A stretch of 64,000 nt of DNA from Aquibium sp. A9E412 (GTDB lineage: Bacteria > Pseudomonadota > Alphaproteobacteria > Rhizobiales > Rhizobiaceae), in contig NZ_JAOAOP010000001.1 of assembly GCF_030398335.1 (NCBI RefSeq), positions 186,001-250,000 of the forward strand. The letters run 5' to 3'. Position 1 is the stretch's first letter. Each line of letters starts with the position of its first letter. The translations under genes were made by a program, and so were the position numbers. Below are positions 1 through 64,000 of this stretch, piece by piece. Under the pieces are notes generated by a model that made no database searches, was not told where the DNA came from, and saw only the letters and a list, made by a program, of their open reading frames with translations.

Positions 1-1
1 G

Positions 2-613
2 CACGACCTGTCCGCCCTCACCTTCATGACCGCGGTCGAGCCGAAGGCCGACTGGTTCGTCAGCCGCTCCGGCTACACCGGCGAGGACGGCTTCGAGCTG
101 GCGCTGCCGGCTGCGGCCGCGCGCGAGGTGGCGGCCGCGCTGCTCGCCGACGCGCGCACCATGTGGGTCGGGCTGGCGGCGCGCGACAGCCTGCGGCTGG
201 AGGCCGGGCTGTGCCTGCACGGCCAGGACATCGACGAGACGACCGATCCGGTGGCCGCGCGGCTGATGTGGGCGATTCCCAAGCCGCTGCGCGAGGGCGG
301 CGCCTACACCGGGGCGGCCGCGCTGGCGCGCATCCGCGCCGCCGGACCGGCCGAGCGCCGCGTCGGGCTGAAACCCGAGGGCCGCCAGCCGGTGCGCGCC
401 GGGGCTGCCCTGTTCGACGCCGAGGGCCGGCCGGCCGGCCGCGTCACCTCCGGCGGCTTCGGCCCGACCGTCGGCCACCCGGTGGCCATGGGCTACGTGT
501 CGGCCGCGCTCGCCGAGCCGGGCACGGCACTTTCGGCCGAGGTGCGCGGCAACCGCGTGCCCGTCGCCGTCCACCCGCTTCCCTTCACGCCGCATCGCTA
601 CCACAAAGGATAG
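2..613 (+). CDS. gcvT: Aminomethyltransferase, glycine cleavage T-protein (5' truncated by window)
   Basis: This is the C-terminal 203 residues of the T-protein. The protein transfers the methylene carbon from aminomethyl-lipoyl H-protein to tetrahydrofolate and releases ammonia. The reading frame is already open at base 2, so the N-terminal half lies upstream of the window. The segment RSGYTGEDGFEL near the visible start is the family's conserved folate-domain motif, and the C-terminal barrel follows to the TAG at 611-613. It is followed after 6 bp by gcvH and then gcvP, the usual glycine cleavage operon. A glycine riboswitch, if present, would lie before the window and cannot be assessed. 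Confidence 0.96.
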   Translation, partial: HDLSALTFMTAVEPKADWFVSRSGYTGEDGFELALPAAAAREVAAALLADARTMWVGLAARDSLRLEAGLCLHGQDIDETTDPVAARLMWAIPKPLREGGAYTGAAALARIRAAGPAERRVGLKPEGRQPVRAGAALFDAEGRPAGRVTSGGFGPTVGHPVAMGYVSAALAEPGTALSAEVRGNRVPVAVHPLPFTPHRYHKG

Positions 614-619
614 TCCTCC

Positions 620-988
620 ATGGCGACCACCTACTTCACCGAAGATCACGAATGGATCCGCGTCGAGGACGGCGTGGCGACGGTCGGCATCACCGACTAC
701 GCCCAGGAGCAGCTCGGCGACCTGGTCTTCGTCGAGCTGCCGGAGGCCGGCAAGACGCTCGCCAAGGGCGACACGGCGGTCGTCGTCGAATCGGTCAAGG
801 CCGCTTCCGACGTCTACGCGCCGGCCGACGGCGAGGTCACCGTCGTCAACGAGGCGCTTGCCGGCGACCCGTCGCTGGTCAACTCGTCGCCGGCCGGCGA
901 CGGCTGGCTGTGGAAGATGTCGCTCGCCGACGCCAGCCAGCTCGACGGCCTGATGGACGAGGCCGCCTACAAGGCGCACGTCAGCTAG
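620..988 (+). CDS. gcvH: Glycine cleavage system H protein
   Basis: A 122-residue lipoyl carrier that shuttles the aminomethyl group between the P-, T- and L-proteins. The lipoyl-attachment lysine is Lys60 in the [12 protein letters not shown] context, exactly the family pattern, and the length is normal. The ATG lies 6 bp after the gcvT stop and a TAGTCCTCC stretch precedes it. The gene sits between gcvT and gcvP, so the three are almost certainly co-transcribed. No dihydrolipoamide dehydrogenase (L-protein) gene is present nearby, which is normal because that subunit is shared with the 2-oxoacid dehydrogenases. Confidence 0.98.
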
Positions 989-997
989 GAGCCTGCC

Positions 998-3802
<2,805 letters not shown>

Positions 3803-3929
3803 CCGGCGCGCCGCGCGGGCGCCTGCCGACACGCAACGGGCGGACGACACCCGCGCGGCGCCTGTCGCCGCGCGGGCGCAAAGCGTGGCACACTCGCCGG
3901 TGATTCGCGACGAACGGACCTTTCGCCCG

Positions 3930-5981
3930 ATGGACGACAACAACAACGACCTCTTCTCCGGGATCGACGCGCCGCGCGCGCGGCCGGCCGAACCTTCGTC
4001 GGCACCGCCTGCGCCGCGCCGCAGCGAGCCGCCGCGCCCGGCCGTGCGCGATGCCGAGGGCTACAGCGCGGCCGACATCGAGGTGCTGGAGGGGCTGGAG
4101 CCGGTGCGCCGGCGGCCGGGCATGTATATCGGCGGCACCGACGAGAAGGCGCTGCACCACCTGTTCGCCGAGGTGATCGACAACGCGATGGACGAGGCGG
4201 TGGCCGGCCACGCCAGCTTCATCGAGGTCGAGCTCGACGCCGAGGGCTATCTGTCGGTGACCGACAACGGCCGCGGCATTCCGGTCGACCCGCACCCCAA
4301 GTTCAAGGACAAGTCGGCGCTCGAGGTCATCATGACCACGCTGCACGCCGGCGGCAAGTTCGATTCCAAGGTCTACGAGACCTCCGGCGGCCTGCACGGC
4401 GTCGGCGTGTCGGTGGTCAACGCGCTGTCGGAAAGCCTCGAGGTGGAGGTGGCGCGCGGCCGCAAGCTCTACCGCCAGCGCTTCGCGCGCGGCGCGCCGG
4501 CCGGGCCGCTGGAAAGCCTCGGCGAGGTGCACAACCGGCGCGGCACGCGCGTGCGCTTCCGGCCCGACCCGCAGATCTTCGGCGGCAGGGCCGAGTTCGA
4601 GCCGGCGCGGCTCTACCGCATGACGCGCTCCAAGGCCTATCTGTTCGGCGGCGTCGAGATCCGCTGGGTCTGCGCCGGCGAGCGGATCGCGGCCAAGGAC
4701 GACACGCCGGAAAAGGCGACCTTCCACTTTCCCGGCGGCCTCAAGGACTATCTCGCCGCCTCGCTGGAGGGCGAGTTCCAGGTCACCCGCGAGGTGTTCG
4801 CCGGCAAGAGCGACAAGCGCGGCGGCCACGGCACCGTCGAGTGGGCGATCACCTGGTACGGCGGCGACGGCTTCCTCAACTCCTACTGCAACACGATCCC
4901 CACGCCGGAAGGCGGCACGCACGAGACCGGCCTGCGCACCGCCCTGCTGCGCGGGCTGAAGTCCTATGCCGAGCTGACCGGCAACAAGCGTGGCGCCGTC
5001 CTCACCAGCGAGGACGTGATGGTGTCGGCCGCCGGCATGCTGTCGGTGTTCATCCGCGAGCCGGAGTTCGTCGGCCAGACCAAGGACAAGCTGGCCACCG
5101 CCGAGGCCGCCCGGGTGGTCGACAGCGCCGTGCGTGACCCCTTCGACCACTGGCTCGCCGACAACCCGCAGGAGGCCTCCAAGCTGCTCGACTGGGTGAT
5201 CGCGCGGGCCGACGAGCGGCTGCGTCGGCGCCAGGAGCGCGAGGTCAGCCGCAAGTCGGCGGTGCGCAAGCTGCGCCTGCCGGGCAAGCTGGCCGACTGC
5301 ACGCTGGGCGCCGCGGCCGGGGCGGAGATCTTCATCGTCGAGGGCGATTCGGCCGGCGGCTCGGCCAAGCAGGCGCGCGACCGGGCGACCCAGGCGGTGC
5401 TGCCGCTGCGCGGCAAGATCCTCAACGTGGCGAGCGCCGGGCACGGCAAGCTGGCCGCCAACCAGCTCATCGCCGACCTGGTGCAGGCGCTCGGCTGCGG
5501 CACGCGCGCGAAGTACCGCGAGGACGACCTGCGCTACGAGCGCGTCATCATCATGACGGACGCCGACGTCGACGGCGCGCACATCGCCTCGCTGCTCATC
5601 ACCTTCTTCTACCAGGAGATGCCCGAGCTCATCACCGGCGGCCACCTCTACATGGCGGTGCCGCCGCTCTACCGCCTCAGCCAGGGCGGCAAGACGCTCT
5701 ACGCGCGCGACGAGGCGCACAAGGACGAGCTGCTGCGCACCGAGCTGACCGGCCGCGGCAAGGTCGAGATCGGCCGCTTCAAGGGGCTCGGCGAGATGAT
5801 GCCGCAGCAGCTCAAGGAAACGACGATGGACCCGGCCCGCCGCACGCTGCTGCGCGTCGAGGTGCGCGAGGACAAGGCGGCGACGCGCTCGGCGGTCGAC
5901 GCGCTGATGGGCACCAAGCCCGAGGCGCGCTTCCGCTTCATCCAGGAGCACGCCGCCTTCGTCGACGAGCTCGACATCTAG
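3930..5981 (+). CDS. parE: DNA topoisomerase IV subunit B
   Basis: A 683-residue type IIA topoisomerase ATPase subunit that works with ParC to decatenate daughter chromosomes. The GHKL ATPase domain shows EVIDNAMDEA with catalytic Glu81, then DNGRGIP and GGLHGVGVSVVNALS. The Toprim domain has EGDSAGGSAKQARDR (Glu471) and DADVDGAH (Asp544, 546, 548). ParE is preferred over GyrB because the protein lacks the long Toprim insertion of most GyrB proteins and has a normal ParE length. The start chosen (MDDNNNDLF) gives a disordered Pro/Arg-rich extension of about 40 residues before the ATPase domain. The frame is open further upstream but without family similarity. Confidence 0.95.
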   Translation: MDDNNNDLFSGIDAPRARPAEPSSAPPAPRRSEPPRPAVRDAEGYSAADIEVLEGLEPVRRRPGMYIGGTDEKALHHLFAEVIDNAMDEAVAGHASFIEVELDAEGYLSVTDNGRGIPVDPHPKFKDKSALEVIMTTLHAGGKFDSKVYETSGGLHGVGVSVVNALSESLEVEVARGRKLYRQRFARGAPAGPLESLGEVHNRRGTRVRFRPDPQIFGGRAEFEPARLYRMTRSKAYLFGGVEIRWVCAGERIAAKDDTPEKATFHFPGGLKDYLAASLEGEFQVTREVFAGKSDKRGGHGTVEWAITWYGGDGFLNSYCNTIPTPEGGTHETGLRTALLRGLKSYAELTGNKRGAVLTSEDVMVSAAGMLSVFIREPEFVGQTKDKLATAEAARVVDSAVRDPFDHWLADNPQEASKLLDWVIARADERLRRRQEREVSRKSAVRKLRLPGKLADCTLGAAAGAEIFIVEGDSAGGSAKQARDRATQAVLPLRGKILNVASAGHGKLAANQLIADLVQALGCGTRAKYREDDLRYERVIIMTDADVDGAHIASLLITFFYQEMPELITGGHLYMAVPPLYRLSQGGKTLYARDEAHKDELLRTELTGRGKVEIGRFKGLGEMMPQQLKETTMDPARRTLLRVEVREDKAATRSAVDALMGTKPEARFRFIQEHAAFVDELDI

Positions 5982-5990
5982 CGCCGTTCT

Positions 5991-6079
5991 GCGTTTCACG
6001 GAATCGCAGATCGGCTCTAATTTATTGTTTTGACGCGTTTCGCGGACGGCGAACCGCGTTCCGCGTCGCCCGGACACCC
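5991..6079 (+). repeat. Dispersed intergenic repeat, copy A (between convergent parE and the DUF2336 gene)
   Basis: This is a degenerate copy of an element found at four loci in the window. Shared blocks in order are TTCACGGAATCGCAGATCGG, then a T-rich patch ending in TTTTGACGCGTTT, then GGACGGCGAACCG, and a diverged 3' arm (TCGCCCGGACACC instead of the usual CGCCTGGAAACGCT). The inner and outer arms of the better copies can pair into a long stem-loop. It lies directly after the parE stop codon, in the gap between two convergent genes. I recall very similar GACGCG...GAACCGGT...AAACGCT elements from Rhizobiales genomes, but cannot verify that here. Confidence 0.6.
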
Positions 6080-6221
6080 TGTCAGGCGAGAGGCCGGAAG
6101 GCTGACGCGGGCCATCGCACGTTTCGCTCGCGACGGTCTTGCCGGGCTGCACCGCGCGCGAGATTTGGGGCGGAATCCTTGGTGGCGGGACCCGGCGGCG
6201 CGCCGTCGCCTCGCCTCGCCC

Positions 6222-7367
6222 CTACGCGGCGGCGATCGCCAGCGCCGCGCCGCGCGCATTGTCGCGCAGCGCCTCGAGATGCACCGACTTCAGGAGCGCC
6301 GCGATCTCGGCGCATTCGGGCGCCGGGCCGGCCTGGTCGGGCGCCGCCTCGAGCGTGCGCAGCATCGCCCAGGAGACCTCCTGCACGCCGGCGACACGGC
6401 CGCCATTGGCGACCTCGCGCCAGATCTTGAGGGCGCGGATCAGCGGCGCGTGCGCGCCGTCCGGCAGGCCGGCCGCGCGCATCAGCGCGGCGAGCGGCGT
6501 GTCGCGGCCGCCCGACAGGAGCGCGCGCACGCGGCCCGGCGCCTGGCCGGTCAGCGCCACCAGAACGGCGCCGAAGAAATCCACCTTGCCGTGCGCCACG
6601 GCACGCACGACGAAGCCGACGGTCAAGTCGCCGCGCAGCCGCAGATGCTCGGCCAGCGCCGCCTGCTCGTCGAGCGCGGTGTTGTCGATCAGCGTCAGCG
6701 AGGCGCGCGCGCACGCCTCGCGCGTCAGCCGCTCGGCCCGCGCGCGGCCCATCAGCGCGCGCACCAGCGGCGTCTCGCACAGCGTCTCGCCGACGCGCAC
6801 GAGCAGCGCGTGGCGGCAGTCGGACGGCAGCCCGGGATGGCCGATCAGCGCCTCGCGCAGACCGGCGTCGCCGCCGTGCCGCTCGATCATGCGGCGAAAG
6901 CTCAGCGAGGCGATCTCGGCGCCCGAATTGGCGAGCAGCGCGGCACAGGCCCGCGGGCCGGCGACCTCGGCGATCGCCGCCGACAGCGCCATCGAGACCT
7001 GCGGCCGCATGGCGACCAACCGGTGCACCGCCTCCTCGCCCGTCGCCACGCGGTCGATCAGCTCGCCGTCGCCGAGAAGCGGCGAGCGCGCGAGCACCGG
7101 ACCGGCGACCTCCGGCTGGTCGGCGGCCAGCGCGACGACGACCTGCAGCGGCGCGCGCCGGCTCATCGACAGCGCCTCGGCGAGCGCACCGCGCACCTTC
7201 GGCGAGGCGTCGTCGAGCAGCAGCGTCAGCGCCGCTTCCGCCGCGCAGCGATCCTCGAAGGCGAGCTCATGCTCGACATAGGCGCGGGCGAGCGCCGCGG
7301 CAGCCGCCGCGCGCTCTGACGCCCTGGCGGTTGCGATCCATTTCAGGAAGTGCTGGACGACGATCAC
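6222..7367 (-). CDS. DUF2336 domain protein
   Basis: A 381-residue, mostly alpha-helical protein without membrane segments. HEAT-like helical repeats run through most of the length (for example DDASPKVRGALAEALSMS and VVALAADQPEVAGPVLARSP). This is the hallmark of DUF2336, a family common in alphaproteobacteria with no established function. I chose the GTG at 7367 (M-IVVQHFLKWI) because family members begin with a very similar short segment and GGGGG lies about 7 bases upstream. An ATG six codons further upstream (7385) is possible. It is a single gene, convergent with parE, and its start faces the MaoC gene across a 190-bp divergent promoter region. Confidence 0.8.
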   Translation of the reverse strand: MIVVQHFLKWIATARASERAAAAAALARAYVEHELAFEDRCAAEAALTLLLDDASPKVRGALAEALSMSRRAPLQVVVALAADQPEVAGPVLARSPLLGDGELIDRVATGEEAVHRLVAMRPQVSMALSAAIAEVAGPRACAALLANSGAEIASLSFRRMIERHGGDAGLREALIGHPGLPSDCRHALLVRVGETLCETPLVRALMGRARAERLTREACARASLTLIDNTALDEQAALAEHLRLRGDLTVGFVVRAVAHGKVDFFGAVLVALTGQAPGRVRALLSGGRDTPLAALMRAAGLPDGAHAPLIRALKIWREVANGGRVAGVQEVSWAMLRTLEAAPDQAGPAPECAEIAALLKSVHLEALRDNARGAALAIAAA

Positions 7368-7559
7368 GCAAACCCCCGACGGCATGTCTGACTGAGCACG
7401 GCCCGCCGGGCGCTGCCGGCGGCGGCGATCGCACTCGCGAAACCGCATCCGAGGCTAGCGGCAAATCGTTTACGAACGGTTCACCATGTTTTGCCGGCGC
7501 TTGCCGCCGCCGCCGCCGCGGCCTATCAGAAAAGGACGGCGCACGAGCGGGGGGACGCG
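7368..7559. promoter_or_regulatory. Divergent intergenic region between the DUF2336 and MaoC genes
   Basis: This 190-bp spacer must hold promoters for both flanking transcription units. It contains the inverted arms CGGCAA at about 7460 and TTGCCG at about 7492, enclosing the AT-richer core GTTTACGAACGGTTCACCAT. This could be an operator or promoter core. No match to a specific regulator consensus could be made by eye. Confidence 0.3.
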
Positions 7560-8012
7560 ATGGCTGGGCTTTATCTCGAGGAGTTCGAACCGGGCCAGGT
7601 GATCCGCCATCCGCTGCGCAAGAGCGTGACGGAAAGCGACAACATGCTGTTCTCGGTCATGACGCTCAACCCGCAACCGCTGCACATCGACTTCGCCTTC
7701 GCCGCCGACAGCGAGTGGGGCCGGCCGCTGGTCAACTCGCTGTTCACGCTCGGCCTGATGATCGGCATCTCCGTGCACGACACGACGCTCGGCACGACGA
7801 TCGGCAATCTCGGCATGACGGAGACGGTGTTTCCGCACCCCGTCTTCCACGGCGACACCATCCGCGTGGAGACCGAGGTCCGGTCGGTGCGCGAATCGCG
7901 CTCCAGGCCGGACCGCGGCGTCGTCGAGTTCGAGCACCGCGCCTACAACCAGGACGACGTTCTGGTGGCGCGCTGCGTGCGCCAGGCGATGATGATGAAG
8001 AAGGCGGCCTGA
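7560..8012 (+). CDS. MaoC-like dehydratase (hotdog fold)
   Basis: A 150-residue single hotdog-domain protein of the MaoC family, which includes (R)-specific enoyl-CoA hydratases and mesaconyl-CoA hydratases. The conserved segment NPQPLHIDFAFA followed by the glycine/hydrophobic stretch LVNSLFTLGLMIG corresponds to the family active-site helix, but the usual catalytic Asp before NP is replaced by Leu. The ATG at 7560 follows GGGGGGACGCG; the frame is open upstream without similarity. It is directly followed (3 bp) by a CitE-like CoA-ester lyase, suggesting consecutive steps on a branched or C4/C5 acyl-CoA, but the substrate cannot be assigned. Confidence 0.85.
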   Translation: MAGLYLEEFEPGQVIRHPLRKSVTESDNMLFSVMTLNPQPLHIDFAFAADSEWGRPLVNSLFTLGLMIGISVHDTTLGTTIGNLGMTETVFPHPVFHGDTIRVETEVRSVRESRSRPDRGVVEFEHRAYNQDDVLVARCVRQAMMMKKAA

Positions 8013-8015
8013 GCG

Positions 8016-8891
8016 GTGCGCTCGCTGTTGTTCGTGCCCGGCGATTCGGAGCGCAAGCTCGACAAGGCGCGGCAGGCCGGCGCCGACGTGCTGATCGTCG
8101 ACCTGGAGGATTCGGTCGGCGTGGAGCGCAAGGACGCCGCGCGCGCGCTGGCGGCCGGCTTCCTGGCCGAGCCGCGGGCGGCCGGCACGCCGCGGCTGTT
8201 CGTGCGCGTCAATGCGCTCGACAGCGGGCTTGCCGAGGACGACCTGGCCGCCGTGATGGGCGGCCGGCCCGACGGCATCATGCTGCCCAAGGCCGAGGGC
8301 GGCGACGACGTGGTGCGCCTTGCCGCGATGCTGCGCGTGCACGAGGCGGAGAACGGCACCGCGGACGGCGCGACGGCCATCCTGCCGATCATCACCGAGA
8401 CGCCGGCGGGGGTGCTGGCGGCCGACACCTACAGCCATTGCGGCGCGCGGCTCGCCGGCCTTGCCTGGGGCGCGGAGGACCTGTCGGCGGCGGTCGGCGC
8501 GCGCGCCGCACGCGATGCGGACGGCCGTTTCACCGACCTCTTCCGCCTGGCGCGCACCATGACGCTGCTGGCGGCGACCGGCGCCGGCGTCGCGCCGGTC
8601 GACGGCATCTTCGCCAATTTCCGCGACGAGGCCGGCCTGCGGGCGGAATGCGCGGAGGCCGAGCGCGACGGCTTCACCGCCAAGATGGCGATCCACCCGG
8701 CGCAGGTGCCGGTGATCAACGCCGCCTTCACACCGTCGGACGAGGCCGTCGCCGAGGCCGAGGCGGTCGTCGCGGCGTTCCGCGCGGCGGGCGATCCCGG
8801 CGTGGTGGCGATCGACGGCGCGATGTACGACCGGCCGCATCTCGAGCGCGCGCGGCGACTGCTGGCGCGCGCCCGCGCCGCCGCACGCTGA
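8016..8891 (+). CDS. CoA-ester lyase of the HpcH/HpaI-CitE family
   Basis: A 291-residue TIM-barrel lyase that cleaves or forms C-C bonds in CoA thioesters such as malyl-CoA, citramalyl-CoA or beta-methylmalyl-CoA. The N-terminal VRSLLFVPGDSERKLDKA, the metal-site context LIVDLEDSVG, the arginine segment RVNALDSG and IITETPAGVL are all typical of the CitE/Mcl group. The GTG start at 8016 comes 3 bp after the stop of the MaoC gene, so the two are translationally linked. Which substrate it uses is not decidable from sequence. Its stop lies 10 bp from the convergent flavin reductase gene. Confidence 0.88.
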   Translation: MRSLLFVPGDSERKLDKARQAGADVLIVDLEDSVGVERKDAARALAAGFLAEPRAAGTPRLFVRVNALDSGLAEDDLAAVMGGRPDGIMLPKAEGGDDVVRLAAMLRVHEAENGTADGATAILPIITETPAGVLAADTYSHCGARLAGLAWGAEDLSAAVGARAARDADGRFTDLFRLARTMTLLAATGAGVAPVDGIFANFRDEAGLRAECAEAERDGFTAKMAIHPAQVPVINAAFTPSDEAVAEAEAVVAAFRAAGDPGVVAIDGAMYDRPHLERARRLLARARAAAR

Positions 8892-8901
8892 CGGCGTCCG
8901 C

Positions 8902-9516
8902 TCAGACGTCGCCCTCGCGCCAGCGCGGCCGGCGCATCTGGAACACCTCGGTGACGGCGGAGAAATCCATGTAGCCGAGGCGCGACAGGTTGCCGGCCTT
9001 GACGACGTCGAACAGCCCGTCGGTCATCGCCGCCTCGTCGAGGTGCACGCCGACCACCTGGCCGGTGACGACCACGGCACCGACCGGCCGCCCGTCGAGG
9101 TCCTTCGGCCGGTGGATCTCCGTCACCCGGCATTCGAGCGCGGCATGCGCCTCGGCCACGCGCGGCGCGTCGACCAGCCGCGCCGGGACGGCCGTCAGTC
9201 CGGCATAGCCGAACTCGTTCACCCCGCGCGGGGCGTCGACCGAGGTGGCGTTCATCTTCTCGGCCAGCGCGCGGCCGGCGAGATTGACGACGAAGACGCC
9301 GCTCTCGCGGGCGAAGGTGACGCTGTCCTTCTCGCCCTCGGAGGAGAACCAGACCAGCGGCGGGTTGCCCGACAGCGCGTTGAAGAAGGAGTAGGGCGCG
9401 AGGTTGACCGCGCCGTCGCCGTTGCGGGTCGAGATCCAGCCGATCGGCCGCGGCGCGACGATCGCCTTGAAGGGGTCGTGCGGCAGGCCGTGGCCCTTCG
9501 CAGGCTCGTAGAACAT
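8902..9516 (-). CDS. Flavin reductase family protein (FMN-binding split barrel)
   Basis: A 204-residue protein with the split-barrel FMN-binding fold. The N-terminal AIVAPRPIGWISTRNGDGAVNLAPYSFF is the characteristic flavin-binding region of this family, members of which reduce free flavin with NAD(P)H or serve uncharacterised redox roles. The ATG at 9516 was chosen because homology begins immediately (MFYEPAKGH). It starts 4 bp after the stop of the nitroreductase gene, forming a two-gene operon, so the pair may share a flavin-based reductive function. Substrate unknown. Confidence 0.88.
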   Translation of the reverse strand: MFYEPAKGHGLPHDPFKAIVAPRPIGWISTRNGDGAVNLAPYSFFNALSGNPPLVWFSSEGEKDSVTFARESGVFVVNLAGRALAEKMNATSVDAPRGVNEFGYAGLTAVPARLVDAPRVAEAHAALECRVTEIHRPKDLDGRPVGAVVVTGQVVGVHLDEAAMTDGLFDVVKAGNLSRLGYMDFSAVTEVFQMRRPRWREGDV

Positions 9517-9520
9517 CGTC

Positions 9521-10105
9521 TCAGCCCTCCCACGGTCCGGCATAGTCGCTGACGAGGCTGGCCGGGTCGGGCCGCGGCCGGTCGGGCACGCCGCCGGGGT
9601 GGCTGCCGACATGGACGAAGCCGACGACCCGCTCGTCCGGCGCCAGGCCGAGGATGCGCCGGCCCTCGGCGTCGTCGGAATACCAGTTGGTGACCATGTT
9701 GGTCGCGTAGCCGAGCGCGTTGGCGGCGATCATCAGGTTCAACGCCGCCATGCCGCCGGACACCAGCATCTCCCACTGCGGGATCTTGCGGCTCTCGCGC
9801 GGCACGTTGACGACGCCGATGACGAGCGGCGCGCGGATGAAGCGCGTGCGCTCCTGTTCGAGGCGTGCCTCCGGCAACGGTCCCTCGCGCGATTCGGCCA
9901 GTGCGGCGAGCGCCTCGCCCAGCCGGACGCAGGCCTCGCCGCGGTAAAGCACGAAGCGCCAGGGCTGCAGCCGGCCGTGGTCGGGCACCCGGCTGGCCAC
10001 GCGCAGCATGGTGTCGAGCTCGGCCTCGCTGGGCGCGGGCGGGCGCAGCTCCTGGATCGGCGCGGATTTGCGGGCGAGCATGAAGTCGATGACGGACGCG
10101 GCCAC
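9521..10105 (-). CDS. Nitroreductase family protein
   Basis: A 194-residue FMN-dependent nitroreductase-fold protein. Visible family features are the N-terminal FMLARKSAPI, the RVPDHGRLQPWRF segment that binds FMN phosphate, and the glycine-rich AANALGYATNMVTNWY near the C-terminus. I chose the GTG at 10105 (VAASVIDFMLARKS), with GGAG ten bases upstream, because the open frame before it is Arg/Pro-rich and unlike the family. It is the first gene of an operon with the downstream flavin reductase. Closest in length and motifs to the YdjA-type group, but the substrate is unknown. Confidence 0.87.
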   Translation of the reverse strand: MAASVIDFMLARKSAPIQELRPPAPSEAELDTMLRVASRVPDHGRLQPWRFVLYRGEACVRLGEALAALAESREGPLPEARLEQERTRFIRAPLVIGVVNVPRESRKIPQWEMLVSGGMAALNLMIAANALGYATNMVTNWYSDDAEGRRILGLAPDERVVGFVHVGSHPGGVPDRPRPDPASLVSDYAGPWEG

Positions 10106-10224
10106 GGCAGGCTGTCTCCTGTACGGGATCGGCGGCGTGCCGGCGCGACCCGCCGGATCGCGACGCCCGGCACGCGGGGCGGAAGGCCTTGAAATTGCCA
10201 CCGGCCTGCGCTTCAACGCAAGTC

Positions 10225-11205
10225 ATGGGCTGGATCGACTCTTCCGCGAGGCTTGCCGCTGCGATCGCGCTCGGCGCGACGCTGGGCTTTGCCGGCGCGG
10301 CCGGCGCGCAGGACGGCGGCGACGCGGCCGTCGACCGCGACCTCGAGCAGCTCCGCCTGCCGGGCATCTCGAACTACGCTCCGGCCGGCCGCGAGGGCCC
10401 GCTGTCGCAGGGCGAATTCGGCACCATCACCGTTTCGGCGCAGCTCACCGAGGGCGCGGAGGAGATCTCGCGCGGCCTGGTGTGGCGCGTCTTCAGCCCG
10501 GAAACCGGCGACGACGGCAAGCTGCCGATGATCGCCACCGCGCAGGGCGGCACCAGCGTCTTCCAGCTCGCGCCGGGCACCTATCTGGTGCATGCGGCGT
10601 TCGGCCGCGCCGGCGCCACCAAGAAGATCACCGTCGGGCCGGAGCCGCGCCGCGAGAGCCTGGTGCTCGAGGCCGGCGGGCTGAAGCTCGACGCCGTGCT
10701 GTCGGGCGGCCTGCGCATCCCCTCCGACCGGCTGCGCTTCTCGATCTACGAGGAAAAGCCCGACGCCACCGGCAACCGGCCGCTGATCGTGCCCAACGTG
10801 GCGCCCGACACGGTGGTGCGGCTCAACGCCGGCACCTACCACGTCGTGTCGACCTACGGCTCGGTCAACGCGGTGATCCGCTCCGACATCCGCGTGGAGG
10901 CCGGCAAGCTGACCGAGGCGACGGTCGAGCACCGCGCCGCCAGCCTGACCATGAAGCTGGTGCGCGAGGAAGGCGGCGAGGCGATCGCCGACACCGCCTG
11001 GTCGATCCTCACCGACACCGGCGACATCGTGCGCGAGACCGTCGGCGCCTACGCCTCGATGGTGCTGGCGGAAGGCGACTACACGATCGTGGCGAAGAAC
11101 CGCGAGCGGCTCTACCAGCGCGACTTCACCGTGGTGGCCGGGCGCAACCAGCCGGTCGAGCTGACGCCGGACGACCTCCTGGACGACGCCGGCTTCGACG
11201 GCTGA
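10225..11205 (+). CDS. Secreted protein of unknown function with repeated beta-sandwich-like segments
   Basis: A 326-residue exported protein. Residues 1-29 form a signal peptide (Arg, hydrophobic stretch, AGAAGAQ cleavage region). The mature part is beta-rich and contains at least three related segments of the type LAPGTYLVHAAFG, LNAGTYHVVSTYG and LAEGDYTIVAKN, each preceded by a short charged strand. This resembles carboxypeptidase regulatory-like or CNA-B-like beta modules. No enzyme motif is visible. The ATG at 10225 starts the signal peptide; a TTG 12 codons upstream (10189) is an alternative. Single gene, transcribed away from the nitroreductase operon and convergent with thrS. Confidence 0.75.
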   Translation: MGWIDSSARLAAAIALGATLGFAGAAGAQDGGDAAVDRDLEQLRLPGISNYAPAGREGPLSQGEFGTITVSAQLTEGAEEISRGLVWRVFSPETGDDGKLPMIATAQGGTSVFQLAPGTYLVHAAFGRAGATKKITVGPEPRRESLVLEAGGLKLDAVLSGGLRIPSDRLRFSIYEEKPDATGNRPLIVPNVAPDTVVRLNAGTYHVVSTYGSVNAVIRSDIRVEAGKLTEATVEHRAASLTMKLVREEGGEAIADTAWSILTDTGDIVRETVGAYASMVLAEGDYTIVAKNRERLYQRDFTVVAGRNQPVELTPDDLLDDAGFDG

Positions 11206-11276
11206 GCCTCCGCGCCGGCGCCGCGACCACCGTCTTGCATCGCGGAACGGCCGCCGGTTGCGGCCGGCGCGCGGCG

Positions 11277-13247
11277 TCAGCCGCGGCGACGCATCACGTC
11301 GGGCGGCACCGCCTCCTCGGCGAGCGCGGCCGCCGCCTCGTCGAGCGGCATCGCGGTCTGGTCGCGCGAGCCGAGACGGCGCAGGTTGACCGTGCCCTCC
11401 TCCGCCTCGCGCTTGCCGCACACGAGAATGACCGGCACCTTGGCGAGCGAGTGCTCGCGCACCTTGTAGTTGATCTTCTCGTTGCGCAGATCGGCCTCGA
11501 CCTTGAGACCGGCCGCCCGCAGCCGCTCGACGACGCTCACGGCGTAATCGTCGGCATCCGAGGTGATGGTGGCGACCACAACCTGCAGCGGCGCCAGCCA
11601 CAGCGGGAAGTGGCCGGCGTGGTTCTCGATCAGGATGCCGAGGAAGCGCTCCATCGAGCCGCAGATCGCCCGGTGCACCATGACCGGCTGCTTCTTCTCC
11701 GAATCGCGGTCGATGTAGAAGGCGCCGAAGCGCTCCGGCATGTTGAAGTCGACCTGCGTCGTGCCGCACTGCCAGTCGCGGCCGATCGCGTCGCGCAGGA
11801 CGTATTCGAGCTTGGGGCCGTAGAACGTCCCCTCGCCCGGATTGACGCCGGTCTTCACACGACCGCCCGATTCCGCCTCGATCCGCTCCAGAAGCTCGCT
11901 CAGCACGCGCTCGGCATGATCCCACATGGCGTCGCTGCCGACGCGCTTTTCCGGCCGCGTCGCGAGCTTGACCGTGATCTCGTCGAAGCCGAAATCGGCG
12001 TAGGTCGACAGGATCAGCGCGTTGATCTTGAGGCACTCCTCGGCGAGCTGCTCCTCGGTGCAGAAGACGTGCGCATCGTCCTGCGTGAAGCCGCGCACGC
12101 GCATCAGCCCGTGCAGCGCGCCGGACGGCTCGTAGCGGTGCACGGCGCCGAACTCGGCGAGCCGGATGGGCAGGTCGCGATAGGACTTCAGCCCGTGCTT
12201 GAAGATCTGCACATGGCCGGGGCAGTTCATCGGCTTGAGCGCGAAGACGCGGTCGTCGTCGGCCTCCTCGCCGGCGACCTGCACCTTGAACATGTTGTCC
12301 TTGTACCAGCCCCAGTGGCCCGACGTCTCCCACAGCGCCTTGTCGAGCACCTGCGGCGCGTTGACCTCGTCGTAGCCGTCCGCCTCGATGCGCCGGCGCA
12401 TGTAGCCGACCAGCGACTGGAACAGCCGCCAGCCCTTCCGGTGCCAGAAGACGACGCCCGGCCCCTCCTCCTGGAAGTGGAACAGGTCCATCTCGCGGCC
12501 GAGCCGCCGGTGGTCGCGCTTCTCGGCCTCCTCCAGCATGTGCAGATAGGCATCGAGCTGCTTGCGGTCGGCCCAGGCCGTGCCGTAGATGCGCGTCAGC
12601 ATCGGGTTGTCGGCGTCGCCGCGCCAGTAGGCGCCGGCCACCTTCATCAGCTTGAAGGCGTCGCCGATCTGGCCCGTCGAGCGCATGTGCGGCCCGCGGC
12701 ACAGGTCGAACCAGTCGCCCTGCCGGTAGATGCGGATCTCCTGGTCCTCGGGGATCGCGTCGATCAGCTCGAGCTTGAAGGTCTCGCCCTTGTCGGCGAA
12801 GACGCGCCGGGCCTCCTCGCGCGGCCACACCTCGCAGGTGAACGGCGCGTCGCGCGCGATGATCTCGCGCATCTTCTTCTCGATCACCGGCAGGTCGTCC
12901 GGCGTGAAGGGCTCGTCGCGCGCGAAGTCGTAGTAGAAGCCGTTCTCGATCACCGGCCCGATGGTCACCTGCGTGCCGGGCCACAGCTCCTGCACCGCCT
13001 CGGCCATCACGTGCGCGGTGTCGTGGCGGATGAGCTCCAGCGCGCGCGGATCGTCGCGGGTGACGATCTCGAGGGCGCCGGCGCGGCCGAGCGGCCGCGA
13101 CAGGTCGCGCAGCTCGCCGTCGAGCGCATAGGCGACGGCCTTCTTGGCGAGCGATTTGGAGATCGACCGGGCGATCTCCTCGCCCGTCGTCGCCGCGTCG
13201 TGCTCGCGCACGGAACCATCGGGAAATGTCAGGGAAACCTGCGTCAT
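11277..13247 (-). CDS. thrS: Threonyl-tRNA synthetase
   Basis: A 656-residue class II aminoacyl-tRNA synthetase that charges tRNA-Thr. The N-terminal TGS domain ([16 protein letters not shown]) is followed by the editing domain with its [11 protein letters not shown] signature. The catalytic core has [28 protein letters not shown], which contains the zinc-binding Cys, and the C-terminal anticodon-binding domain ends in [15 protein letters not shown]. Length is normal. The gene stands alone. The 196 bp upstream, before the DUF1508 gene, are extremely GC-rich and could hold a leader, but no recognisable T-box or attenuator was seen. Confidence 0.98.
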
Positions 13248-13443
13248 GCCGTTCTCCTATCCAGTCCCGCAAACGAGCGCGGGTGGGATTGTCGGGTGTC
13301 GCGCGGGCGCGCCTCGGCGGCGGCGCCCGCGGCAACGGGCGCTACATAGGCTGCACGCCCGCGCGCGTAAACCCCCGCACGCAGGCGCCGGCTGCCGGAT
13401 GGATGTGCCGCCGGGAGGCGCCGGCCGGGCCGGCGCCGCGCCA

Positions 13444-13626
13444 TCAGGCCTGGCTGTTGTCCTCGACGGGTGCGCCGGGCCCGTTCTTCTTGATCGAGTC
13501 GATCGCGTTCTGCGCGCTGGCCTTGGAGCTGTAGCCCTCGGTGGAGAACATCACCTCGCTGTTGTACTTGAAGCGCACGCGATACTCGCCCTTCTTGTCG
13601 CGGTAGATCTCGAACTTGTGAGCCAT
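13444..13626 (-). CDS. DUF1508 (YegP-like) small protein
   Basis: A 60-residue protein consisting of one DUF1508 unit: FEIYRDKKGEYRVRFKYNSEVMFSTEGYSSKASAQNAI-type sequence with the family's central strand pair and the final SIKKN. E. coli YegP has two such units, so this is a single-repeat form. Function is unknown. The ATG at 13626 is preceded by a clear GGAGGGGAATT ribosome-binding site. It is monocistronic as far as can be seen, lying between thrS and the DUF2267 gene on the same strand. Confidence 0.88.
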   Translation of the reverse strand: MAHKFEIYRDKKGEYRVRFKYNSEVMFSTEGYSSKASAQNAIDSIKKNGPGAPVEDNSQA

Positions 13627-13734
13627 CGCCAATTCCCCTCCGTAAGCTTGGACCCTTTGCCTCATAACCGGTGCGGGTCGGGCTGGCTAGGGCCTATGGA
13701 GGATCGGCACGCCGCGATGCGTCGGAGGCCGTGA

Positions 13735-14163
13735 TCACCGGGGGCAGGCGCGCCAGAAATCGCCGGCCGCGGGCGGCAGCGTGGCGAGCACCGCGTCGAA
13801 GGCCGCAGCGTCGACGTTGCGCCGCAATGCGGCCGCGACGTCGGCGATCGCGGTATCGCTGGCCGTGTTGTGGTCGCGCCGTTCGGCAAGCACCTCGGCG
13901 TGCAGCGCGCGCCGATCCGGAAACGGGGTGGCCGGCACCGCCGGATCCCACGCCTCGACGAAGATGGCGCGCAGCACCGGCGGCAGCGCGTCCGCGAAGC
14001 GCAGCGCCTGCGGCGTCTCGAGATGGCTGCGGAACGTGCGCAGCACGGCGCGGGTCATCGCATAGCACTGGTTGTGCGTGGCGAGCAGCGAGATCGCCTT
14101 GAGATCGGCCAGGAAGCGCTCGAAGTCGCGCGAGGCACGCAGGTATTCCGCCGGGATGGTCAA
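13735..14163 (-). CDS. DUF2267-like/conserved hypothetical protein coupled to yidD
   Basis: A 142-residue soluble, mainly helical protein (TIPAEYLRASRDFERFLADLKAI..., LRTFRSHLETPQALRFADALPPVLRAIFVEAW, then HAEVLAERRDHN). The middle part resembles DUF2267, a small helical family of unknown function. It begins with TTG at 14163, and this codon overlaps the TGA stop of yidD as TTGA, which argues for translational coupling and for this start. No catalytic motif, signal peptide or membrane segment is visible. Family assignment is by eye and moderately certain; coding status is well supported by codon use and the coupled start. Confidence 0.75.
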   Translation of the reverse strand: MTIPAEYLRASRDFERFLADLKAISLLATHNQCYAMTRAVLRTFRSHLETPQALRFADALPPVLRAIFVEAWDPAVPATPFPDRRALHAEVLAERRDHNTASDTAIADVAAALRRNVDAAAFDAVLATLPPAAGDFWRACPR

Positions 14164-14507
14164 TGCCGGCACCGGGCGCGGCGGCCGGCGGCGTGGTAGC
14201 GCCAGGGCATGGACCAGCGCAGCCGCGGCGCCAGCGTCTCGGGCACGTTGTCGATGCCGTGCGTGCCGCCCGGACCGCAGCGCCCGACGCGGAACAGCGC
14301 CAGCCAGCCGCCGGCCCACAGGCCGTGCCGCGCGATCGCCTCGTAGGCGTATTCCGAGCAGGTCGGCAGATGCCGGCAATGGTTGCCGACGAAGCCCGAC
14401 AGCGTGAGCTGGTAGAGCCGCACGAACCCGGTGCCGAACAGCCGCGCCGGCGTCTTCGGCCAGGGGCCGGCGTAGTTGCGCGAGCGGTTGGTCGGCGGCG
14501 AGGTCAT
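14160..14507 (-). CDS. yidD: Membrane protein insertion efficiency factor YidD
   Basis: A 115-residue member of the YidD family, which assists YidC-dependent insertion of inner-membrane proteins. The core FVRLYQLTLSGFVGNHCRHLPTCSEYAYEAIARHGLWAGGWLALFRVGRCGPGGTHGIDNVP carries the three conserved cysteines (HCRHLPTCSEY and RVGRCGPGG) and the amphipathic N-terminal helix. The ATG at 14507 is chosen because the upstream open frame is Arg/Pro-rich and unlike the family. It overlaps the following DUF2267-like gene by TTGA. In many bacteria yidD lies near rpmH-rnpA-yidC; here it does not. Confidence 0.93.
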   Translation of the reverse strand: MTSPPTNRSRNYAGPWPKTPARLFGTGFVRLYQLTLSGFVGNHCRHLPTCSEYAYEAIARHGLWAGGWLALFRVGRCGPGGTHGIDNVPETLAPRLRWSMPWRYHAAGRRARCRH

Positions 14508-14675
14508 CGTTGCGCTGCGTCCGTGCCACGAGCGCCGAGCGGAACGTCGCGGGCGCAGTCCTTGCAACGGACGAGCGAACCGGCCGGATCGCGGCCGGCC
14601 GCCGGATCGGGCCGGATCGATCCGATGCCATTGCGGCAACACCCGGGCGAAGCCGAAAAGGGACGCATGGCCGCC

Positions 14676-15122
14676 TCAGGCCGCCGCCTCGGCGCGCTTC
14701 TTCTCGATCTGGTCGATCGCGTCGACCACCGCGTCGAAGGTCAGCATGGTGGAGGCGTGACGCGCCTTGTAGTCGCGCACCGGCTCGAGATACTTCAGAT
14801 CGGCGAAGCGGCCTTCCGGCGGCGGGCCGTTTTCCTTGAGCATGCGGCGCATGGTCTCGCGCACGGCGCGCAGCTCGTCGGCGCGCGCGCCGACCACGTG
14901 CTCGGCCATGATCGCCGAGGAGGCCTGGCCGAGCGCGCAGGCCTTCACCTCGTGCGCGAAATCGCTGACCACATCGTTCACCATCTTGAGATCGACCGTG
15001 ACCGTCGAGCCACACAGCTTGGAGTGCGCGCGGGCCGTGGCATCGGGCGTCTCGAGCCGGCCCAACCGGCTGATATTGCCGGCAAATCCGAGGATCTTGG
15101 CGTTGTAGATGTCGTCGATCAT
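14676..15122 (-). CDS. NifU/IscU-like iron-sulfur scaffold homologue
   Basis: A 148-residue protein of the NifU N-terminal/IscU family, which builds Fe-S clusters before handing them to apoproteins. The first two conserved cysteines are visible in [13 protein letters not shown] and [11 protein letters not shown]. The third, normally in a R-x-x-C-x-x-L pattern near the C-terminus, appears replaced in [14 protein letters not shown], so cluster ligation may differ from canonical IscU. The ATG at 15122 starts the conserved [10 protein letters not shown]. It is divergent from folE across a 238-bp region. Not adjacent to isc or suf genes. Confidence 0.85.
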
Positions 15123-15360
15123 CGGCTGGCCTTCCGCTCCGCGCTGCAACGCGCCGTGTCGTGGGCGTCCCTTCCCAAGGGGGGCTCGGACCTTATATAG
15201 TGGTCGGACCCTGACGGCGGCAAGGCGACTTGCCATCGTGTCAAGGTTCCGCGCACGCCGCATTCGGGCAGGATGGAGCGCAAGTTCACCGATCCCGCAG
15301 CGAGGCCGTGGTCCGTTCAACTCGTTCCTTCGCGAAAGGAACTACGGAGAGAGACCGAGC

Positions 15361-16020
15361 ATGGACGCCGTCATCCGAAACTTCCCCCGCAGCGACAAGG
15401 ATGCCGATCCGGCGACCCATCACGCGCCGCTGCCGCACGCCGAACGGCCGAGCCGCGAGGAGGCCGAGGCGGCGGTGCGCACGCTGCTGCGCTGGGTCGG
15501 CGACGATCCGCAGCGCGAGGGGCTGGTCGACACGCCGGAGCGCGTGGCCAAGGCCTATCGCGAGATGTTCGAGGGCTACGACCTCGACCCGGCCGAGGCG
15601 CTGGGCCGCACCTTCGAGGAGGTCGCCGGCTACGACGATCTGGTGCTGATCCGCGACATCGCCTTCCACTCGCATTGCGAGCACCACATGGTGCCGATCA
15701 TCGGCAAGGCGCATGTCGGCTACCTGCCGGACGGCCGCGTCGTCGGCCTGTCGAAGGTCGCCCGCGTGGTCGATATCTTCGCCCGCCGCCTGCAGACGCA
15801 GGAGGCGATGACGGCGCAGATCGCCGGCGCCATCCAGGAAACGCTGGCGCCGCGCGGCGTGGCCGTGATCGTCGAGGCCGAGCACATGTGCATGTCGATG
15901 CGCGGCATCCGCAAGCGCGGCTCGACCACCCTCACCTCCACCTTCACCGGCGCGTTCCGCGACGACCCGCAGGAACAGGCGCGCTTCATGACCATGCTGC
16001 GCGAGGCGCGGCGCGACTAG
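15361..16020 (+). CDS. folE: GTP cyclohydrolase I
   Basis: A 219-residue enzyme that converts GTP to dihydroneopterin triphosphate, the first step of tetrahydrofolate synthesis. The zinc ligands Cys106, His109 and Cys177 are all present ([13 protein letters not shown] and [12 protein letters not shown]), as is the LSKVARVV motif. The first 30 residues form a less conserved extension. ATG 15361 is preceded by GGAGAGAGACCGAGC. It is followed 31 bp later by hisI. With the cysteine and histidine ligands intact it should be a zinc-dependent type IA enzyme. Confidence 0.97.
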
Positions 16021-16051
16021 CCGCGCCGCACACCCCTGGAGACCGCTCCCG

Positions 16052-16480
16052 ATGGCTGCATTCGCGACGCCGCCCGCCGACAAGACGCGGCTCGAGGAAG
16101 GTGATGCGCTGACGCCGCGCTTCGACGCGGCAGGGCTGGTGACGGCGGTGGTCACCGACATGGCCAGCGGCGAGCTCCTGATGGTGGCGCACATGGACGC
16201 CGACGCGCTGCAGCGCACCATCGAGACCGGCCAGGCGCATTTCTGGTCGCGCTCGCGGCAGGCGCCGTGGAAGAAGGGCGAGACCTCGGGCAACGTGCTC
16301 GAGGTCGGCGAGCTGCGCGTCGACTGCGACCAGGACGCGGTGTGGCTGCGCGTCACGGTCGCTGGCGACGGCGCGGCCTGCCACACCGGGCAGCGGAGCT
16401 GCTTCTATCGCCGCGTCGAGACCGGCGCGGAGGGTGCGAGCCTCGTCGAGGACGATGCGCTGGCGGCGCCGCAGCGCTAG
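16052..16480 (+). CDS. hisI: Phosphoribosyl-AMP cyclohydrolase
   Basis: A 142-residue single-function HisI, without the HisE pyrophosphatase domain found in enterobacterial HisIE. It opens the adenine ring of phosphoribosyl-AMP in histidine biosynthesis. Diagnostic segments are [26 protein letters not shown], the metal-binding [11 protein letters not shown] and the C-terminal [14 protein letters not shown] with its zinc cysteines. It lies 31 bp after folE on the same strand and is probably co-transcribed. The rest of the his genes are elsewhere, as is usual in alphaproteobacteria. Confidence 0.96.
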
Positions 16481-16607
16481 CGGCGGCACGGCCGCCGACC
16501 CGGCCGCTGCCGGCACGGGCGACGAGACGTCGCGCCCCGCCCGCCCCGCCATTCACCAATTCGATACGCCCGCCGTGCTAAAGGACGACGGGGTCGAGGA
16601 GACGACG

Positions 16608-17588
16608 ATGCTTGACTGGGCATCCCTGCGGACGCGCCAGGGCCAGCGGGAGGCGGAACCGCCGCCGCCCGAGCAGCCCGCTCCGGCGTCCGCGCCGCGC
16701 AGGCCGGGCATCGCGCTGGCGCTCGGCGGCGGCGCGGCGCGCGGCTGGGCCCATATCGGCGTGCTGCGCGCGCTCGAGGAGGCCGGCATCCGCATCGACA
16801 TGATCGCCGGCACCTCGATCGGCGCGCTGGTCGGCGGCTGCTACCTGGCCGGCAAGCTGGACGCGCTGGAAGACTTCGCCCGGGCGCTGACGCGCCGGCG
16901 CATCTTCGGCCTGCTCGACTTCACGCTGCGCGGCAGCGGCATCCTCGGCGGCATGAAGCTCGACCACCGCATGCAGGAGCATCTGGCCGGCATCACCTTC
17001 GCCGATCTCGGCCGGCCGTTCGTCTGCGTCGCCTCGGAGATCCGCACCGGCCACGAGATCTGGCTGTCGAACGGCTCGCTGATCACCGCCATGCGCGCCT
17101 CCTACGCCCTGCCCGGGGTGTTCGAGCCGGTGGTGTGCAACCGCCGGGTGCTGGTCGACGGGGCGCTCGTCAATCCGGTGCCGGTTTCGGTGTGCCGCGC
17201 CTACGAGCAGCCGCTGGTGGTGGCGGTCAACCTGCACTACGACCTGTTCGGCCGCGCCGCCGTCATCAAGCACAGCGCCGACATGCCGGAGATCGCCGAC
17301 GGCGAGCCGGTCGGCGACAAGGCGCCGCTCGTCGTCGACAAGGGCCCGCGCGAGCGCGACGCGCGGCTCGGCATCACCGGCGTCATGGTCGAGGCCTTCA
17401 ACATCATCCAGGACCGCATCTCGCGCGCCCGCATGGCCGGCGATCCGCCCGACCTGGCGCTGCATCCCAAGCTCGGCCATATCGGGCTGACGGAGTTCTA
17501 CCGCGCCGACGAGGCGATCCGCCTCGGCTACGAGGCGACGCGCGCGCAGATCGGCGAGCTGCAGCGGCTGCAGACGGTGCTCGGGTAG
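16608..17588 (+). CDS. Patatin-like phospholipase family protein (RssA/NTE-like)
   Basis: A 326-residue serine hydrolase with the patatin fold. The oxyanion hole GGGAARGWAHIG, the nucleophile Ser70 in GTSIG and the catalytic Asp184 in VDGALVNP form the complete Ser-Asp dyad. Likely activity is lysophospholipase or acyl-ester hydrolysis, as in RssA/NTE-type proteins. There is no signal peptide, so it is probably cytoplasmic or membrane-associated. The ATG at 16608 follows GAGGAGACG; the frame is open further upstream inside hisI without similarity. Convergent with recJ. Confidence 0.92.
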   Translation: MLDWASLRTRQGQREAEPPPPEQPAPASAPRRPGIALALGGGAARGWAHIGVLRALEEAGIRIDMIAGTSIGALVGGCYLAGKLDALEDFARALTRRRIFGLLDFTLRGSGILGGMKLDHRMQEHLAGITFADLGRPFVCVASEIRTGHEIWLSNGSLITAMRASYALPGVFEPVVCNRRVLVDGALVNPVPVSVCRAYEQPLVVAVNLHYDLFGRAAVIKHSADMPEIADGEPVGDKAPLVVDKGPRERDARLGITGVMVEAFNIIQDRISRARMAGDPPDLALHPKLGHIGLTEFYRADEAIRLGYEATRAQIGELQRLQTVLG

Positions 17589-17634
17589 AACGAGCCGCCG
17601 CCGGCGAGACGCCTTTCGGCAACGTCCTGCGCGC

Positions 17635-19386
17635 TCAGGCCTCGGCGGCGTCGCTCAGCCTGAACTGCACCCGGCGCTGGCCGTTCCATTCGTTGATCGC
17701 CGGGGTGCCGGCGAGATGCACCGTCGCGCCCGAACGCTCGAGCAGGAAGCGGCCGAGCGGACCGTCGGCCGCGCGGAAGGCGATCGCCTGGACGCGCGCG
17801 CCGGTCGGCGTCTGCACGTCGGCGCGCACATGGCCGTTGCCGACCACCCGCACGCCCGACAGCCGGTGGCGCGGCAGCGCCAGCACCGGCTGGGCATGGC
17901 CGGCGCCGAACGGACCGGCCGTCTCCAGCGCCGCGATCAGCTCCGGCGTCGCCCCCTCGCCCGACAGCGCCGCGTCGATCGACAGGCGCTCCGAGCCGCG
18001 CAGCGCCGCCACCGCGTCGGCCGCCTGCTCCTCGAAGAAGCCGCGCAGCGCGCCCAGCCGGTCGCGCTCGACGGTGATGCCGGCGGCCATCGCGTGGCCG
18101 CCGCCCTTGACCAGAAGGCCGCGGGCGACGGCCTCGCGCACCAGCCGGCCGAGGTCGAAGCCGGGGATCGAGCGGCCCGAGCCGGTGCCCACGCCCGAGG
18201 CGTTGAAGGCAATGGCGAAGGCCGGCCGCCGCGCGTGCTCCTTCAGGCGCGAGGCGATCAGCCCGACGATGCCGGGATGCCAGCGCTCGCTCGCCGTCAC
18301 CAGCACGGCCGGACCGTCGCCGGCGGCGAGCTCGGCATCGGCCTCCGCGCGCGCCTCGGCCAGCATCTCGGCCTCCATCGCCTGGCGCTCGCCGTTCAGC
18401 CGGTCGAGCGTGGCGGCGATGCTGTCGGCCTCCGCCGCGTCGGCGGTGGCGAGCAGGTTGCTGCCGAGCGCGGCGTTGCCGATGCGGCCGCCGGCATTGA
18501 TGCGCGGGCCGAGCAGGAAGCCGAGATGATAGGGGTTGAGCGGCTCGCCGATGCGCGCGATCCGGGCGAGCGCGGCCAGCCCCGGCGCCTGCATGCGGCG
18601 CGCGGCCGCCAGCCCCTTGACCACGAAGGCGCGGTTGACGCCGACCAGCGGCACCACGTCGCACACCGTGCCGAGCGCCACCAGATCGAGCCAGGACAGA
18701 AGATCGGGCGGCGCGGCGCGGTGGCCGCGGCTGCGCAGCTCGCGCAGCGTCTGCACCAGCGCCAGGAAGACGACGCCGGCCGCGCACAGATGCCCCTGCC
18801 CCGACAGGTCGTCCTCGCGGTTGGGATTGACCACGGCCAGCGCGTCCGGCAGCGGGCCGCCGACCTGATGGTGGTCGAGCACGACGACGTCGGCGCCGGC
18901 CGCGCGGGCGGCCGCGATCGCCTCGGCCGAGTTCGTGCCGCAGTCGACGGTGACGATCAGCCGGGCGCGCCCGGCGAGCTCGCGCATGGCCTCGGGGTTG
19001 GGGCCGTAGCCCTCGAAGATGCGGTCGGGAATGTAGATCTCGGCCGGCACGCCGTAGTGCGCAAGGAAGCGCTTGAGGCTGGCCGAGGAGACCGCGCCGT
19101 CGACGTCGTAGTCGCCGAAGATCGCCACCGGCTCGCCGCGCTCGACCGCATCGGCCAGCCGCCGGCCGGCGGCCGCCATGTCGGTCAGGCTCAGCGGGTC
19201 GGGCAGCAGGTCGCGGATGGTGGGCGCCAGGAAGCGGCTGGCCTCGTCGGCGGCGATGCCGCGCCCGGCCAGCACGCGCGCGACGATCTCGGGGATGCCG
19301 TGCGCCTGCGCCATCGTCAGCGCGACGTTCTCCTGGCGTTCGTCGAGGCGATGCTCCCAGGCGAGCCCGCGCGCGGAGCGGCGCAC
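17635..19386 (-). CDS. recJ: Single-stranded-DNA-specific exonuclease RecJ
   Basis: A 5'-3' single-strand exonuclease (583 residues from this start) acting in RecF-pathway recombination and mismatch repair. DHH-family motifs are intact: DYDVDGAVSSASL, VDCGT and DHHQVGG, then the DHHA1 domain with GGGHAMAAGI and the C-terminal OB region. The start is uncertain. GTG at 19386 begins inside the segment FLDVRRSARGLAWEHRLDERQ, whose first residues (FLD) also look conserved. A CTG at 19449 overlapping the glpX stop (CTGA) would include them and give 604 residues. Convergent with the patatin gene and downstream of glpX. Confidence 0.95.
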   Translation of the reverse strand: MRRSARGLAWEHRLDERQENVALTMAQAHGIPEIVARVLAGRGIAADEASRFLAPTIRDLLPDPLSLTDMAAAGRRLADAVERGEPVAIFGDYDVDGAVSSASLKRFLAHYGVPAEIYIPDRIFEGYGPNPEAMRELAGRARLIVTVDCGTNSAEAIAAARAAGADVVVLDHHQVGGPLPDALAVVNPNREDDLSGQGHLCAAGVVFLALVQTLRELRSRGHRAAPPDLLSWLDLVALGTVCDVVPLVGVNRAFVVKGLAAARRMQAPGLAALARIARIGEPLNPYHLGFLLGPRINAGGRIGNAALGSNLLATADAAEADSIAATLDRLNGERQAMEAEMLAEARAEADAELAAGDGPAVLVTASERWHPGIVGLIASRLKEHARRPAFAIAFNASGVGTGSGRSIPGFDLGRLVREAVARGLLVKGGGHAMAAGITVERDRLGALRGFFEEQAADAVAALRGSERLSIDAALSGEGATPELIAALETAGPFGAGHAQPVLALPRHRLSGVRVVGNGHVRADVQTPTGARVQAIAFRAADGPLGRFLLERSGATVHLAGTPAINEWNGQRRVQFRLSDAAEA

Positions 19387-19445
19387 GTCTAGGAACGGGC
19401 GGCGCTGCCGCGGCGGCGGCGTTTCGGAGGCGCTGGCCGGGCGCG

Positions 19446-20423
19446 TCAGAACTTCTCCATGTCCTGGTGATGCGCCTTGATCTCGCGCACCGTGCGCGAG
19501 GACGAGCGCATGACGATGGTGTGGGTGACGACCGCGGTGCGGCCGAACTTGACGCCCGACAGGAGATTGCCGTCGGTCACGCCGGTGGCGGCGAACAGCA
19601 CGTCGCCGCGCGCCATCTCCTCCATGCGGTAGACCTTCTTGGGGTCGTCGATGCCCATCTTGGCCGCGCGCGCCACCTTGTCGTCGGTGTTGAGCTGCAG
19701 CCGGCCCTCCATCTGGCCGCCGATGCAGCGCAGCGCGGCAGCCGCCAGCACGCCCTCGGGCGCACCGCCGATGCCCATATAGATGTCGATGCCGGTCTCG
19801 TCGGGATCGGTGGTGTGGATGACGCCGGCCACGTCGCCGTCGCCGATCAGGCGGATCGCCGCGCCGGTCGAGCGCACCTCCTCGATCAGCCGGGCATGGC
19901 GCGGCCGGTCGAGGATGCAGGCGGTGATCTCGAAGGGTTGAACGCCCTTGGCGCGGGCCAGGTTCTCGATGTTCTCGGCCGCCGGCGCGTCGAGCGCCAC
20001 CACGCCGTCGGGATAGCCCGGCCCGACCGCGATCTTCTCCATGTAGACGTCCGGCGCGTTGAGCAGGCTGCCGGTCTCGGCGATGGCGATGACGGCGAGC
20101 GAGTTGGGCAGGTTCTTGGCGCAGATGGTCGTGCCTTCCAGCGGGTCGAGGGCGATGTCGACCTGCGGCCCGTCGCCCGAGCCGACCGCCTCGCCGATGT
20201 AGAGCATCGGCGCCTCGTCGCGCTCGCCCTCGCCGATCACCACGGTGCCCTTGATCGGCAGCTTGTTGAGCTCCGAGCGCATCGCGTCGACGGCCGCCTG
20301 GTCGGCCGCCTTCTCGTCGCCGCGGCCGCGCAGCCGGGCGGCGGCCACCGCCGCGCGCTCCGTCACGCGCACGAGTTCGAGGGTCAGGATGCGGTCGAGA
20401 CCGGAGGTTGCGCTCAGGGGCAT
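19446..20423 (-). CDS. glpX: Class II fructose-1,6-bisphosphatase
   Basis: A 325-residue GlpX-type, lithium-sensitive phosphatase that removes the 1-phosphate of fructose-1,6-bisphosphate in gluconeogenesis. In autotrophs the family also acts on sedoheptulose-1,7-bisphosphate. Diagnostic motifs are VIGEGERDEAPMLYIGE, the metal-binding DPLEGT and the central GGAPEGVLAAAALRCIGG. ATG at 20423 gives a normal length. It lies downstream of hom and immediately upstream of, or overlapping, recJ on the same strand. A 308-bp gap separates it from hom and probably holds its own promoter. Confidence 0.96.
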   Translation of the reverse strand: MPLSATSGLDRILTLELVRVTERAAVAAARLRGRGDEKAADQAAVDAMRSELNKLPIKGTVVIGEGERDEAPMLYIGEAVGSGDGPQVDIALDPLEGTTICAKNLPNSLAVIAIAETGSLLNAPDVYMEKIAVGPGYPDGVVALDAPAAENIENLARAKGVQPFEITACILDRPRHARLIEEVRSTGAAIRLIGDGDVAGVIHTTDPDETGIDIYMGIGGAPEGVLAAAALRCIGGQMEGRLQLNTDDKVARAAKMGIDDPKKVYRMEEMARGDVLFAATGVTDGNLLSGVKFGRTAVVTHTIVMRSSSRTVREIKAHHQDMEKF

Positions 20424-20731
20424 CGGGCTTGGTTCCTGCTCATTGTCGCCTGGATGCCTTTCGCCTGGTCGGCATCACGATCGAAGCTTGTCGTTCGGGC
20501 GCCGCCCGCGCGCAAGGACCGGTGTCCGCCGCGCGCCCGCGGGCCCGCGCCGCAGGGATGCGGCGCGGCTTCTTTTGTCAAAGAGCCGGTGGCGCGGCAA
20601 GAGGCGAGCGCACGAAACGCCGCGCCGCGCGCGCCGGCCGCGGCCGGCGCCCGTTGCCGGTCGCCCCGCCGCTTCACAAGACGAATCCAGAACCGCCGGC
20701 AAGTGGCCGGCAGCCAAGAGCTTTTTCTCTC
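20424..20731. other. Non-coding gap between hom and glpX
   Basis: This 308-bp GC-rich stretch has no supported gene. At 20547-20566 there is a perfect hairpin (GCGCCGCA, loop GGGA, TGCGGCGC) followed on the plus strand by GGCTTCTTTTG. Because both flanking genes are on the minus strand, it is not an obvious terminator for hom and could be part of the glpX leader. At 20698-20714 two GCCGGC blocks flank a 5-base loop directly after the hom stop. The glpX promoter probably lies near 20440-20500. Confidence 0.35.
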
Positions 20732-22045
20732 CTAGCCGGCGCGCTCGATGCGGATCACCTGCGGCTTGTCGACCAGATGGCCGTCGCGCGTGATGCCGTC
20801 CACCGCCTTGCGCACGGCCGCTTCCGTCGTCTCGTGCGTGACCAGAACCACCGTCTTCTGCGATTCGATCTCCAGCGCGTCGCCGTGCTGGACGATCGAT
20901 TCCAGCGAAATGTCGTTGTCGGCCATGCGCTTGGCGATGGCGGCGAAGACGCCGGCCCGGTCGTGCACGGTCAGCCGGATGAAGTAGCCGCCGGCATGGG
21001 TGCGCATGCGCGCGCGCTTGTAGGGCGCGAGCTCGCGCGCCGGCCAGCCGAACACCGGTCCGTGCTGGAAGCCCGGCCGGCTCTTGGCGATGTCGGCGAT
21101 GTCGCCGATCACCGCCGACGCGGTGGCCGCCCCGCCGGCGCCCGGCCCCGACAGCAGCAGCTCGCCGAGGATGTCGGTCTCGATCGCCACCGCGTTGGTG
21201 ACGCCATGCACCTGGGCGATCACCGAGGCGGTCGGCACCATGGTCGGGTGGACGCGCTGCTCGATGCCCGACTCGGTCTTCTGCGCCACGCCGAGCAGCT
21301 TGATGCGGTAGCCGAGCGTGGCGGCGGCGCGGATGTCGGCCTGGGTGATGTTGGAGATGCCCTCCATGTAGACGTCGGCGGCCGAGATGCGGCAGCCGAA
21401 GGCCAGGCTGGTGAGGATCGACAGCTTGTGCGCGGTGTCGTGCCCCTCGATGTCGAAGGTCGGGTCGGCTTCGGCATAGCCGAGCCGCTGCGCCTCCTTC
21501 AAACAGGCGTCGAAGGTCAGCCCCTCCGCCTCCATGCGGGTGAGGATGTAGTTGCACGTCCCGTTCATGATGCCGAAGACGCGACTGACGGTGTTGCCGG
21601 CCAGCGCCTCGCGCATCGTCTTGATAATCGGGATGCCGCCGGCCACCGCCGCCTCGTAGTTGAGCAGCACGCCCTTGCGCTCGGCGATCTCGGCGAGCGC
21701 CACGCCGTGCTTCGACAAAAGCGCCTTGTTGGCGGTGACCACGTGGCGGCCGGCCTCGAGCGCCGTCCTGACCGACTTGCGCGCCGGCCCGTCGTCGCCG
21801 CCGATCAGCTCGACGAAGACGTCGATGTCGCCCGAGCGCGCCAGCTCGGCGGGATCGTCGAACCACTGCGTGTTGCCGAGATCGATGCCGCGGTCGCGGC
21901 TGCGGTCGCGCGCCGAGACCGCGGCCACGGCGATCTCGCGGCCGCACTGGCGCGACAGCTCGGCCGACTTCGCCGACAGGCTGCGCACCACCGAGGCGCC
22001 CACCGTGCCGAGACCGGCAATTCCAACACGCAACGCTTCGGCCAT
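20732..22045 (-). CDS. hom: Homoserine dehydrogenase
   Basis: A 437-residue NAD(P)-dependent enzyme that reduces aspartate semialdehyde to homoserine, the branch point to threonine and methionine. The Rossmann motif GLGTVGASVV is at the N-terminus. NYEAAVAGGIPIIK, GIMNGTCNYIL and GYAEADPTFDIEGHDTAHK are the catalytic-domain signatures. A C-terminal ACT domain (FIRLTVHDRAGVFAAIAKRMADNDIS) predicts feedback regulation by threonine. ATG 22045 has a strong GGAGGCGCC upstream. It follows the aminotransferase gene by 41 bp on the same strand, so the two are probably one operon. Confidence 0.97.
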   Translation of the reverse strand: MAEALRVGIAGLGTVGASVVRSLSAKSAELSRQCGREIAVAAVSARDRSRDRGIDLGNTQWFDDPAELARSGDIDVFVELIGGDDGPARKSVRTALEAGRHVVTANKALLSKHGVALAEIAERKGVLLNYEAAVAGGIPIIKTMREALAGNTVSRVFGIMNGTCNYILTRMEAEGLTFDACLKEAQRLGYAEADPTFDIEGHDTAHKLSILTSLAFGCRISAADVYMEGISNITQADIRAAATLGYRIKLLGVAQKTESGIEQRVHPTMVPTASVIAQVHGVTNAVAIETDILGELLLSGPGAGGAATASAVIGDIADIAKSRPGFQHGPVFGWPARELAPYKRARMRTHAGGYFIRLTVHDRAGVFAAIAKRMADNDISLESIVQHGDALEIESQKTVVLVTHETTEAAVRKAVDGITRDGHLVDKPQVIRIERAG

Positions 22046-22086
22046 CGATCCGGCGCCTCCTTTCGGGTGTTCGTCGTCGTCAGGGT

Positions 22087-23304
<1,218 letters not shown>

Positions 23305-23389
23305 GCCTGGTCCAGTCGGCAAAGGGCGGCGGTTGCGGCCCTATACACGGCTTCGCGACGGCGGTCGATAGCCGCGGCGGCGGCCGGCC

Positions 23390-23854
23390 TCACTCGCTCT
23401 TCTCGATCTCCTCGAGCGCCTCCTCGGCGTGGCGCCGGGCGAGCGTGCGCAGGCGCTCGGCGTCCGACGGCCCGGCCACCGTGCCGGCCTCGGCGGCCTG
23501 CCGGCGCTGCGCCGCGCGCAGGGCGCGCAGCCGCGCCGCCGTCTGGCCCGGCGTCAGCGGCTCGGCCGCCGAGCCGGGCGGCACGTTGAGATCGGGAAAG
23601 GTGCCGCTGTCGCGCGGGCCGCTGCGCGCGGCCTGCGCCGCATCGTCGGCCGCGCCGGCTTCGGCCGGGTCGGACGGTACGGCGGGAAAGGCGGAGCCTG
23701 GCTGCGCCTCGGGCGCGGCGGCCAGCGCACCGGCCGGCACCGCCTCCTCGATGGTGGCGGTGGCACAGGCGGGCAGGCCGGCGGCGAGCGCGAGCGCGGC
23801 GAGCGCCGCGGCGACGGGTCGCCTGCCCCTGCCCCTTGCGTGCGCGTCCTTCAT
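23390..23854 (-). CDS. Small lipoprotein of unknown function
   Basis: A 154-residue exported lipoprotein. Residues 1-30 form a signal peptide with a positively charged start ([11 protein letters not shown]) and the lipobox LPAC. The mature part is low-complexity (Ala/Pro/Glu-rich) and then predicted helical, with [18 protein letters not shown] and [25 protein letters not shown] near the end. The helical tail looks like a coiled coil. No known family could be assigned. It is divergent from phaC and lies upstream of the aminotransferase gene on the same strand with an 85-bp gap. Confidence 0.75.
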
Positions 23855-23911
23855 ATTGTCTTCCCGATCCTGCGCTAGGCTCCGTCGCGGATCAGCGCGT
23901 TGTGCTGCGTT

Positions 23912-23929
23912 GGACCCAATTCCGGGTCC
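23912..23929. promoter_or_regulatory. Inverted repeat in the phaC/lipoprotein divergent promoter region
   Basis: A GGACCC arm (23912-23917) and a GGGTCC arm (23924-23929) flank AATTCC, giving a symmetric operator-like site 47 bp before the phaC start. It is preceded by the TGC-rich TTGTGCTGCG, a pattern reminiscent of sites bound by PHA regulators of the PhaR type. No regulator gene is adjacent, so the assignment to a factor is speculative. Confidence 0.3.
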
Positions 23930-23975
23930 CATGGTATTGTGTCAACATAACGCCCGCGGGAGGAAACGCGAGGTC

Positions 23976-25805
23976 ATGGCGACGAAGAACAGGACGGGCG
24001 AGACCTGCCAGGACGGCGCGCCGGGCGTCGAGCAATACGTGGTCAAGGATCCCGAGCGTTTCGCGCTCAACCTGGCGCGCATGGTGGAGGAAGCCGGCAA
24101 GGCGGCGGCCGCCTGGGCCGGCCCGCGGGAACGCGGCGAGCGGCGCGACACGGTCGCCGAGCCGGTGTCCGACATGGTCAAGACCTTCTCGCGGCTGTCG
24201 GAATACTGGCTGTCGGACCCCGCCCGCGCGCTCGACGCGCAGACGCGGCTGTTTTCCGGCTACATGGACGTGTGGGCCCGCGCGGTGGCGCGCGCGGCCG
24301 GCAGCGCGGAGGCCGAGCCGGCGGCCGAGGGCAAGCCCGACAAGCGCTTCGCCGATCCCGAATGGGGCCGCAACGCCTTCTTCGACTTCCTGCGCCAGAC
24401 CTATCTGGTCACCGCGCAGTGGGCGCGCGACCTGGTCGAGCACGCCGAGGGGCTGGACGAGCACACGCGCCACAAGGCCGGCTTCTACGTCAAGCAGCTC
24501 AGCGAGGCGATCTCGCCGTCGAACTTCATCCTGACCAATCCCGAGCTGTTCCGCGAGACGGTGGCGAGCGACGGCGAGAACCTGGTGCGCGGCATGCGCA
24601 TGCTGGCCGAGGACATCTCGGCCGGCGGCGGCGAGCTGAAGCTGCGGCAGACCGACTATGCCCGCTTCGCCGTCGGCAAGAACATCGCGGTCACCCCCGG
24701 CAAGGTGGTGGCGCGCAGCGCGCTGGCCGAGATCATCCAGTACGCGCCGGCCACCGAGACGGTGCTGAAGCGGCCGCTGCTGATCTGCCCGCCGTGGATC
24801 AACAAGTTCTACATCCTCGACCTCAACCCGGAGAAATCCTTCATCCGCTGGGCGGTCGAGCAGGGCCACACCGTGTTCGTCATCTCGTGGGTCAACCCGG
24901 ACGAGCGGCACGGCCGCATGGGCTGGGACGACTACATCCGCGACGGCGTGGAGTTCGCACTCGAAACGGTGGAACAGGAGACCGGCGAGCGCCAGGTCAA
25001 CGCCATCGGCTACTGCGTCGGCGGCACGCTGCTGGCCGTCGCGCTGGCGCTGATGGCGCGCGAGGGCGACACGCGCATCGCCTCGGCGACGCTGTTCACC
25101 ACCCAGGTCGACTTCACCCATGCCGGCGACCTCAAGGTCTTCGTCGACGAGGAGCAGCTGCAGACGATCGAGCGCGCCATGCGCGACAAGGGCTATCTGG
25201 AAGGCAACAAGATGGCCACCGCCTTCAACATGCTGCGCGCCGGCGACCTGATCTGGCCCTACATGGTCAACAACTACCTGCGCGGCCGCGCGCCGGTGCC
25301 CTTCGACCTGCTCTACTGGAACGCCGATTCGACCCGCATGGCGGCGGCCAACCATTCCTACTACCTGCGCAACTGCTATCTCGACAACGCCATCGTGAAG
25401 GGCGAGGCGGTGCTGCGCGGCGCGCCGGTCTCGCTGGCCGACGTCACCATCCCGGTCTACAACCTGGCCGCGCGCGAGGACCACATCGCCCCGGCGCGCT
25501 CGGTGTTCGAGGGCTGCCGCTTCTTCGGCGGCGAGGTGGAGTACGTGATGGCCGGCTCCGGCCACATCGCCGGCGTGGTCAACCCGCCGGCGGCCGGCAA
25601 GTACCAGCACTGGACCAACGGCCGCCCGGTCGGCCGCTTCGAGGACTGGCTGGAAAAGGCGACGGAGACGCCGGGCTCGTGGTGGCCGCACTGGCACGCC
25701 TGGATCGAGCGGCAGGACGACGCCCGCGTGCCGGCGCGCCAGCCGGCGACGCGGCTGACGCCGCTCGCCGATGCGCCCGGCGAGTATGTGACGGTGCGCG
25801 TCTGA
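23976..25805 (+). CDS. phaC: Class I poly(3-hydroxyalkanoate) synthase
   Basis: A 609-residue PHA synthase that polymerises (R)-3-hydroxyacyl-CoA into storage polyester at the granule surface. The lipase-box-like motif GYCVGG carries the catalytic Cys347. The Asp and His of the triad are in AREDHIAP and [12 protein letters not shown]. Length and the N-terminal alpha-helical domain fit class I (single-subunit, short-chain-length) enzymes. ATG 23976 is preceded by GGGAGGAAACGCGAGGTC. phaA, phaB, phaR and phasin genes are not adjacent. The nearby MaoC-type gene at 7.6 kb is not linked to it. Confidence 0.96.
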
Positions 25806-25986
25806 AGGCTTGACGTGCGCGCGCAGCGGGGTGCAAGGCGGCGCTGACGGGGCGTCACCATGTTCTCGCCCCATTTGCGGCCTAGCCGCGAAAGGCCGGC
25901 CACGGTCGGAGATTCGTTGCGCGCGCGACGGCCAGCGGGGGCTGCCGGCCGCGCGTCGAAGCCATGCTTCCGGCGAGGGGGACATC

Positions 25987-27096
25987 TTGCACCGAACGAA
26001 CGGCCGCCCAGCATCCCGAAACGGCCTGTCCGCGCTGGCGGGTCTGTGCGCGCTGCTCGCCCTTTCCGCCTGCACCACCGCCGGGTCCGACCCCATCGCC
26101 CAGCTCGGCCTGGCGCCGGGCGCCGATTTCGCCACCGAGGTCGCCTTCGCCGACGGCGAGGTGCTGACGCTCGAGGCCGGCGACGGCGCGGACGCGACGA
26201 CGGCCGCCGCACCGGAGGCCGCCGCCGCGGCGGCACCCGCCGTGCCCGCCCCGGCACCGCGCCCCGAGACCGCCGCCCTGCCCGACCAGCCGACCGCCGC
26301 CGCCGCGCCGAGCGCCGAAACCGCGGGCACGGAAACCGCGGCGGCAGAGCCGGCGCCGCCGGCCGCCGAGACGGCCGCCGCACCGGCCGAACCGGCCGCG
26401 CTCGACGACAAGCGGCGCGGCTTCCTGTCCGCCTTCTTCTCGCCCGCCCCGGCGCGCGGCGCCCAGGCGACGCAGCGGCTGATCGAGCCGCAGCGCGGCG
26501 CCGCGGCCGACGGCGACGGCGGCAACGAGACGCGCAAGACGATCACCCTGGCGGCCGCCGAGCGGCCGGCGCGCGCGGCGACGGGCCTCGGCGGCGGCGA
26601 GGCGCTGCCCGGCGTGCGTCAGGGCGACGGGCTGTTCGAGATCAGCCGGCGCTCGGGCATGGACGACGACAGCGACGTCGACCTCTACGAGGGCGAGGAC
26701 AGCTACCAGGTGGCGTCCGCCGCCGGCCTCGCCCGGCTGGCGCCGAACGGCCTGCTGACGCAGCGCGACAGCGTCGACGTGGCCTGCCTCAAGCCGGCGC
26801 TGGTGCGCACGCTCAAGACGATCGAGCGGCACTACGGCAAGCCGGTCGTCGTCACCTCCGGCTATCGCAACCCCAAGCACAACAAGCGGGTGCGCGGCGC
26901 GCGCAACTCGCTGCACATGTACTGCGCGGCGGCCGACGTGCAGGTCGACGGCGTCAGCAAGTGGGAGCTGGCGAAGTTCGTCCGCGCCATGCCCGGCCGC
27001 GGCGGCGTCGGCACCTACTGCCACACCAATTCCGTGCATGTCGACGTCGGGCCGGAGCGCGACTGGAACTGGCGCTGCCGCCGGCGCAAGCGCTAG
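25987..27096 (+). CDS. Lipoprotein D,D-peptidase of the M15A/DUF882 (YcbK-like) family
   Basis: A 369-residue predicted lipoprotein. The TTG start at 25987 follows GAGGGGGACATC and gives a signal peptide with lipobox LSAC. Residues about 60-230 are an Ala/Pro/Glu-rich linker. The C-terminal domain (about residues 255-369) is the peptidase M15-like fold with zinc ligands His310 and Asp317 (LHMYCAAADV) and His351 (VHVDVG). YVVTSGYRNPKHN-type sequence precedes them. Expected role is peptidoglycan D,D- or L,D-cleavage at the envelope. An ATG in frame much further upstream lacks a signal sequence. Confidence 0.87.
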   Translation: MHRTNGRPASRNGLSALAGLCALLALSACTTAGSDPIAQLGLAPGADFATEVAFADGEVLTLEAGDGADATTAAAPEAAAAAAPAVPAPAPRPETAALPDQPTAAAAPSAETAGTETAAAEPAPPAAETAAAPAEPAALDDKRRGFLSAFFSPAPARGAQATQRLIEPQRGAAADGDGGNETRKTITLAAAERPARAATGLGGGEALPGVRQGDGLFEISRRSGMDDDSDVDLYEGEDSYQVASAAGLARLAPNGLLTQRDSVDVACLKPALVRTLKTIERHYGKPVVVTSGYRNPKHNKRVRGARNSLHMYCAAADVQVDGVSKWELAKFVRAMPGRGGVGTYCHTNSVHVDVGPERDWNWRCRRRKR

Positions 27097-27106
27097 CGCA
27101 CGCCCG

Positions 27107-27186
27107 TCTGCTCTTCACGCAATCGCAGAGCGGCTCCGACCTGTCGGTTTGACGCGTTTCCAGACGGTCTCCGCTTCGCCTGGCCA
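27107..27186 (+). repeat. Dispersed intergenic repeat, copy B (partial)
   Basis: First of two head-to-tail copies after the DUF882 gene. It shares TCTGCTCTTCACGCAATCGC, CGGTTTGACGCGTTTCCAGAC and TCGCCTGG with the other copies but is interrupted in the 3' arm before AAACGC. The tandem arrangement with copy C suggests local duplication or two independent insertions at the same place. Confidence 0.6.
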
Positions 27187-27191
27187 ATGGG

Positions 27192-27290
27192 GCCGGTCTG
27201 CTTTCCACGGGATCGCAGATCGGCTGCAAGTCGTTGTTCTGACGCGTTTGCCAACGGCGAACCGGTTTCCACTGCGCCTGGAAACGCTTT
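27192..27290 (+). repeat. Dispersed intergenic repeat, copy C (best preserved)
   Basis: A complete copy: TCTGCTTTCCACGGGATCGC, AGATCGGCTGCAAGTCGTTG, TTCTGACGCGTTTGCCAACG, GCGAACCGGTTTCCACTGCG, then CCTGGAAACGCT. The outer arms GCGTTTGCCA and TGGAAACGC and the inner GGCG/CGCC pair to form a stem-loop with GAACCGGTTTCCACT exposed. It lies between the DUF882 gene and tRNA-Glu. Its conserved folding potential suggests an RNA-level or REP-like function. Confidence 0.65.
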
Positions 27291-27402
27291 GAAAGCCGAG
27301 GCGGGCCGGCCCGCGTCGCCGCAGCCGCCAAAAAAGCCGCGCGGCGGCGCGGCGACGGGTTGCCGCCCGCCGGCAAGCTCACTATAACCCGCTGGTCCTC
27401 GC

Positions 27403-27478
27403 GCGCCCATCGTCTAGCGGTCTAGGACGCCGCCCTTTCACGGCGGAAACACGGGTTCGAGTCCCGTTGGGCGTGCCA
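27403..27478 (+). tRNA. tRNA-Glu (anticodon TTC)
   Basis: A 76-nt cloverleaf. The acceptor GCGCCCA pairs with TGGGCGT, the anticodon stem is CCGCC/GGCGG with loop CTTTCAC, the T-arm contains GGGTTCGAGTCCC, and the 3' CCA is encoded at 27476-27478. The anticodon TTC is at 27437-27439. The 3' end marks an abrupt change to AT-richer, differently biased DNA, the usual situation for tRNA-associated accessory segments, although no integrase or second attachment-site copy was found. Confidence 0.97.
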
Positions 27479-27783
27479 ATCTTTTCAAGGACTTAGGCCG
27501 CAGGCCTACCGAATCGTGAAATATCCGTGAAATAAACGGCTACGCATGCCAACGAACGGATATGGCAAATCCGACGACTCGCCCTCTTCGCATCCCTGAT
27601 CTGCGGGGCCCCGTGGATGTCTTTGCGGGAAAAATCCAAGTCGGCCGAGGTTGGTTTGCGTTCGGCTGCGGAGCGCAAATTATTCCCCGTGGGGCCGGCA
27701 ACCTCTCTCCGCTCCTGCGCCACGTCGTACTCTTCGGCTAGCCGTTTTGCAGATCCTATCCATATCAAGGAGCCCACGAGAAA
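27479..27783. other. AT-richer accessory segment after tRNA-Glu
   Basis: About 300 bp with clearly lower GC than the rest of the window. It includes the inverted repeat TAGGCCGCAGGCCTA just after the tRNA and the direct repeat CGTGAAATATCCGTGAAATA at about 27514. Open frames exist on both strands: a 59-codon frame at 27562-27741 on the plus strand, and a 147-codon frame on the minus strand that also overlaps the next gene. Neither has a convincing ribosome-binding site or family similarity. No integrase fragment or repeat of the tRNA 3' end was recognised at the far side. Confidence 0.45.
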
Positions 27784-28251
27784 ATGAACGAACTGCCGAA
27801 CTGGGTAGAAATCCTTGCCGCGCTGCTCACTCCAACGATCGCCGTCGCGGTGGCTGTTGTCGCATACCGGCAATGGCGCACGGCTCATAGCCGCCTGGTC
27901 CTCGATCTCTTCGATCGTCGACTTTTGGTTTACCAAAAGGTCCGGCGCTCGGTGCGCGTAGTAAACATCAGCGGTAAAACATCGCGTGAAGCGGAAATCG
28001 ATTTGCTTGAAGCGATAGACGCTGCGCGTTTCCTTTTCGGCCGCGATGTCCAGAAATATCTCGATGGTTTATGGGAATCATATATTTTCTTAAAAGCAAA
28101 TACCAAGATGGCCGAATCCGATGATGAGTCTACCAGAAATGAAGCCAGCTCTAAGGCGCCTGAACACAAAAAAGATATTTTAAGCTTTTATGACGATAGC
28201 GCGAAAGTTTTTTCGCCATATATGAGGATGGATCACAAGCTTCCGAACTGA
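27784..28251 (+). CDS. Membrane-anchored hypothetical protein, accessory gene
   Basis: A 155-residue protein with one N-terminal membrane segment (IAALLTPTIAVAVAVVAY-type, about residues 10-28), followed by QWRTAHSRLVLDLFDRRLLVYQKVR and a long amphipathic helical domain ending in FSPYMRMDHKLPN. This layout, a membrane anchor then a helical bundle with LVLDLFDRR and ARFLFG, recurs in poorly characterised proteins of accessory regions; function unknown. AAGGAG lies 13 bases before the ATG. The gene is markedly AT-richer than its neighbours and uses codons rare elsewhere in the window, so it is probably transferred. The TGA stop is followed in the same frame by sfsA. Confidence 0.7.
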   Translation: MNELPNWVEILAALLTPTIAVAVAVVAYRQWRTAHSRLVLDLFDRRLLVYQKVRRSVRVVNISGKTSREAEIDLLEAIDAARFLFGRDVQKYLDGLWESYIFLKANTKMAESDDESTRNEASSKAPEHKKDILSFYDDSAKVFSPYMRMDHKLPN

Positions 28252-28260
28252 GAGTCCTCT

Positions 28261-29013
28261 CTGATTGGGGTCGTTGAGGTCAAGCTACCCCCGTCATTTG
28301 TTTGGACCGATCCGCCGCTCACCGAGGCCCGGCTTCTGCGCCGCTACAAGCGCTTTCTCGCCGACGTGCGGCTGGCCGACGGCACCGTTCTCACCGTGGC
28401 GGTGCCAAACACCGGCTCGATGATGGGGCTGACGGCGCCGGGCTCGCGCGTCTTCCTGTCGCGCTCGGCCAATCCGAAGCGCAAATACGCCCACACGCTG
28501 GAGATCGTCGAGGCCGACGGCACGCTGGTCGGCGTCAACACGGGGTTGCCGAACCGGCTCGCCGAGGAGGCGATCCGCGCCGGGCTGGTCGGCGATCTCG
28601 GCGACTATCCGGTGATCCGCCGCGAGCAGCGCTACGGCACCGCCTCGCGCATCGACCTGCTGCTCGAGCACCCCGCGCGGCCGGCCGCCTATGTCGAGGT
28701 CAAGAATGTGCACATGGTGCGCCGGCCGGGGCTGGCCGAGTTTCCCGACACGGTGACGGCACGCGGCGCGCGCCATCTGGCCGAGCTCGGCCGCGTGCGC
28801 GCGGCGGGCTGCCGCGCCGTCATACTCTACGTCGTGCAGCGCGCCGACTGCACGCGCTTCGCGCTGTGCGGCGATCTCGACCCTGCCTATGCCGAGGCCT
28901 TCGCCGCGGCACGGCGGCTGGGGGTTGAAGCCTGCGCGATCCGGTGCCAAATCAGTGAGCACGGCATCGTCGCCGAGCGCCTGATCGCCATCGAGCCCGC
29001 GGAACACCCATGA
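28261..29013 (+). CDS. sfsA: Sugar fermentation stimulation protein SfsA homologue, unusual 5' end
   Basis: SfsA-family protein with an OB-like N-terminal region ([20 protein letters not shown]), the diagnostic [10 protein letters not shown], a nuclease-like core ([16 protein letters not shown]) and [13 protein letters not shown]. Role in E. coli: maltose metabolism regulation, probably nucleic-acid binding. The conserved part begins near 28310, but between the preceding in-frame stop (28249-28251) and GTG 28366 there is no ATG, GTG or TTG. GTG 28366 would cut off [11 protein letters not shown] show the frame from CTG 28261; ATT 28264 is also possible. The 5' end abuts the AT-rich patch, so the native start may have been lost. 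It overlaps map by ATGA. Confidence 0.8.
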
Positions 29014-29834
29014 TCACCTATCTCGACGCCGCCACAGCGCCGCTGCGCAACACCGGCCAGGTGCGCCTTTACGGCGAGGACGGCTTCGCGGGCATGCGCA
29101 AGGCCTGCGCGCTGACCGCGCGCTGCCTCGACGCGCTGGCCGACATCGTCAAGCCGGGCGTCGCGACCGAGACGATCGACCGCTTCGTCTTCGAGTTCGG
29201 CATGGACCACGGCGCCATGCCGGCGACGCTCAACTACCGCGGCTACACCAAGTCGTCCTGCACCTCGATCAACCACGTGGTCTGCCACGGCATTCCCGAC
29301 GCCAAGCCGCTGCGCGAGGGCGACATCGTCAACATCGACGTCACCTACATCCTCGACGGCTGGCACGGCGATTCCAGCCGCATGTACCCGGTCGGCCAGA
29401 TCAAGCGCGCCGCCGAGCGGCTGCTCGAGGTGACGCATGAATGCCTGATGCGCGGGGTCGCGGCGGTGCGGCCGGGCGCGCGCACCGGCGCCATCGGCCA
29501 GGCGATCCAGGCCTATGCCGAAAGCGAGCGCTGCTCGGTGGTGCGCGACTTCTGCGGCCACGGCGTCGGCCTGCTGTTCCACGACGCGCCCAACATCCTG
29601 CACTACGGCCACGCCAATGAGGGCATCGAGATGCGGCCGGGCATGATCTTCACCATCGAGCCGATGATCAATCTCGGCCGGCCGCACGTGAAGGTGCTGT
29701 CGGACGGCTGGACGGCGGTGACGCGCGACCGCTCGCTGTCGGCGCAGTACGAGCACACCGTCGGCGTGACGGAGAGCGGCTGCGAGGTCTTCACCCTGTC
29801 GCCGGCCGGGCTCGACCGGCCGGGGCTGGCCTAG
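29010..29834 (+). CDS. map: Type I methionine aminopeptidase
   Basis: A 274-residue enzyme that removes the initiator methionine from nascent proteins. The five metal ligands are present as Asp110 (NIDVT), Asp121 (HGDSS), His184 (FCGHGVG), Glu217 (TIEPM) and Glu248 (YEHTV). Their spacing equals that of the E. coli enzyme shifted by 13 residues, so the active site is intact. The ATG overlaps the sfsA stop as ATGA, showing translational coupling. radC follows after 50 bp on the same strand. Confidence 0.98.
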
Positions 29835-29884
29835 GGCGGCGGCCGTGGCGCCGGCGCCCGGCACGCGCGGCGGGGGCTGACGGC

Positions 29885-30640
29885 ATGGGCGCCGAGGAGG
29901 ACGACGAGCGCGGCTTCTTCGCCGAGCAGCCGGCTCCGGCGCCGGCCAGGCGCGCCGGCAAGCAGGCCAGCCCGCACTATCACGGCCACCGCGAGCGGCT
30001 GCGCCGGCGCTTCGCCGAGGGCGGCCCGGACGCGCTGGCCGACTACGAGATCCTCGAGCTCGTCCTGTTCCGCGCCATCCCGCGCGCCGACACCAAGGCA
30101 CCGGCCAAGGCGCTGCTCAAGCGCTTCGGCACGCTCGGCCAGGCGCTCGGCGCGCCGGAGCACCTGCTGCGCGAGGTGCCGGGCGTCGGCGCCCAGGCGG
30201 CACGCGACCTCAAGGTGGTGGCCGCCGCCGCGCAGCGCATGCTGCGCAGCGAGGTGCGCGGCCGCCAGGTGCTCGGCTCGTGGAGCCAGGTGATCGACTA
30301 CTGCCGCGCGGCGATGGCCTTCGAGCCGCGCGAGCAGTTCCGCGTGCTGTTTCTCGACAAGAAGAACGCGCTGATCGCCGACGAGGTGCAGCAGGTCGGC
30401 ACCGTCGACCACACGCCGGTCTATCCGCGCGAGGTGGTGCGCCGCGCGCTGGAGCTGTCGGCCACCGCGCTCATCCTGGTGCACAACCACCCCTCGGGCG
30501 ACCCCACCCCCTCGCGCGCCGACATCGCGATGACGCGCCAGGTGGTGGAGTCCGCGCGCCCGCTCGGCATCACCGTCCACGATCACATCATCATCGGCAA
30601 GGACGGCCACGCAAGTTTCCGCGGCCTGCAGCTTATCTAG
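29885..30640 (+). CDS. radC: RadC family JAMM-domain protein
   Basis: A 251-residue RadC/YeeS-type protein. A helix-hairpin-helix-like region in the N-terminal half ([15 protein letters not shown]) precedes the JAMM metalloprotease-like domain. Its motif is His200-x-His202 with Asp213 ([14 protein letters not shown]). The historical link to DNA repair has been questioned; actual function is unresolved. It is the third gene of the sfsA-map-radC run, starting at ATG 29885 with the frame consistent with family length. No mobile element nearby, so this is likely the chromosomal rather than an island-borne copy. Confidence 0.93.
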
Positions 30641-30720
30641 ACTTTTAATAAAAGGCCCGGCAACGGCCCGCGCACAACAGCCGGACTCTGGCAAACAACA
30701 GGGTTCGCCGCCGAAGTGCA

Positions 30721-30735
30721 TTAACCCTTTCTTAA
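30721..30735 (+). promoter_or_regulatory. CtrA-type binding site upstream of the methyltransferase gene
   Basis: The sequence is TTAACCCTTTCTTAA, an exact match to the TTAA-N7-TTAA consensus of the alphaproteobacterial cell-cycle regulator CtrA, 66 bp before the start codon of the downstream gene. A second pair of TTAA half-sites with a 6-base spacer lies at 30756-30769 (GTTAAACCTTGTTAAC). The region 30641-30800 is AT-rich compared with surrounding DNA, as expected for a regulated promoter. Confidence 0.6.
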
Positions 30736-30800
30736 GACGTGGATCGAAGAGCGCGTTAAACCTTGTTAACACTCTTTCCGGGTGACGACGGGAGAGTGTC

Positions 30801-31523
30801 ATGTCTTTTTCGCAAGCCGCCGGCCTTGCCGGGGAGACGGTCGGGCCACGCCGGCCCGACCCCTACACCGACACGCAAAGTCGCGAATTCGGTTTCCGCG
30901 CGCGGCGCTTCGCGCATGTGCGCCGGCTGATCGAGGCGGTGCTGGACGAGCGCGGCGAGGCCGACATCGTCGATCTCGGCGGCACGGAGACCTACTGGCT
31001 GATCGGTGCCGACTTCATGCGCGCCCACCGGCACCGGCTGCGCGTCACGCTGGTCAACACCGAGGCGCAGACGCTCGACGACAGCGGCCTGTTCGACGCG
31101 GTGCAGGCGAGCGCGGCCGATCCGGCGCTGTTTTCTGGCCGCCGCTTCGATCTGGTGCATTCCAACTCGGTGATCGAGCATGTCGGCGACTGGCGTGCCA
31201 TGCAGGCCTTCGCCGCCAACGCCCGGCGCCTGGCGCCGCGCTACTACGTGCAGACGCCGAACTACTGGTTCCCCTTCGAACCGCATTTCCGCTTCGCCGG
31301 CTTCCAGTACCTGCCCAAACGCCTGCGCGTGGCGCTGCTCATGCGCTTCGCGCTCGGCTTCTTCCGCCGCATCCCGACGCGCGCGGAGGCCGACGAGATC
31401 ATCTTCCACCACCGGCTTCTGTCGACGCGCGAGATGGCCGGCCTGTTCCCCGACGGGCGCGTGCTGCACGAGCGCTTCGCCGGTCTCAACAAGTCGATCA
31501 TCGCCATGCGCGACGGCGCCTGA
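30801..31523 (+). CDS. Class I SAM-dependent methyltransferase
   Basis: A 240-residue protein with a Rossmann-like methyltransferase core: the glycine-containing first strand DIVDLGGTETYWLIG, a later acidic/aromatic segment RFDLVHSNSVIEHVGDW (the HSNSVIEH pattern of ubiE/type 11 methyltransferases) and YYVQTPNYWFPFEPHFRF. The PNYWFP and PHFRF segments recall methyltransferases linked to cell-surface glycans. The substrate is unknown. It stands alone behind a CtrA-type box, which would make it cell-cycle controlled, and ends at a bidirectional terminator shared with tig. Confidence 0.83.
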   Translation: MSFSQAAGLAGETVGPRRPDPYTDTQSREFGFRARRFAHVRRLIEAVLDERGEADIVDLGGTETYWLIGADFMRAHRHRLRVTLVNTEAQTLDDSGLFDAVQASAADPALFSGRRFDLVHSNSVIEHVGDWRAMQAFAANARRLAPRYYVQTPNYWFPFEPHFRFAGFQYLPKRLRVALLMRFALGFFRRIPTRAEADEIIFHHRLLSTREMAGLFPDGRVLHERFAGLNKSIIAMRDGA

Positions 31524-31557
31524 GGCGCCGGCGCGGCAACCGGCGCGATCCGGCACA

Positions 31558-31602
31558 CGAAAAAAAGCGCCCGGCCGTGATCGCGGCCGGGCGCCTTTTT
31601 TC
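31558..31602. terminator. Bidirectional rho-independent terminator between the methyltransferase gene and tig
   Basis: A perfect 11-bp stem, GCGCCCGGCCG (31567-31577) and CGGCCGGGCGC (31584-31594), with a short loop. It is flanked by a run of A on the left and seven T on the right (31596-31602), so it can stop transcription from both convergent genes. Confidence 0.9.
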
Positions 31603-31610
31603 CGCCGGCT

Positions 31611-31660
31611 GCGCAATCGCGTGACCGGCTCTCAACCGCTGTCTTGACGCATGTGCGGCC
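31611..31660 (+). repeat. Dispersed intergenic repeat, copy D (partial)
   Basis: Only the 5' half is recognisable: GCGCAATCGCGTGACCGGCT, CTCAACCGCTGTCTTGACGC, then divergent sequence up to the tig stop codon. Like copies A and E it lies between two convergent genes, directly after the bidirectional terminator. Confidence 0.5.
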
Positions 31661-31672
31661 GCGCCGCCTGCG

Positions 31673-33160
31673 TTAGGCGGAGCCTTCCTCGCTCGCCGCC
31701 TCGTCGGCGGCCGGCGCGGCGGCGTCGTCCGCCTTCTTCTTGGCCGCGGCCTTCTTCTTCGGCGCCGCCTTCTTCTTGGCCGGCTTTGCCTCGGCGGCCG
31801 CCGCCTTGTCGCCGGTCTCCTCGTCGTCCTCGGCCATCAGCTCGTCGCGCGTCACCTTCTTGTCGGTGACGTTGGCCTCGGCGAGCAGGTGGTCGACGAC
31901 CTTCTCCTCGAACAGCGGCGCGCGCACATTGGCGAGCGCCTGCGGGTTGTCGCGGTAGAACTCGTAGATCTGGCGCTGCTGGTCCTGCGGGTAGCGGCGC
32001 ACCGAATCGATCAGCGCGCGCTGCATCTCCTCCTCGGAGACCTGGATGCTGGCCTTCTCGCCGATCTCGGCCAGCACCAGGCCGAGGCGCACGCGGCGCT
32101 CGGCGAGCTGGCGGTACTCCTCGCGCGCCGCCTCCTCGGTGGTGTCCTCGTCGGCGAAGGTGCGGCCGGCCTGCTCGAGGTCCTGCGTCACCTGCCGCCA
32201 GATGTTGTCGAACTCCGCCTCGACGAGGCGCGCCGGCGCCTCGAACTTGTAGGCCTCGTCGAGCTGGTCGAGAAGCTGGCGCTTGGCCTTCTGGCGCGTC
32301 ACGCTGCCGAACTGGCTCTCGATCTGGCCGCGCACGATCTCGCGCAGCTTGTCGGCCGATTCGACGCCGAGGCTCTGCGCCACCTCGTCGTTGATCTCCA
32401 GCGCGCCGGGGCTCGCCACCTGCTTGACCGTCACGTCGAAGGTGGCGGTGCGGCCGGCCAGGTGCTCGGCGGCATAGGCGTCGGGGAACGTCACCTCGAT
32501 GGTCTTCTCCTCGCCGGCCTTGGCGCCGACGAGCTGCTCCTCGAAACCGGGGATGAACTGGTTGGAGCCGAGCACGAGGTCGGAATCGGTCGCCGCGCCG
32601 CCGTCGAACGGCTCGCCGTCGAGCTTGCCGACATAGTCGATGGTGACCTTGTCGCCCTCGGCGGCCGCGCCGTCCTTGGGCTCGTAGGCGCGCACGGAAT
32701 CGGCGATGCGCACAACCTGCTCCTCGACCTCCTCGTCCGGCACGTCATAGACCGGGCGGGTGATGGCGATCTCGGAGAAATCCTTGATCTCGATCGGCGG
32801 GATGATCTCGTAGGTCAGCGAGAACTCGAAATCGGCGTCGCCGGCGAGGATCTTCTCGGCCTCCTTCTCGTCCTCTGTCATCGCGACCTCGGGCTGCATG
32901 GCCGGCTTCTCGCCGCGCTCGGCGAGGATGTCGCGCGAGGATTCCGACAGGATCTCGTTGACGATCTCGGCCATGAAGGATTTGCCGTAGAGCTTGCGCA
33001 GGTGCTGCAGCGGGACCTTGCCGGGCCGGAAGCCGTTCAGGCGCACCTTCGCCTTGGCCTCGTTGAGCCGGCTCATCAGCCGCTGCTCCATGTCCTGGGC
33101 CGGCACGGTGACCTTGATCTCGCGTTTCAAGCCGGAATTCAGCGTTTCGGTTACCTGCAT
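31673..33160 (-). CDS. tig: Trigger factor (ribosome-associated peptidyl-prolyl isomerase)
   Basis: A 495-residue chaperone that receives nascent chains at the ribosome exit. The N-terminal ribosome-binding domain has [16 protein letters not shown], the FKBP-type isomerase domain contains [19 protein letters not shown] and [14 protein letters not shown], and the C-terminal helical arms follow. The last 50 residues are a Lys/Ala-rich tail ([17 protein letters not shown]) ending in an acidic stretch, longer and more basic than in E. coli. MQVTETL at 33160 is the normal start; the preceding codon is also ATG. No clpP or clpX follows. Confidence 0.97.
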
Positions 33161-33250
33161 CATCGAACCTTTGTGTTGTCGTCGACCGCCGCCGAAGACG
33201 GCCACCCACTGCTCAGCCTGCCGGGATTTGTGGACCGGGAATGGCTTCCC

Positions 33251-33335
33251 TGGTGCGGGTGGAGGGACTTGAACCCCCACGGCTTGCGCCACAGGAACCT
33301 AAATCCTGCGTGTCTACCAGTTCCACCACACCCGC
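33251..33335 (-). tRNA. tRNA-Leu (anticodon TAG)
   Basis: An 85-nt class II tRNA with an encoded CCA. Acceptor GCGGGTG pairs with CACCCGC, the D-arm is TGGTGGAACTGGTAGACACG, the anticodon stem CAGGA/TCCTG encloses TTTAGGT (anticodon TAG), and a long variable arm GGCGCAAGCC-type follows before the T-arm GGGTTCAAGTCC. It reads CUA and, by wobble, other CUN codons. Situated 90 bp upstream of tig on the same strand. Confidence 0.97.
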
Positions 33336-33581
33336 TTCGAAAGCCGCAGGCTCCCGAAAGCGCGGGTTCTATATCACCCGGACATGGTGGTTCAAAGGAA
33401 AATTGCCAGCAAATTCGGGCTTTTTTCCGCCAAAGACGGGGAAATCGTGCCGCTTTTCCGCGTCGCCCGCCGACGCCGGCCCGAGGGCGCGCCGGCGGGC
33501 CGGCAGCGGCCCCTCATACTGCTCTGCACAACGGTCTTTGGTGCGATGCACAAAGCGCAATGCTGCCATGCAACATTAGCG
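33336..33581. other. Non-coding gap upstream of the DUF1127 gene
   Basis: This stretch between tRNA-Leu (minus) and the DUF1127 promoter has no convincing gene. An open frame continues upstream in phase with the DUF1127 protein, but its translation is Arg/Pro-rich and lacks similarity. The tRNA-Leu promoter should lie near 33345-33380, where AT-rich sequence occurs. At 33538-33577 there is repeated TGCA/GCAA sequence (GATGCACAAAGCGCAATGCT, then GCCATGCAACATT) that could be a regulator site. Confidence 0.4.
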
Positions 33582-33610
33582 CTTCAATCCCGCCCGGCGT
33601 CCGCCTATCT
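33582..33610 (+). promoter_or_regulatory. Possible RpoH-like promoter of the DUF1127/hairpin transcript
   Basis: CTTCAA (33582-33587) and CCTATCT (33604-33610) are separated by 16 bases, close to the CTTGAA/CCTATNT-type promoters used by RpoH sigma factors in alphaproteobacteria, with one mismatch in the -35 hexamer. It would give a leader of about 45 bases. Proposed because CcsR-type loci are RpoH-controlled in Rhodobacter; the match alone is weak. Confidence 0.35.
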
Positions 33611-33662
33611 ACCAATCGCAACAGAGATTTGCTCAACCAGTCCAAACGAAAAGACCAAAGAG

Positions 33663-33803
33663 ATGAACATCGTCCGCAACTACCGCAACTGGCGCCGCTA
33701 CCGGCAGACTGTCAGCGAGCTGAGCCGCCTGTCGAACCGCGAGCTCAACGATCTGGGCATCAACCGCGGCGACATCCCGTTCGTGGCGCGCAAGTCGCTC
33801 TGA
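33663..33803 (+). CDS. DUF1127 small arginine-rich protein (CcaF1-like)
   Basis: A 46-residue protein, MNIVRNYRNWRRYRQTVSEL followed by SRLSNRELNDLGINRGDIPFVARKSL, which is a complete DUF1127 domain including the LxDLGIxRxDI core. An AAAGAG ribosome-binding site precedes the ATG. DUF1127 proteins such as CcaF1 of Rhodobacter sphaeroides bind RNA and influence maturation of the CcsR small RNAs encoded in the same transcript. Here too the gene is immediately followed by hairpins with CCTCCTCC loops, so the same role is inferred. Too short for ordinary gene callers with a 60-residue limit. Confidence 0.9.
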   Translation: MNIVRNYRNWRRYRQTVSELSRLSNRELNDLGINRGDIPFVARKSL

Positions 33804-33815
33804 TTTCGGTTTCGT

Positions 33816-33927
33816 CGAGGCCTACCTCCTCCCAGGCCTCGGCGGATAAGACCGGCCTTTTCCTCCTCCCTAAGGCCGGTCACCAAAACGGCACCCGTCG
33901 GTCTCCTCCCCCGGCGGGTGCTGTTTT
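33816..33927 (+). ncRNA. CcsR/cuckoo-RNA-like array of three CCUCCUCC-loop hairpins
   Basis: Twelve bases after the DUF1127 stop begin three stem-loops. SL1 (33816-33841) has an 8-bp perfect stem CGAGGCCT/AGGCCTCG with loop ACCTCCTCCC. SL2 (33850-33881) has a 10-bp perfect stem GACCGGCCTT/AAGGCCGGTC with loop TTCCTCCTCCCT. SL3 (33891-33921) has an 11-bp stem with one G-U pair and loop TCTCCTCCC. SL3 extends through AAAAC/GTTTT into a 17-bp terminator-like stem. The stems differ while the anti-Shine-Dalgarno loop motif is kept, which is strong evidence for a functional RNA of the CcsR family. Only SL1 and SL2 carry the full CCTCCTCCC. Confidence 0.85.
33885..33927. terminator. Terminator formed by the third hairpin
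   Basis: The stem AAAACGGCACCCGTCGG pairs with CCGGCGGGTGCTGTTTT over 17 bp with two G-U pairs, followed on the plus strand by CGTTTCG. The symmetrical A- and T-runs allow termination of both the DUF1127 transcript and the convergent lipoprotein gene. Confidence 0.65.
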
Positions 33928-33997
33928 CGTTTCGTGCGGCCGGATTGTCGTGCGGCAACGCCGCGCCCTCTGTCCCGCATCTCAGCGCGCGCCCCTG

Positions 33998-34603
33998 TCA
34001 GCGTGCGCCCATGACTCCGCGGGCCTGCCATTCTTCGAGCGGCATGATGTCGGGGGATCCGCCGGCCGGCTCGTACCAACTGTCGACCGCCCAGCGCCGC
34101 CCGGATGGGTCGCGGATCACCGCCGTGGCATGCGGATAGCGCCCATCGACGAAGAAGCCGCGCGACACGTTCGCCTCCACCTCGTGGTGCCTGAGCAGAC
34201 CGCGCGCGGCGAGATAGCGCAGCAGCGAGCGGGTGTTGGTGGATTCGTCGATGCAGTCCATCTGGCCCTTCTGGCCCGACTGGCCGAGCACCGACTTCGG
34301 CGCGTCGCGCACGCCGATGGTCGCCACCGTCATCTCCTCGAAATGCCGCACGGCGGCGGCGATCGCCCGGCGCTCGGCCTGCGGCCCGGCGCGGCCCGGC
34401 GCCATGATGGCGGCGAAGCGCTCGGCGGCCTGCGGCCCGACGGCGATGCGCGTCTTGTACGTGCAGTTGAAGCCGCTGCAGGCATAGATGCGGCCCGCAT
34501 CGGCGCGCGTGATGGCGCCGGTGTAGTTCGACGACACCGAGGTGCAGCCCGCCGACACGGCCGCGGCGAGCAGCGCCGCGGCGATTCCCCCGCCTTTTGT
34601 CAT
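33998..34603 (-). CDS. Lipoprotein with a transglutaminase-like Cys-His-Asp arrangement
   Basis: A 201-residue predicted lipoprotein (signal peptide residues 1-18, lipobox VSAGC). The mature domain contains Cys117 in [17 protein letters not shown], His158 in [10 protein letters not shown] and Asp174 in WAVDSW. Their order, spacing and surroundings resemble the catalytic triad of transglutaminase-like cysteine proteases. I recognise it as a conserved rhizobial hypothetical, not a characterised enzyme. ATG 34603 starts the signal peptide. It is divergent from trmFO with 110 bp between and convergent with the DUF1127/hairpin transcript. Confidence 0.75.
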
Positions 34604-34713
34604 ATGCGAATCGTAACCGCGGGGCGCGGCGCGCGCAAACCGCGCGGCCGGCGCGGCACGATCATCCACGGAATTCGTTGCAAAGCGGCCGCGCGCGGCC
34701 TATTTCCCCGGCC

Positions 34714-36120
34714 ATGAGCGACACTCCCATTCACGTGATCGGCGGCGGGCTGGCTGGCTCCGAGGCCGCCTGGCAGGCGGCGGAGGCGGGCGTGCCCGTC
34801 GTGCTGCACGAGATGCGGCCGCTGCGCGGCACCGACGCGCACAAGACCGACGGCCTGGCCGAGCTGGTGTGCTCCAACTCCTTCCGCTCCGACGACGCCG
34901 AGACCAACGCGGTCGGCCTGCTGCATGCCGAGATGCGGCTCGCCGGCTCGCTGATCATGCGCGCCGGCGACGCCAACCAGGTGCCGGCCGGCGGCGCGCT
35001 GGCGGTCGACCGCGACGGCTTTTCCGACGCCGTCACCGCGGCGATCGCGCGCCACCCGCTGATCACCGTGGAGCGCGGCGAGGTCGACGGCCTGCCGCCG
35101 GAGAGCTGGGACCAGGCGATCGTCGCCACCGGGCCGCTCACCTCGCCGGCGCTCGCCGAGGCGATCCGCCAGGCGACGGGCGCCGACGCGCTCGCCTTCT
35201 TCGACGCGATCGCGCCGATCGTGCATTTCGACACGATCGACATGGAGACCGCCTGGTTCCAGTCGCGCTACGACAAGGTCGGCCCCGGCGGCACCGGCAA
35301 GGACTACATCAACTGCCCGCTCGACCGCGCCCAGTACGAGGCCTTCGTCGCCGCGCTGGTGGCCGGCGGCAAGACCGAGTTCAAGGAGTGGGAGGGCACG
35401 CCCTATTTCGACGGCTGCCTGCCCATCGAGGTGATGGCAGAGCGCGGGCCGGAGACGCTGCGGCACGGGCCGATGAAGCCGATGGGGCTGACCAACGCGC
35501 ACCGGCCGGACGTCAAGCCCTATGCGGTGGTGCAGCTGCGCCAGGACAACGCGCTCGGCACGCTCTACAACATGGTCGGCTTCCAGACGAAGCTGAAATA
35601 CGGCGAGCAGGTGCGCATCTTCCGCACGATTCCCGGCCTCGAGCAGGCCGAGTTCGCCCGGCTCGGCGGGCTGCACCGCAACACCTACATCAACTCGCCG
35701 GCGCTGCTCGACGGCACCCTGCAGCTCAAGGGCCGTCCCGGCCTGCGCTTCGCCGGCCAGATCACCGGCTGCGAGGGCTATGTGGAAAGCGCGGCGATCG
35801 GGCTTCTGGCCGGCCGCTTCGCCGCCGCGCAGCGCCAGGGCCGCAGCCCCGACGTGCCGCCGGCGACGACCGCCTTCGGCGCGCTGCTCGGCCACATCAC
35901 CGGCGGCCATATCCTCGCCGAGGAGGAAGCCGGCAAGCGCTCGTTCCAGCCGATGAACGTCAATTTCGGGCTGTTCCCGCCGGTCGAGGTGCCGAAGCCG
36001 GAGGGCCGGCGGCTGCGCGGCAAGGAAAAGGCGCAGGCCAAGAAGCGTGCGGTCACCGCCCGCGCGCTCGACGACTGCCGCCGCTGGCTCGGCCTCGCCG
36101 CACGGGTGGCCGCCGAGTAG
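34714..36120 (+). CDS. trmFO: Folate- and FAD-dependent tRNA (uracil-54-C5)-methyltransferase
   Basis: A 468-residue flavoprotein that makes ribothymidine-54 in the tRNA T-loop using methylenetetrahydrofolate. The FAD-binding [16 protein letters not shown] is at the N-terminus, followed by the family-specific [25 protein letters not shown] with the conserved cysteine. The C-terminal YRNTYINSP-like and [19 protein letters not shown] segments complete the fold. ATG 34714 precedes the Rossmann motif directly. The gene stands alone and is convergent with the DUF4153 gene. Confidence 0.96.
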
Positions 36121-36195
36121 CCGCTACGGCCTTTTGTCCCGTGCGGGCCGGCAGCGGCCCGTCGCCTCCCCCGGTGCCGGAAAGGCGCCGTGGAG

Positions 36196-36294
36196 CCGAT
36201 CTCTTTTTCACGGGCTCGCAGATCGGCTCCACGTTCTCGCTTTGACGCGTCGGCGAACGGCGAACCGGTTTCCACGTCGCCTGGAAACGCTCTA
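36196..36294 (+). repeat. Dispersed intergenic repeat, copy E (complete)
   Basis: A full copy: GATCTCTTTTTCACGGGCTC, GCAGATCGGCTCCACGTTCT, CGCTTTGACGCGTCGGCGAA, CGGCGAACCGGTTTCCACGT, CGCCTGGAAACGCTCTA. Its final CTA (36292-36294) is, on the minus strand, the TAG stop codon of the DUF4153 gene, so the element ends exactly at a coding boundary. It lies between convergent trmFO and the DUF4153 gene. Confidence 0.65.
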
Positions 36295-38061
36295 TTGCGC
36301 CGCCGCGCCGTCCTCTGGCGGCCAGTCGGCCGCGCGCAGCGCAAGCGCGCCGTGGATGGCGGTCAGCCGCGCCTGCGGCCGGATCTGGCCGTAGAGCGCC
36401 GTCGGCAGGATCAGCAGCCGCCGCGTGTCGGCCGCAAGCGCGAGCCGCTGCGGCGTGTCGCCGCCGGCGGCATGCAGCGCCTCGACGGTGGCGGCGGCGA
36501 TGGCAAAGCGCACCGGCGCGCCGGCGCCCGTCCGCACCACGAGCGCCCCGTCCTCGAGCGCGATGCGCAACCGCGCGCCCGTGTCGAGGGTGAGCGCCAG
36601 CCCCTCCTCGGCCTGCGCGAACAGCGCGACGGCCGGCACGATGCGGTCGTAGCCCTCCGTGGCGAGCGCCGCGGTGGCCGGATAGCCGAGGCTGAAGCCG
36701 CCGTCGGCCAGCGTGCGCGGGCGGTCGGGATCGAGACCCCAGGCGGTCGCGACGGCGCGGTAGAGGCCGATCTCCTCGGTGCTGCCGGAAAAGCCGGGCG
36801 GCGCGACGCGCAGAATGGCGTCGTAACGGCCGAGGAAGCGCAACGCCGCCAGCGCCTCCTGCTCGGCCGCCTCGTCCGGAGCCGCATCGGCCTCGACGAT
36901 CGCCAGGAAGCGCTCGGACTGGCTGCGCAGCGCGGTCGCCACCGCGCCCTGCGGCCCGAAGCTCGCCATCGCCAGCGCGGCGACCGGCAGCGCCACCATC
37001 AGCCGGATGTCGCCGCGCAGCCGCGGCAGCGCCTGACCGACGAGCACGGCCAGCGTGACCAGCCCGAACAGGCCGAGCAGATAGCGCGGCGGCGTCCAGC
37101 CATAGGCATCGACGCGCAGATAGAGCGCGACGAACAAGAGCACCAGCGGCACCGGCAGCAGCGCCGGCCAGATGCGCAGCACAAGCCGGGTCGGCGCGCG
37201 CGCGGCGTCGAGAAACGGATGGATGACGATCAGCGAGCCGAACAGGCAGAAGCCGTAGGCGAGCGTCAGCCAGCCGATCTGCCCCTTGGGCAGCTCCAGC
37301 GTCAGCCCGATCTTGAGCGCATAGGCATGCAGCACGGCGGCATAGACGAGCAGCAGCGGCGCGGCGACGAAATCGCCCAGCGCGCGCATGCCGCGCTCGG
37401 CGAGCCCCGTCAGGCGCGGCGGCTCGGCCGCCAGGTCGCGCGGCACCTGGCCGAGACCGAACAGCGGCGCGGCGAACAGCCCGCTGACCGCCCACAGATG
37501 CGCGTAGAGCCGGTCGGGCACCGGCAGGCCGAACAGATAGGTGAGGCTGGCGAAGACCGCCGACAGCCCGCCGGCGAACAGCCCGAGCGCGAGCACGGCG
37601 AGCGCGGCGGCGAAGCCGAGATGCAGCGCGAAGAACCAGAACTGGATCGAGCGGCCGCGGCCGAGATAGGGCGCCAGCGGCACGGCGCCGGCGAGCGCGG
37701 CGACGAGCGCCCATTGCAGCGTCGCCGCGGGGCGCTCGAAGACGGTCAGCGCCAGTGCGACGAGCGCCAGCGCGGCGGCCGCTCCGTGCCGCCAGGCCGC
37801 GCCGGAGCGCCGCGCCTCCGCCGCCAGCGTGGCGGCAAGCCCGGCGAGCGCGGCGGCGGCGAGGCCGACGCCGACGTCGTCCTCGGCGTCGCCGAACGGG
37901 TGCAGGTCGGCGATCGCCAGGTTGACGTGCAGCGCCAGCAGCGCCAGCGCCAGCGCCGGCACGGGGAAGCGGACGAGCGCGTCGCGCGTGCCGGCCAGCA
38001 TCTCCTCGGCGACGGCGCGCCAGCCGCCGTCCTGCCGGCCGGCCGTGCGGGCAAGGCTCAT
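36292..38061 (-). CDS. DUF4153-type polytopic membrane protein
   Basis: A 589-residue integral membrane protein. About ten hydrophobic segments occupy residues 30-380 (for example LALALLALHVNLAIADL, FWFFALHLGFAAALAVLALGLF and WPALLPVPLVLLFVALYL). A soluble C-terminal domain of about 200 residues follows, rich in beta-prone sequence. The N-terminal half resembles DUF4153, a family of unknown function. The ATG at 38061 overlaps the TGA of the sterol desaturase gene (ATGA). It is the last gene of a three-gene overlapping operon and ends at repeat copy E. Confidence 0.82.
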   Translation of the reverse strand: MSLARTAGRQDGGWRAVAEEMLAGTRDALVRFPVPALALALLALHVNLAIADLHPFGDAEDDVGVGLAAAALAGLAATLAAEARRSGAAWRHGAAAALALVALALTVFERPAATLQWALVAALAGAVPLAPYLGRGRSIQFWFFALHLGFAAALAVLALGLFAGGLSAVFASLTYLFGLPVPDRLYAHLWAVSGLFAAPLFGLGQVPRDLAAEPPRLTGLAERGMRALGDFVAAPLLLVYAAVLHAYALKIGLTLELPKGQIGWLTLAYGFCLFGSLIVIHPFLDAARAPTRLVLRIWPALLPVPLVLLFVALYLRVDAYGWTPPRYLLGLFGLVTLAVLVGQALPRLRGDIRLMVALPVAALAMASFGPQGAVATALRSQSERFLAIVEADAAPDEAAEQEALAALRFLGRYDAILRVAPPGFSGSTEEIGLYRAVATAWGLDPDRPRTLADGGFSLGYPATAALATEGYDRIVPAVALFAQAEEGLALTLDTGARLRIALEDGALVVRTGAGAPVRFAIAAATVEALHAAGGDTPQRLALAADTRRLLILPTALYGQIRPQARLTAIHGALALRAADWPPEDGAAAQ

Positions 38062-39032
38062 TCGACCGCCTCCGGGCCGAGCGCGCCGCCGGCCGCGCCG
38101 GCGCCGGGCAGGCCCGGCCGGCCGGCCTCCGCCGGGTTGCGCCGCACGTAGTCGGCCTTCAGGTCGGCGGAGGTCTTGCGGCTGCCGTCGTGGCTCCAGC
38201 CGGGCGGGGCGAAGAGGTATTTCAGCCGCTGGCCGGGCGTCAGGCCGGGCGCCAGCGCATCGCGGAACATGCCGATCCACTCGTGGAAGGCGACCTTGAG
38301 CGGATTGAAGGTGCCGATGTTGCGGACGATGCCGTAGCGCGGCCGGTCCTCATCGAGCTCGGCGACGAAGGTGCCGAACATGCGGTCCCAGACGATCAGC
38401 GTGCCGGCGTAGTTGGCGTCGAGATAGCGCGGGTTGGTGGCGTGATGCACGCGGTGGTGCGAGGGCGTGTTGAAGACGAGCTCGATCGGCCACCACATCC
38501 GGCCGATCGTCTCGGTGTGGATCCAGAACTGCCAGACCAGGTTGAAGCCGAACACGAAGATGATGACGGCGGGATGGATGCCGAGCAGCACGAGCGGCGC
38601 CTGCAAGACGAACATGCCGGTGAACAGGCCCGTCCAGGACTGCCGCAGCGCCGTCGACAGATTGTAGTGCTGGCTCGAATGATGGTTGACGTGCTCGGCC
38701 CATACCCAGCGGCAGCGATGCGCGATGCGGTGGTACCAGTAGTAGCGCAGGTCGTCGGCCAGGAAGGCGGCGACGAACACCCACCAGGCGAGGCCGAGGT
38801 CGAACAGCCGGAACTGCCAGACCCACAGGAGCGCGCTATAGGAGACGACGCCGAGCAGGATGCCGGCCGTCACGTTGCCGGCGCCCATCAAAAGGCTGGT
38901 CAGCGTGTCGCGCGTCTCGAAGGCGCCGGCCGCCCGGCCGCTGCGCACCAGCCACAACTCGAGCAGGATCGCCAGGACGAAGAACGGAATCGCGAGCTGC
39001 GTGATCGAGGGAAAGTCGTGCGCGTCCATCAT
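38058..39032 (-). CDS. Sterol desaturase/fatty acid hydroxylase family protein
   Basis: A 324-residue membrane di-iron enzyme. Histidine clusters typical of the family are all present: YHRIAH, HVNHHSSQH, and HHRVHHATNPRYLDANYAG. Four or more membrane segments lie in the first 200 residues. The likely reaction is O2-dependent hydroxylation or desaturation of a membrane lipid, carotenoid or hopanoid-like substrate; which one is not evident. ATG 39032 overlaps the upstream stop by ATGA; the next codon is also ATG. The tail after residue 280 is low-complexity Gly/Ala-rich. Confidence 0.9.
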   Translation of the reverse strand: MMDAHDFPSITQLAIPFFVLAILLELWLVRSGRAAGAFETRDTLTSLLMGAGNVTAGILLGVVSYSALLWVWQFRLFDLGLAWWVFVAAFLADDLRYYWYHRIAHRCRWVWAEHVNHHSSQHYNLSTALRQSWTGLFTGMFVLQAPLVLLGIHPAVIIFVFGFNLVWQFWIHTETIGRMWWPIELVFNTPSHHRVHHATNPRYLDANYAGTLIVWDRMFGTFVAELDEDRPRYGIVRNIGTFNPLKVAFHEWIGMFRDALAPGLTPGQRLKYLFAPPGWSHDGSRKTSADLKADYVRRNPAEAGRPGLPGAGAAGGALGPEAVE

Positions 39033-39460
39033 GCGGTCCTCATCTCGGCGCTGCGCAACCCGTCGAGCGCGGCGGAAACGGCATCGGCTTCGGCCGGATC
39101 GGCGAAGCGGAAGCGGCCGCCGGTCCACGTGAAATCACGCAATCGGACCGAAACCGTGACGGCGTCCGGCTTTTCCAGCCCGGCGATGTCGCGCGCGGCG
39201 AGCACGCGGGTGAGAAACCGGTCGCCGAAGGCCTGGACGATGCCGGTGCGGCCGTCGCCGAGCGCCAGGAAGGCGGTCTCGCCGTCGCCGGCAAGCCGCA
39301 CCGCGCGCACCGCGTGGTCGGGAAAGTCCTCGGCGAAGCGGGCGCGCGCCTGCGCCGCGTCGGCCAGCCGCGCGGTGCGGCTGCCGCCCGTCAGATGCAC
39401 GGCCAGCACGATGGCGGCGATGCCGCCGACGACGAGAATCACGAGCAGCGTGAGACCCAT
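39029..39460 (-). CDS. Single-pass membrane protein of unknown function
   Basis: A 143-residue protein with an N-terminal membrane anchor (GLTLLVILVVGGIAAIVLAVHL). A soluble domain follows with alternating strands (AVRAVRLAGDGETAFLALGDG, TGIVQAFGDRFLTRVLAARDI, AVTVSVRLRDFTWTGGRFRF). No family could be named. It is the first gene of an operon whose three members overlap by ATGA at each junction, so its product is expected to work with the downstream desaturase-like enzyme. Upstream 145 bp to the squalene synthase-like gene are non-coding and carry the promoter. Confidence 0.78.
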   Translation of the reverse strand: MGLTLLVILVVGGIAAIVLAVHLTGGSRTARLADAAQARARFAEDFPDHAVRAVRLAGDGETAFLALGDGRTGIVQAFGDRFLTRVLAARDIAGLEKPDAVTVSVRLRDFTWTGGRFRFADPAEADAVSAALDGLRSAEMRTA

Positions 39461-39605
39461 GCCCCTGCCCTTTCAGACCATCCGGCGCCCGGCACCGCCC
39501 GCCGGCACGGCGCGGCCGCCGGGCGCGATGCGCCGGCTTCGTCTGACGCCGGCCTCCTCCGCGCATCCGGCGGTTGCACGACAGTGCCGCCGCTTGACGT
39601 TTACG

Positions 39606-40463
39606 TCAACGGCGGGCGGACGGCCAGCCCCGCATGGCGGCGCGCAGCACCAGCCAGTGGCGCGCGAGCGGCGCGATGCCGGCCGGCCGGACCAGCGCGC
39701 CGGCCGGATCGGCCGCGATGCGCCGCAGATAGGCGCCGACCGGGGCGAGCGGCAGGAAGGCCGGGCGCAGGCTTTGCGGCAGGTCTGCCGCAGCGCGCTC
39801 GAAGGCGGTCAGATGCTCGCGCCCCAGCGCGGCCATGGCGGCGACCGCCCGCGCCGGCCCATCGGCCGTGCCCGCCACCAGCGCGTCGCGGTCGGTGCCG
39901 ACGGCGGCCAGGATGTCGGCCGGCACGTAGCACTGGCCGCGCGCGCGGTGCAGCGGCAGAAGCCGCAGCAGCCCGGCGATCGCCTGGGCACAGCCGGCAT
40001 GGCCGGCGAGCGCGCCGCTGTCGCGCGCCGCCTCGGCGTCGAGCACGAGCGCCGAGAGCTGGATCAGCGCCCCGGCGGTCTCGCCGCAATAGCCCTCGAG
40101 CGCGGTGCGGTCGGGCATCGGGTCGTCGTAGAGGTCGAAGATGCGCGCCTCGAGATGATCGAGCAGCGCCTTGCGCGGCAGCCGGCAGGCCTGCACCGTC
40201 TCGAGCAGCGCGCGTGCCGTCGGGTGCCCCTGCGCGGCCTCCGGACCGGATTCCGCCTCGATGACGTCGCGCCACCACTGCAGGCGCATCTCGCCGGGCA
40301 GCGGCTCGCTGACACGGTCGCGCACGGCCGCCACCTCGGCGTTGAAGGCGTAGAGCGCCAGCAGATGCGCGCGCGCCTCGCGCGGCGCGTAGAGGGCGGC
40401 GAGATAGCGGTCCGGATCGGCCTGGCGGACGAGCTCGGCCGTGGCGTCGCCGGCGGCGGCCAT
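39606..40463 (-). CDS. Squalene/phytoene synthase family protein, NDUFAF6-like
   Basis: A 285-residue protein with the trans-isoprenyl synthase helical fold. FNAEVAAVRDRVSEPLPGEMRLQWWRDVIE is the family motif. The second conserved Asp-rich region is degenerate (YCGETAGAL instead of DNIVD-like), so terpenoid synthesis is doubtful. Such proteins in alphaproteobacteria are related to mitochondrial NDUFAF6, a complex I assembly factor. It lies immediately after a NDUFAF3-like gene, 2 bp apart, which favours a shared role in respiratory complex assembly. Confidence 0.82.
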   Translation of the reverse strand: MAAAGDATAELVRQADPDRYLAALYAPREARAHLLALYAFNAEVAAVRDRVSEPLPGEMRLQWWRDVIEAESGPEAAQGHPTARALLETVQACRLPRKALLDHLEARIFDLYDDPMPDRTALEGYCGETAGALIQLSALVLDAEAARDSGALAGHAGCAQAIAGLLRLLPLHRARGQCYVPADILAAVGTDRDALVAGTADGPARAVAAMAALGREHLTAFERAAADLPQSLRPAFLPLAPVGAYLRRIAADPAGALVRPAGIAPLARHWLVLRAAMRGWPSARR

Positions 40464-40464
40464 G

Positions 40465-40857
40465 TCAGTCGACCGCCAGCAGCGCGGCGGCGACCGCCCG
40501 GTCCTCGGCCAGAAGCACGTTGAAGGTGCGCACCGCCGCGCCCGTCGCCATCGGCTCGGCGGCGATGCCGGCGGCGCGCAGGGCCTGCTTCAGCGCGCCC
40601 GGCAGCGGATCGAGCCGCACCCCGGTGCCGACCAGCAGGATCTCGATCTCGCCGGCCTCGGCCATCAGCCGGGCGAAATCGTCCTCGCGCAGCGCCGCGC
40701 GGCTTTGCGGCTCCCAGCCATAGATGCCGGACGGCAGGCACAGCAGCGACCCGCGATGCGACATCTCGGCGAAGCGGAAGCCGCCATTGCCGTAGGCGTC
40801 GATCGGCGCCCGGCCCGGGAAGTGGGCCTGGCGGAACTGCAGGCCGTAGCCGCTCAC
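40465..40857 (-). CDS. Mth938-like/DUF498 protein, NDUFAF3 homologue
   Basis: A 130-residue single-domain protein of the Mth938 fold. HFPGRAPIDAYGNGGFRFAEMSHRGSLLCLPSG and EIEILLVGTGVRLDPLP are typical. The mitochondrial relative NDUFAF3 assists complex I assembly, and its bacterial homologues are commonly found next to secDF. The GTG start at 40857 overlaps the TGA stop of secDF (GTGA), so the two are translationally coupled. It ends 2 bp before the NDUFAF6-like gene. Confidence 0.87.
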   Translation of the reverse strand: MSGYGLQFRQAHFPGRAPIDAYGNGGFRFAEMSHRGSLLCLPSGIYGWEPQSRAALREDDFARLMAEAGEIEILLVGTGVRLDPLPGALKQALRAAGIAAEPMATGAAVRTFNVLLAEDRAVAAALLAVD

Positions 40858-43418
40858 TTGGCCGCCAGTCGCCCGGCCTCCTCCTCGCCGGCCGCCTCGT
40901 CCTCGCCCTCGCGGCTCATCTGGCTCGCCCGCATGCGGAACAGGATGAGCAGCGGCGCGGCGATGAAGACCGACGAGTAGGTGCCGATCACCACGCCGAA
41001 GATCATCGCCGCGGTGAAGGAGCGGATGACCTCGCCGCCGAAGACGAACAGCGCCAGCAGCGCCAGCAGCGTCGTCACCGACGTCATCATGGTGCGCGAC
41101 AGCATCTGGTTCATCGACATGTCGAGAAGCTGCGGCAACGGCATCTTCTTGTAGCGCCGCAAGTTCTCGCGCACGCGGTCGTACACCACCACCGTGTCGT
41201 TCAGCGAGTAGCCGACGATGGTGAGGATGGCCGCGATGCTCGACAGGTTGAACTCGATGCCGGTGATGACGAAGAAGCCGATGGTCATGATGACGTCGTG
41301 CATCGTCGCCAGGATCGCGCCGATGGCGAACTGCCACTCGAAGCGCAGCCAGATGTAGACCAGGATGGCGAACAGCGACACGAGCACGGCGATGGTGCCG
41401 GCGCGCGCCAGCTCGCCCGAGACGGTCGGCCCGACCACCTCGACGCGGCGGAACTCGTAGTCCGCCTCCAGTTCGCCGCGCACCTTGGCGATCACCGACT
41501 GCTCGGCGTTCTCGCCGCCGCCCTGCGCCTGGACGCGGATCAGCACCTCGCTCGGATCGCCGAACTCCTGCACCTGCACGTCGCCGAGATTGAGCCCCGA
41601 CAGCCGGCCGCGGATGTCGGCGAGATCGGCGTCGCCCTCGACCGCCTTGACCTCGATGAGCGAGCCGCCCTTGAAGTCGATGCCGTAGTTCATGTCGACG
41701 GTGACGAACAGCGCCAGCGTCGCGATCGAGGCGGCCGCCGACAGCGTGAAGGCGAAGCGGCGCAGCCACATGAAGCGGATCGCGGTGTCCTGCGGCACCA
41801 GCCGCAGCGGCGCGCGGGCGAGCTCCTTGGGCCGCTGGCGGCGCACCCACTCGGCGATCAGCCAGCGCGTCAGCGTGTAGGCGGTGAAGACCGTCGTCAC
41901 GATGCCGATGGCCAGCGTCACCGCGAAGCCGCGGATCGGGCCGGAGCCGAGATAGAACAGGATGACGGCGGCGATCAGCGTCGTCACGTTGGCGTCGACG
42001 ATGGTCGCCAGCGCCTTGGAAAAGCCGGTGTCGACGGCCTGCACGACGGAGCGGCCGTTGCGTCTTTCCTCGCGTATGCGCTCGAAGATCAGCACGCTGG
42101 AATCGACCGCCATGCCGACCGTCAGCACGATGCCGGCGATGCCCGGCAGCGTCAGCGTGGCGCCGAGCAGCGACAGGATGGCGATGATCATCGTGATGTT
42201 GGCCGCCAGCGCAATGACCGAGAAGACGCCGAGCAGGCCGTAGGCGGCGATCATGAAGACGACGACGAGTACCGAGCCGATCGCCGCGGCGACCTGGCCG
42301 GCGTCGATGGAATCCTGGCCGAGGCCGGGGCCGACCGTGCGCTCCTCGATGATGGTCAGCGTCGCCGGCAGCGCGCCGGCGCGCAGCAGCACCGCCAGGT
42401 CGTTCGCCGTCTGGGTGGTGAAGTTGCCGGAAATCTGGCCGCTGCCGCCGAGGATGGGCTCGCGGATCTGCGGTGCCGAGATCACCTGGTCGTCGAGGAT
42501 GATGGCGAACAGCCGGCCGACATTCTGCTGCGTGGCCTGGCCGAAGCGGGTCGCGCCCTTGGTGTCGAAGCGGAAGGAGACGACCGGCTCGTTGGTGCGC
42601 TGGTCGAAGGTGGCCTGCGCGTCGACCAGGTTCTCGCCCGACACGATCACCCGGTTCTCGATCAGATAGGGCACCGGCGGATCGTCGGTCGAGTAGAGCA
42701 CCTCGGTGCCGGCCGGCGGGCGGCCCTCGATCGCCTCTTCCACCGGCATCGACTGGTCGACCATGCGGAAGGTCAGCTTGGCGGTCTGGCCGAGGATGTC
42801 CTTCAGCCGCTCGGGGTCCTGCAGGCCGGGCACCTGGACGAGGATGCGGTCGTTGCCCTGGCGCTGGATCACCGGCTCGGTGGTGCCGAGCTCGTTGACG
42901 CGCCGGCTGACGACCTCGATCGACTGGCTGAGCGCGGAGGCGAGCCGGTAGTCGACGCCCTCGTCGGTGAGCGTGAAGCGCAGCAGGCCCGGCTCGGGCT
43001 CGCTCAGCGACAGCTCGACCAGCGTGCCGCCGCCGAACAGGCCGGAGGTGACCGGCTGGGTGAGCTCGTCGAGCGCCTGCCTGGCGGCGTCGATCTGCCC
43101 GGCGTCGCGGATGCGCACCTGCACCGTGCGGCCGGAGGCCGACAGGCCGGTGTAGCCGATGCGCTCGTCGCGCAGCAGGCGGCGGATGTCGTCGCGCGTC
43201 GTCTCGACCCGCTCCTCGACCAGCTCCTGCTGCTCGATCTGCAGCAGGATGTGCGAGCCGCCCTGCAGGTCGAGGCCCAGCGTCATCGGCTTGCTCGGCG
43301 CCCAGGCGGGCAGCGACTGGAACAGCGACGGCGGCAGGACGTTGGGCGCCGCGTAGGCGATGCCGAACACGACGGCGAGCCAGATCAGAACCGTCTGCCA
43401 GCGCGAGAAATAAAGCAT
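40854..43418 (-). CDS. secDF: Fused protein translocase subunits SecD-SecF
   Basis: An 854-residue fusion of SecD and SecF, RND-type membrane proteins that use the proton gradient to pull exported chains out of SecYEG. The SecD part has LGLDLQGGSHIL, a periplasmic P1 domain and IRGFAVTLAIGIVTTVFTAYTLTR. The SecF part begins near residue 520 with MNYGIDFKGGSLIEVK and ends with GVVIGTYSSVFIAAPLLI. About twelve membrane segments are visible. ATG at 43418 is the first residue of the N-terminal hydrophobic helix. It follows yajC by 78 bp. Confidence 0.97.
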   Translation of the reverse strand: MLYFSRWQTVLIWLAVVFGIAYAAPNVLPPSLFQSLPAWAPSKPMTLGLDLQGGSHILLQIEQQELVEERVETTRDDIRRLLRDERIGYTGLSASGRTVQVRIRDAGQIDAARQALDELTQPVTSGLFGGGTLVELSLSEPEPGLLRFTLTDEGVDYRLASALSQSIEVVSRRVNELGTTEPVIQRQGNDRILVQVPGLQDPERLKDILGQTAKLTFRMVDQSMPVEEAIEGRPPAGTEVLYSTDDPPVPYLIENRVIVSGENLVDAQATFDQRTNEPVVSFRFDTKGATRFGQATQQNVGRLFAIILDDQVISAPQIREPILGGSGQISGNFTTQTANDLAVLLRAGALPATLTIIEERTVGPGLGQDSIDAGQVAAAIGSVLVVVFMIAAYGLLGVFSVIALAANITMIIAILSLLGATLTLPGIAGIVLTVGMAVDSSVLIFERIREERRNGRSVVQAVDTGFSKALATIVDANVTTLIAAVILFYLGSGPIRGFAVTLAIGIVTTVFTAYTLTRWLIAEWVRRQRPKELARAPLRLVPQDTAIRFMWLRRFAFTLSAAASIATLALFVTVDMNYGIDFKGGSLIEVKAVEGDADLADIRGRLSGLNLGDVQVQEFGDPSEVLIRVQAQGGGENAEQSVIAKVRGELEADYEFRRVEVVGPTVSGELARAGTIAVLVSLFAILVYIWLRFEWQFAIGAILATMHDVIMTIGFFVITGIEFNLSSIAAILTIVGYSLNDTVVVYDRVRENLRRYKKMPLPQLLDMSMNQMLSRTMMTSVTTLLALLALFVFGGEVIRSFTAAMIFGVVIGTYSSVFIAAPLLILFRMRASQMSREGEDEAAGEEEAGRLAAK

Positions 43419-43496
43419 GGTGCCTCGTCGGTTGCGCTCGCGCAGGCAATCGGGCGCGAATGCGGCTTTCTGTTGACGGCTTCGTCCTGTCGGCGG

Positions 43497-43838
43497 CTAC
43501 TTCTTCGCGTTCTGGTTCGCCACGGGCTCGCTCTTCACGCGCACGTCGGCGACCATGCTGCGCACCGCCGTCACCTTGGTGCCGCCGCCGAGATCGACCT
43601 CGAGCTCCGTGTCGTTGATCACCTTGGTGACCTTGCCGACCAGGCCGCCGCCGGTGACCACGGTATCGCCGCGGCGGATCGCGGCCAGCATCTCGTTGCG
43701 CCGCTTGAGCTGCTGGCGCTGCGGCCGGATGATGAGAAAATACATGATCACGAAAATCAGCACAAACGGCAGAATGCTGATGAACAGATCCGGCGCCGAG
43801 CCTGTGCCCGCCTGTGCGAAAGCCGGTGTCACGAACAT
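43497..43838 (-). CDS. yajC: Preprotein translocase subunit YajC
   Basis: A 113-residue single-pass membrane protein that associates with SecDF. It opens with a short signal-like segment (MFVTPAFAQAG), then the membrane helix SILPFVLIFVIMYFLIIRPQ, followed by the cytoplasmic domain RRGDTVVTGGGLVGKVTKVI typical of YajC. The start at 43838 is favoured over an in-frame ATG 26 codons earlier, which lacks family similarity. It is the first gene of the yajC-secDF-Mth938-NDUFAF6-like operon. Confidence 0.95.
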   Translation of the reverse strand: MFVTPAFAQAGTGSAPDLFISILPFVLIFVIMYFLIIRPQRQQLKRRNEMLAAIRRGDTVVTGGGLVGKVTKVINDTELEVDLGGGTKVTAVRSMVADVRVKSEPVANQNAKK

Positions 43839-44023
43839 GGAGAACTCCCGAGGGGTGGGCGACGCGGGCCGTCCCTCGCCGGCCCCGTCAAGGGTGGCCG
43901 GAATATAGTCGCTCAAGCCGCCTTTGCAACTGCGCGGGGCGCCGCCCAGGCCGCTTTCCCCTGCCCTGCGGCCATGTTAGAGGCGTTCGCGCAAACGGCG
44001 CTCCAACGAAACGGGACACGGGC

Positions 44024-44902
44024 ATGAACGATGCGACGCGGATCGGCCTCGGTGCCAGGATCGACCGGCTGATCGCCGCGCTGGAACGGCTGGCGCCGCC
44101 GCCGCCGGAGGCGCCCGATCTCGCCGCGGCCGACTGCTTCGTGTGGGAGGCCGAGACGGGCCGGCTGCAGCCCGTGCAGCGCGTCAACCGCATCGACATC
44201 GGCCTGATCCGCGGCGTCGACCGGGTGCGCGACATCCTGCTCGACAACACCGGCCGCTTCGCCGACGGCCTGCCGGCCAACAACGTGCTCCTGTGGGGCG
44301 CGCGCGGCATGGGCAAGTCGTCGCTGGTCAAGGCCGCGCATGCCAGCGTCAACGCCGCACGGGCGGACACCGGGACGCCGCTCAAGCTGATCGAGATCCA
44401 CCGCGAGGACATCCACTCGCTGCCGGCGCTGATGACGCTGGTCAAGGCGGCGCCGTACCGCTTCCTGCTGTTCTGCGACGATCTGTCCTTCGACCAGAGC
44501 GACACCTCCTACAAGTCGCTGAAGGCCGCGCTCGAGGGCGGCGTCGAGGGGCGGCCGGACAACGTGCTGTTCTACGCCACCTCCAACCGGCGCCACCTGC
44601 TGCCGCGCGACATGATCGAGAACGAGCGCTCGACGGCGATCAACCCGTCCGAGGCGGTCGAGGAGAAGGTGTCGCTGTCCGACCGCTTCGGCCTGTGGCT
44701 CGGCTTCCACAAGTGCTCGCAGGACGAGTATCTCGCCATGATCGACGGCTATGTGCGCCACTATCGCCTGGAGGCCGATCCCGAGACGCTGCGCGCGGAG
44801 GCGCTGGAATGGGCGACGACGCGCGGCAGCCGGTCGGGCCGCGTCGCCTGGCAGTTCATCCAGGACCTCGCCGGCCGGCTCGGCCGGCGGCTCGACGGCT
44901 GA
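44024..44902 (+). CDS. DUF815 family P-loop ATPase
   Basis: A 292-residue AAA-like ATP-binding protein. The Walker A motif GARGMGKSSLVKAAH lies near residue 95, the Walker B region FLLFCDDLSFDQ near residue 150, and a sensor-like ATSNRRHLLPR follows. This matches DUF815, a family of uncharacterised ATPases common next to yajC in alphaproteobacteria. The ATG at 44024 is preceded by CGGGACACGGGC. It is divergent from yajC and ends in a terminator hairpin before the convergent nlpD. Confidence 0.9.
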   Translation: MNDATRIGLGARIDRLIAALERLAPPPPEAPDLAAADCFVWEAETGRLQPVQRVNRIDIGLIRGVDRVRDILLDNTGRFADGLPANNVLLWGARGMGKSSLVKAAHASVNAARADTGTPLKLIEIHREDIHSLPALMTLVKAAPYRFLLFCDDLSFDQSDTSYKSLKAALEGGVEGRPDNVLFYATSNRRHLLPRDMIENERSTAINPSEAVEEKVSLSDRFGLWLGFHKCSQDEYLAMIDGYVRHYRLEADPETLRAEALEWATTRGSRSGRVAWQFIQDLAGRLGRRLDG

Positions 44903-44981
44903 GCGCATTGGCCGCGCCCGGCGGGCGTGCCGCCCCGCCGGCTCTCCTCATGCAAGAAGGCCCGCCAATGGGCGGGCAGGA

Positions 44982-45027
44982 AGGCCGGTCCGGACTGGAG
45001 GTCATGCGGACCGGCCTGTCTTTTCTT
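44982..45027. terminator. Terminator between the convergent DUF815 and nlpD genes
   Basis: A perfect 11-bp stem AGGCCGGTCCG (44982-44992) and CGGACCGGCCT (45007-45017), with loop GACTGGAGGTCATG, followed by GTCTTTTCTT on the plus strand. A smaller hairpin GCCCGCC/GGGCGGGC lies just upstream at 44960-44977. Confidence 0.8.
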
Positions 45028-45057
45028 GCTTGATCGGCCGGCGCGCGGCGCGCCGCA

Positions 45058-46686
45058 TCACTCCAGGAAGCCGAGCGGATCGACCGGGGTGGAGTTCTCG
45101 CGCACCTCGAAATGCAGCTTGGGGCGGTCGGCGCTGCCGCTCATGCCCGACAGGGCGAGCTCCTGGCCGCGCTTGACCTCCTGGCCGCGCTTGACCTTGA
45201 TCTGGCTGGTGTGGCCGTAGACCGTCACCAGCCCGTCCTCGTGGCGCACCAGCACGGTGTTGCCGAACTCCTTCAGGCCGTCGCCGGCATAGATCACGAC
45301 GCCGTTCTCGGCCGCCTTGACCGGCGTGCCGGAGGGCACGGCGATGTCGATGCCGTCATTGCCGCCGCCGCCGCTGCGGCTGCCGAAGCCCTCGACCACA
45401 CGGCCGCGCACGGGCCAGCGCATGCGGCCGATGCCGGTGGCGTCCGGCGCGGCTGCGGCGGTCTGCCGCTCGACCGTCTCGACGGTCTCGTCGGCCGCCG
45501 CCGCAGCGGGCGGCGTCTCGCTGGCCGGCGCGGGCTTGGCGGCCGCCGCGGAGGCGGACTGCGTGCGCTCGGTGCCGCCGGTCGCCATCGTGTCGACCGC
45601 GGGCTTGGCGGCGGCCACCGCGGTGCCGGCCTCGGGCAGGGTCAGCTTCTGGCCGATCTGCAGATAGCCGTCCGACAGGCCGTTGGCCGCCTTGAGGCGG
45701 GCGACCGGAATGCCGGTCTTCTTGGCAATGCCGTAGAGCGTGTCGCCGGAGGCCACGGTGTAGACGCCGCCGGCGGCGGCCGGCGCGCGGCCGGCGGCAT
45801 CGCTGCGCGCCTGTGCCTCGGGCGCCGATTCGGCGCGGTTTTCCGGCGGCAGCACGGCGACCGGCTCGCGCGATGCGGGCCCGGGCGCCGGGGCCGGCGC
45901 GTCGGACCGCCCGCGGCCGGCGTCGGCCGCGGCCACGCGCGGATCGTTGTCGGGCGCGGAAACCGGCGCGCGCGTCGAATAGACATAGGTCGGAATGATG
46001 AGCTTCTGGCCGGCCTTGAGCTCGCCGGCGCTGGCCATGCCGTTGGCGCGCAGGATGGCGTCGGCCGGCACGCCGAAGCGGCGCGACAGGTTGTACAAGG
46101 TCTCGCCCTCGCGCACGGTGAGCGCGGTGCCGCCTGCGCGGTTCCAGCCCGGCTCCTCGGGCTCGGGCGCCGGGGCGCGCTGGGTGACCGGCTGCGCCGC
46201 CTGCTGCGCGGCCGGGCGCGGCGTCGTGCCGGTCGCCATGCCGTCGAGCTGGGCGGGGCGTGCGGCCGCCGTCTGCGTCGGGACGGGCGCGAGCGCCGGC
46301 GCGGTCTCGCCCGGCGCCTGGCTGCGGCCGAGCGGCGCGCGCTGCACGCCGCCGGCGGGCGCGGCAGCCTGCCGGACGGCCGGCGCGGTGCCCTGCCCGG
46401 CCGGCCCGCCGCCGACCAGCGCCTCGGGCCGCACGGCGCGGCGCCGGTTCACCGAGCCGGTATAGGTGGCGTCGAGACTGCCGGACTGCGCCTGGACGTC
46501 GCCGGGGAACGGCTGATCGACCGGCGCCTGCGCGACCTGCCGATTCGGATAGGCCGATCCGGTGAAGAGGCTTTCCTCGAAGCGCGAGACGTCGGAACTG
46601 CAGCCCGCCGCGACGCCGCCGACCAGCAGCACCGCCGCTGTGCGCGAAAGCTCGCGCCCGATCGTCCCCAACCTGCTCGCTCGCAT
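45058..46686 (-). CDS. nlpD: NlpD-like lipoprotein with two LysM domains and a LytM/M23 domain
   Basis: A 542-residue outer-membrane lipoprotein candidate: signal peptide with lipobox GVAAGC, two LysM peptidoglycan-binding modules (GETLYNLSRRFGVPADAILRAN and SGDTLYGIAKKTGIPVARLKAAN) separated by low-complexity linkers, and a C-terminal LytM domain. The first zinc ligand is replaced by Asn443 (NDGIDIA), while Asp447, His492 (YGHTS) and His525 (LHFEV) remain. This predicts a non-catalytic amidase activator like E. coli NlpD. The start at 46686 fits the signal peptide; an ATG 12 codons upstream exists. It follows pcm and surE. Confidence 0.92.
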   Translation of the reverse strand: MRASRLGTIGRELSRTAAVLLVGGVAAGCSSDVSRFEESLFTGSAYPNRQVAQAPVDQPFPGDVQAQSGSLDATYTGSVNRRRAVRPEALVGGGPAGQGTAPAVRQAAAPAGGVQRAPLGRSQAPGETAPALAPVPTQTAAARPAQLDGMATGTTPRPAAQQAAQPVTQRAPAPEPEEPGWNRAGGTALTVREGETLYNLSRRFGVPADAILRANGMASAGELKAGQKLIIPTYVYSTRAPVSAPDNDPRVAAADAGRGRSDAPAPAPGPASREPVAVLPPENRAESAPEAQARSDAAGRAPAAAGGVYTVASGDTLYGIAKKTGIPVARLKAANGLSDGYLQIGQKLTLPEAGTAVAAAKPAVDTMATGGTERTQSASAAAAKPAPASETPPAAAAADETVETVERQTAAAAPDATGIGRMRWPVRGRVVEGFGSRSGGGGNDGIDIAVPSGTPVKAAENGVVIYAGDGLKEFGNTVLVRHEDGLVTVYGHTSQIKVKRGQEVKRGQELALSGMSGSADRPKLHFEVRENSTPVDPLGFLE

Positions 46687-46722
46687 GAGATTAACCCGCA
46701 CATACCCGTTACTAACCGGCAT

Positions 46723-46740
46723 GATTAAAGCGCGTTAATC
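46723..46740. promoter_or_regulatory. GATTAA-N6-TTAATC inverted repeat upstream of nlpD
   Basis: An 18-bp near-palindrome, GATTAAAGCGCGTTAATC, 37 bp before the nlpD start, in an AT-rich patch with further TTAA half-sites at 46691 and 46752. Half-site spacing is 6 rather than the 7 of the CtrA consensus, so it may be a variant CtrA site or the operator of another regulator. A promoter for nlpD separate from pcm is implied. Confidence 0.45.
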
Positions 46741-46780
46741 TTACTGTGCGGTTAAGCGAAACGAAGAAAAATGCCTGATT

Positions 46781-47440
46781 CTACAAGGCTTCCGGCAGCC
46801 CTTGCGCGAGCGGCTGCAGGCGCACCGCTCCGATGTCCTCGCGCTCGAAGCGGCTGCCCGTCTTGACCAGCCGGGCGAGCGCCTGCGGGGCGTCGCCCGG
46901 GCCGATCGGCGCCACCATCACGCCGCCGCTGGACAGCTGGTCGGCGAAGCTGCGCGGCATCTCGGCGAAGGCCGCCCACACGACGATGCGGTCGAACGGG
47001 CCGGCGGCGGCGGCACCCGACAGCCCGTCCTCGCGCTCGACCAGCACGTTGGCAAGCCCCAGCGCCGCGAACCGCTGGCGCGCCTCGTCGGCCAGCGTGC
47101 GGAAGCGCTCGAGCGTCAGCACGCGCGCCGCCAGGCGGGCCATGACGGCCGCCGTGTAGCCGGATCCGGTGCCGATCTCCAGCACGCGGTGGCCGGGTTC
47201 GAGCGCCAGCGCGTCGATCACGCGCGCCTGCAGGTCGGCGCCCTCGACCGCCTCGCCGCAGCCGATCGGCACCATGCGCGGCGACCAGGCGGCCGCCTGC
47301 CACTCGACCGGCAGGAAGCTCGAGCGCGGCTGCGCCTCCATGGCGGAGAACAGCGGCTTGCCGCCGATGCCGGCGGCGCGCATGCGCAGCATGAAGGCGG
47401 CGAAGCCCTCGCGCTCGTCGAACGGGGCGGTGGCCGTCAT
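46781..47440 (-). CDS. pcm: Protein-L-isoaspartate O-methyltransferase
   Basis: A 219-residue enzyme that methylates isoaspartyl residues in damaged proteins so that they can revert to aspartate. The SAM-binding motif VLEIGTGSGYTAAVMARL and the downstream PFDRIVVWAAFAEMP are the family signatures. It lies 13 bp after surE and upstream of nlpD, the common surE-pcm-nlpD order of proteobacteria (followed by rpoS in gammaproteobacteria, but not here). ATG 47440 gives normal length. Confidence 0.95.
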   Translation of the reverse strand: MTATAPFDEREGFAAFMLRMRAAGIGGKPLFSAMEAQPRSSFLPVEWQAAAWSPRMVPIGCGEAVEGADLQARVIDALALEPGHRVLEIGTGSGYTAAVMARLAARVLTLERFRTLADEARQRFAALGLANVLVEREDGLSGAAAAGPFDRIVVWAAFAEMPRSFADQLSSGGVMVAPIGPGDAPQALARLVKTGSRFEREDIGAVRLQPLAQGLPEAL

Positions 47441-47453
47441 CGGGCCGGGCGGC

Positions 47454-48212
47454 TCATTCCAGCACCTCGGCCAGGCGGTCGCGCACCTCGTGCGCGGTCA
47501 GGTCGAGATGCAGCGGCGTGACGGAGACGCAGTTGTCGCGCAGCGCCGCCTGGTCGGTGCCGCGGCGGATGTTCGGCTTCTGGCGGCCGAAGCGCAGCCA
47601 GTAGTACGGCATGCCGCGGCCGTCCTTGCGCTCCTCGATCCACAGGCCGTGCGAGAGCTTGCCCTGGCGGGTGACGACCGTGCCGGCGACGCCGCCGGGC
47701 TCGACGGCGGGAAAGTTGACGTTGAGAAACACGCCTTCGGGCAGCGGCGTGTCGATCAGCTTGCGCAGCAGGTCCGGCGCCAGCGCCTCGGCGGTCTCCC
47801 ACGGCACCACGCGGCCCTCCTCGGACACCTGGTAGGCCTGGCTCAGCGCGACGGCACGGATGCCGAGCAGCGTCGCCTCCATGGCGCCGGCCACCGTGCC
47901 CGAATAGGTCACGTCGTCGGCGATGTTGGAGCCGGAATTGACGCCCGACAGGATGAGGTCCGGCGGCGTGTCGAGGATGCGGCGCACGCCCATGATGACG
48001 CAGTCGGTCGGCGTGCCGCGCACGGCGTAGCGGCGCGCCTCGATCTTGCGCATGCGCAGCGGCTCCGACAGCGACAGCGAATGGGCGAAGCCCGACTGGT
48101 CGGTCTCCGGCGCCACCACCCACACGTCGTCGCTGAGCCGGCCGGCGATGCGTTCGAGCACCGCCAGCCCCTCGGCGTTGATGCCGTCGTCGTTGGTCAG
48201 CAGGATCCGCAC
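47454..48212 (-). CDS. surE: 5'/3'-nucleotidase SurE
   Basis: A 252-residue metal-dependent nucleotidase/exopolyphosphatase. The N-terminal ILLTNDDG gives the metal ligands Asp8 and Asp9, and [25 protein letters not shown] is the second signature. The GTG at 48212 was chosen because homology starts there and serS ends 4 bp before it. The frame is open upstream within serS without similarity. serS, surE, pcm and nlpD form one co-directional block. Confidence 0.95.
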
Positions 48213-48216
48213 GGCC

Positions 48217-49503
<1,287 letters not shown>

Positions 49504-49601
49504 TCAGGCTTCCGCTTGCGGGACCGCAGAAAAGGGCCGCGCGCGGCAGGCGGAAGCAAACAGGGAGAATTGCGGCGCGGGGCGCACCGGCCCGGCCGGC
49601 G

Positions 49602-50438
49602 TCAGGCCTCCGTGCCGGCTTCGGCGGCGGCCTCGCCGCTCTCGGCCTCGGCCTTCGCTTGCTCGCGTTTGCGCTCCACCATCCGGGCGGCCCAGATGGC
49701 AATCTCGTAGAGAAGGATGGTGGGAAGCGCAAGGCCGATCTGGCTGACCGGATCGGGCGGCGTCAGCACCGCGGCGACGACGAAGGCGCCGACGATGGCG
49801 TATTTGCGCTTGTCGGCCAGCGACGCCGAGGTGAGCAGCCCGACGCGCGCCATCAGCGTGGTCACGACGGGAAGCTGGAAGACGAGCCCGAACGACAGGA
49901 TCAGCGTCATGATGAGGCCGAGATACTCCGACACGCGCGGCAGCAGCGAGATCTGGATCTCGTTGTCGGGCCCGACCTGCTGCATCGACAGGAAGAACCA
50001 CATCACCATCGGCGTGAAGAAGAAATAGACCAGCGCGCCACCGATCAAAAACAGGATCGGCGAGGCGACCAGGAACGGCAGGAAGGCGCGGCGCTCGTTG
50101 CGGTAGAGACCCGGCGCCACGAACTTGTAGACCTGCGTGGCGATCACCGGAAAGGCGATCACCAGCCCGCCGAACATGGCGAGCTTGATCTGGGTGAAGA
50201 AGAACTCCTGCGGCGCGGTGTAGATCAGGTCGACCTTGTCGCTGTCGAGACCGGCCCAGGCGGTCGCCCACTGGAAGGGAATGACCAACAGGTTGAAGAT
50301 CTGCTTGGCGAAGAAGAAGCAGACCAGGAAGGCGACGAAGAAGCCGGCGATCGCCCAGATGAGCCGCGAGCGCAGCTCGATCAGATGGTCGAGCAGCGGT
50401 GCCGAGGACTTGTCGATCTCGTCGTCTTCGGCGCTCAC
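49602..50438 (-). CDS. tatC: Sec-independent protein translocase TatC
   Basis: A 278-residue six-helix membrane protein that recognises twin-arginine signal peptides. LLDHLIELRSRLIW at the N-terminus is the conserved TatC opening, and FVAPGLYRNERRAFLPFLVASPILFLIGGALVYFFFTPMV carries the central signature. The C-terminal tail is Glu/Ala-rich and disordered. The ATG overlaps the tatB stop by ATGA. It is the last gene of tatA-tatB-tatC. Confidence 0.97.
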   Translation of the reverse strand: MSAEDDEIDKSSAPLLDHLIELRSRLIWAIAGFFVAFLVCFFFAKQIFNLLVIPFQWATAWAGLDSDKVDLIYTAPQEFFFTQIKLAMFGGLVIAFPVIATQVYKFVAPGLYRNERRAFLPFLVASPILFLIGGALVYFFFTPMVMWFFLSMQQVGPDNEIQISLLPRVSEYLGLIMTLILSFGLVFQLPVVTTLMARVGLLTSASLADKRKYAIVGAFVVAAVLTPPDPVSQIGLALPTILLYEIAIWAARMVERKREQAKAEAESGEAAAEAGTEA

Positions 50439-51103
50439 GTCTTTGCCCCGGATGATGTCTTGCGCGCCGCCGGCGTCTTGCGCCCGGCCGGCGTCTTGCC
50501 GCCGCTCGTCGGGGCCTTGCCGGCCGGCGCCTTGCCCGACGCGCTCTTCGGAGCCGCCTTCGCCTTCGCCGGCGCGGACTTGGCGGCCGTGGCGGCCTTG
50601 CCGGTCGCGGCGCTCGCCGCCGAAGTCCGGGCCGGGGTCTTTGCCCTGGCCGCGGTCTTGCGTCCGCCCTTCGCCGGCGCGGCGGCGGCGCCCTTCGGCG
50701 CGGCCTTCTTCGCCTCGCCCGGCATCGCGTCGGGCCCGGCCTTGAGCGGCGCGGCCTCGTGCGGCTTGTCGTCGGCGGCCTCCGGCGCGTCGGGCTTCGG
50801 CTTCATCGCCCGGTCGAGCCCCTCGCGCACGTCCTTGCCGGCCTTTTCGAGCGGGCTCAGATGCTTCTTGATCTCGTTGCGCGGATCAAGCTTGCGCGCC
50901 TGGTCGGCCAGCCCCTTCACCTCGTCGAGCTCGGCTTCCTTGAGCGCGTCGTCGAACTGCCGGCGGAAATCGCCGGCCATGCTGCGCAGCTTGCTGGTGG
51001 TGCGGCCAAAGGTGCGCAGCATGCGCGGCAGGTCCTTCGGGCCGACCACGACGATCAGCACGATGGCGACGACCAGGAGTTCGGGCCAGCCGAGGTCTAG
51101 CAT
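50435..51103 (-). CDS. tatB: TatB with a long basic C-terminal tail
   Basis: A 222-residue TatB protein, longer than the E. coli one (171). Residues 1-25 are the membrane anchor (LGWPELLVVAIVLIVVVGPKDLP), followed by the amphipathic helix RTFGRTTSKLRSMAGDFRRQFDDA. From about residue 115 the protein is almost entirely Ala/Lys/Pro (AAPKGAAAAPAKGGRKTAARAK and so on), resembling histone H1-like tails. Signal-peptide docking with TatC needs only the first half. It is coupled to tatC and follows tatA by 65 bp. Confidence 0.95.
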   Translation of the reverse strand: MLDLGWPELLVVAIVLIVVVGPKDLPRMLRTFGRTTSKLRSMAGDFRRQFDDALKEAELDEVKGLADQARKLDPRNEIKKHLSPLEKAGKDVREGLDRAMKPKPDAPEAADDKPHEAAPLKAGPDAMPGEAKKAAPKGAAAAPAKGGRKTAARAKTPARTSAASAATGKAATAAKSAPAKAKAAPKSASGKAPAGKAPTSGGKTPAGRKTPAARKTSSGAKT

Positions 51104-51168
51104 GGATCAACGATTCCGAAGGCGCGGCGGAAGGCTCCGCCACGCGCAGGGACGGCGGAAGGCCGGTG

Positions 51169-51393
51169 TCAGGACTTCGAAGCCTTTTCGCTGGCCGGCT
51201 TCACGGTCTCGTCGGAGCGGTGCTCGACGGTCCTGGACTTTTCGGCGTCCTCGTCTTCCTCGGACATGCCTTTCTTGAAGCTCTTGATGCCCTTGGCCAT
51301 GTCGCCCATCAGCTCGGGGATCTTGCCCCGTCCGAACAGCAGAAGCACGACCACGAGCACGATGAGCCAGTGCCAAATCGAGAAGGAGCCCAT
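51169..51393 (-). CDS. tatA: Sec-independent protein translocase TatA
   Basis: A 74-residue pore-forming subunit of the twin-arginine translocase. [41 protein letters not shown] contains the membrane helix, the FGRGKIPEL hinge and the amphipathic helix in standard order. The C-terminal part is charged and disordered. First gene of tatABC. Its upstream neighbour is an orphan ABC ATPase instead of scpB, which is the usual rhizobial neighbour. Confidence 0.97.
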
Positions 51394-51430
51394 GATGCGT
51401 CTCTCAAGAAGGTTTCAATCCAAGTCTGAT

Positions 51431-52549
51431 TTATGCGCTTTCGCCGCGTCTTTCAAACACAAGCACATCAGACTTTCTGACCGAGAGCCAGATATCGCGC
51501 GCCTTCGTCGGCAGAGCGCCGAAACGCACGCGCGCCCGGATCGGCTCCTCGGCGCCGGGAATCGCCATTTCGACCAGTTCCACCACGCCGAGGAAGCGGC
51601 GTGATAGCACCCGCGCGGGCACTTCGCCAGTGCGTTCGGCGACCTCGATGTCGGACAGCCGCACGGCGACCGTGGCGGGCGCCCCCTCCTCCAGCGCCGG
51701 CGCGACGAAGCGGCCGACCGGCGTCTCCACCCAGCCGCCGGCGACGCGCGCCTCGAACACGTTGAGCTCGGAGAAGAAGCCGGCGACGAACAGGTCGCGC
51801 GGCGCCTGGTAGAGCTCCTGCGCGGGACCGGCCTGTACCAGCCGCCCGTCCTTGAGCAGCGCGATGCGGTCGGCCATGCGCATCGCCTCCTCCGCATCGT
51901 GGGTGACGATGATGGCGGTGGCGCGGCTCTGGCGCAGGATGGCCAGCGTCTCGGCGCGGACCGCGTCCTTGAGGCGCGAATCGAGGCCGGAGAACGGCTC
52001 GTCCATCAGCAGCACGGCCGGGCGCGGCGCCAACGCGCGGGCGAGCGCCACGCGCTGCTGCTCGCCGCCCGACAGGACGTGCGGATAGGCGCCGGCATAG
52101 CCCTCCAGACCGACGCGCGACAGCGCCACCATCGCCTCGCGGCGCGCCTCCTCGCGCGACAGCGCGGTCAGCCCGAAACGCACGTTGTCGAGGATCGTGA
52201 GATGCGGAAACAGCGCGAAATCCTGGAACACCAGGCCGATGGAGCGCTGCTCGGGCGGCAGGAACACCGAGGGGCCGGCGATCTCGCGGTTGTTGAGCAG
52301 GACGCGGCCGGCGCTCTGCACCTCGATGCCGGCGGCGATGCGCAGCAGCGTCGTCTTGCCCGAACCGGAGGGGCCGAGCAGGCACAGTACCTCGCCCGGC
52401 TCGGCGGCCAGGCTGACGCGGTCGAGTGCTGCCGTCTCGCCGGTGAAGCGGTGGCTGACATCCTCGAAGGCAAGCCGTGCGGCGAAGCTGACGCCGGTTC
52501 TCGCCCGAGCCGGGCTTCGCACTGGGCTGGGCGCTGATGGGCTGCTCAT
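51431..52549 (-). CDS. ABC transporter ATP-binding protein (iron/polyamine/sulfate importer type), orphan
   Basis: A 372-residue importer ATPase. Walker A GPSGSGKTT, Q-loop FQDFALFPH, signature LSGGEQQR, Walker B VLLMDEPFSGLD and switch histidine VTHD are all intact, and a C-terminal TOBE-like domain follows (residues about 240-372). It is most like the FbpC/PotA group. No permease or binding protein gene is adjacent, so its partners must be encoded elsewhere. The start at 52549 leaves a 30-residue Ser/Pro-rich leader; it is inserted between scpB and tatA, which are neighbours in many related genomes. Confidence 0.9.
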   Translation of the reverse strand: MSSPSAPSPVRSPARARTGVSFAARLAFEDVSHRFTGETAALDRVSLAAEPGEVLCLLGPSGSGKTTLLRIAAGIEVQSAGRVLLNNREIAGPSVFLPPEQRSIGLVFQDFALFPHLTILDNVRFGLTALSREEARREAMVALSRVGLEGYAGAYPHVLSGGEQQRVALARALAPRPAVLLMDEPFSGLDSRLKDAVRAETLAILRQSRATAIIVTHDAEEAMRMADRIALLKDGRLVQAGPAQELYQAPRDLFVAGFFSELNVFEARVAGGWVETPVGRFVAPALEEGAPATVAVRLSDIEVAERTGEVPARVLSRRFLGVVELVEMAIPGAEEPIRARVRFGALPTKARDIWLSVRKSDVLVFERRGESA

Positions 52550-52599
52550 GCGCGGCGGTCCGGATCCCTCACACGCGCGGCAGGCCGCGCCGGCAAGGG

Positions 52600-53340
52600 T
52601 CAATCATCGTCGACCCGCGGTGTCAACAGACCGAGATCCTCCAGGTCGAGGTCGGTCAGCGGGTCCTCGTCCTCGGCCAGCGCGTCGGGATTGGCCGGCG
52701 GCTGCGGCACGGCGAAGTTGGCCGGCATGCGCGCCGACAGGAGCCCGGCCCCCTTGAGCTCGTCGAGGCCCGGCAGGTCGCGCAGCTCCTCGAGGCCGAA
52801 ATGGTCGAGGAAGGCGTCGGTGGTGCCGTAGGTGACCGGCCGGCCCGGCGAGCGGCGGCGGCCGCGCATGCGCACCCAGCCGGTCTCCATCAGCGTGTCG
52901 AGCGTGCCCTTGGAGGTCTCGACGCCGCGGATCTCCTCGATCTCGGCGCGCGTGACCGGCTGGTGGTAGGCGATGACGGCGAGCATCTCCAGCGCGGCGC
53001 GCGACAGCTTCTTCTGCTCGACCGCCTGGCGCGTCATCAGGAAGGCGAGATCGCCGGCCGTGCGGAAGGCCCAGGCGCCGTTGACGCACACCAGGTTGAC
53101 GCCGCGGCGCTCGTAGTCGGCCCTGAGCGCGGCCATCACCGCCGGCATGTCGACGCCTTCGGGCAGGCGGCCGGCCAGCGCCTTCTCCGACACCGGCTCG
53201 GCGCTGGCGAAGACGATCGCCTCGGCCATGCGCTTGGTCTCGGCCAGGTGCAGCCGCTCGGCCGGGTTGTCCCCGTGCCGGTCGTCGCCCGCCTCAGCCT
53301 CGTCGGGCCGGAACGGCACCACGTTGCCGCTTTCGCTCAT
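52600..53340 (-). CDS. scpB: Segregation and condensation protein B
   Basis: A 246-residue winged-helix protein that joins ScpA and SMC in the bacterial condensin. MAEAIVFASAEPVSEKALAGRL opens the first winged helix, and LSRAALEMLAVIAYHQPVTRAEIEEIRGV with GRPVTYGTT marks the second. The tail after residue 195 is acidic and disordered. The ATG at 53340 overlaps the scpA stop as TGATG. The gene order nagZ-scpA-scpB is typical of alphaproteobacteria. Confidence 0.95.
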   Translation of the reverse strand: MSESGNVVPFRPDEAEAGDDRHGDNPAERLHLAETKRMAEAIVFASAEPVSEKALAGRLPEGVDMPAVMAALRADYERRGVNLVCVNGAWAFRTAGDLAFLMTRQAVEQKKLSRAALEMLAVIAYHQPVTRAEIEEIRGVETSKGTLDTLMETGWVRMRGRRRSPGRPVTYGTTDAFLDHFGLEELRDLPGLDELKGAGLLSARMPANFAVPQPPANPDALAEDEDPLTDLDLEDLGLLTPRVDDD

Positions 53341-54170
53341 CAGTCGACCTCCGCGGGGTTCTGTCGTCCGCGCATGTAGAGCGGCGCAAAGGGCTGGTCC
53401 TGACGGATCTCGATGGCGCCCTCGCGCACCAGCTCCAGGCTGGCGGCGAACGAGCTCGCCAGCACCGTCGAGCGCCGCCCCTCCTCGGCCAGGTAGCGCA
53501 GCAGGAAGCGGTCGAGCGCCGTCCAGTCGTCGAGCGCGCCGACCAGCCGCACCAGAATGTCGCGCGCCTCCTTGAGCGACCACACGCCGCGCTTCTCGAT
53601 GCGCACATTGGTCACCGCGCGGCGCTGGCGCTGCGCGGCATAGGCGGTCAGGAGGTCGTACAGGCTGGCGGTATAGTCCTGGCGCCGGTCGACCGCCACC
53701 GTCTCCGGCATGCCACGGGCGAAGACGTCGCGGCCGAGCCGGTTGCGGTTGACCAGCCTGGCGGCCGCGTCGCGCATCGCCTCGAGCCGCTTGAGGCGGA
53801 ACTGCAGCACCGCCGCCATCTCCTCGCCGGACTGGCCGTCGTCCTGCGGCTGCTTGGGAATGAGCAGCTTGGACTTGAGATAGGCGAGCCAGGCGGCCAT
53901 CACCAGATAGTCCGCGGCCAGCTCGAGACGCATGGCGCGCAGCCGCTCGATGAAGCCGAGATACTGCTCGGCCAGCGCCAGCACCGAGATGCGCGCCAGA
54001 TCGACCTTCTGGGTGCGCGCCAGGTGCAGCAGCAGGTCGAGCGGTCCCTCGAAGCCGTCGACGTCGACCGTCAGCGCCGGGTCGGACGCCGTGCGCGTCT
54101 CGGCCTCGGCGGACCAGAGCTGGTCCATCGGGATCGGCTTGCCGCTGCGCTGTTCGCCCGTCTGTGCCAC
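53340..54170 (-). CDS. scpA: Segregation and condensation protein A
   Basis: A 276-residue kleisin subunit of the SMC-ScpAB complex. FEGPLDLLLHLARTQKVDLARISVLALAEQYL is the N-terminal SMC-binding signature, LAADYLVMAAWLAYLKSKLLIP follows, and the C-terminal winged helix ends near PLYMRGRQ. The GTG at 54170 (MAQTGEQRSGK) is the most likely start; an ATG 14 codons downstream is possible. It follows nagZ by 32 bp and overlaps scpB, so the three form an operon. Confidence 0.94.
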   Translation of the reverse strand: MAQTGEQRSGKPIPMDQLWSAEAETRTASDPALTVDVDGFEGPLDLLLHLARTQKVDLARISVLALAEQYLGFIERLRAMRLELAADYLVMAAWLAYLKSKLLIPKQPQDDGQSGEEMAAVLQFRLKRLEAMRDAAARLVNRNRLGRDVFARGMPETVAVDRRQDYTASLYDLLTAYAAQRQRRAVTNVRIEKRGVWSLKEARDILVRLVGALDDWTALDRFLLRYLAEEGRRSTVLASSFAASLELVREGAIEIRQDQPFAPLYMRGRQNPAEVD

Positions 54171-54202
54171 CGTGCCGTTCCGTTTCGCTGTCCGCCCCCC
54201 GC

Positions 54203-55222
54203 TCAGGCCGCCGCCGCGACGCAGCGGGCGAACTCCGCTCGCGCCGCGTCCTCCGCGGTCGCGTCGCAGGCGCGGCGGAAGGCGAGCGCCCGCTCGGCCC
54301 GCGCCAGCGCGGCACCGGCCAGCGGCGCCACCGCCTCGGCCACCGCGCGCATCTCCTGCATGACGCCGTTGCAGTGAAGGACCACATCGCAGCCGGCCGC
54401 AAGCACCGCGGCCGCCCGCTCGCCGAAATCCCCAGAAAGTGCGTGCATCGACAGGTCGTCGCTCATCAGCAGACCGTCGAAGCCGATCTCGCCGCGCACG
54501 ATGTCGGCGATGACGCGCGGCGACACGGTGGCAGGCCGCGCCGCATCGACCGCCTCGTAGACGAGATGCGCGGTCATCGCCATCGGCAGGTCGGCGAGCG
54601 CGCGGAAGGGCACGAAGTCGCACGCGCGCAGCGCCGCGAGCGCGGCGGCGACGCGCGGCAGCTCGCGATGGCTGTCGGCCGTCGCGCGGCCGTGGCCCGG
54701 CACGTGCTTCATCACCGGCAGGATGCCGCCGGCGACGAGGCCGTCGGCCGCGGCGCGGCCGAGCGCGGCGACCGCCGCGGCATCCTCGCCATAGGACCGG
54801 TTGCCGATCACGTCGTGCGTGCCGGGCTGGCGCACGTCGAGCACCGGCAGGCAGTCGGCGGAAATCCCGAGGCGGGCGAGATCGAAGGCGTGCAGCCGCG
54901 ACATCAGCCAGGCGGCGCGCAGGCCGAGTTCGGCATCGGCGCGGTAGAGCGCGCCGAGCGCGGCGGCCGGCGGATAGTCTGCGGCGAGCGGCGGGCGCAG
55001 GCGCTGCACGCGGCCGCCCTCCTGGTCGACGAGGACCGGCGCGTCGGGCCGGCCGACGCTGTCGCGCATCGCCGCGACGAGGTCGCGCACCTGGCCCGCC
55101 TCGGCGATGTTGCGGGCAAACAGGATGAAGCCCCACGGGCGATGCTCGCGATAGAACGCGATCTCGTCGGCGCCGAGCCGCAGGCCGGCGGCGCCCAGAA
55201 TCATGGCCTTTGATTCGCTCAT
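54203..55222 (-). CDS. nagZ: Beta-N-acetylhexosaminidase
   Basis: A 339-residue glycoside hydrolase family 3 enzyme of peptidoglycan recycling, which removes N-acetylglucosamine from muropeptides in the cytoplasm. VDQEGGRVQRL, KHVPGHGRATADSH with the flexible-loop His, and LLMSDDLSMHAL with the catalytic Asp are all present. ATG 55222 starts MSESKAMILG; an alternative ATG lies four codons upstream. It is followed by scpA and preceded by the SPOR protein gene on the same strand. Confidence 0.95.
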   Translation of the reverse strand: MSESKAMILGAAGLRLGADEIAFYREHRPWGFILFARNIAEAGQVRDLVAAMRDSVGRPDAPVLVDQEGGRVQRLRPPLAADYPPAAALGALYRADAELGLRAAWLMSRLHAFDLARLGISADCLPVLDVRQPGTHDVIGNRSYGEDAAAVAALGRAAADGLVAGGILPVMKHVPGHGRATADSHRELPRVAAALAALRACDFVPFRALADLPMAMTAHLVYEAVDAARPATVSPRVIADIVRGEIGFDGLLMSDDLSMHALSGDFGERAAAVLAAGCDVVLHCNGVMQEMRAVAEAVAPLAGAALARAERALAFRRACDATAEDAARAEFARCVAAAA

Positions 55223-55289
55223 GCCCGGCAGCATAGCGCGCCGGCGCGCCGCTGGCACGCCGGCGGTCGGGGGCGTGGCGGCAGCCGGC

Positions 55290-57767
55290 CTATTTGGAGA
55301 CGAAGCAGCTTCCGCCGGCCGCCTTGAGCCGTTCGCACAGCGCCACCGCGTCGCTCTTCGAGGCGGACGGGATGCGCACCCGGTAGTAGGTGCCCTTGCC
55401 GGTGATGTCGGCGCGCACGATGTTGACGCCGCGGCCCGACAGGAGATCGCCATAGCGCCGCGCGAGATCCTGGTAGGACTGCTGCGCGGCAGCCGAGGTC
55501 GGCTGCGAGGCGATCTGCACCGACCACTCGCTGCCGCCGCCGCCCGATGCCGGCGCGGCCGGGGCGGCGGGTGCGGCGGTGCGGGCGGGCTCGGCCGCAC
55601 GCGGCGTCGCGGCGGCGACCTGCTGGCGCGGCTCTGCCGCGCGGGCCGGCGGCTGGAAGGCCGGCCGGGCCGAGGGCACCGGCACGGTCTCGTCGATGGC
55701 GGCGGTGGTCTCGGCCGGCGCGCCCTCGCTCGCGGTCTCGACGTCCGCGGTTGCGGCGGCGGGCGTCGCCGCATCCGGCGTCGCGGCGGCCGGGCCTGCC
55801 GTGTCGGCTGTCTCGCCGGCCGGCGCGTCGACGATGCGCACCGGCGTGTCGGCCGGAGCGGCAGCGACAACCGTGCCGGCGGCGGCGCCGTCGGCCTGCG
55901 GCGCGGCGGCCGGCGCCGCGGCCACCTGCTCGGGCTCGGGCGCGACCGGCTCGCGCGGCACCAGCGTGCCGTCCGGCCGCACGATCAGCGTGCGCACGCG
56001 GCGCGGCGCGACGGCGGCCATCTCGTCGGCGGCGCCGGCGGCGGCCTCGTCCTCGACCGGTGCCAGCCGATCCTCGGCCTTGAGCGGCGGCGCGCTGGCG
56101 GCCGGCTCGGTGGCCACGGCGCGCGGCTCGGCGCGCGCGGCCACGTCGATCGGCTCCTCGGTGGTGGTCACCAGGCTCTGCTGCGCCGGCGCGGCGTCGG
56201 CGCCCTCGCCGGCGACGCGCTGATAGACCGGGTTCTCCTGGTTGGGCACCTGGGTGCCGCCGGGGTTTTCCGGCTTGACCTTGACCGGACCGTCGTCGGC
56301 CTTGACCATCACCGGCGCGCCCGGCTCGTCACCGCCGAAGGACAGCGCGAAGGCGCCGATGCCGCCGATCACGGCGACGCCGGCCACGACGGCGGCGATC
56401 ATCAGGCCGCGGCTGCGGCCGGCCGGCCGGTCGGCGCGCTCGGCGGCCGGCGCATCGACGTCGGCGTCGGCATCGGTGTCGCGGGCCGCGCCGAAGGCCA
56501 TCGGTGCGGCCGCCAGCTCGTCGGCGTCGTCGCGGCGCGCGTCGAAGGGGCTCGGCATGTCGCGGTGCTCGTCGCCGCGCTCCGGCTCGAGGGAAAAGTC
56601 GCTCTCGGCCCAGAAATCGTCGGCGCCGGCGGCGGCCGACGGCATCGCCGCCTCCGCGGCGGCCGGCGGCGCGGCGGCCGGCTCGTCCGGCTGGCCGAGA
56701 TCGCCGAACGCCTCGGCGAGCTCGCTTTCCAGATCGTCGAAGGCGGCCGCCTGCAGCGCCTCGTCCTCGAAGCGGATCTCCGGGATGTCGAGATCGTCGG
56801 GCTGCGCCTGCGGGAACTCCTCGATCTCGAGCGTCTCGATCTGCGGCGCCCCGGCGTGCGGCGATGCCGCGGCGGCCTCGGACGGATCGGCCGCGACCGG
56901 CTCCTCGTCGGCCAGCGCCGCGTGGCGCGCACCCGCCGCGCGGGCATAGTCGAAGGGCACGGCCTCGGCCGGCCCGGCGTCGCCGTGGTCCTCGACGGCG
57001 ACCGGCATCGCGCCGTGCGGCGCGGCGCGAACCGGATCGGCGGGCGCGGCGCTCTCGGCAAGCTCCTGATGGCCGAAGATCGCCTCGAGCTCGCTTTCCA
57101 GGCTGAGCTCCGGCGCTTCCGGCTCTATCTCTTCCGGCTCCATCTCTTCCGGCTGCGGCGCTTGCGGCTGCGGCGCCGGAGCGGCGACGGCGCGCAGCGT
57201 GTGCGGCAGGATGACGAGCGGCGCGGCCGCCGCATGCTCCGGCTCCGGGGCGCTTTCGGCCGGCGCGGCCTCCTCGAAGCGCGCGGTGAAGGCGGCGTCG
57301 AGCTCGCTTTCCAGGTCGATCGCGTCATCCAGCGGCAAGTCGGCGGTCGCGCCGCGGTCGTCCCAAGCCGTGGCGGGGGCGGCCGGCGCGGCCTCGGCCG
57401 GCGTCGCGCGCGACGCCGGCGCCATGTCCGGGCGGTTGTCCTGCGCCGGCCGGGCTTCGCCCGCCGGCTCATCGTCCCACGCCGGTCGGGCGTCGCCCGC
57501 CGGCTCATCATCCCACGCCGGTCGGGCTTCGCCCGCCGGCTCGTCGTCCCACGCCGGTCGGGCGTCGCCCGCCGGCTCGAGGGCGATATCGAGGTCGCCC
57601 ATCAGCTCGCTCTCGAGATCGAGCGCCAGCTCGTCTTCGGCCGCCGACGGTTCGCTGCCCGCGGCCGAGCGCGGGTCGTGGCCCATGATCCGGGTCAGCT
57701 CGGCGAACGGATCGTCGTCCGCCAGCTCGACATACCGGTCCTGTTTCGCCTGATTCATGTCTGCCAT
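55290..57767 (-). CDS. SPOR-domain membrane protein with internal tandem repeats
   Basis: An 825-residue protein. A long acidic cytoplasmic region (residues 1-450) rich in Glu/Ala/Pro contains four near-identical 12-residue units (EPAGDARPAWDD type). One membrane helix follows (RGLMIAAVVAGVAVIGGIGAFAL, about residue 460), then a low-complexity periplasmic linker. The C-terminal SPOR domain (SEWSVQIASQPTSAAAQQSYQDLARRYGDLL... to VALCERLKAAGGSCFVSK) binds denuded septal peptidoglycan. Expected location is the division site. Start 57767 (MADMNQ) or 57758. It sits between argS and nagZ. Confidence 0.9.
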   Translation of the reverse strand: MADMNQAKQDRYVELADDDPFAELTRIMGHDPRSAAGSEPSAAEDELALDLESELMGDLDIALEPAGDARPAWDDEPAGEARPAWDDEPAGDARPAWDDEPAGEARPAQDNRPDMAPASRATPAEAAPAAPATAWDDRGATADLPLDDAIDLESELDAAFTARFEEAAPAESAPEPEHAAAAPLVILPHTLRAVAAPAPQPQAPQPEEMEPEEIEPEAPELSLESELEAIFGHQELAESAAPADPVRAAPHGAMPVAVEDHGDAGPAEAVPFDYARAAGARHAALADEEPVAADPSEAAAASPHAGAPQIETLEIEEFPQAQPDDLDIPEIRFEDEALQAAAFDDLESELAEAFGDLGQPDEPAAAPPAAAEAAMPSAAAGADDFWAESDFSLEPERGDEHRDMPSPFDARRDDADELAAAPMAFGAARDTDADADVDAPAAERADRPAGRSRGLMIAAVVAGVAVIGGIGAFALSFGGDEPGAPVMVKADDGPVKVKPENPGGTQVPNQENPVYQRVAGEGADAAPAQQSLVTTTEEPIDVAARAEPRAVATEPAASAPPLKAEDRLAPVEDEAAAGAADEMAAVAPRRVRTLIVRPDGTLVPREPVAPEPEQVAAAPAAAPQADGAAAGTVVAAAPADTPVRIVDAPAGETADTAGPAAATPDAATPAAATADVETASEGAPAETTAAIDETVPVPSARPAFQPPARAAEPRQQVAAATPRAAEPARTAAPAAPAAPASGGGGSEWSVQIASQPTSAAAQQSYQDLARRYGDLLSGRGVNIVRADITGKGTYYRVRIPSASKSDAVALCERLKAAGGSCFVSK
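57451..57578. repeat. 36-bp in-frame tandem repeat inside the SPOR protein gene
   Basis: Three complete and one partial copy of a 36-bp unit beginning CGGGCTTCGCCCGCCGGCTC (57451, 57487, 57523, 57559). Units differ by one to three bases and encode the EPAG(D/E)ARPAWDD repeats on the minus strand. Near-identity at the DNA level suggests recent expansion and likely length variation between strains. Confidence 0.9.
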
Positions 57768-57865
57768 GCTTTTCCCCGCATCACGCCCGGACGCCGGCGA
57801 CGTCATATTTTGGCTCGGGCCGTATCAGCGCATTGTGGGCAAAAGGTGACAGGAAACGCCCGCTC

Positions 57866-59623
57866 CTAGCGCATCTCGACCGGCGCCTCGGCACCGATCA
57901 GCCCCAGCCCCGACGTCAGGACGTCGGAAACGGCCTGCACCAGACCGAGTCTGGCATGGGTCAACTCTGCGTCGTTAACTTTAACAAACCGTAAGCCCGA
58001 TGTCTCGCTGCCGCGATTCCAGTGTGCGTGGAACTGGCTGGCGAGATCGTGCAGGTAGAAGGCGAGCCGGTGCGGCTCGAGCGCCTGGGCGGCGCTTTCG
58101 ACGATGCGCGGATACTCGGCCAGCTTGCGCACCAGGGCGATCTCGCCCTCGTCCTCGAGGCGGGCGAGCGCGGCGCGCATCGCCTGCGGCTCGAAGCGGG
58201 CGACGCCGAGCTGCTCGCTGGCCTGGCGGAAGACGGAGTGGCAGCGCGCCGAGGCATACTGCACGTAGAACACCGGGTTGTCCTTCGACTGCTCGGTCAC
58301 CTTGGCGAAGTCGAAGTCGAGCGGCGCGTCGCTCTTGCGGTAGAGCATCATGAAGCGGATCGGGTCGCGGCCGACCTCTTCGACCACCTCGCGCAGCGTG
58401 ACGAAGTCGCCGGAGCGCTTGGACATGCGCACCGGCTCGCCGCCGCGGTAGAGCTTGACGAGCTGGCACAGCACGACGCTGAGCGCCAGATCGCCGCCCG
58501 AGATCGCCTTGGCGAGCGCCTCCAGCCGCTTGACGTAGCCGCCGTGGTCGGCGCCGAGCACGAAGATCAGATGCTCGAAGCCGCGCGCATACTTGTCCTT
58601 CATGTAGCCGACGTCGGCGGCGAAATAGGTGAAGCTGCCGTCCGACTTCATCAGCGGCCGGTCGATGTCGTCGCCCACGCCGGTGGAGCGGAACAGCGTC
58701 TGCTCGCGGTCCTCCCAGTCCTCCGGCTTCTGGCCCTTGGGCGGCGGCAGCTTGCCCTTGTAGACGTAGCCCTTCATCGTCAGGTCGTTGATCGCCGAGC
58801 GGATGGCGCGCGCGTTGTCGGCGTGCAGCGAGCGCTCGGAGAAGAAGACGTCGTGATGCACGTTGAGCGCGGCGAGGTCCTCGCGGATCATCGCCATCAT
58901 CGCCGTGATGGCGCGCTCGCGGGCGATCGCCAGCGCCTCGTCGCCGGGCATCTCGAGCAGCCGGTGGCCGAACTCCTCGGCCAGCGCCGCGCCGACCGGC
59001 ACCAGGTAGTCGCCGGGATAGAGCCCTTCGGGAATCGTGCCGACCGCCTCGCCGAGCGCCTCGCGGTAGCGCAGAAGCACCGAGCGGGCGAGCACGTCGA
59101 CCTGCGCGCCGGCGTCGTTGATGTAGTACTCCTTGGTCACCGCGTAGCCGGCGAAGGCGAGCAGGTTGGCGAGCGCGTCGCCGACCACCGCGCCGCGGCA
59201 GTGGCCGACATGCATCGGGCCGGTCGGGTTGGCCGAGACGTACTCGACGTTGACCGGCCGGCCGGCGCCGAGCGTCGAGCGGCCGTAGTCGGTGCCGGCC
59301 GCCAGCATCTCGCCGAGCCTGGCCTGCCAGAAGCCGTTGCCGAGGCGCAGATTGACGAAGCCCGGGCCGGCGATGGTCGCCTCGGCGACGTCGGGGTCGG
59401 CGGCGAGCCGCTCGGCGATGCGCTCGGCCAGCGCGCGCGGCTTCTCGCCGGCCGCCTTGGCCAGCACCATCGCGGCGTTGGTCGCCAGGTCGCCGTGCGA
59501 GGCGTCGCGCGGCGGCTCGACCGAAACGCGCGTGAGCGCCAGAGGCCGGCCTTCGGCATCGGTCAGGCCCAGCGCGTCAACGGCCCTGACGACCCGATCG
59601 GTGAAATCGGCGAAGATGTTCAT
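57866..59623 (-). CDS. argS: Arginyl-tRNA synthetase
   Basis: A 585-residue class I synthetase. The N-terminal Add-1 domain, the HIGH-type motif HVGHCRG, the KMSKS-region variant [11 protein letters not shown] and the C-terminal anticodon-binding helices ([27 protein letters not shown]) are all in place. Length is normal. It lies 60 bp downstream of dgt and 98 bp upstream of the SPOR gene, the conserved rhizobial order dgt-argS-SPOR-nagZ-scpA. Confidence 0.98.
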
Positions 59624-59683
59624 GGAAAGGGTGTCCCAGGTGGAAGGCCCTTCGGCGGCTCTCGGCGCGCCGAAAGCCGGCCC

Positions 59684-60895
59684 CTAACCCAATTGCGGCG
59701 TACGGTCAAACAGCCGCCGGTGCTCCTTGACGGCGTAGGTGTCGGTCATGCCGGCGAGAAAATCGGCGACGTGCCGCGCCCGGACCGCCTCGGGCGCGCG
59801 ATCGAGCCCGTCGCGCCAGCCCTCGGGCATCTGCCTGAGGTCGGCCCGATAGGCGTCGAACAGCTCGCGCACGATGCGCTCGGCCTCCGCCCGCACCGCC
59901 ATCACCTGCGGATGGCGGTACAGATTGGCATAGAGAAAGCGCTTCAGCTCCTTCTCCAGTTCGGCCATGCGCGGCGAGAAGGCGACCACCGGCCGGCCGG
60001 CCGCGCGGACGGCGTCGGCGTCGGCGGGCGCCAGCGCGGCAAGGTTCTCCTGGGCGGTGGCGATGACGTCCTCGACCATGACGGTGATCTGCCGGCGCAT
60101 CAGCTCGTGGCCGGTGCGCACGGGATCGAGCCGCGGGTAGAGCCCCCTCACCTCGGCCAGGATCGCCGCCGGCAGCTCGGCCGCCTCCAGCATGTCGAGC
60201 GTCAGCAGGCCCGAGCGCAGCCCGTCGTCGATGTCGTGCGCGTTGTAGGCGATGTCGTCGGCGATCGCCGCGCACTGCGCCTCGAGACCGGCGTGGCGGT
60301 CGAGCTCGAGGTCGTGCAGCGCGCTGTAGTCGAGGATGGCGCGCGGCACCGGCGCAGCGCAGGGCGTGCCGTCGGGCCGGGTCAGCGGGCCGTTGTGCTT
60401 GACAAGGCCCTCGAGCGTCTCCCAGGTCAGGTTGAGGCCGTCGAACTCCGCGTAGCGCCGCTCCAGCCGGGTGACGACGCGCAGCGACTGGGCGTTGTGG
60501 TCGAAGCCGCCCCAGGCGGCCATCCGCTCGGCCAGCGCGTCCTCGCCGGTGTGGCCGAACGGGGTGTGGCCGAAATCGTGCACCAGGGCGACCGCCTCGG
60601 CCAGGTCCTCGTCGCCGCGCAGCGCGCGGGCGAGCGCGCGGGCGATCTGCGCCACCTCGATCGAGTGCGTCAAGCGGGTGCGGTAGTGGTCGCCCTCGTG
60701 CGCGATGAAGACCTGCGTCTTGTGCTTGAGCCGGCGGAAGGCGGTGGAATGGATGATGCGGTCGCGGTCGCGCTGGAAAGGCGTGCGGGTGCGGCTTTCG
60801 CCCTCGGCATAGAAGCGTCCGCGCGAGGCGGCCGGGTCGCAGGCGTAGCGGGCGCGCGGCCGATAGCCGAAACCGAGGTCTGCGAGCTCGCCCAC
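59684..60895 (-). CDS. dgt: Deoxyguanosinetriphosphate triphosphohydrolase-like protein
   Basis: A 403-residue HD-domain dNTPase. [24 protein letters not shown] is the strongly conserved N-terminal motif. The HD site has H in [15 protein letters not shown], then [16 protein letters not shown] and a later Asp in [14 protein letters not shown]. It hydrolyses dNTPs to nucleosides and triphosphate, limiting the dNTP pool. The GTG at 60895 ([11 protein letters not shown]) gives the usual family N-terminus. The frame continues upstream over the divergent erpA start without similarity. Confidence 0.93.
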
Positions 60896-60983
60896 CGGGC
60901 CGTCCTCCGCACCGGTCCGGCTTGTTGACTCGCCGGACGGCGCTTCATACCTATGGAAAGAGCCGTAACGCAAGGTGAGCGCG

Positions 60984-61334
60984 ATGGGCGTCGATGCCAA
61001 GAGCGACATGAAGGGCGTTGAGATGACCGAGGCGGCAGCCCGCCGCATCGCCACCATCCTCGCTGCCGAACCGGACAAGATCGCCCTTCGGGTGGCGGTC
61101 GAGGGCGGCGGCTGCTCGGGCTTCTCCTACACGTTCGACCTGGTCGACACGCGCGGCGACGACGATACCGCGATCGAGCGCGACGGCGCCACCGTGCTGA
61201 TCGACGACCTGTCGCTCGTCTACATGGGCGGCTCGGTGATCGACTTCGTCGACGACCTGATCGGCCAGTCCTTCCAGATCCGCAATCCCAACGCGGTCGC
61301 CTCCTGCGGCTGCGGCACCAGCTTCTCCATCTGA
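60984..61334 (+). CDS. erpA: Iron-sulfur cluster insertion protein (HesB/ErpA family)
   Basis: A 116-residue A-type carrier that delivers Fe-S clusters to target enzymes. The three conserved cysteines are Cys44 (GGGCSGF) and Cys108 and Cys110 (ASCGCGTSF). The start is taken as the ATG at 60984 because AAGGTGAG lies just upstream; a GTG at 60975 is in frame. It is divergent from dgt across an 88-bp promoter region and followed by the SH3b gene, 106 bp away. The exact paralogue (ErpA versus IscA or SufA) is inferred from context. Confidence 0.93.
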
Positions 61335-61449
61335 GGCGCGGCGGCAGCGCGCCGCCGCAAAATCAGCACATTCGAATCCGCCGCGCGCTGGAACCGGCGG
61401 CGGCGGTCTCCTGTTTGGCCAGCGAGGGACCAAACAGGAGATGCGAACC

Positions 61450-62067
61450 ATGATGGGCAAGCTTCGAACGGCCGCCGTGGCGGCCGGCCTGCTCGTTCCC
61501 GGCGTGGCAACGGCGGCGACGAGCGCGATCGTGACGACCGATCTCAACATCCGCAGCGGGCCGAGCACGAGCTATGCGCGCTTCGGCACGATTCCCGACG
61601 GCGACCGCGTCACCGTCTATGGCTGCGTGCGCGACTACAACTGGTGCGAGGTGCGCTGGGCCGGCCGGCAGGGCTGGGTGTCCGGCAACTACCTCGCCTA
61701 TCTCGGCGAGCGCTACAACCGCCGCCCGCTGCCGCAGATCGGCTTCAGCATCGGCCTGCCGATCATCAGCTTCGAGGGCGAGCGGGTGTATCGCGAGCGC
61801 CCGCGCCGCGGCTATCGCGACGGGCCGCGCGGCGGCTATCGCGAGGCGCCGCGCGAGGTGCGCCGCGAGCTGCGGCGGGACCGGCGCGACGTGCGCGACG
61901 CGCGCGAGGACCTGCGCGAGGCGCGCCGCGACCTGCGCCGGGCGCAGCGTCGGGGCGAGGACGTGCGCGGCGAGCGCCGCGACCTGCGCCAGGCGCGCCG
62001 CGAGCTGCGCCGCGAACGCCGCGACCTGCGCCGCACGCGCGAGGAATTCCGCGACTGGCGCGGCTGA
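61450..62067 (+). CDS. Secreted SH3b-domain protein with an arginine-rich repetitive tail
   Basis: A 205-residue exported protein. A signal peptide (residues 1-23, ending VATAATSA) is followed by a bacterial SH3 domain (TTDLNIRSGPSTSYARFGTIPDGDRVTVYGCVRDYNWCEVRWAGRQGWVSGNYL), a cell-wall or protein interaction module. The last 90 residues are arginine-rich heptad-like repeats of the type RRDLRxAR, predicted to be a highly charged helix. GGAG lies 9 bases before the ATG at 61450; an ATG at 61441 sits too close to it. Function unknown. A strong terminator follows. Confidence 0.88.
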   Translation: MMGKLRTAAVAAGLLVPGVATAATSAIVTTDLNIRSGPSTSYARFGTIPDGDRVTVYGCVRDYNWCEVRWAGRQGWVSGNYLAYLGERYNRRPLPQIGFSIGLPIISFEGERVYRERPRRGYRDGPRGGYREAPREVRRELRRDRRDVRDAREDLREARRDLRRAQRRGEDVRGERRDLRQARRELRRERRDLRRTREEFRDWRG

Positions 62068-62089
62068 GGCCCCGCTGCTGCGAGGCGAT

Positions 62090-62128
62090 GGCGGCCGCCG
62101 GAACGCTCCGGCGGCCGCCTTTCTTTTT
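62090..62128. terminator. Strong terminator between the SH3b gene and the permease gene
   Basis: A 13-bp perfect stem GGCGGCCGCCGGA (62090-62102) and TCCGGCGGCCGCC (62107-62119) with loop ACGC, followed by TTTCTTTTT. It terminates the SH3b transcript. There is no comparable A-run on its left side for the convergent permease gene. Confidence 0.9.
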
Positions 62129-62142
62129 GCCGTGCGGAGCGC

Positions 62143-63516
62143 TCAGTCGAGCTCCTCGGGCAGCACGAGGTTGAGCACGATCGCCAGGAACGCGGCCGGC
62201 AGAAGCCCCGAGGTCAGCAGGATCTGCGCCGTCTGCGGCAGGTGCTGCAGGGCGCCCGGCTCGAGCTGCAGGCCGAGGCCGACCGACAGCGAGACGGCGA
62301 AGATGACCATGTTGCGGCGGTTCCAGGCGACGGCCGACAGCATGTTGATGCCGGCCGCCGCGACCATGCCGAACATCACGATGACGCCGCCGCCGAGCAC
62401 GGTGATCGGGATGGTCGAGATCAGCGCGCCGACCTTCGGCACCAGGCCGCACAGGATGAGGAACAGCGCGCCGTAGGTCACCACGTGGCGGCTCATCACG
62501 CCGGTCATCGAGATCAGCCCGACGTTCTGGCTGAACGAGGTGTTGGGCAGGCCGCCGAACACGCCGGCGATCGCCGTGCCGAGGCCGTCGGCATAGGTCG
62601 CGCCGGCGATCTCGCGGTCGGTCGCCTCGCGGCCGGCGCCGCCCTTGGTGATGCCCGACACGTCGCCGACCGTCTCGATGGCCGAGACCACCGCCATGAA
62701 GCACATGCCGACGATCGCCGCCGTCGACAGCTCGAAACCCCACTTGAAGGGCACCGGCAGCGCCACCCAGCCGGCGCGCGCCACGTTGTCGAAGCTGACC
62801 ATGCCCATGGCGAGCGCCACGACATAGCCGGCCACCAGGCCGAGCAGCACGGCGGCGATCGACCACATGCCGCGGGTGAAGAACTTCAGCACCAGCGTGA
62901 CGACGATCACCACCAGGGCGATGCTCCAGTTGGCCAGGCTGCCATAGGCGGGCGTGCCGATCTGCGGCACGCCGCCGGCGGCGTACTGGATACCGACGCG
63001 GATCAGCGCCAGCCCGATCATCAGCACGATCAGACCGGTGACGAGCGGCGGCAGCGCGAAGCGCAGCCGGCCGATCACCGTGCCGAGCAGGAAGTGGAAG
63101 ACGCCGCCGATGGCGATGCCGCCCATCAGCGCGCCGAGCGCGGCCACCCCCTGGTCCGCGACGAGCGGAATCATCACCGGCAGGAAGGCGAAGCTGGTCC
63201 CCTGAACGATGGGCAGCCGGCCGCCGACGGGTCCCATGCCGATGGTCTGGAACAGCGTGGCGATGCCGGCGAACAGCATCGCCATCTGGATCATGTAGAT
63301 CAGGCTCGGAAAGTCCGGCGAGTTGGAGCCGAAGCCGAAGCCCGCCGCCCCGGCGACGATGATAGCCGGCGTGACGTTGGACACGAACATCGCCAGCACG
63401 TGCTGGATGCCGAGCGGTATGGCCTGCAGCGGCGGCGGCGTGTAATCGGGATCGCGCAGGCGCCGGTGCAGCGCCTCGGCGCTGGCGTCGCGGTCACCCA
63501 TGGCAATGTCGGTCAT
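62143..63516 (-). CDS. NCS2-family nucleobase permease (uric acid/xanthine type)
   Basis: A 457-residue membrane transporter with about twelve to fourteen helices. The NAT signature QNVGLISMTGVMSR in the C-terminal half, of the Q-N-x-G-x4-T-G pattern, and the QH box in IPLGIQHVLAMF near the N-terminus identify a nucleobase-ascorbate transporter. The QNxG...TG variant is typical of purine (uric acid or xanthine) carriers. ATG 63516 has GGGGGACC upstream. Monocistronic; no purine catabolic genes nearby. Confidence 0.92.
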   Translation of the reverse strand: MTDIAMGDRDASAEALHRRLRDPDYTPPPLQAIPLGIQHVLAMFVSNVTPAIIVAGAAGFGFGSNSPDFPSLIYMIQMAMLFAGIATLFQTIGMGPVGGRLPIVQGTSFAFLPVMIPLVADQGVAALGALMGGIAIGGVFHFLLGTVIGRLRFALPPLVTGLIVLMIGLALIRVGIQYAAGGVPQIGTPAYGSLANWSIALVVIVVTLVLKFFTRGMWSIAAVLLGLVAGYVVALAMGMVSFDNVARAGWVALPVPFKWGFELSTAAIVGMCFMAVVSAIETVGDVSGITKGGAGREATDREIAGATYADGLGTAIAGVFGGLPNTSFSQNVGLISMTGVMSRHVVTYGALFLILCGLVPKVGALISTIPITVLGGGVIVMFGMVAAAGINMLSAVAWNRRNMVIFAVSLSVGLGLQLEPGALQHLPQTAQILLTSGLLPAAFLAIVLNLVLPEELD

Positions 63517-63688
63517 GGCGGGTCCCCCTCTGTCTGGCCCGATGCGGTTGCGGCGCCCGAGGCCGCGCCGCAAACGAAAGCGGCTTCGCGCACGGCGCCG
63601 GGTGCGCTACCTTGGCGGCCCGGCGGAGTGTCGGTCAGCGCGGCGGGCGCGACCATCAAGTTAATTTTGAAAGAGAACGCAGTCCTCG

Positions 63689-64000
63689 ATGAAAATCGCC
63701 ACCTGGAACATCAACGGAATCAAGGCGCGGATCGACAATCTGCTGCACTGGCTGAAGGAAAGCGACGTCGACATCGTCTGCCTGCAGGAGATCAAGTCGG
63801 TCAACGAGCAGTTCCCGCGCGCCGAGATCGAGGCGCTCGGCTACAACGTCGCCACGCACGGCCAGAAGGGCTTCAACGGTGTGGCGATCCTGTCGAAGCT
63901 GCCGTTCGACGAGGTCAATCGCGGGCTTGCCGGCGACGACGACGACGTGCAGGCGCGCTTCGTCGAGGGCGTGTTCTCCGTCGCGTCCGGCGCGCTGCGG
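63689..64000 (+). CDS. xth: Exodeoxyribonuclease III (3' end outside the window)
   Basis: The first 104 residues of an AP endonuclease/3'-5' exonuclease of base-excision repair. MKIATWNINGIKARIDNLLHWLKE and VDIVCLQEIKS (with the metal-binding Glu) are the standard opening, followed by GFNGVAILSKLP. The ATG at 63689 is preceded by AGAGAACGC. The gene continues past the window end in an open frame. The 172 bp before it, up to the permease start, contain the AT-rich patch AAGTTAATTTTGAAAG, probably its promoter. Confidence 0.95.
   Translation, partial: MKIATWNINGIKARIDNLLHWLKESDVDIVCLQEIKSVNEQFPRAEIEALGYNVATHGQKGFNGVAILSKLPFDEVNRGLAGDDDDVQARFVEGVFSVASGALR

Follow-up and report, generated by a model that had tools for sequence, protein, structure and literature searches.

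The window analysed here, that is, the whole stretch of 64,000 nt, carries on its plus strand a small DUF1127 gene followed by an RNA of the ar14 family and, ahead of both, a predicted regulator site and promoter (Table 1). Only 2 nt separate the stop codon of the gene from the start of the RNA, on the same strand. On one side the unit is flanked by tig (trigger factor) and a tRNA (33254-33335), both on the minus strand, and on the other by a minus-strand ORF of 216 aa without a Pfam match, and then by trmFO. No G-rich Shine-Dalgarno-like stretch is found in the sequence ahead of the DUF1127 gene. A first-pass annotation of this DNA had proposed a 46-codon DUF1127 gene coupled to a hairpin RNA in a single compact unit; the Pfam match bears out the gene, while the coupling and the compact unit are supported by the 2-nt spacing and by its recurrence in relatives. 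As for the two other above-cut-off DUF1127 genes of this genome (C111 and C76), no ar14 match was found within 2.5 kb of them at E 0.01.

Table 1. Features of the DUF1127-ar14 locus (window positions)
Feature	Position	Strand	Evidence
LysR-type regulator site (LsrB/VtlR-like box), predicted	33539-33576; core 33547-33572 TGCACAAAGCGCAATGCTGCCATGCA	+	Position-weight matrix, 26-bp pattern
Predicted sigma-70-type promoter: weak -35 CTTCAA 33582-33587, N17, -10 CTATCT 33605-33610	33582-33610	+	Box-to--10 spacing
DUF1127 small-protein gene, 46 codons	33663-33803	+	Pfam PF06568, E 4.5e-18
ar14 (cuckoo) small RNA	33806-33926	+	RF02344, 95.6 bits, full length (positions 1-123)
Hairpin 1, 13 pairs, loop ACCTCCTCCC 33824-33833	33811-33846	+	Minimum-energy fold; 9/9 consensus pairs doubly changed
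Hairpin 2, 10 pairs, loop TTCCTCCTCCCT 33860-33871	33850-33881	+	Minimum-energy fold; 8/8 consensus pairs doubly changed
Hairpin 3, 17 pairs, loop TCTCCTCCC 33902-33910	33885-33927	+	Minimum-energy fold; 10/12 consensus pairs doubly changed

When the whole window was searched, the Rfam family ar14 (RF02344; NfeR1/'cuckoo' sRNAs) matched the RNA well above its cut-off of 58.8 bits (E 2.9e-16), while the CcsR1 model (RF02791) reached 46.4 bits, under its cut-off of 65.3. The RNA had earlier been described as CcsR/cuckoo-like: its cuckoo type stands, with ar14/NfeR1 as the family, and its assignment to CcsR1 does not. A model of our own, R1, built from the 26 RNAs of the covariation alignment below, gives the RNA 120 bits, the window being among those sequences. 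The minimum-energy fold of 33804-33934 (-71.8 kcal/mol vs. a shuffled mean of -40.8; z = -8.64; none of 200 shuffles equally stable) reproduced exactly the three hairpins and three loops drawn in the first-pass annotation. In the third loop, the first C of CCUCCUCCC is missing. On the plus strand of the 64-kb window, CTCCTCCC occurs in these three loops only. The raw motif CCTCCTCCC is found at 45 places in the genome vs. 84 for its reversed control and, since the control is the commoner of the two, the motif alone is no evidence. Hairpin 3 likely doubles as the terminator, judging from its position and the TTTTCGTTT that follows; these two traits agree with the terminator proposed earlier, although a simple terminator scan, which allowed loops of at most 8 nt (that of hairpin 3 has 9), did not flag it.

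Covariation was analysed in a sequence-only alignment of 26 of the 27 ar14 RNAs starting at most 15 nt after a DUF1127 stop codon, the window included; the copy in locus L037, which overlaps a second copy, was omitted. Changes on both sides were found in 27 of the 29 stem pairs, and 87.3% of the cells pair. The covariation score was 0.513 vs. 0.239 in shuffles, none of 500 being as high, and fell to 0.144 or less when the partner was slid by 1-3 columns, a comparison that favours the consensus structure, which was predicted from the same alignment, and in which a few rows share one genome. Nine columns are invariant, and eight of them belong to loops 1 and 2. Loop 3 varies more: several rows have its motif shortened or shifted, and the row of genome G001 has none. 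The test named beforehand was that the stems should covary around fixed loops: the stems do so, the first two loops stay almost constant, and loop 3 shows some drift. The stems thus change in compensated steps while loops 1 and 2 hardly change.

The distribution of the RNA was then examined in the window's genome and 60 relatives. An ar14 match is present at E 0.001 in 45 of these 61 genomes and above the cut-off in 37. A total of 113 matches were examined, namely 111 of the 112 scoring over 48.0 bits, plus two weak ones from the window's own genome. The DUF1127 stop codon lies 0-12 nt 5' of the RNA, on the same strand, in 27 of them, 49-92 nt in nine and 134-414 nt in 18, the last being often second or later tandem copies. 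In the remaining 59, a few of which have short upstream DNA, no DUF1127 gene was found within 600 nt upstream; therefore, the ar14 RNA needs no protein gene. At the genome level, 29 of the 38 genomes having an examined match possess at least one DUF1127-ar14 pair within 100 nt. In the family as a whole, R1 matched 141 of 151 genomes (E 1e-8), the ten negative ones consisting of seven genomes of 1.1-2.0 Mb and three of 3.6-4.7 Mb.

In relatives, the DUF1127 gene may be single or paired and the ar14 RNA single or in several tandem copies; the window has one of each. Six tandem ar14-type copies stand behind the DUF1127 gene in Aurantimonas (L164, 1934-2740) and four in Jiella (L192, 2664-3184), while many Mesorhizobium loci (among L159-L237) have two tandem DUF1127 genes behind one box, and then ar14 copies; a short hairpin, TTCGGACC...GGTCCGAA, without the aSD motif often lies between these two genes. 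Two candidates for a second ar14 copy in the window's genome, at C97:23407 (40 bits) and C86:25480 (26.9 bits), were rejected, since neither reaches the cut-off or has a box. By eye, the former (C97:23407-23508; L153 3408-3509) shows the motif in its first and third hairpins but not in its second; a tRNA is nearby.

The promoters of DUF1127-ar14 units share a 38-bp dyad-like element, of which the window copy is TGGTGCGATGCACAAAGCGCAATGCTGCCATGCAACAT. A position-weight matrix, trained on 28 of 34 such promoters with that of the window included, scored at least 28 bits in 22 of the 34, vs. 13.0 bits for the best of 6800 shuffled sequences. The 26-bp box pattern has the window site as its sole exact match in its own genome. 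Across the 61 genomes, it was found 17 times exactly and 38 times with at most one mismatch, the reversed-pattern control giving none; 16 of the 17 exact matches lie upstream of a same-strand ar14 match, the exception being in genome G050. In the 450 nt upstream of the RNA (one of the 113 matches having too little DNA), a box above the null maximum of 16.5 bits was found for 34 of the 54 ar14 matches that have a DUF1127 gene there, a proportion that is not independent of the matrix, which this group trained, and for 15 of the 58 without one, a group that did not train it. About half of the 20 DUF1127-linked matches below the null maximum are second or later tandem copies. Since the box occurs in ar14 loci with and without DUF1127, one promoter module serves both.

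The position of the box differs between the two types of loci. Twenty of the 34 DUF1127-linked boxes are placed 251-305 nt upstream of the RNA, one (G029:C1326) being located between gene and RNA, while nine of the 15 solo-ar14 boxes lie at -64 to -68. Variants of this arrangement were also seen in six plasmid examples, chosen from the 303 plasmid records in which DUF1127 was matched and to be read as examples, not as rates. On plasmids of Sinorhizobium, Agrobacterium and Rhizobium (L265, L266 and L269), the gene is followed by a terminator-like hairpin (by eye), a separate box (17.2-20.2 bits) and then the RNA, with an extra motif hairpin ahead of the RNA (by eye). A Brucellaceae plasmid (Pseudochrobactrum, L264) carries a DUF1127 gene at 801-947 and an R1 match at 961-1081 (56.5 bits), 13 nt apart, with a weak box (17.1 bits) ahead of both. 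Plasmid L268 has a DUF1127 gene with a weaker box-like site (14.6 bits) and no RNA match, and plasmid L267 has neither box nor RNA match.

Such loci lend some weight to the alternative that the ar14 RNA of the window arises from a promoter of its own, inside or just behind the DUF1127 gene, which would then be a mere neighbour: ar14 genes that lack DUF1127 and carry a box of their own some 65 nt upstream exist, and a box does stand between gene and RNA in G029:C1326 and in the three plasmid loci just described. In the window, however, those 2 nt are all that lies between stop codon and RNA, and the best box is 259 nt upstream of the RNA, ahead of the gene, with a -10 hexamer at the usual distance. 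Also, a plain sigma-70 scan of 33350-34000 returned no promoter, though the weak -35 promoter predicted here was likewise missed. A separate promoter for the RNA is considered unlikely.

Concerning the protein that might bind the box, a LysR protein of 298 aa is encoded in the window's genome; its full length aligns with PDB 9hh1 (474.7 bits), and the next-best chain scores 121.9. This entry is A. tumefaciens LsrB, described as a redox-responsive activator (PMC11975290). By this similarity, an LsrB ortholog is present in the window's genome. Its gene directly follows trxB, the position reported as consistent for lsrB in Rhizobiales (PMC11975290). Behind it come a two-mismatch box and an ar15/AbcR RNA (50.3 bits vs. 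a cut-off of 40), in whose promoter no CTATNT was found at +58 from the box. The best suhB/AbcR-type match of the genome (C88:39326-39406; 66 bits, cut-off 41) lies away from lsrB, and its contig has no box within three mismatches.

The published descriptions of LsrB and VtlR sites resemble the window box. LsrB is reported to bind TGCA-N6-GCAT at -72 to -60 of NfeR1 and to activate it (PMC10746234). VtlR binds and activates atu1667, with GCAT-N3-TG-N3-T as the proposed box (PMC7486931), and Brucella VtlR activates three DUF1127 genes and abcR2, with CAATGCAGCCATGCA as the reported box (PMC12595884). Since atu1667 is a stated ortholog of two VtlR-activated Brucella genes (PMC7486931), it can be taken, together with PMC12595884, as a DUF1127 gene; whether it acts as protein or RNA is left open in PMC7486931. 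The window promoter contains the published-consensus LsrB/VtlR box one base off each published form: it fits the LsrB motif save for the final A (GCAA vs. the rhizobial GCAT), and its CAATGCTGCCATGCA has one mismatch to CAATGCAGCCATGCA. The site before the unit is therefore likely to be one for LsrB/VtlR, of the redox-sensing LysR type, rather than a heat-shock promoter.

The occurrence of the box was also analysed without regard to gene or RNA, by scanning a species-genome collection (84,980 species by its description) with TGCANNANNNGCAWTGCWGCCATGCA. Whereas about 0.5 match is expected by chance (our own estimate, assuming equal bases), 106 stretches were found, 80 of which were listed as loci. 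Going by the titles, Mesorhizobium and other Hyphomicrobiales account for nearly all of these 80, one being titled only 'Bacterium' and two belonging to Pseudorhodobacter and Pseudodonghicola (L204 and L228), both Rhodobacterales. Neither Brucella nor Agrobacterium is among these 80 of the 106 stretches. Some of the listed loci appear to overlap the sampled genomes (L193 with G035, L213 with G007, L192 with G020 and L209 with G031).

A DUF1127 gene was found within 900 nt downstream of the box in 74 of the 80 listed loci. By motif count, the loop motifs stand directly behind the DUF1127 gene or genes in 70 (one gene in 18, two genes in 52), and straight after the box, without a DUF1127 gene, in three (L187, L198 and L236), while five loci end too early for the count. 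R1 matched 73 of the 75 loci tested, though two of these matches are weak or truncated, that in L208 scoring 32.0 bits and that in L235, which lies at a contig end, 37.6 bits. The two misses are L204 and L228, where the box (5040-5065 and 2699-2724, respectively) has neither DUF1127 nor ar14 nearby. Of the 80 stretches, none longer than 8 kb, 46 contain Tig and 58 contain TrmFO, so that much of the scan represents one locus inherited in place.

In the window, the predicted -10 hexamer begins 28 bp after the 38-bp element, which would put the transcription start near 33617. In 71 of the 80 listed loci and in 14 of 22 sampled genomes, the closest hexamer to CTATAT is found 58 bp from the box start (+58), CTATCT (31) and CTATTT (29) being the commonest forms among all 80 listed loci. 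RpoH promoters have the consensus CTTGAA and CCATNT. The first-pass annotation had placed the unit under RpoH, as a CcsR-like locus responding to heat and singlet-oxygen stress, and the CcsR1 model does match the RNA. Its score is nevertheless below the cut-off, none of the 80 homologous promoters from the listed box loci has CTTG[AC] in its -35 stretch, CTTGAA is absent from the -35 hexamers of the 22 sampled genomes, and a conserved LysR box stands where the RpoH promoter should be; in this sequence test the claim of RpoH control finds no support, and that reading appears quite improbable. Less probable still is that the hairpins form only the 3' UTR of the DUF1127 mRNA, terminating and protecting it, with the protein as sole product. 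Hairpin 3 is in terminator position, but against this reading the stems covary, all three carry almost the same unpaired aSD loop, and 59 of the 113 ar14 matches have no DUF1127 gene in the 600 nt ahead of them.

The reading that we prefer, with a probability of about three in four, is that the locus is a CIN1-type dual-function unit of Hyphomicrobiales, an LsrB/VtlR-activated mRNA-plus-sRNA of about 310 nt whose binding and expression are predicted. The RNA family, structure and covariation, the coupling with DUF1127, the conserved geometry of box and promoter, and the presence of the LsrB ortholog were computed here and form its basis. As in the published relatives, LsrB/VtlR would bind the box and recruit sigma-70 RNA polymerase to the weak -35 promoter. 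A single transcript would then run from about 33617 to about 33930, its 5' part serving as mRNA for the 46-residue DUF1127 protein and its 3' part, from 2 nt past the stop codon, being the ar14 cuckoo sRNA, with hairpin 3 presumably terminating transcription. The three CCUCCUCCC-type loops may occupy the Shine-Dalgarno sequences of other mRNAs by base-pairing and so prevent their translation, as is the case for NfeR1, a stable trans-acting sRNA that silences mRNAs in this way (PMC10746234). The ar14 RNA would probably be freed by RNase E, perhaps with the help of the DUF1127 protein, since RNase E release helped by the protein is described for CcaF1/CcsR (PMC10253847). Whether DUF1127 proteins bind RNA is a matter of dispute: CcaF1 does so, while those of Agrobacterium act on or bind PhoR (PMC12501420).

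Three known systems can be compared with this dual-function unit. NfeR1 of Sinorhizobium meliloti, the founder of ar14, likewise has three aSD-loop hairpins, a length of about 121-123 nt and an LsrB-type box upstream, but it is a trans-sRNA with its own start site, whereas here the DUF1127 ORF lies between promoter and RNA (PMC10746234). CIN1 of Rhodobacter sphaeroides (ccaF1-CcsR1-4) also joins a DUF1127 gene and downstream CcsR-type RNAs into a single unit, though with four CcsR RNAs behind its gene instead of one three-hairpin RNA (PMC10253847). It further differs in having an RpoHI/HII promoter in place of the LysR box, and the window RNA does not reach the cut-off of the CcsR1 model. Finally, the VtlR/LsrB-activated DUF1127 genes (atu1667 and the three of Brucella) are small genes behind a box of similar consensus (PMC7486931, PMC12595884), and these systems share the LsrB ortholog with trxB and an adjoining AbcR RNA (PMC7486931, PMC12595884, PMC11975290); in contrast to the unit here, no cuckoo RNA is described on those mRNAs in the accounts consulted, the comparison being by description only.

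The lack of a Shine-Dalgarno sequence ahead of the window's gene was examined among the DUF1127 genes of the sampled genomes. An SD-like 4-mer precedes 13 of 28 genes classed as in-unit vs. 24 of 25 others (Fisher p 7e-5, kinship ignored), and the SD pairing energies also differ between the two classes (Mann-Whitney p 0.004, kinship ignored). A cruder in-unit classing gave a smaller contrast. Seven of the 'others' (L032, L036, L055 twice, L057, L083 and L097), six of which have an SD-like 4-mer, are in fact units at 49-92 nt spacing; when these are moved, the counts become 19 of 35 in-unit vs. 18 of 18 others, again with kinship ignored. The missing SD of in-unit genes could reflect immunity to the unit's own aSD RNA, which is put forward as a lead only. 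More broadly, and tentatively, the LsrB/VtlR target among the DUF1127 genes of Mesorhizobium-type Hyphomicrobiales may be a dual-function RNA, in which a redox switch would yield the protein together with at least one SD-blocking cuckoo RNA, the leader having lost its SD and so escaping the unit's own RNA. If this is true, protein-only complementation of such DUF1127 genes misses half of their output.

The locus is known as ar14 by its RNA and as CIN1 by its arrangement (PMC10253847); what is probably new is the likely regulator and the link between box and unit across a large lineage. VtlR/LsrB-controlled DUF1127 genes and LsrB-controlled NfeR1-type sRNAs, separate in the literature found, appear in this lineage as a single unit with one conserved promoter ahead of it. 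Among the listings and passages searched, no paper joining the DUF1127 and NfeR1/LsrB lines was found, nor one linking NfeR1 with DUF1127; the founding cuckoo and CcaF1 papers lay outside the search and may discuss the regulator of the Hyphomicrobiales CIN1. With such a unit, the question raised in PMC7486931, whether a VtlR-activated transcript acts as protein or RNA, becomes directly testable, and the prediction is that LsrB-mediated signals (redox, nitrogen, salt), not heat, would induce it.

Two other RNA motifs were recorded in the same genome: a THF-II riboswitch at 15313-15351 on the plus strand of the window (49.9 bits vs. a cut-off of 41) and a sul1 RNA motif of 74.9 bits on the minus strand of contig C97 (L153, 6381-6436).
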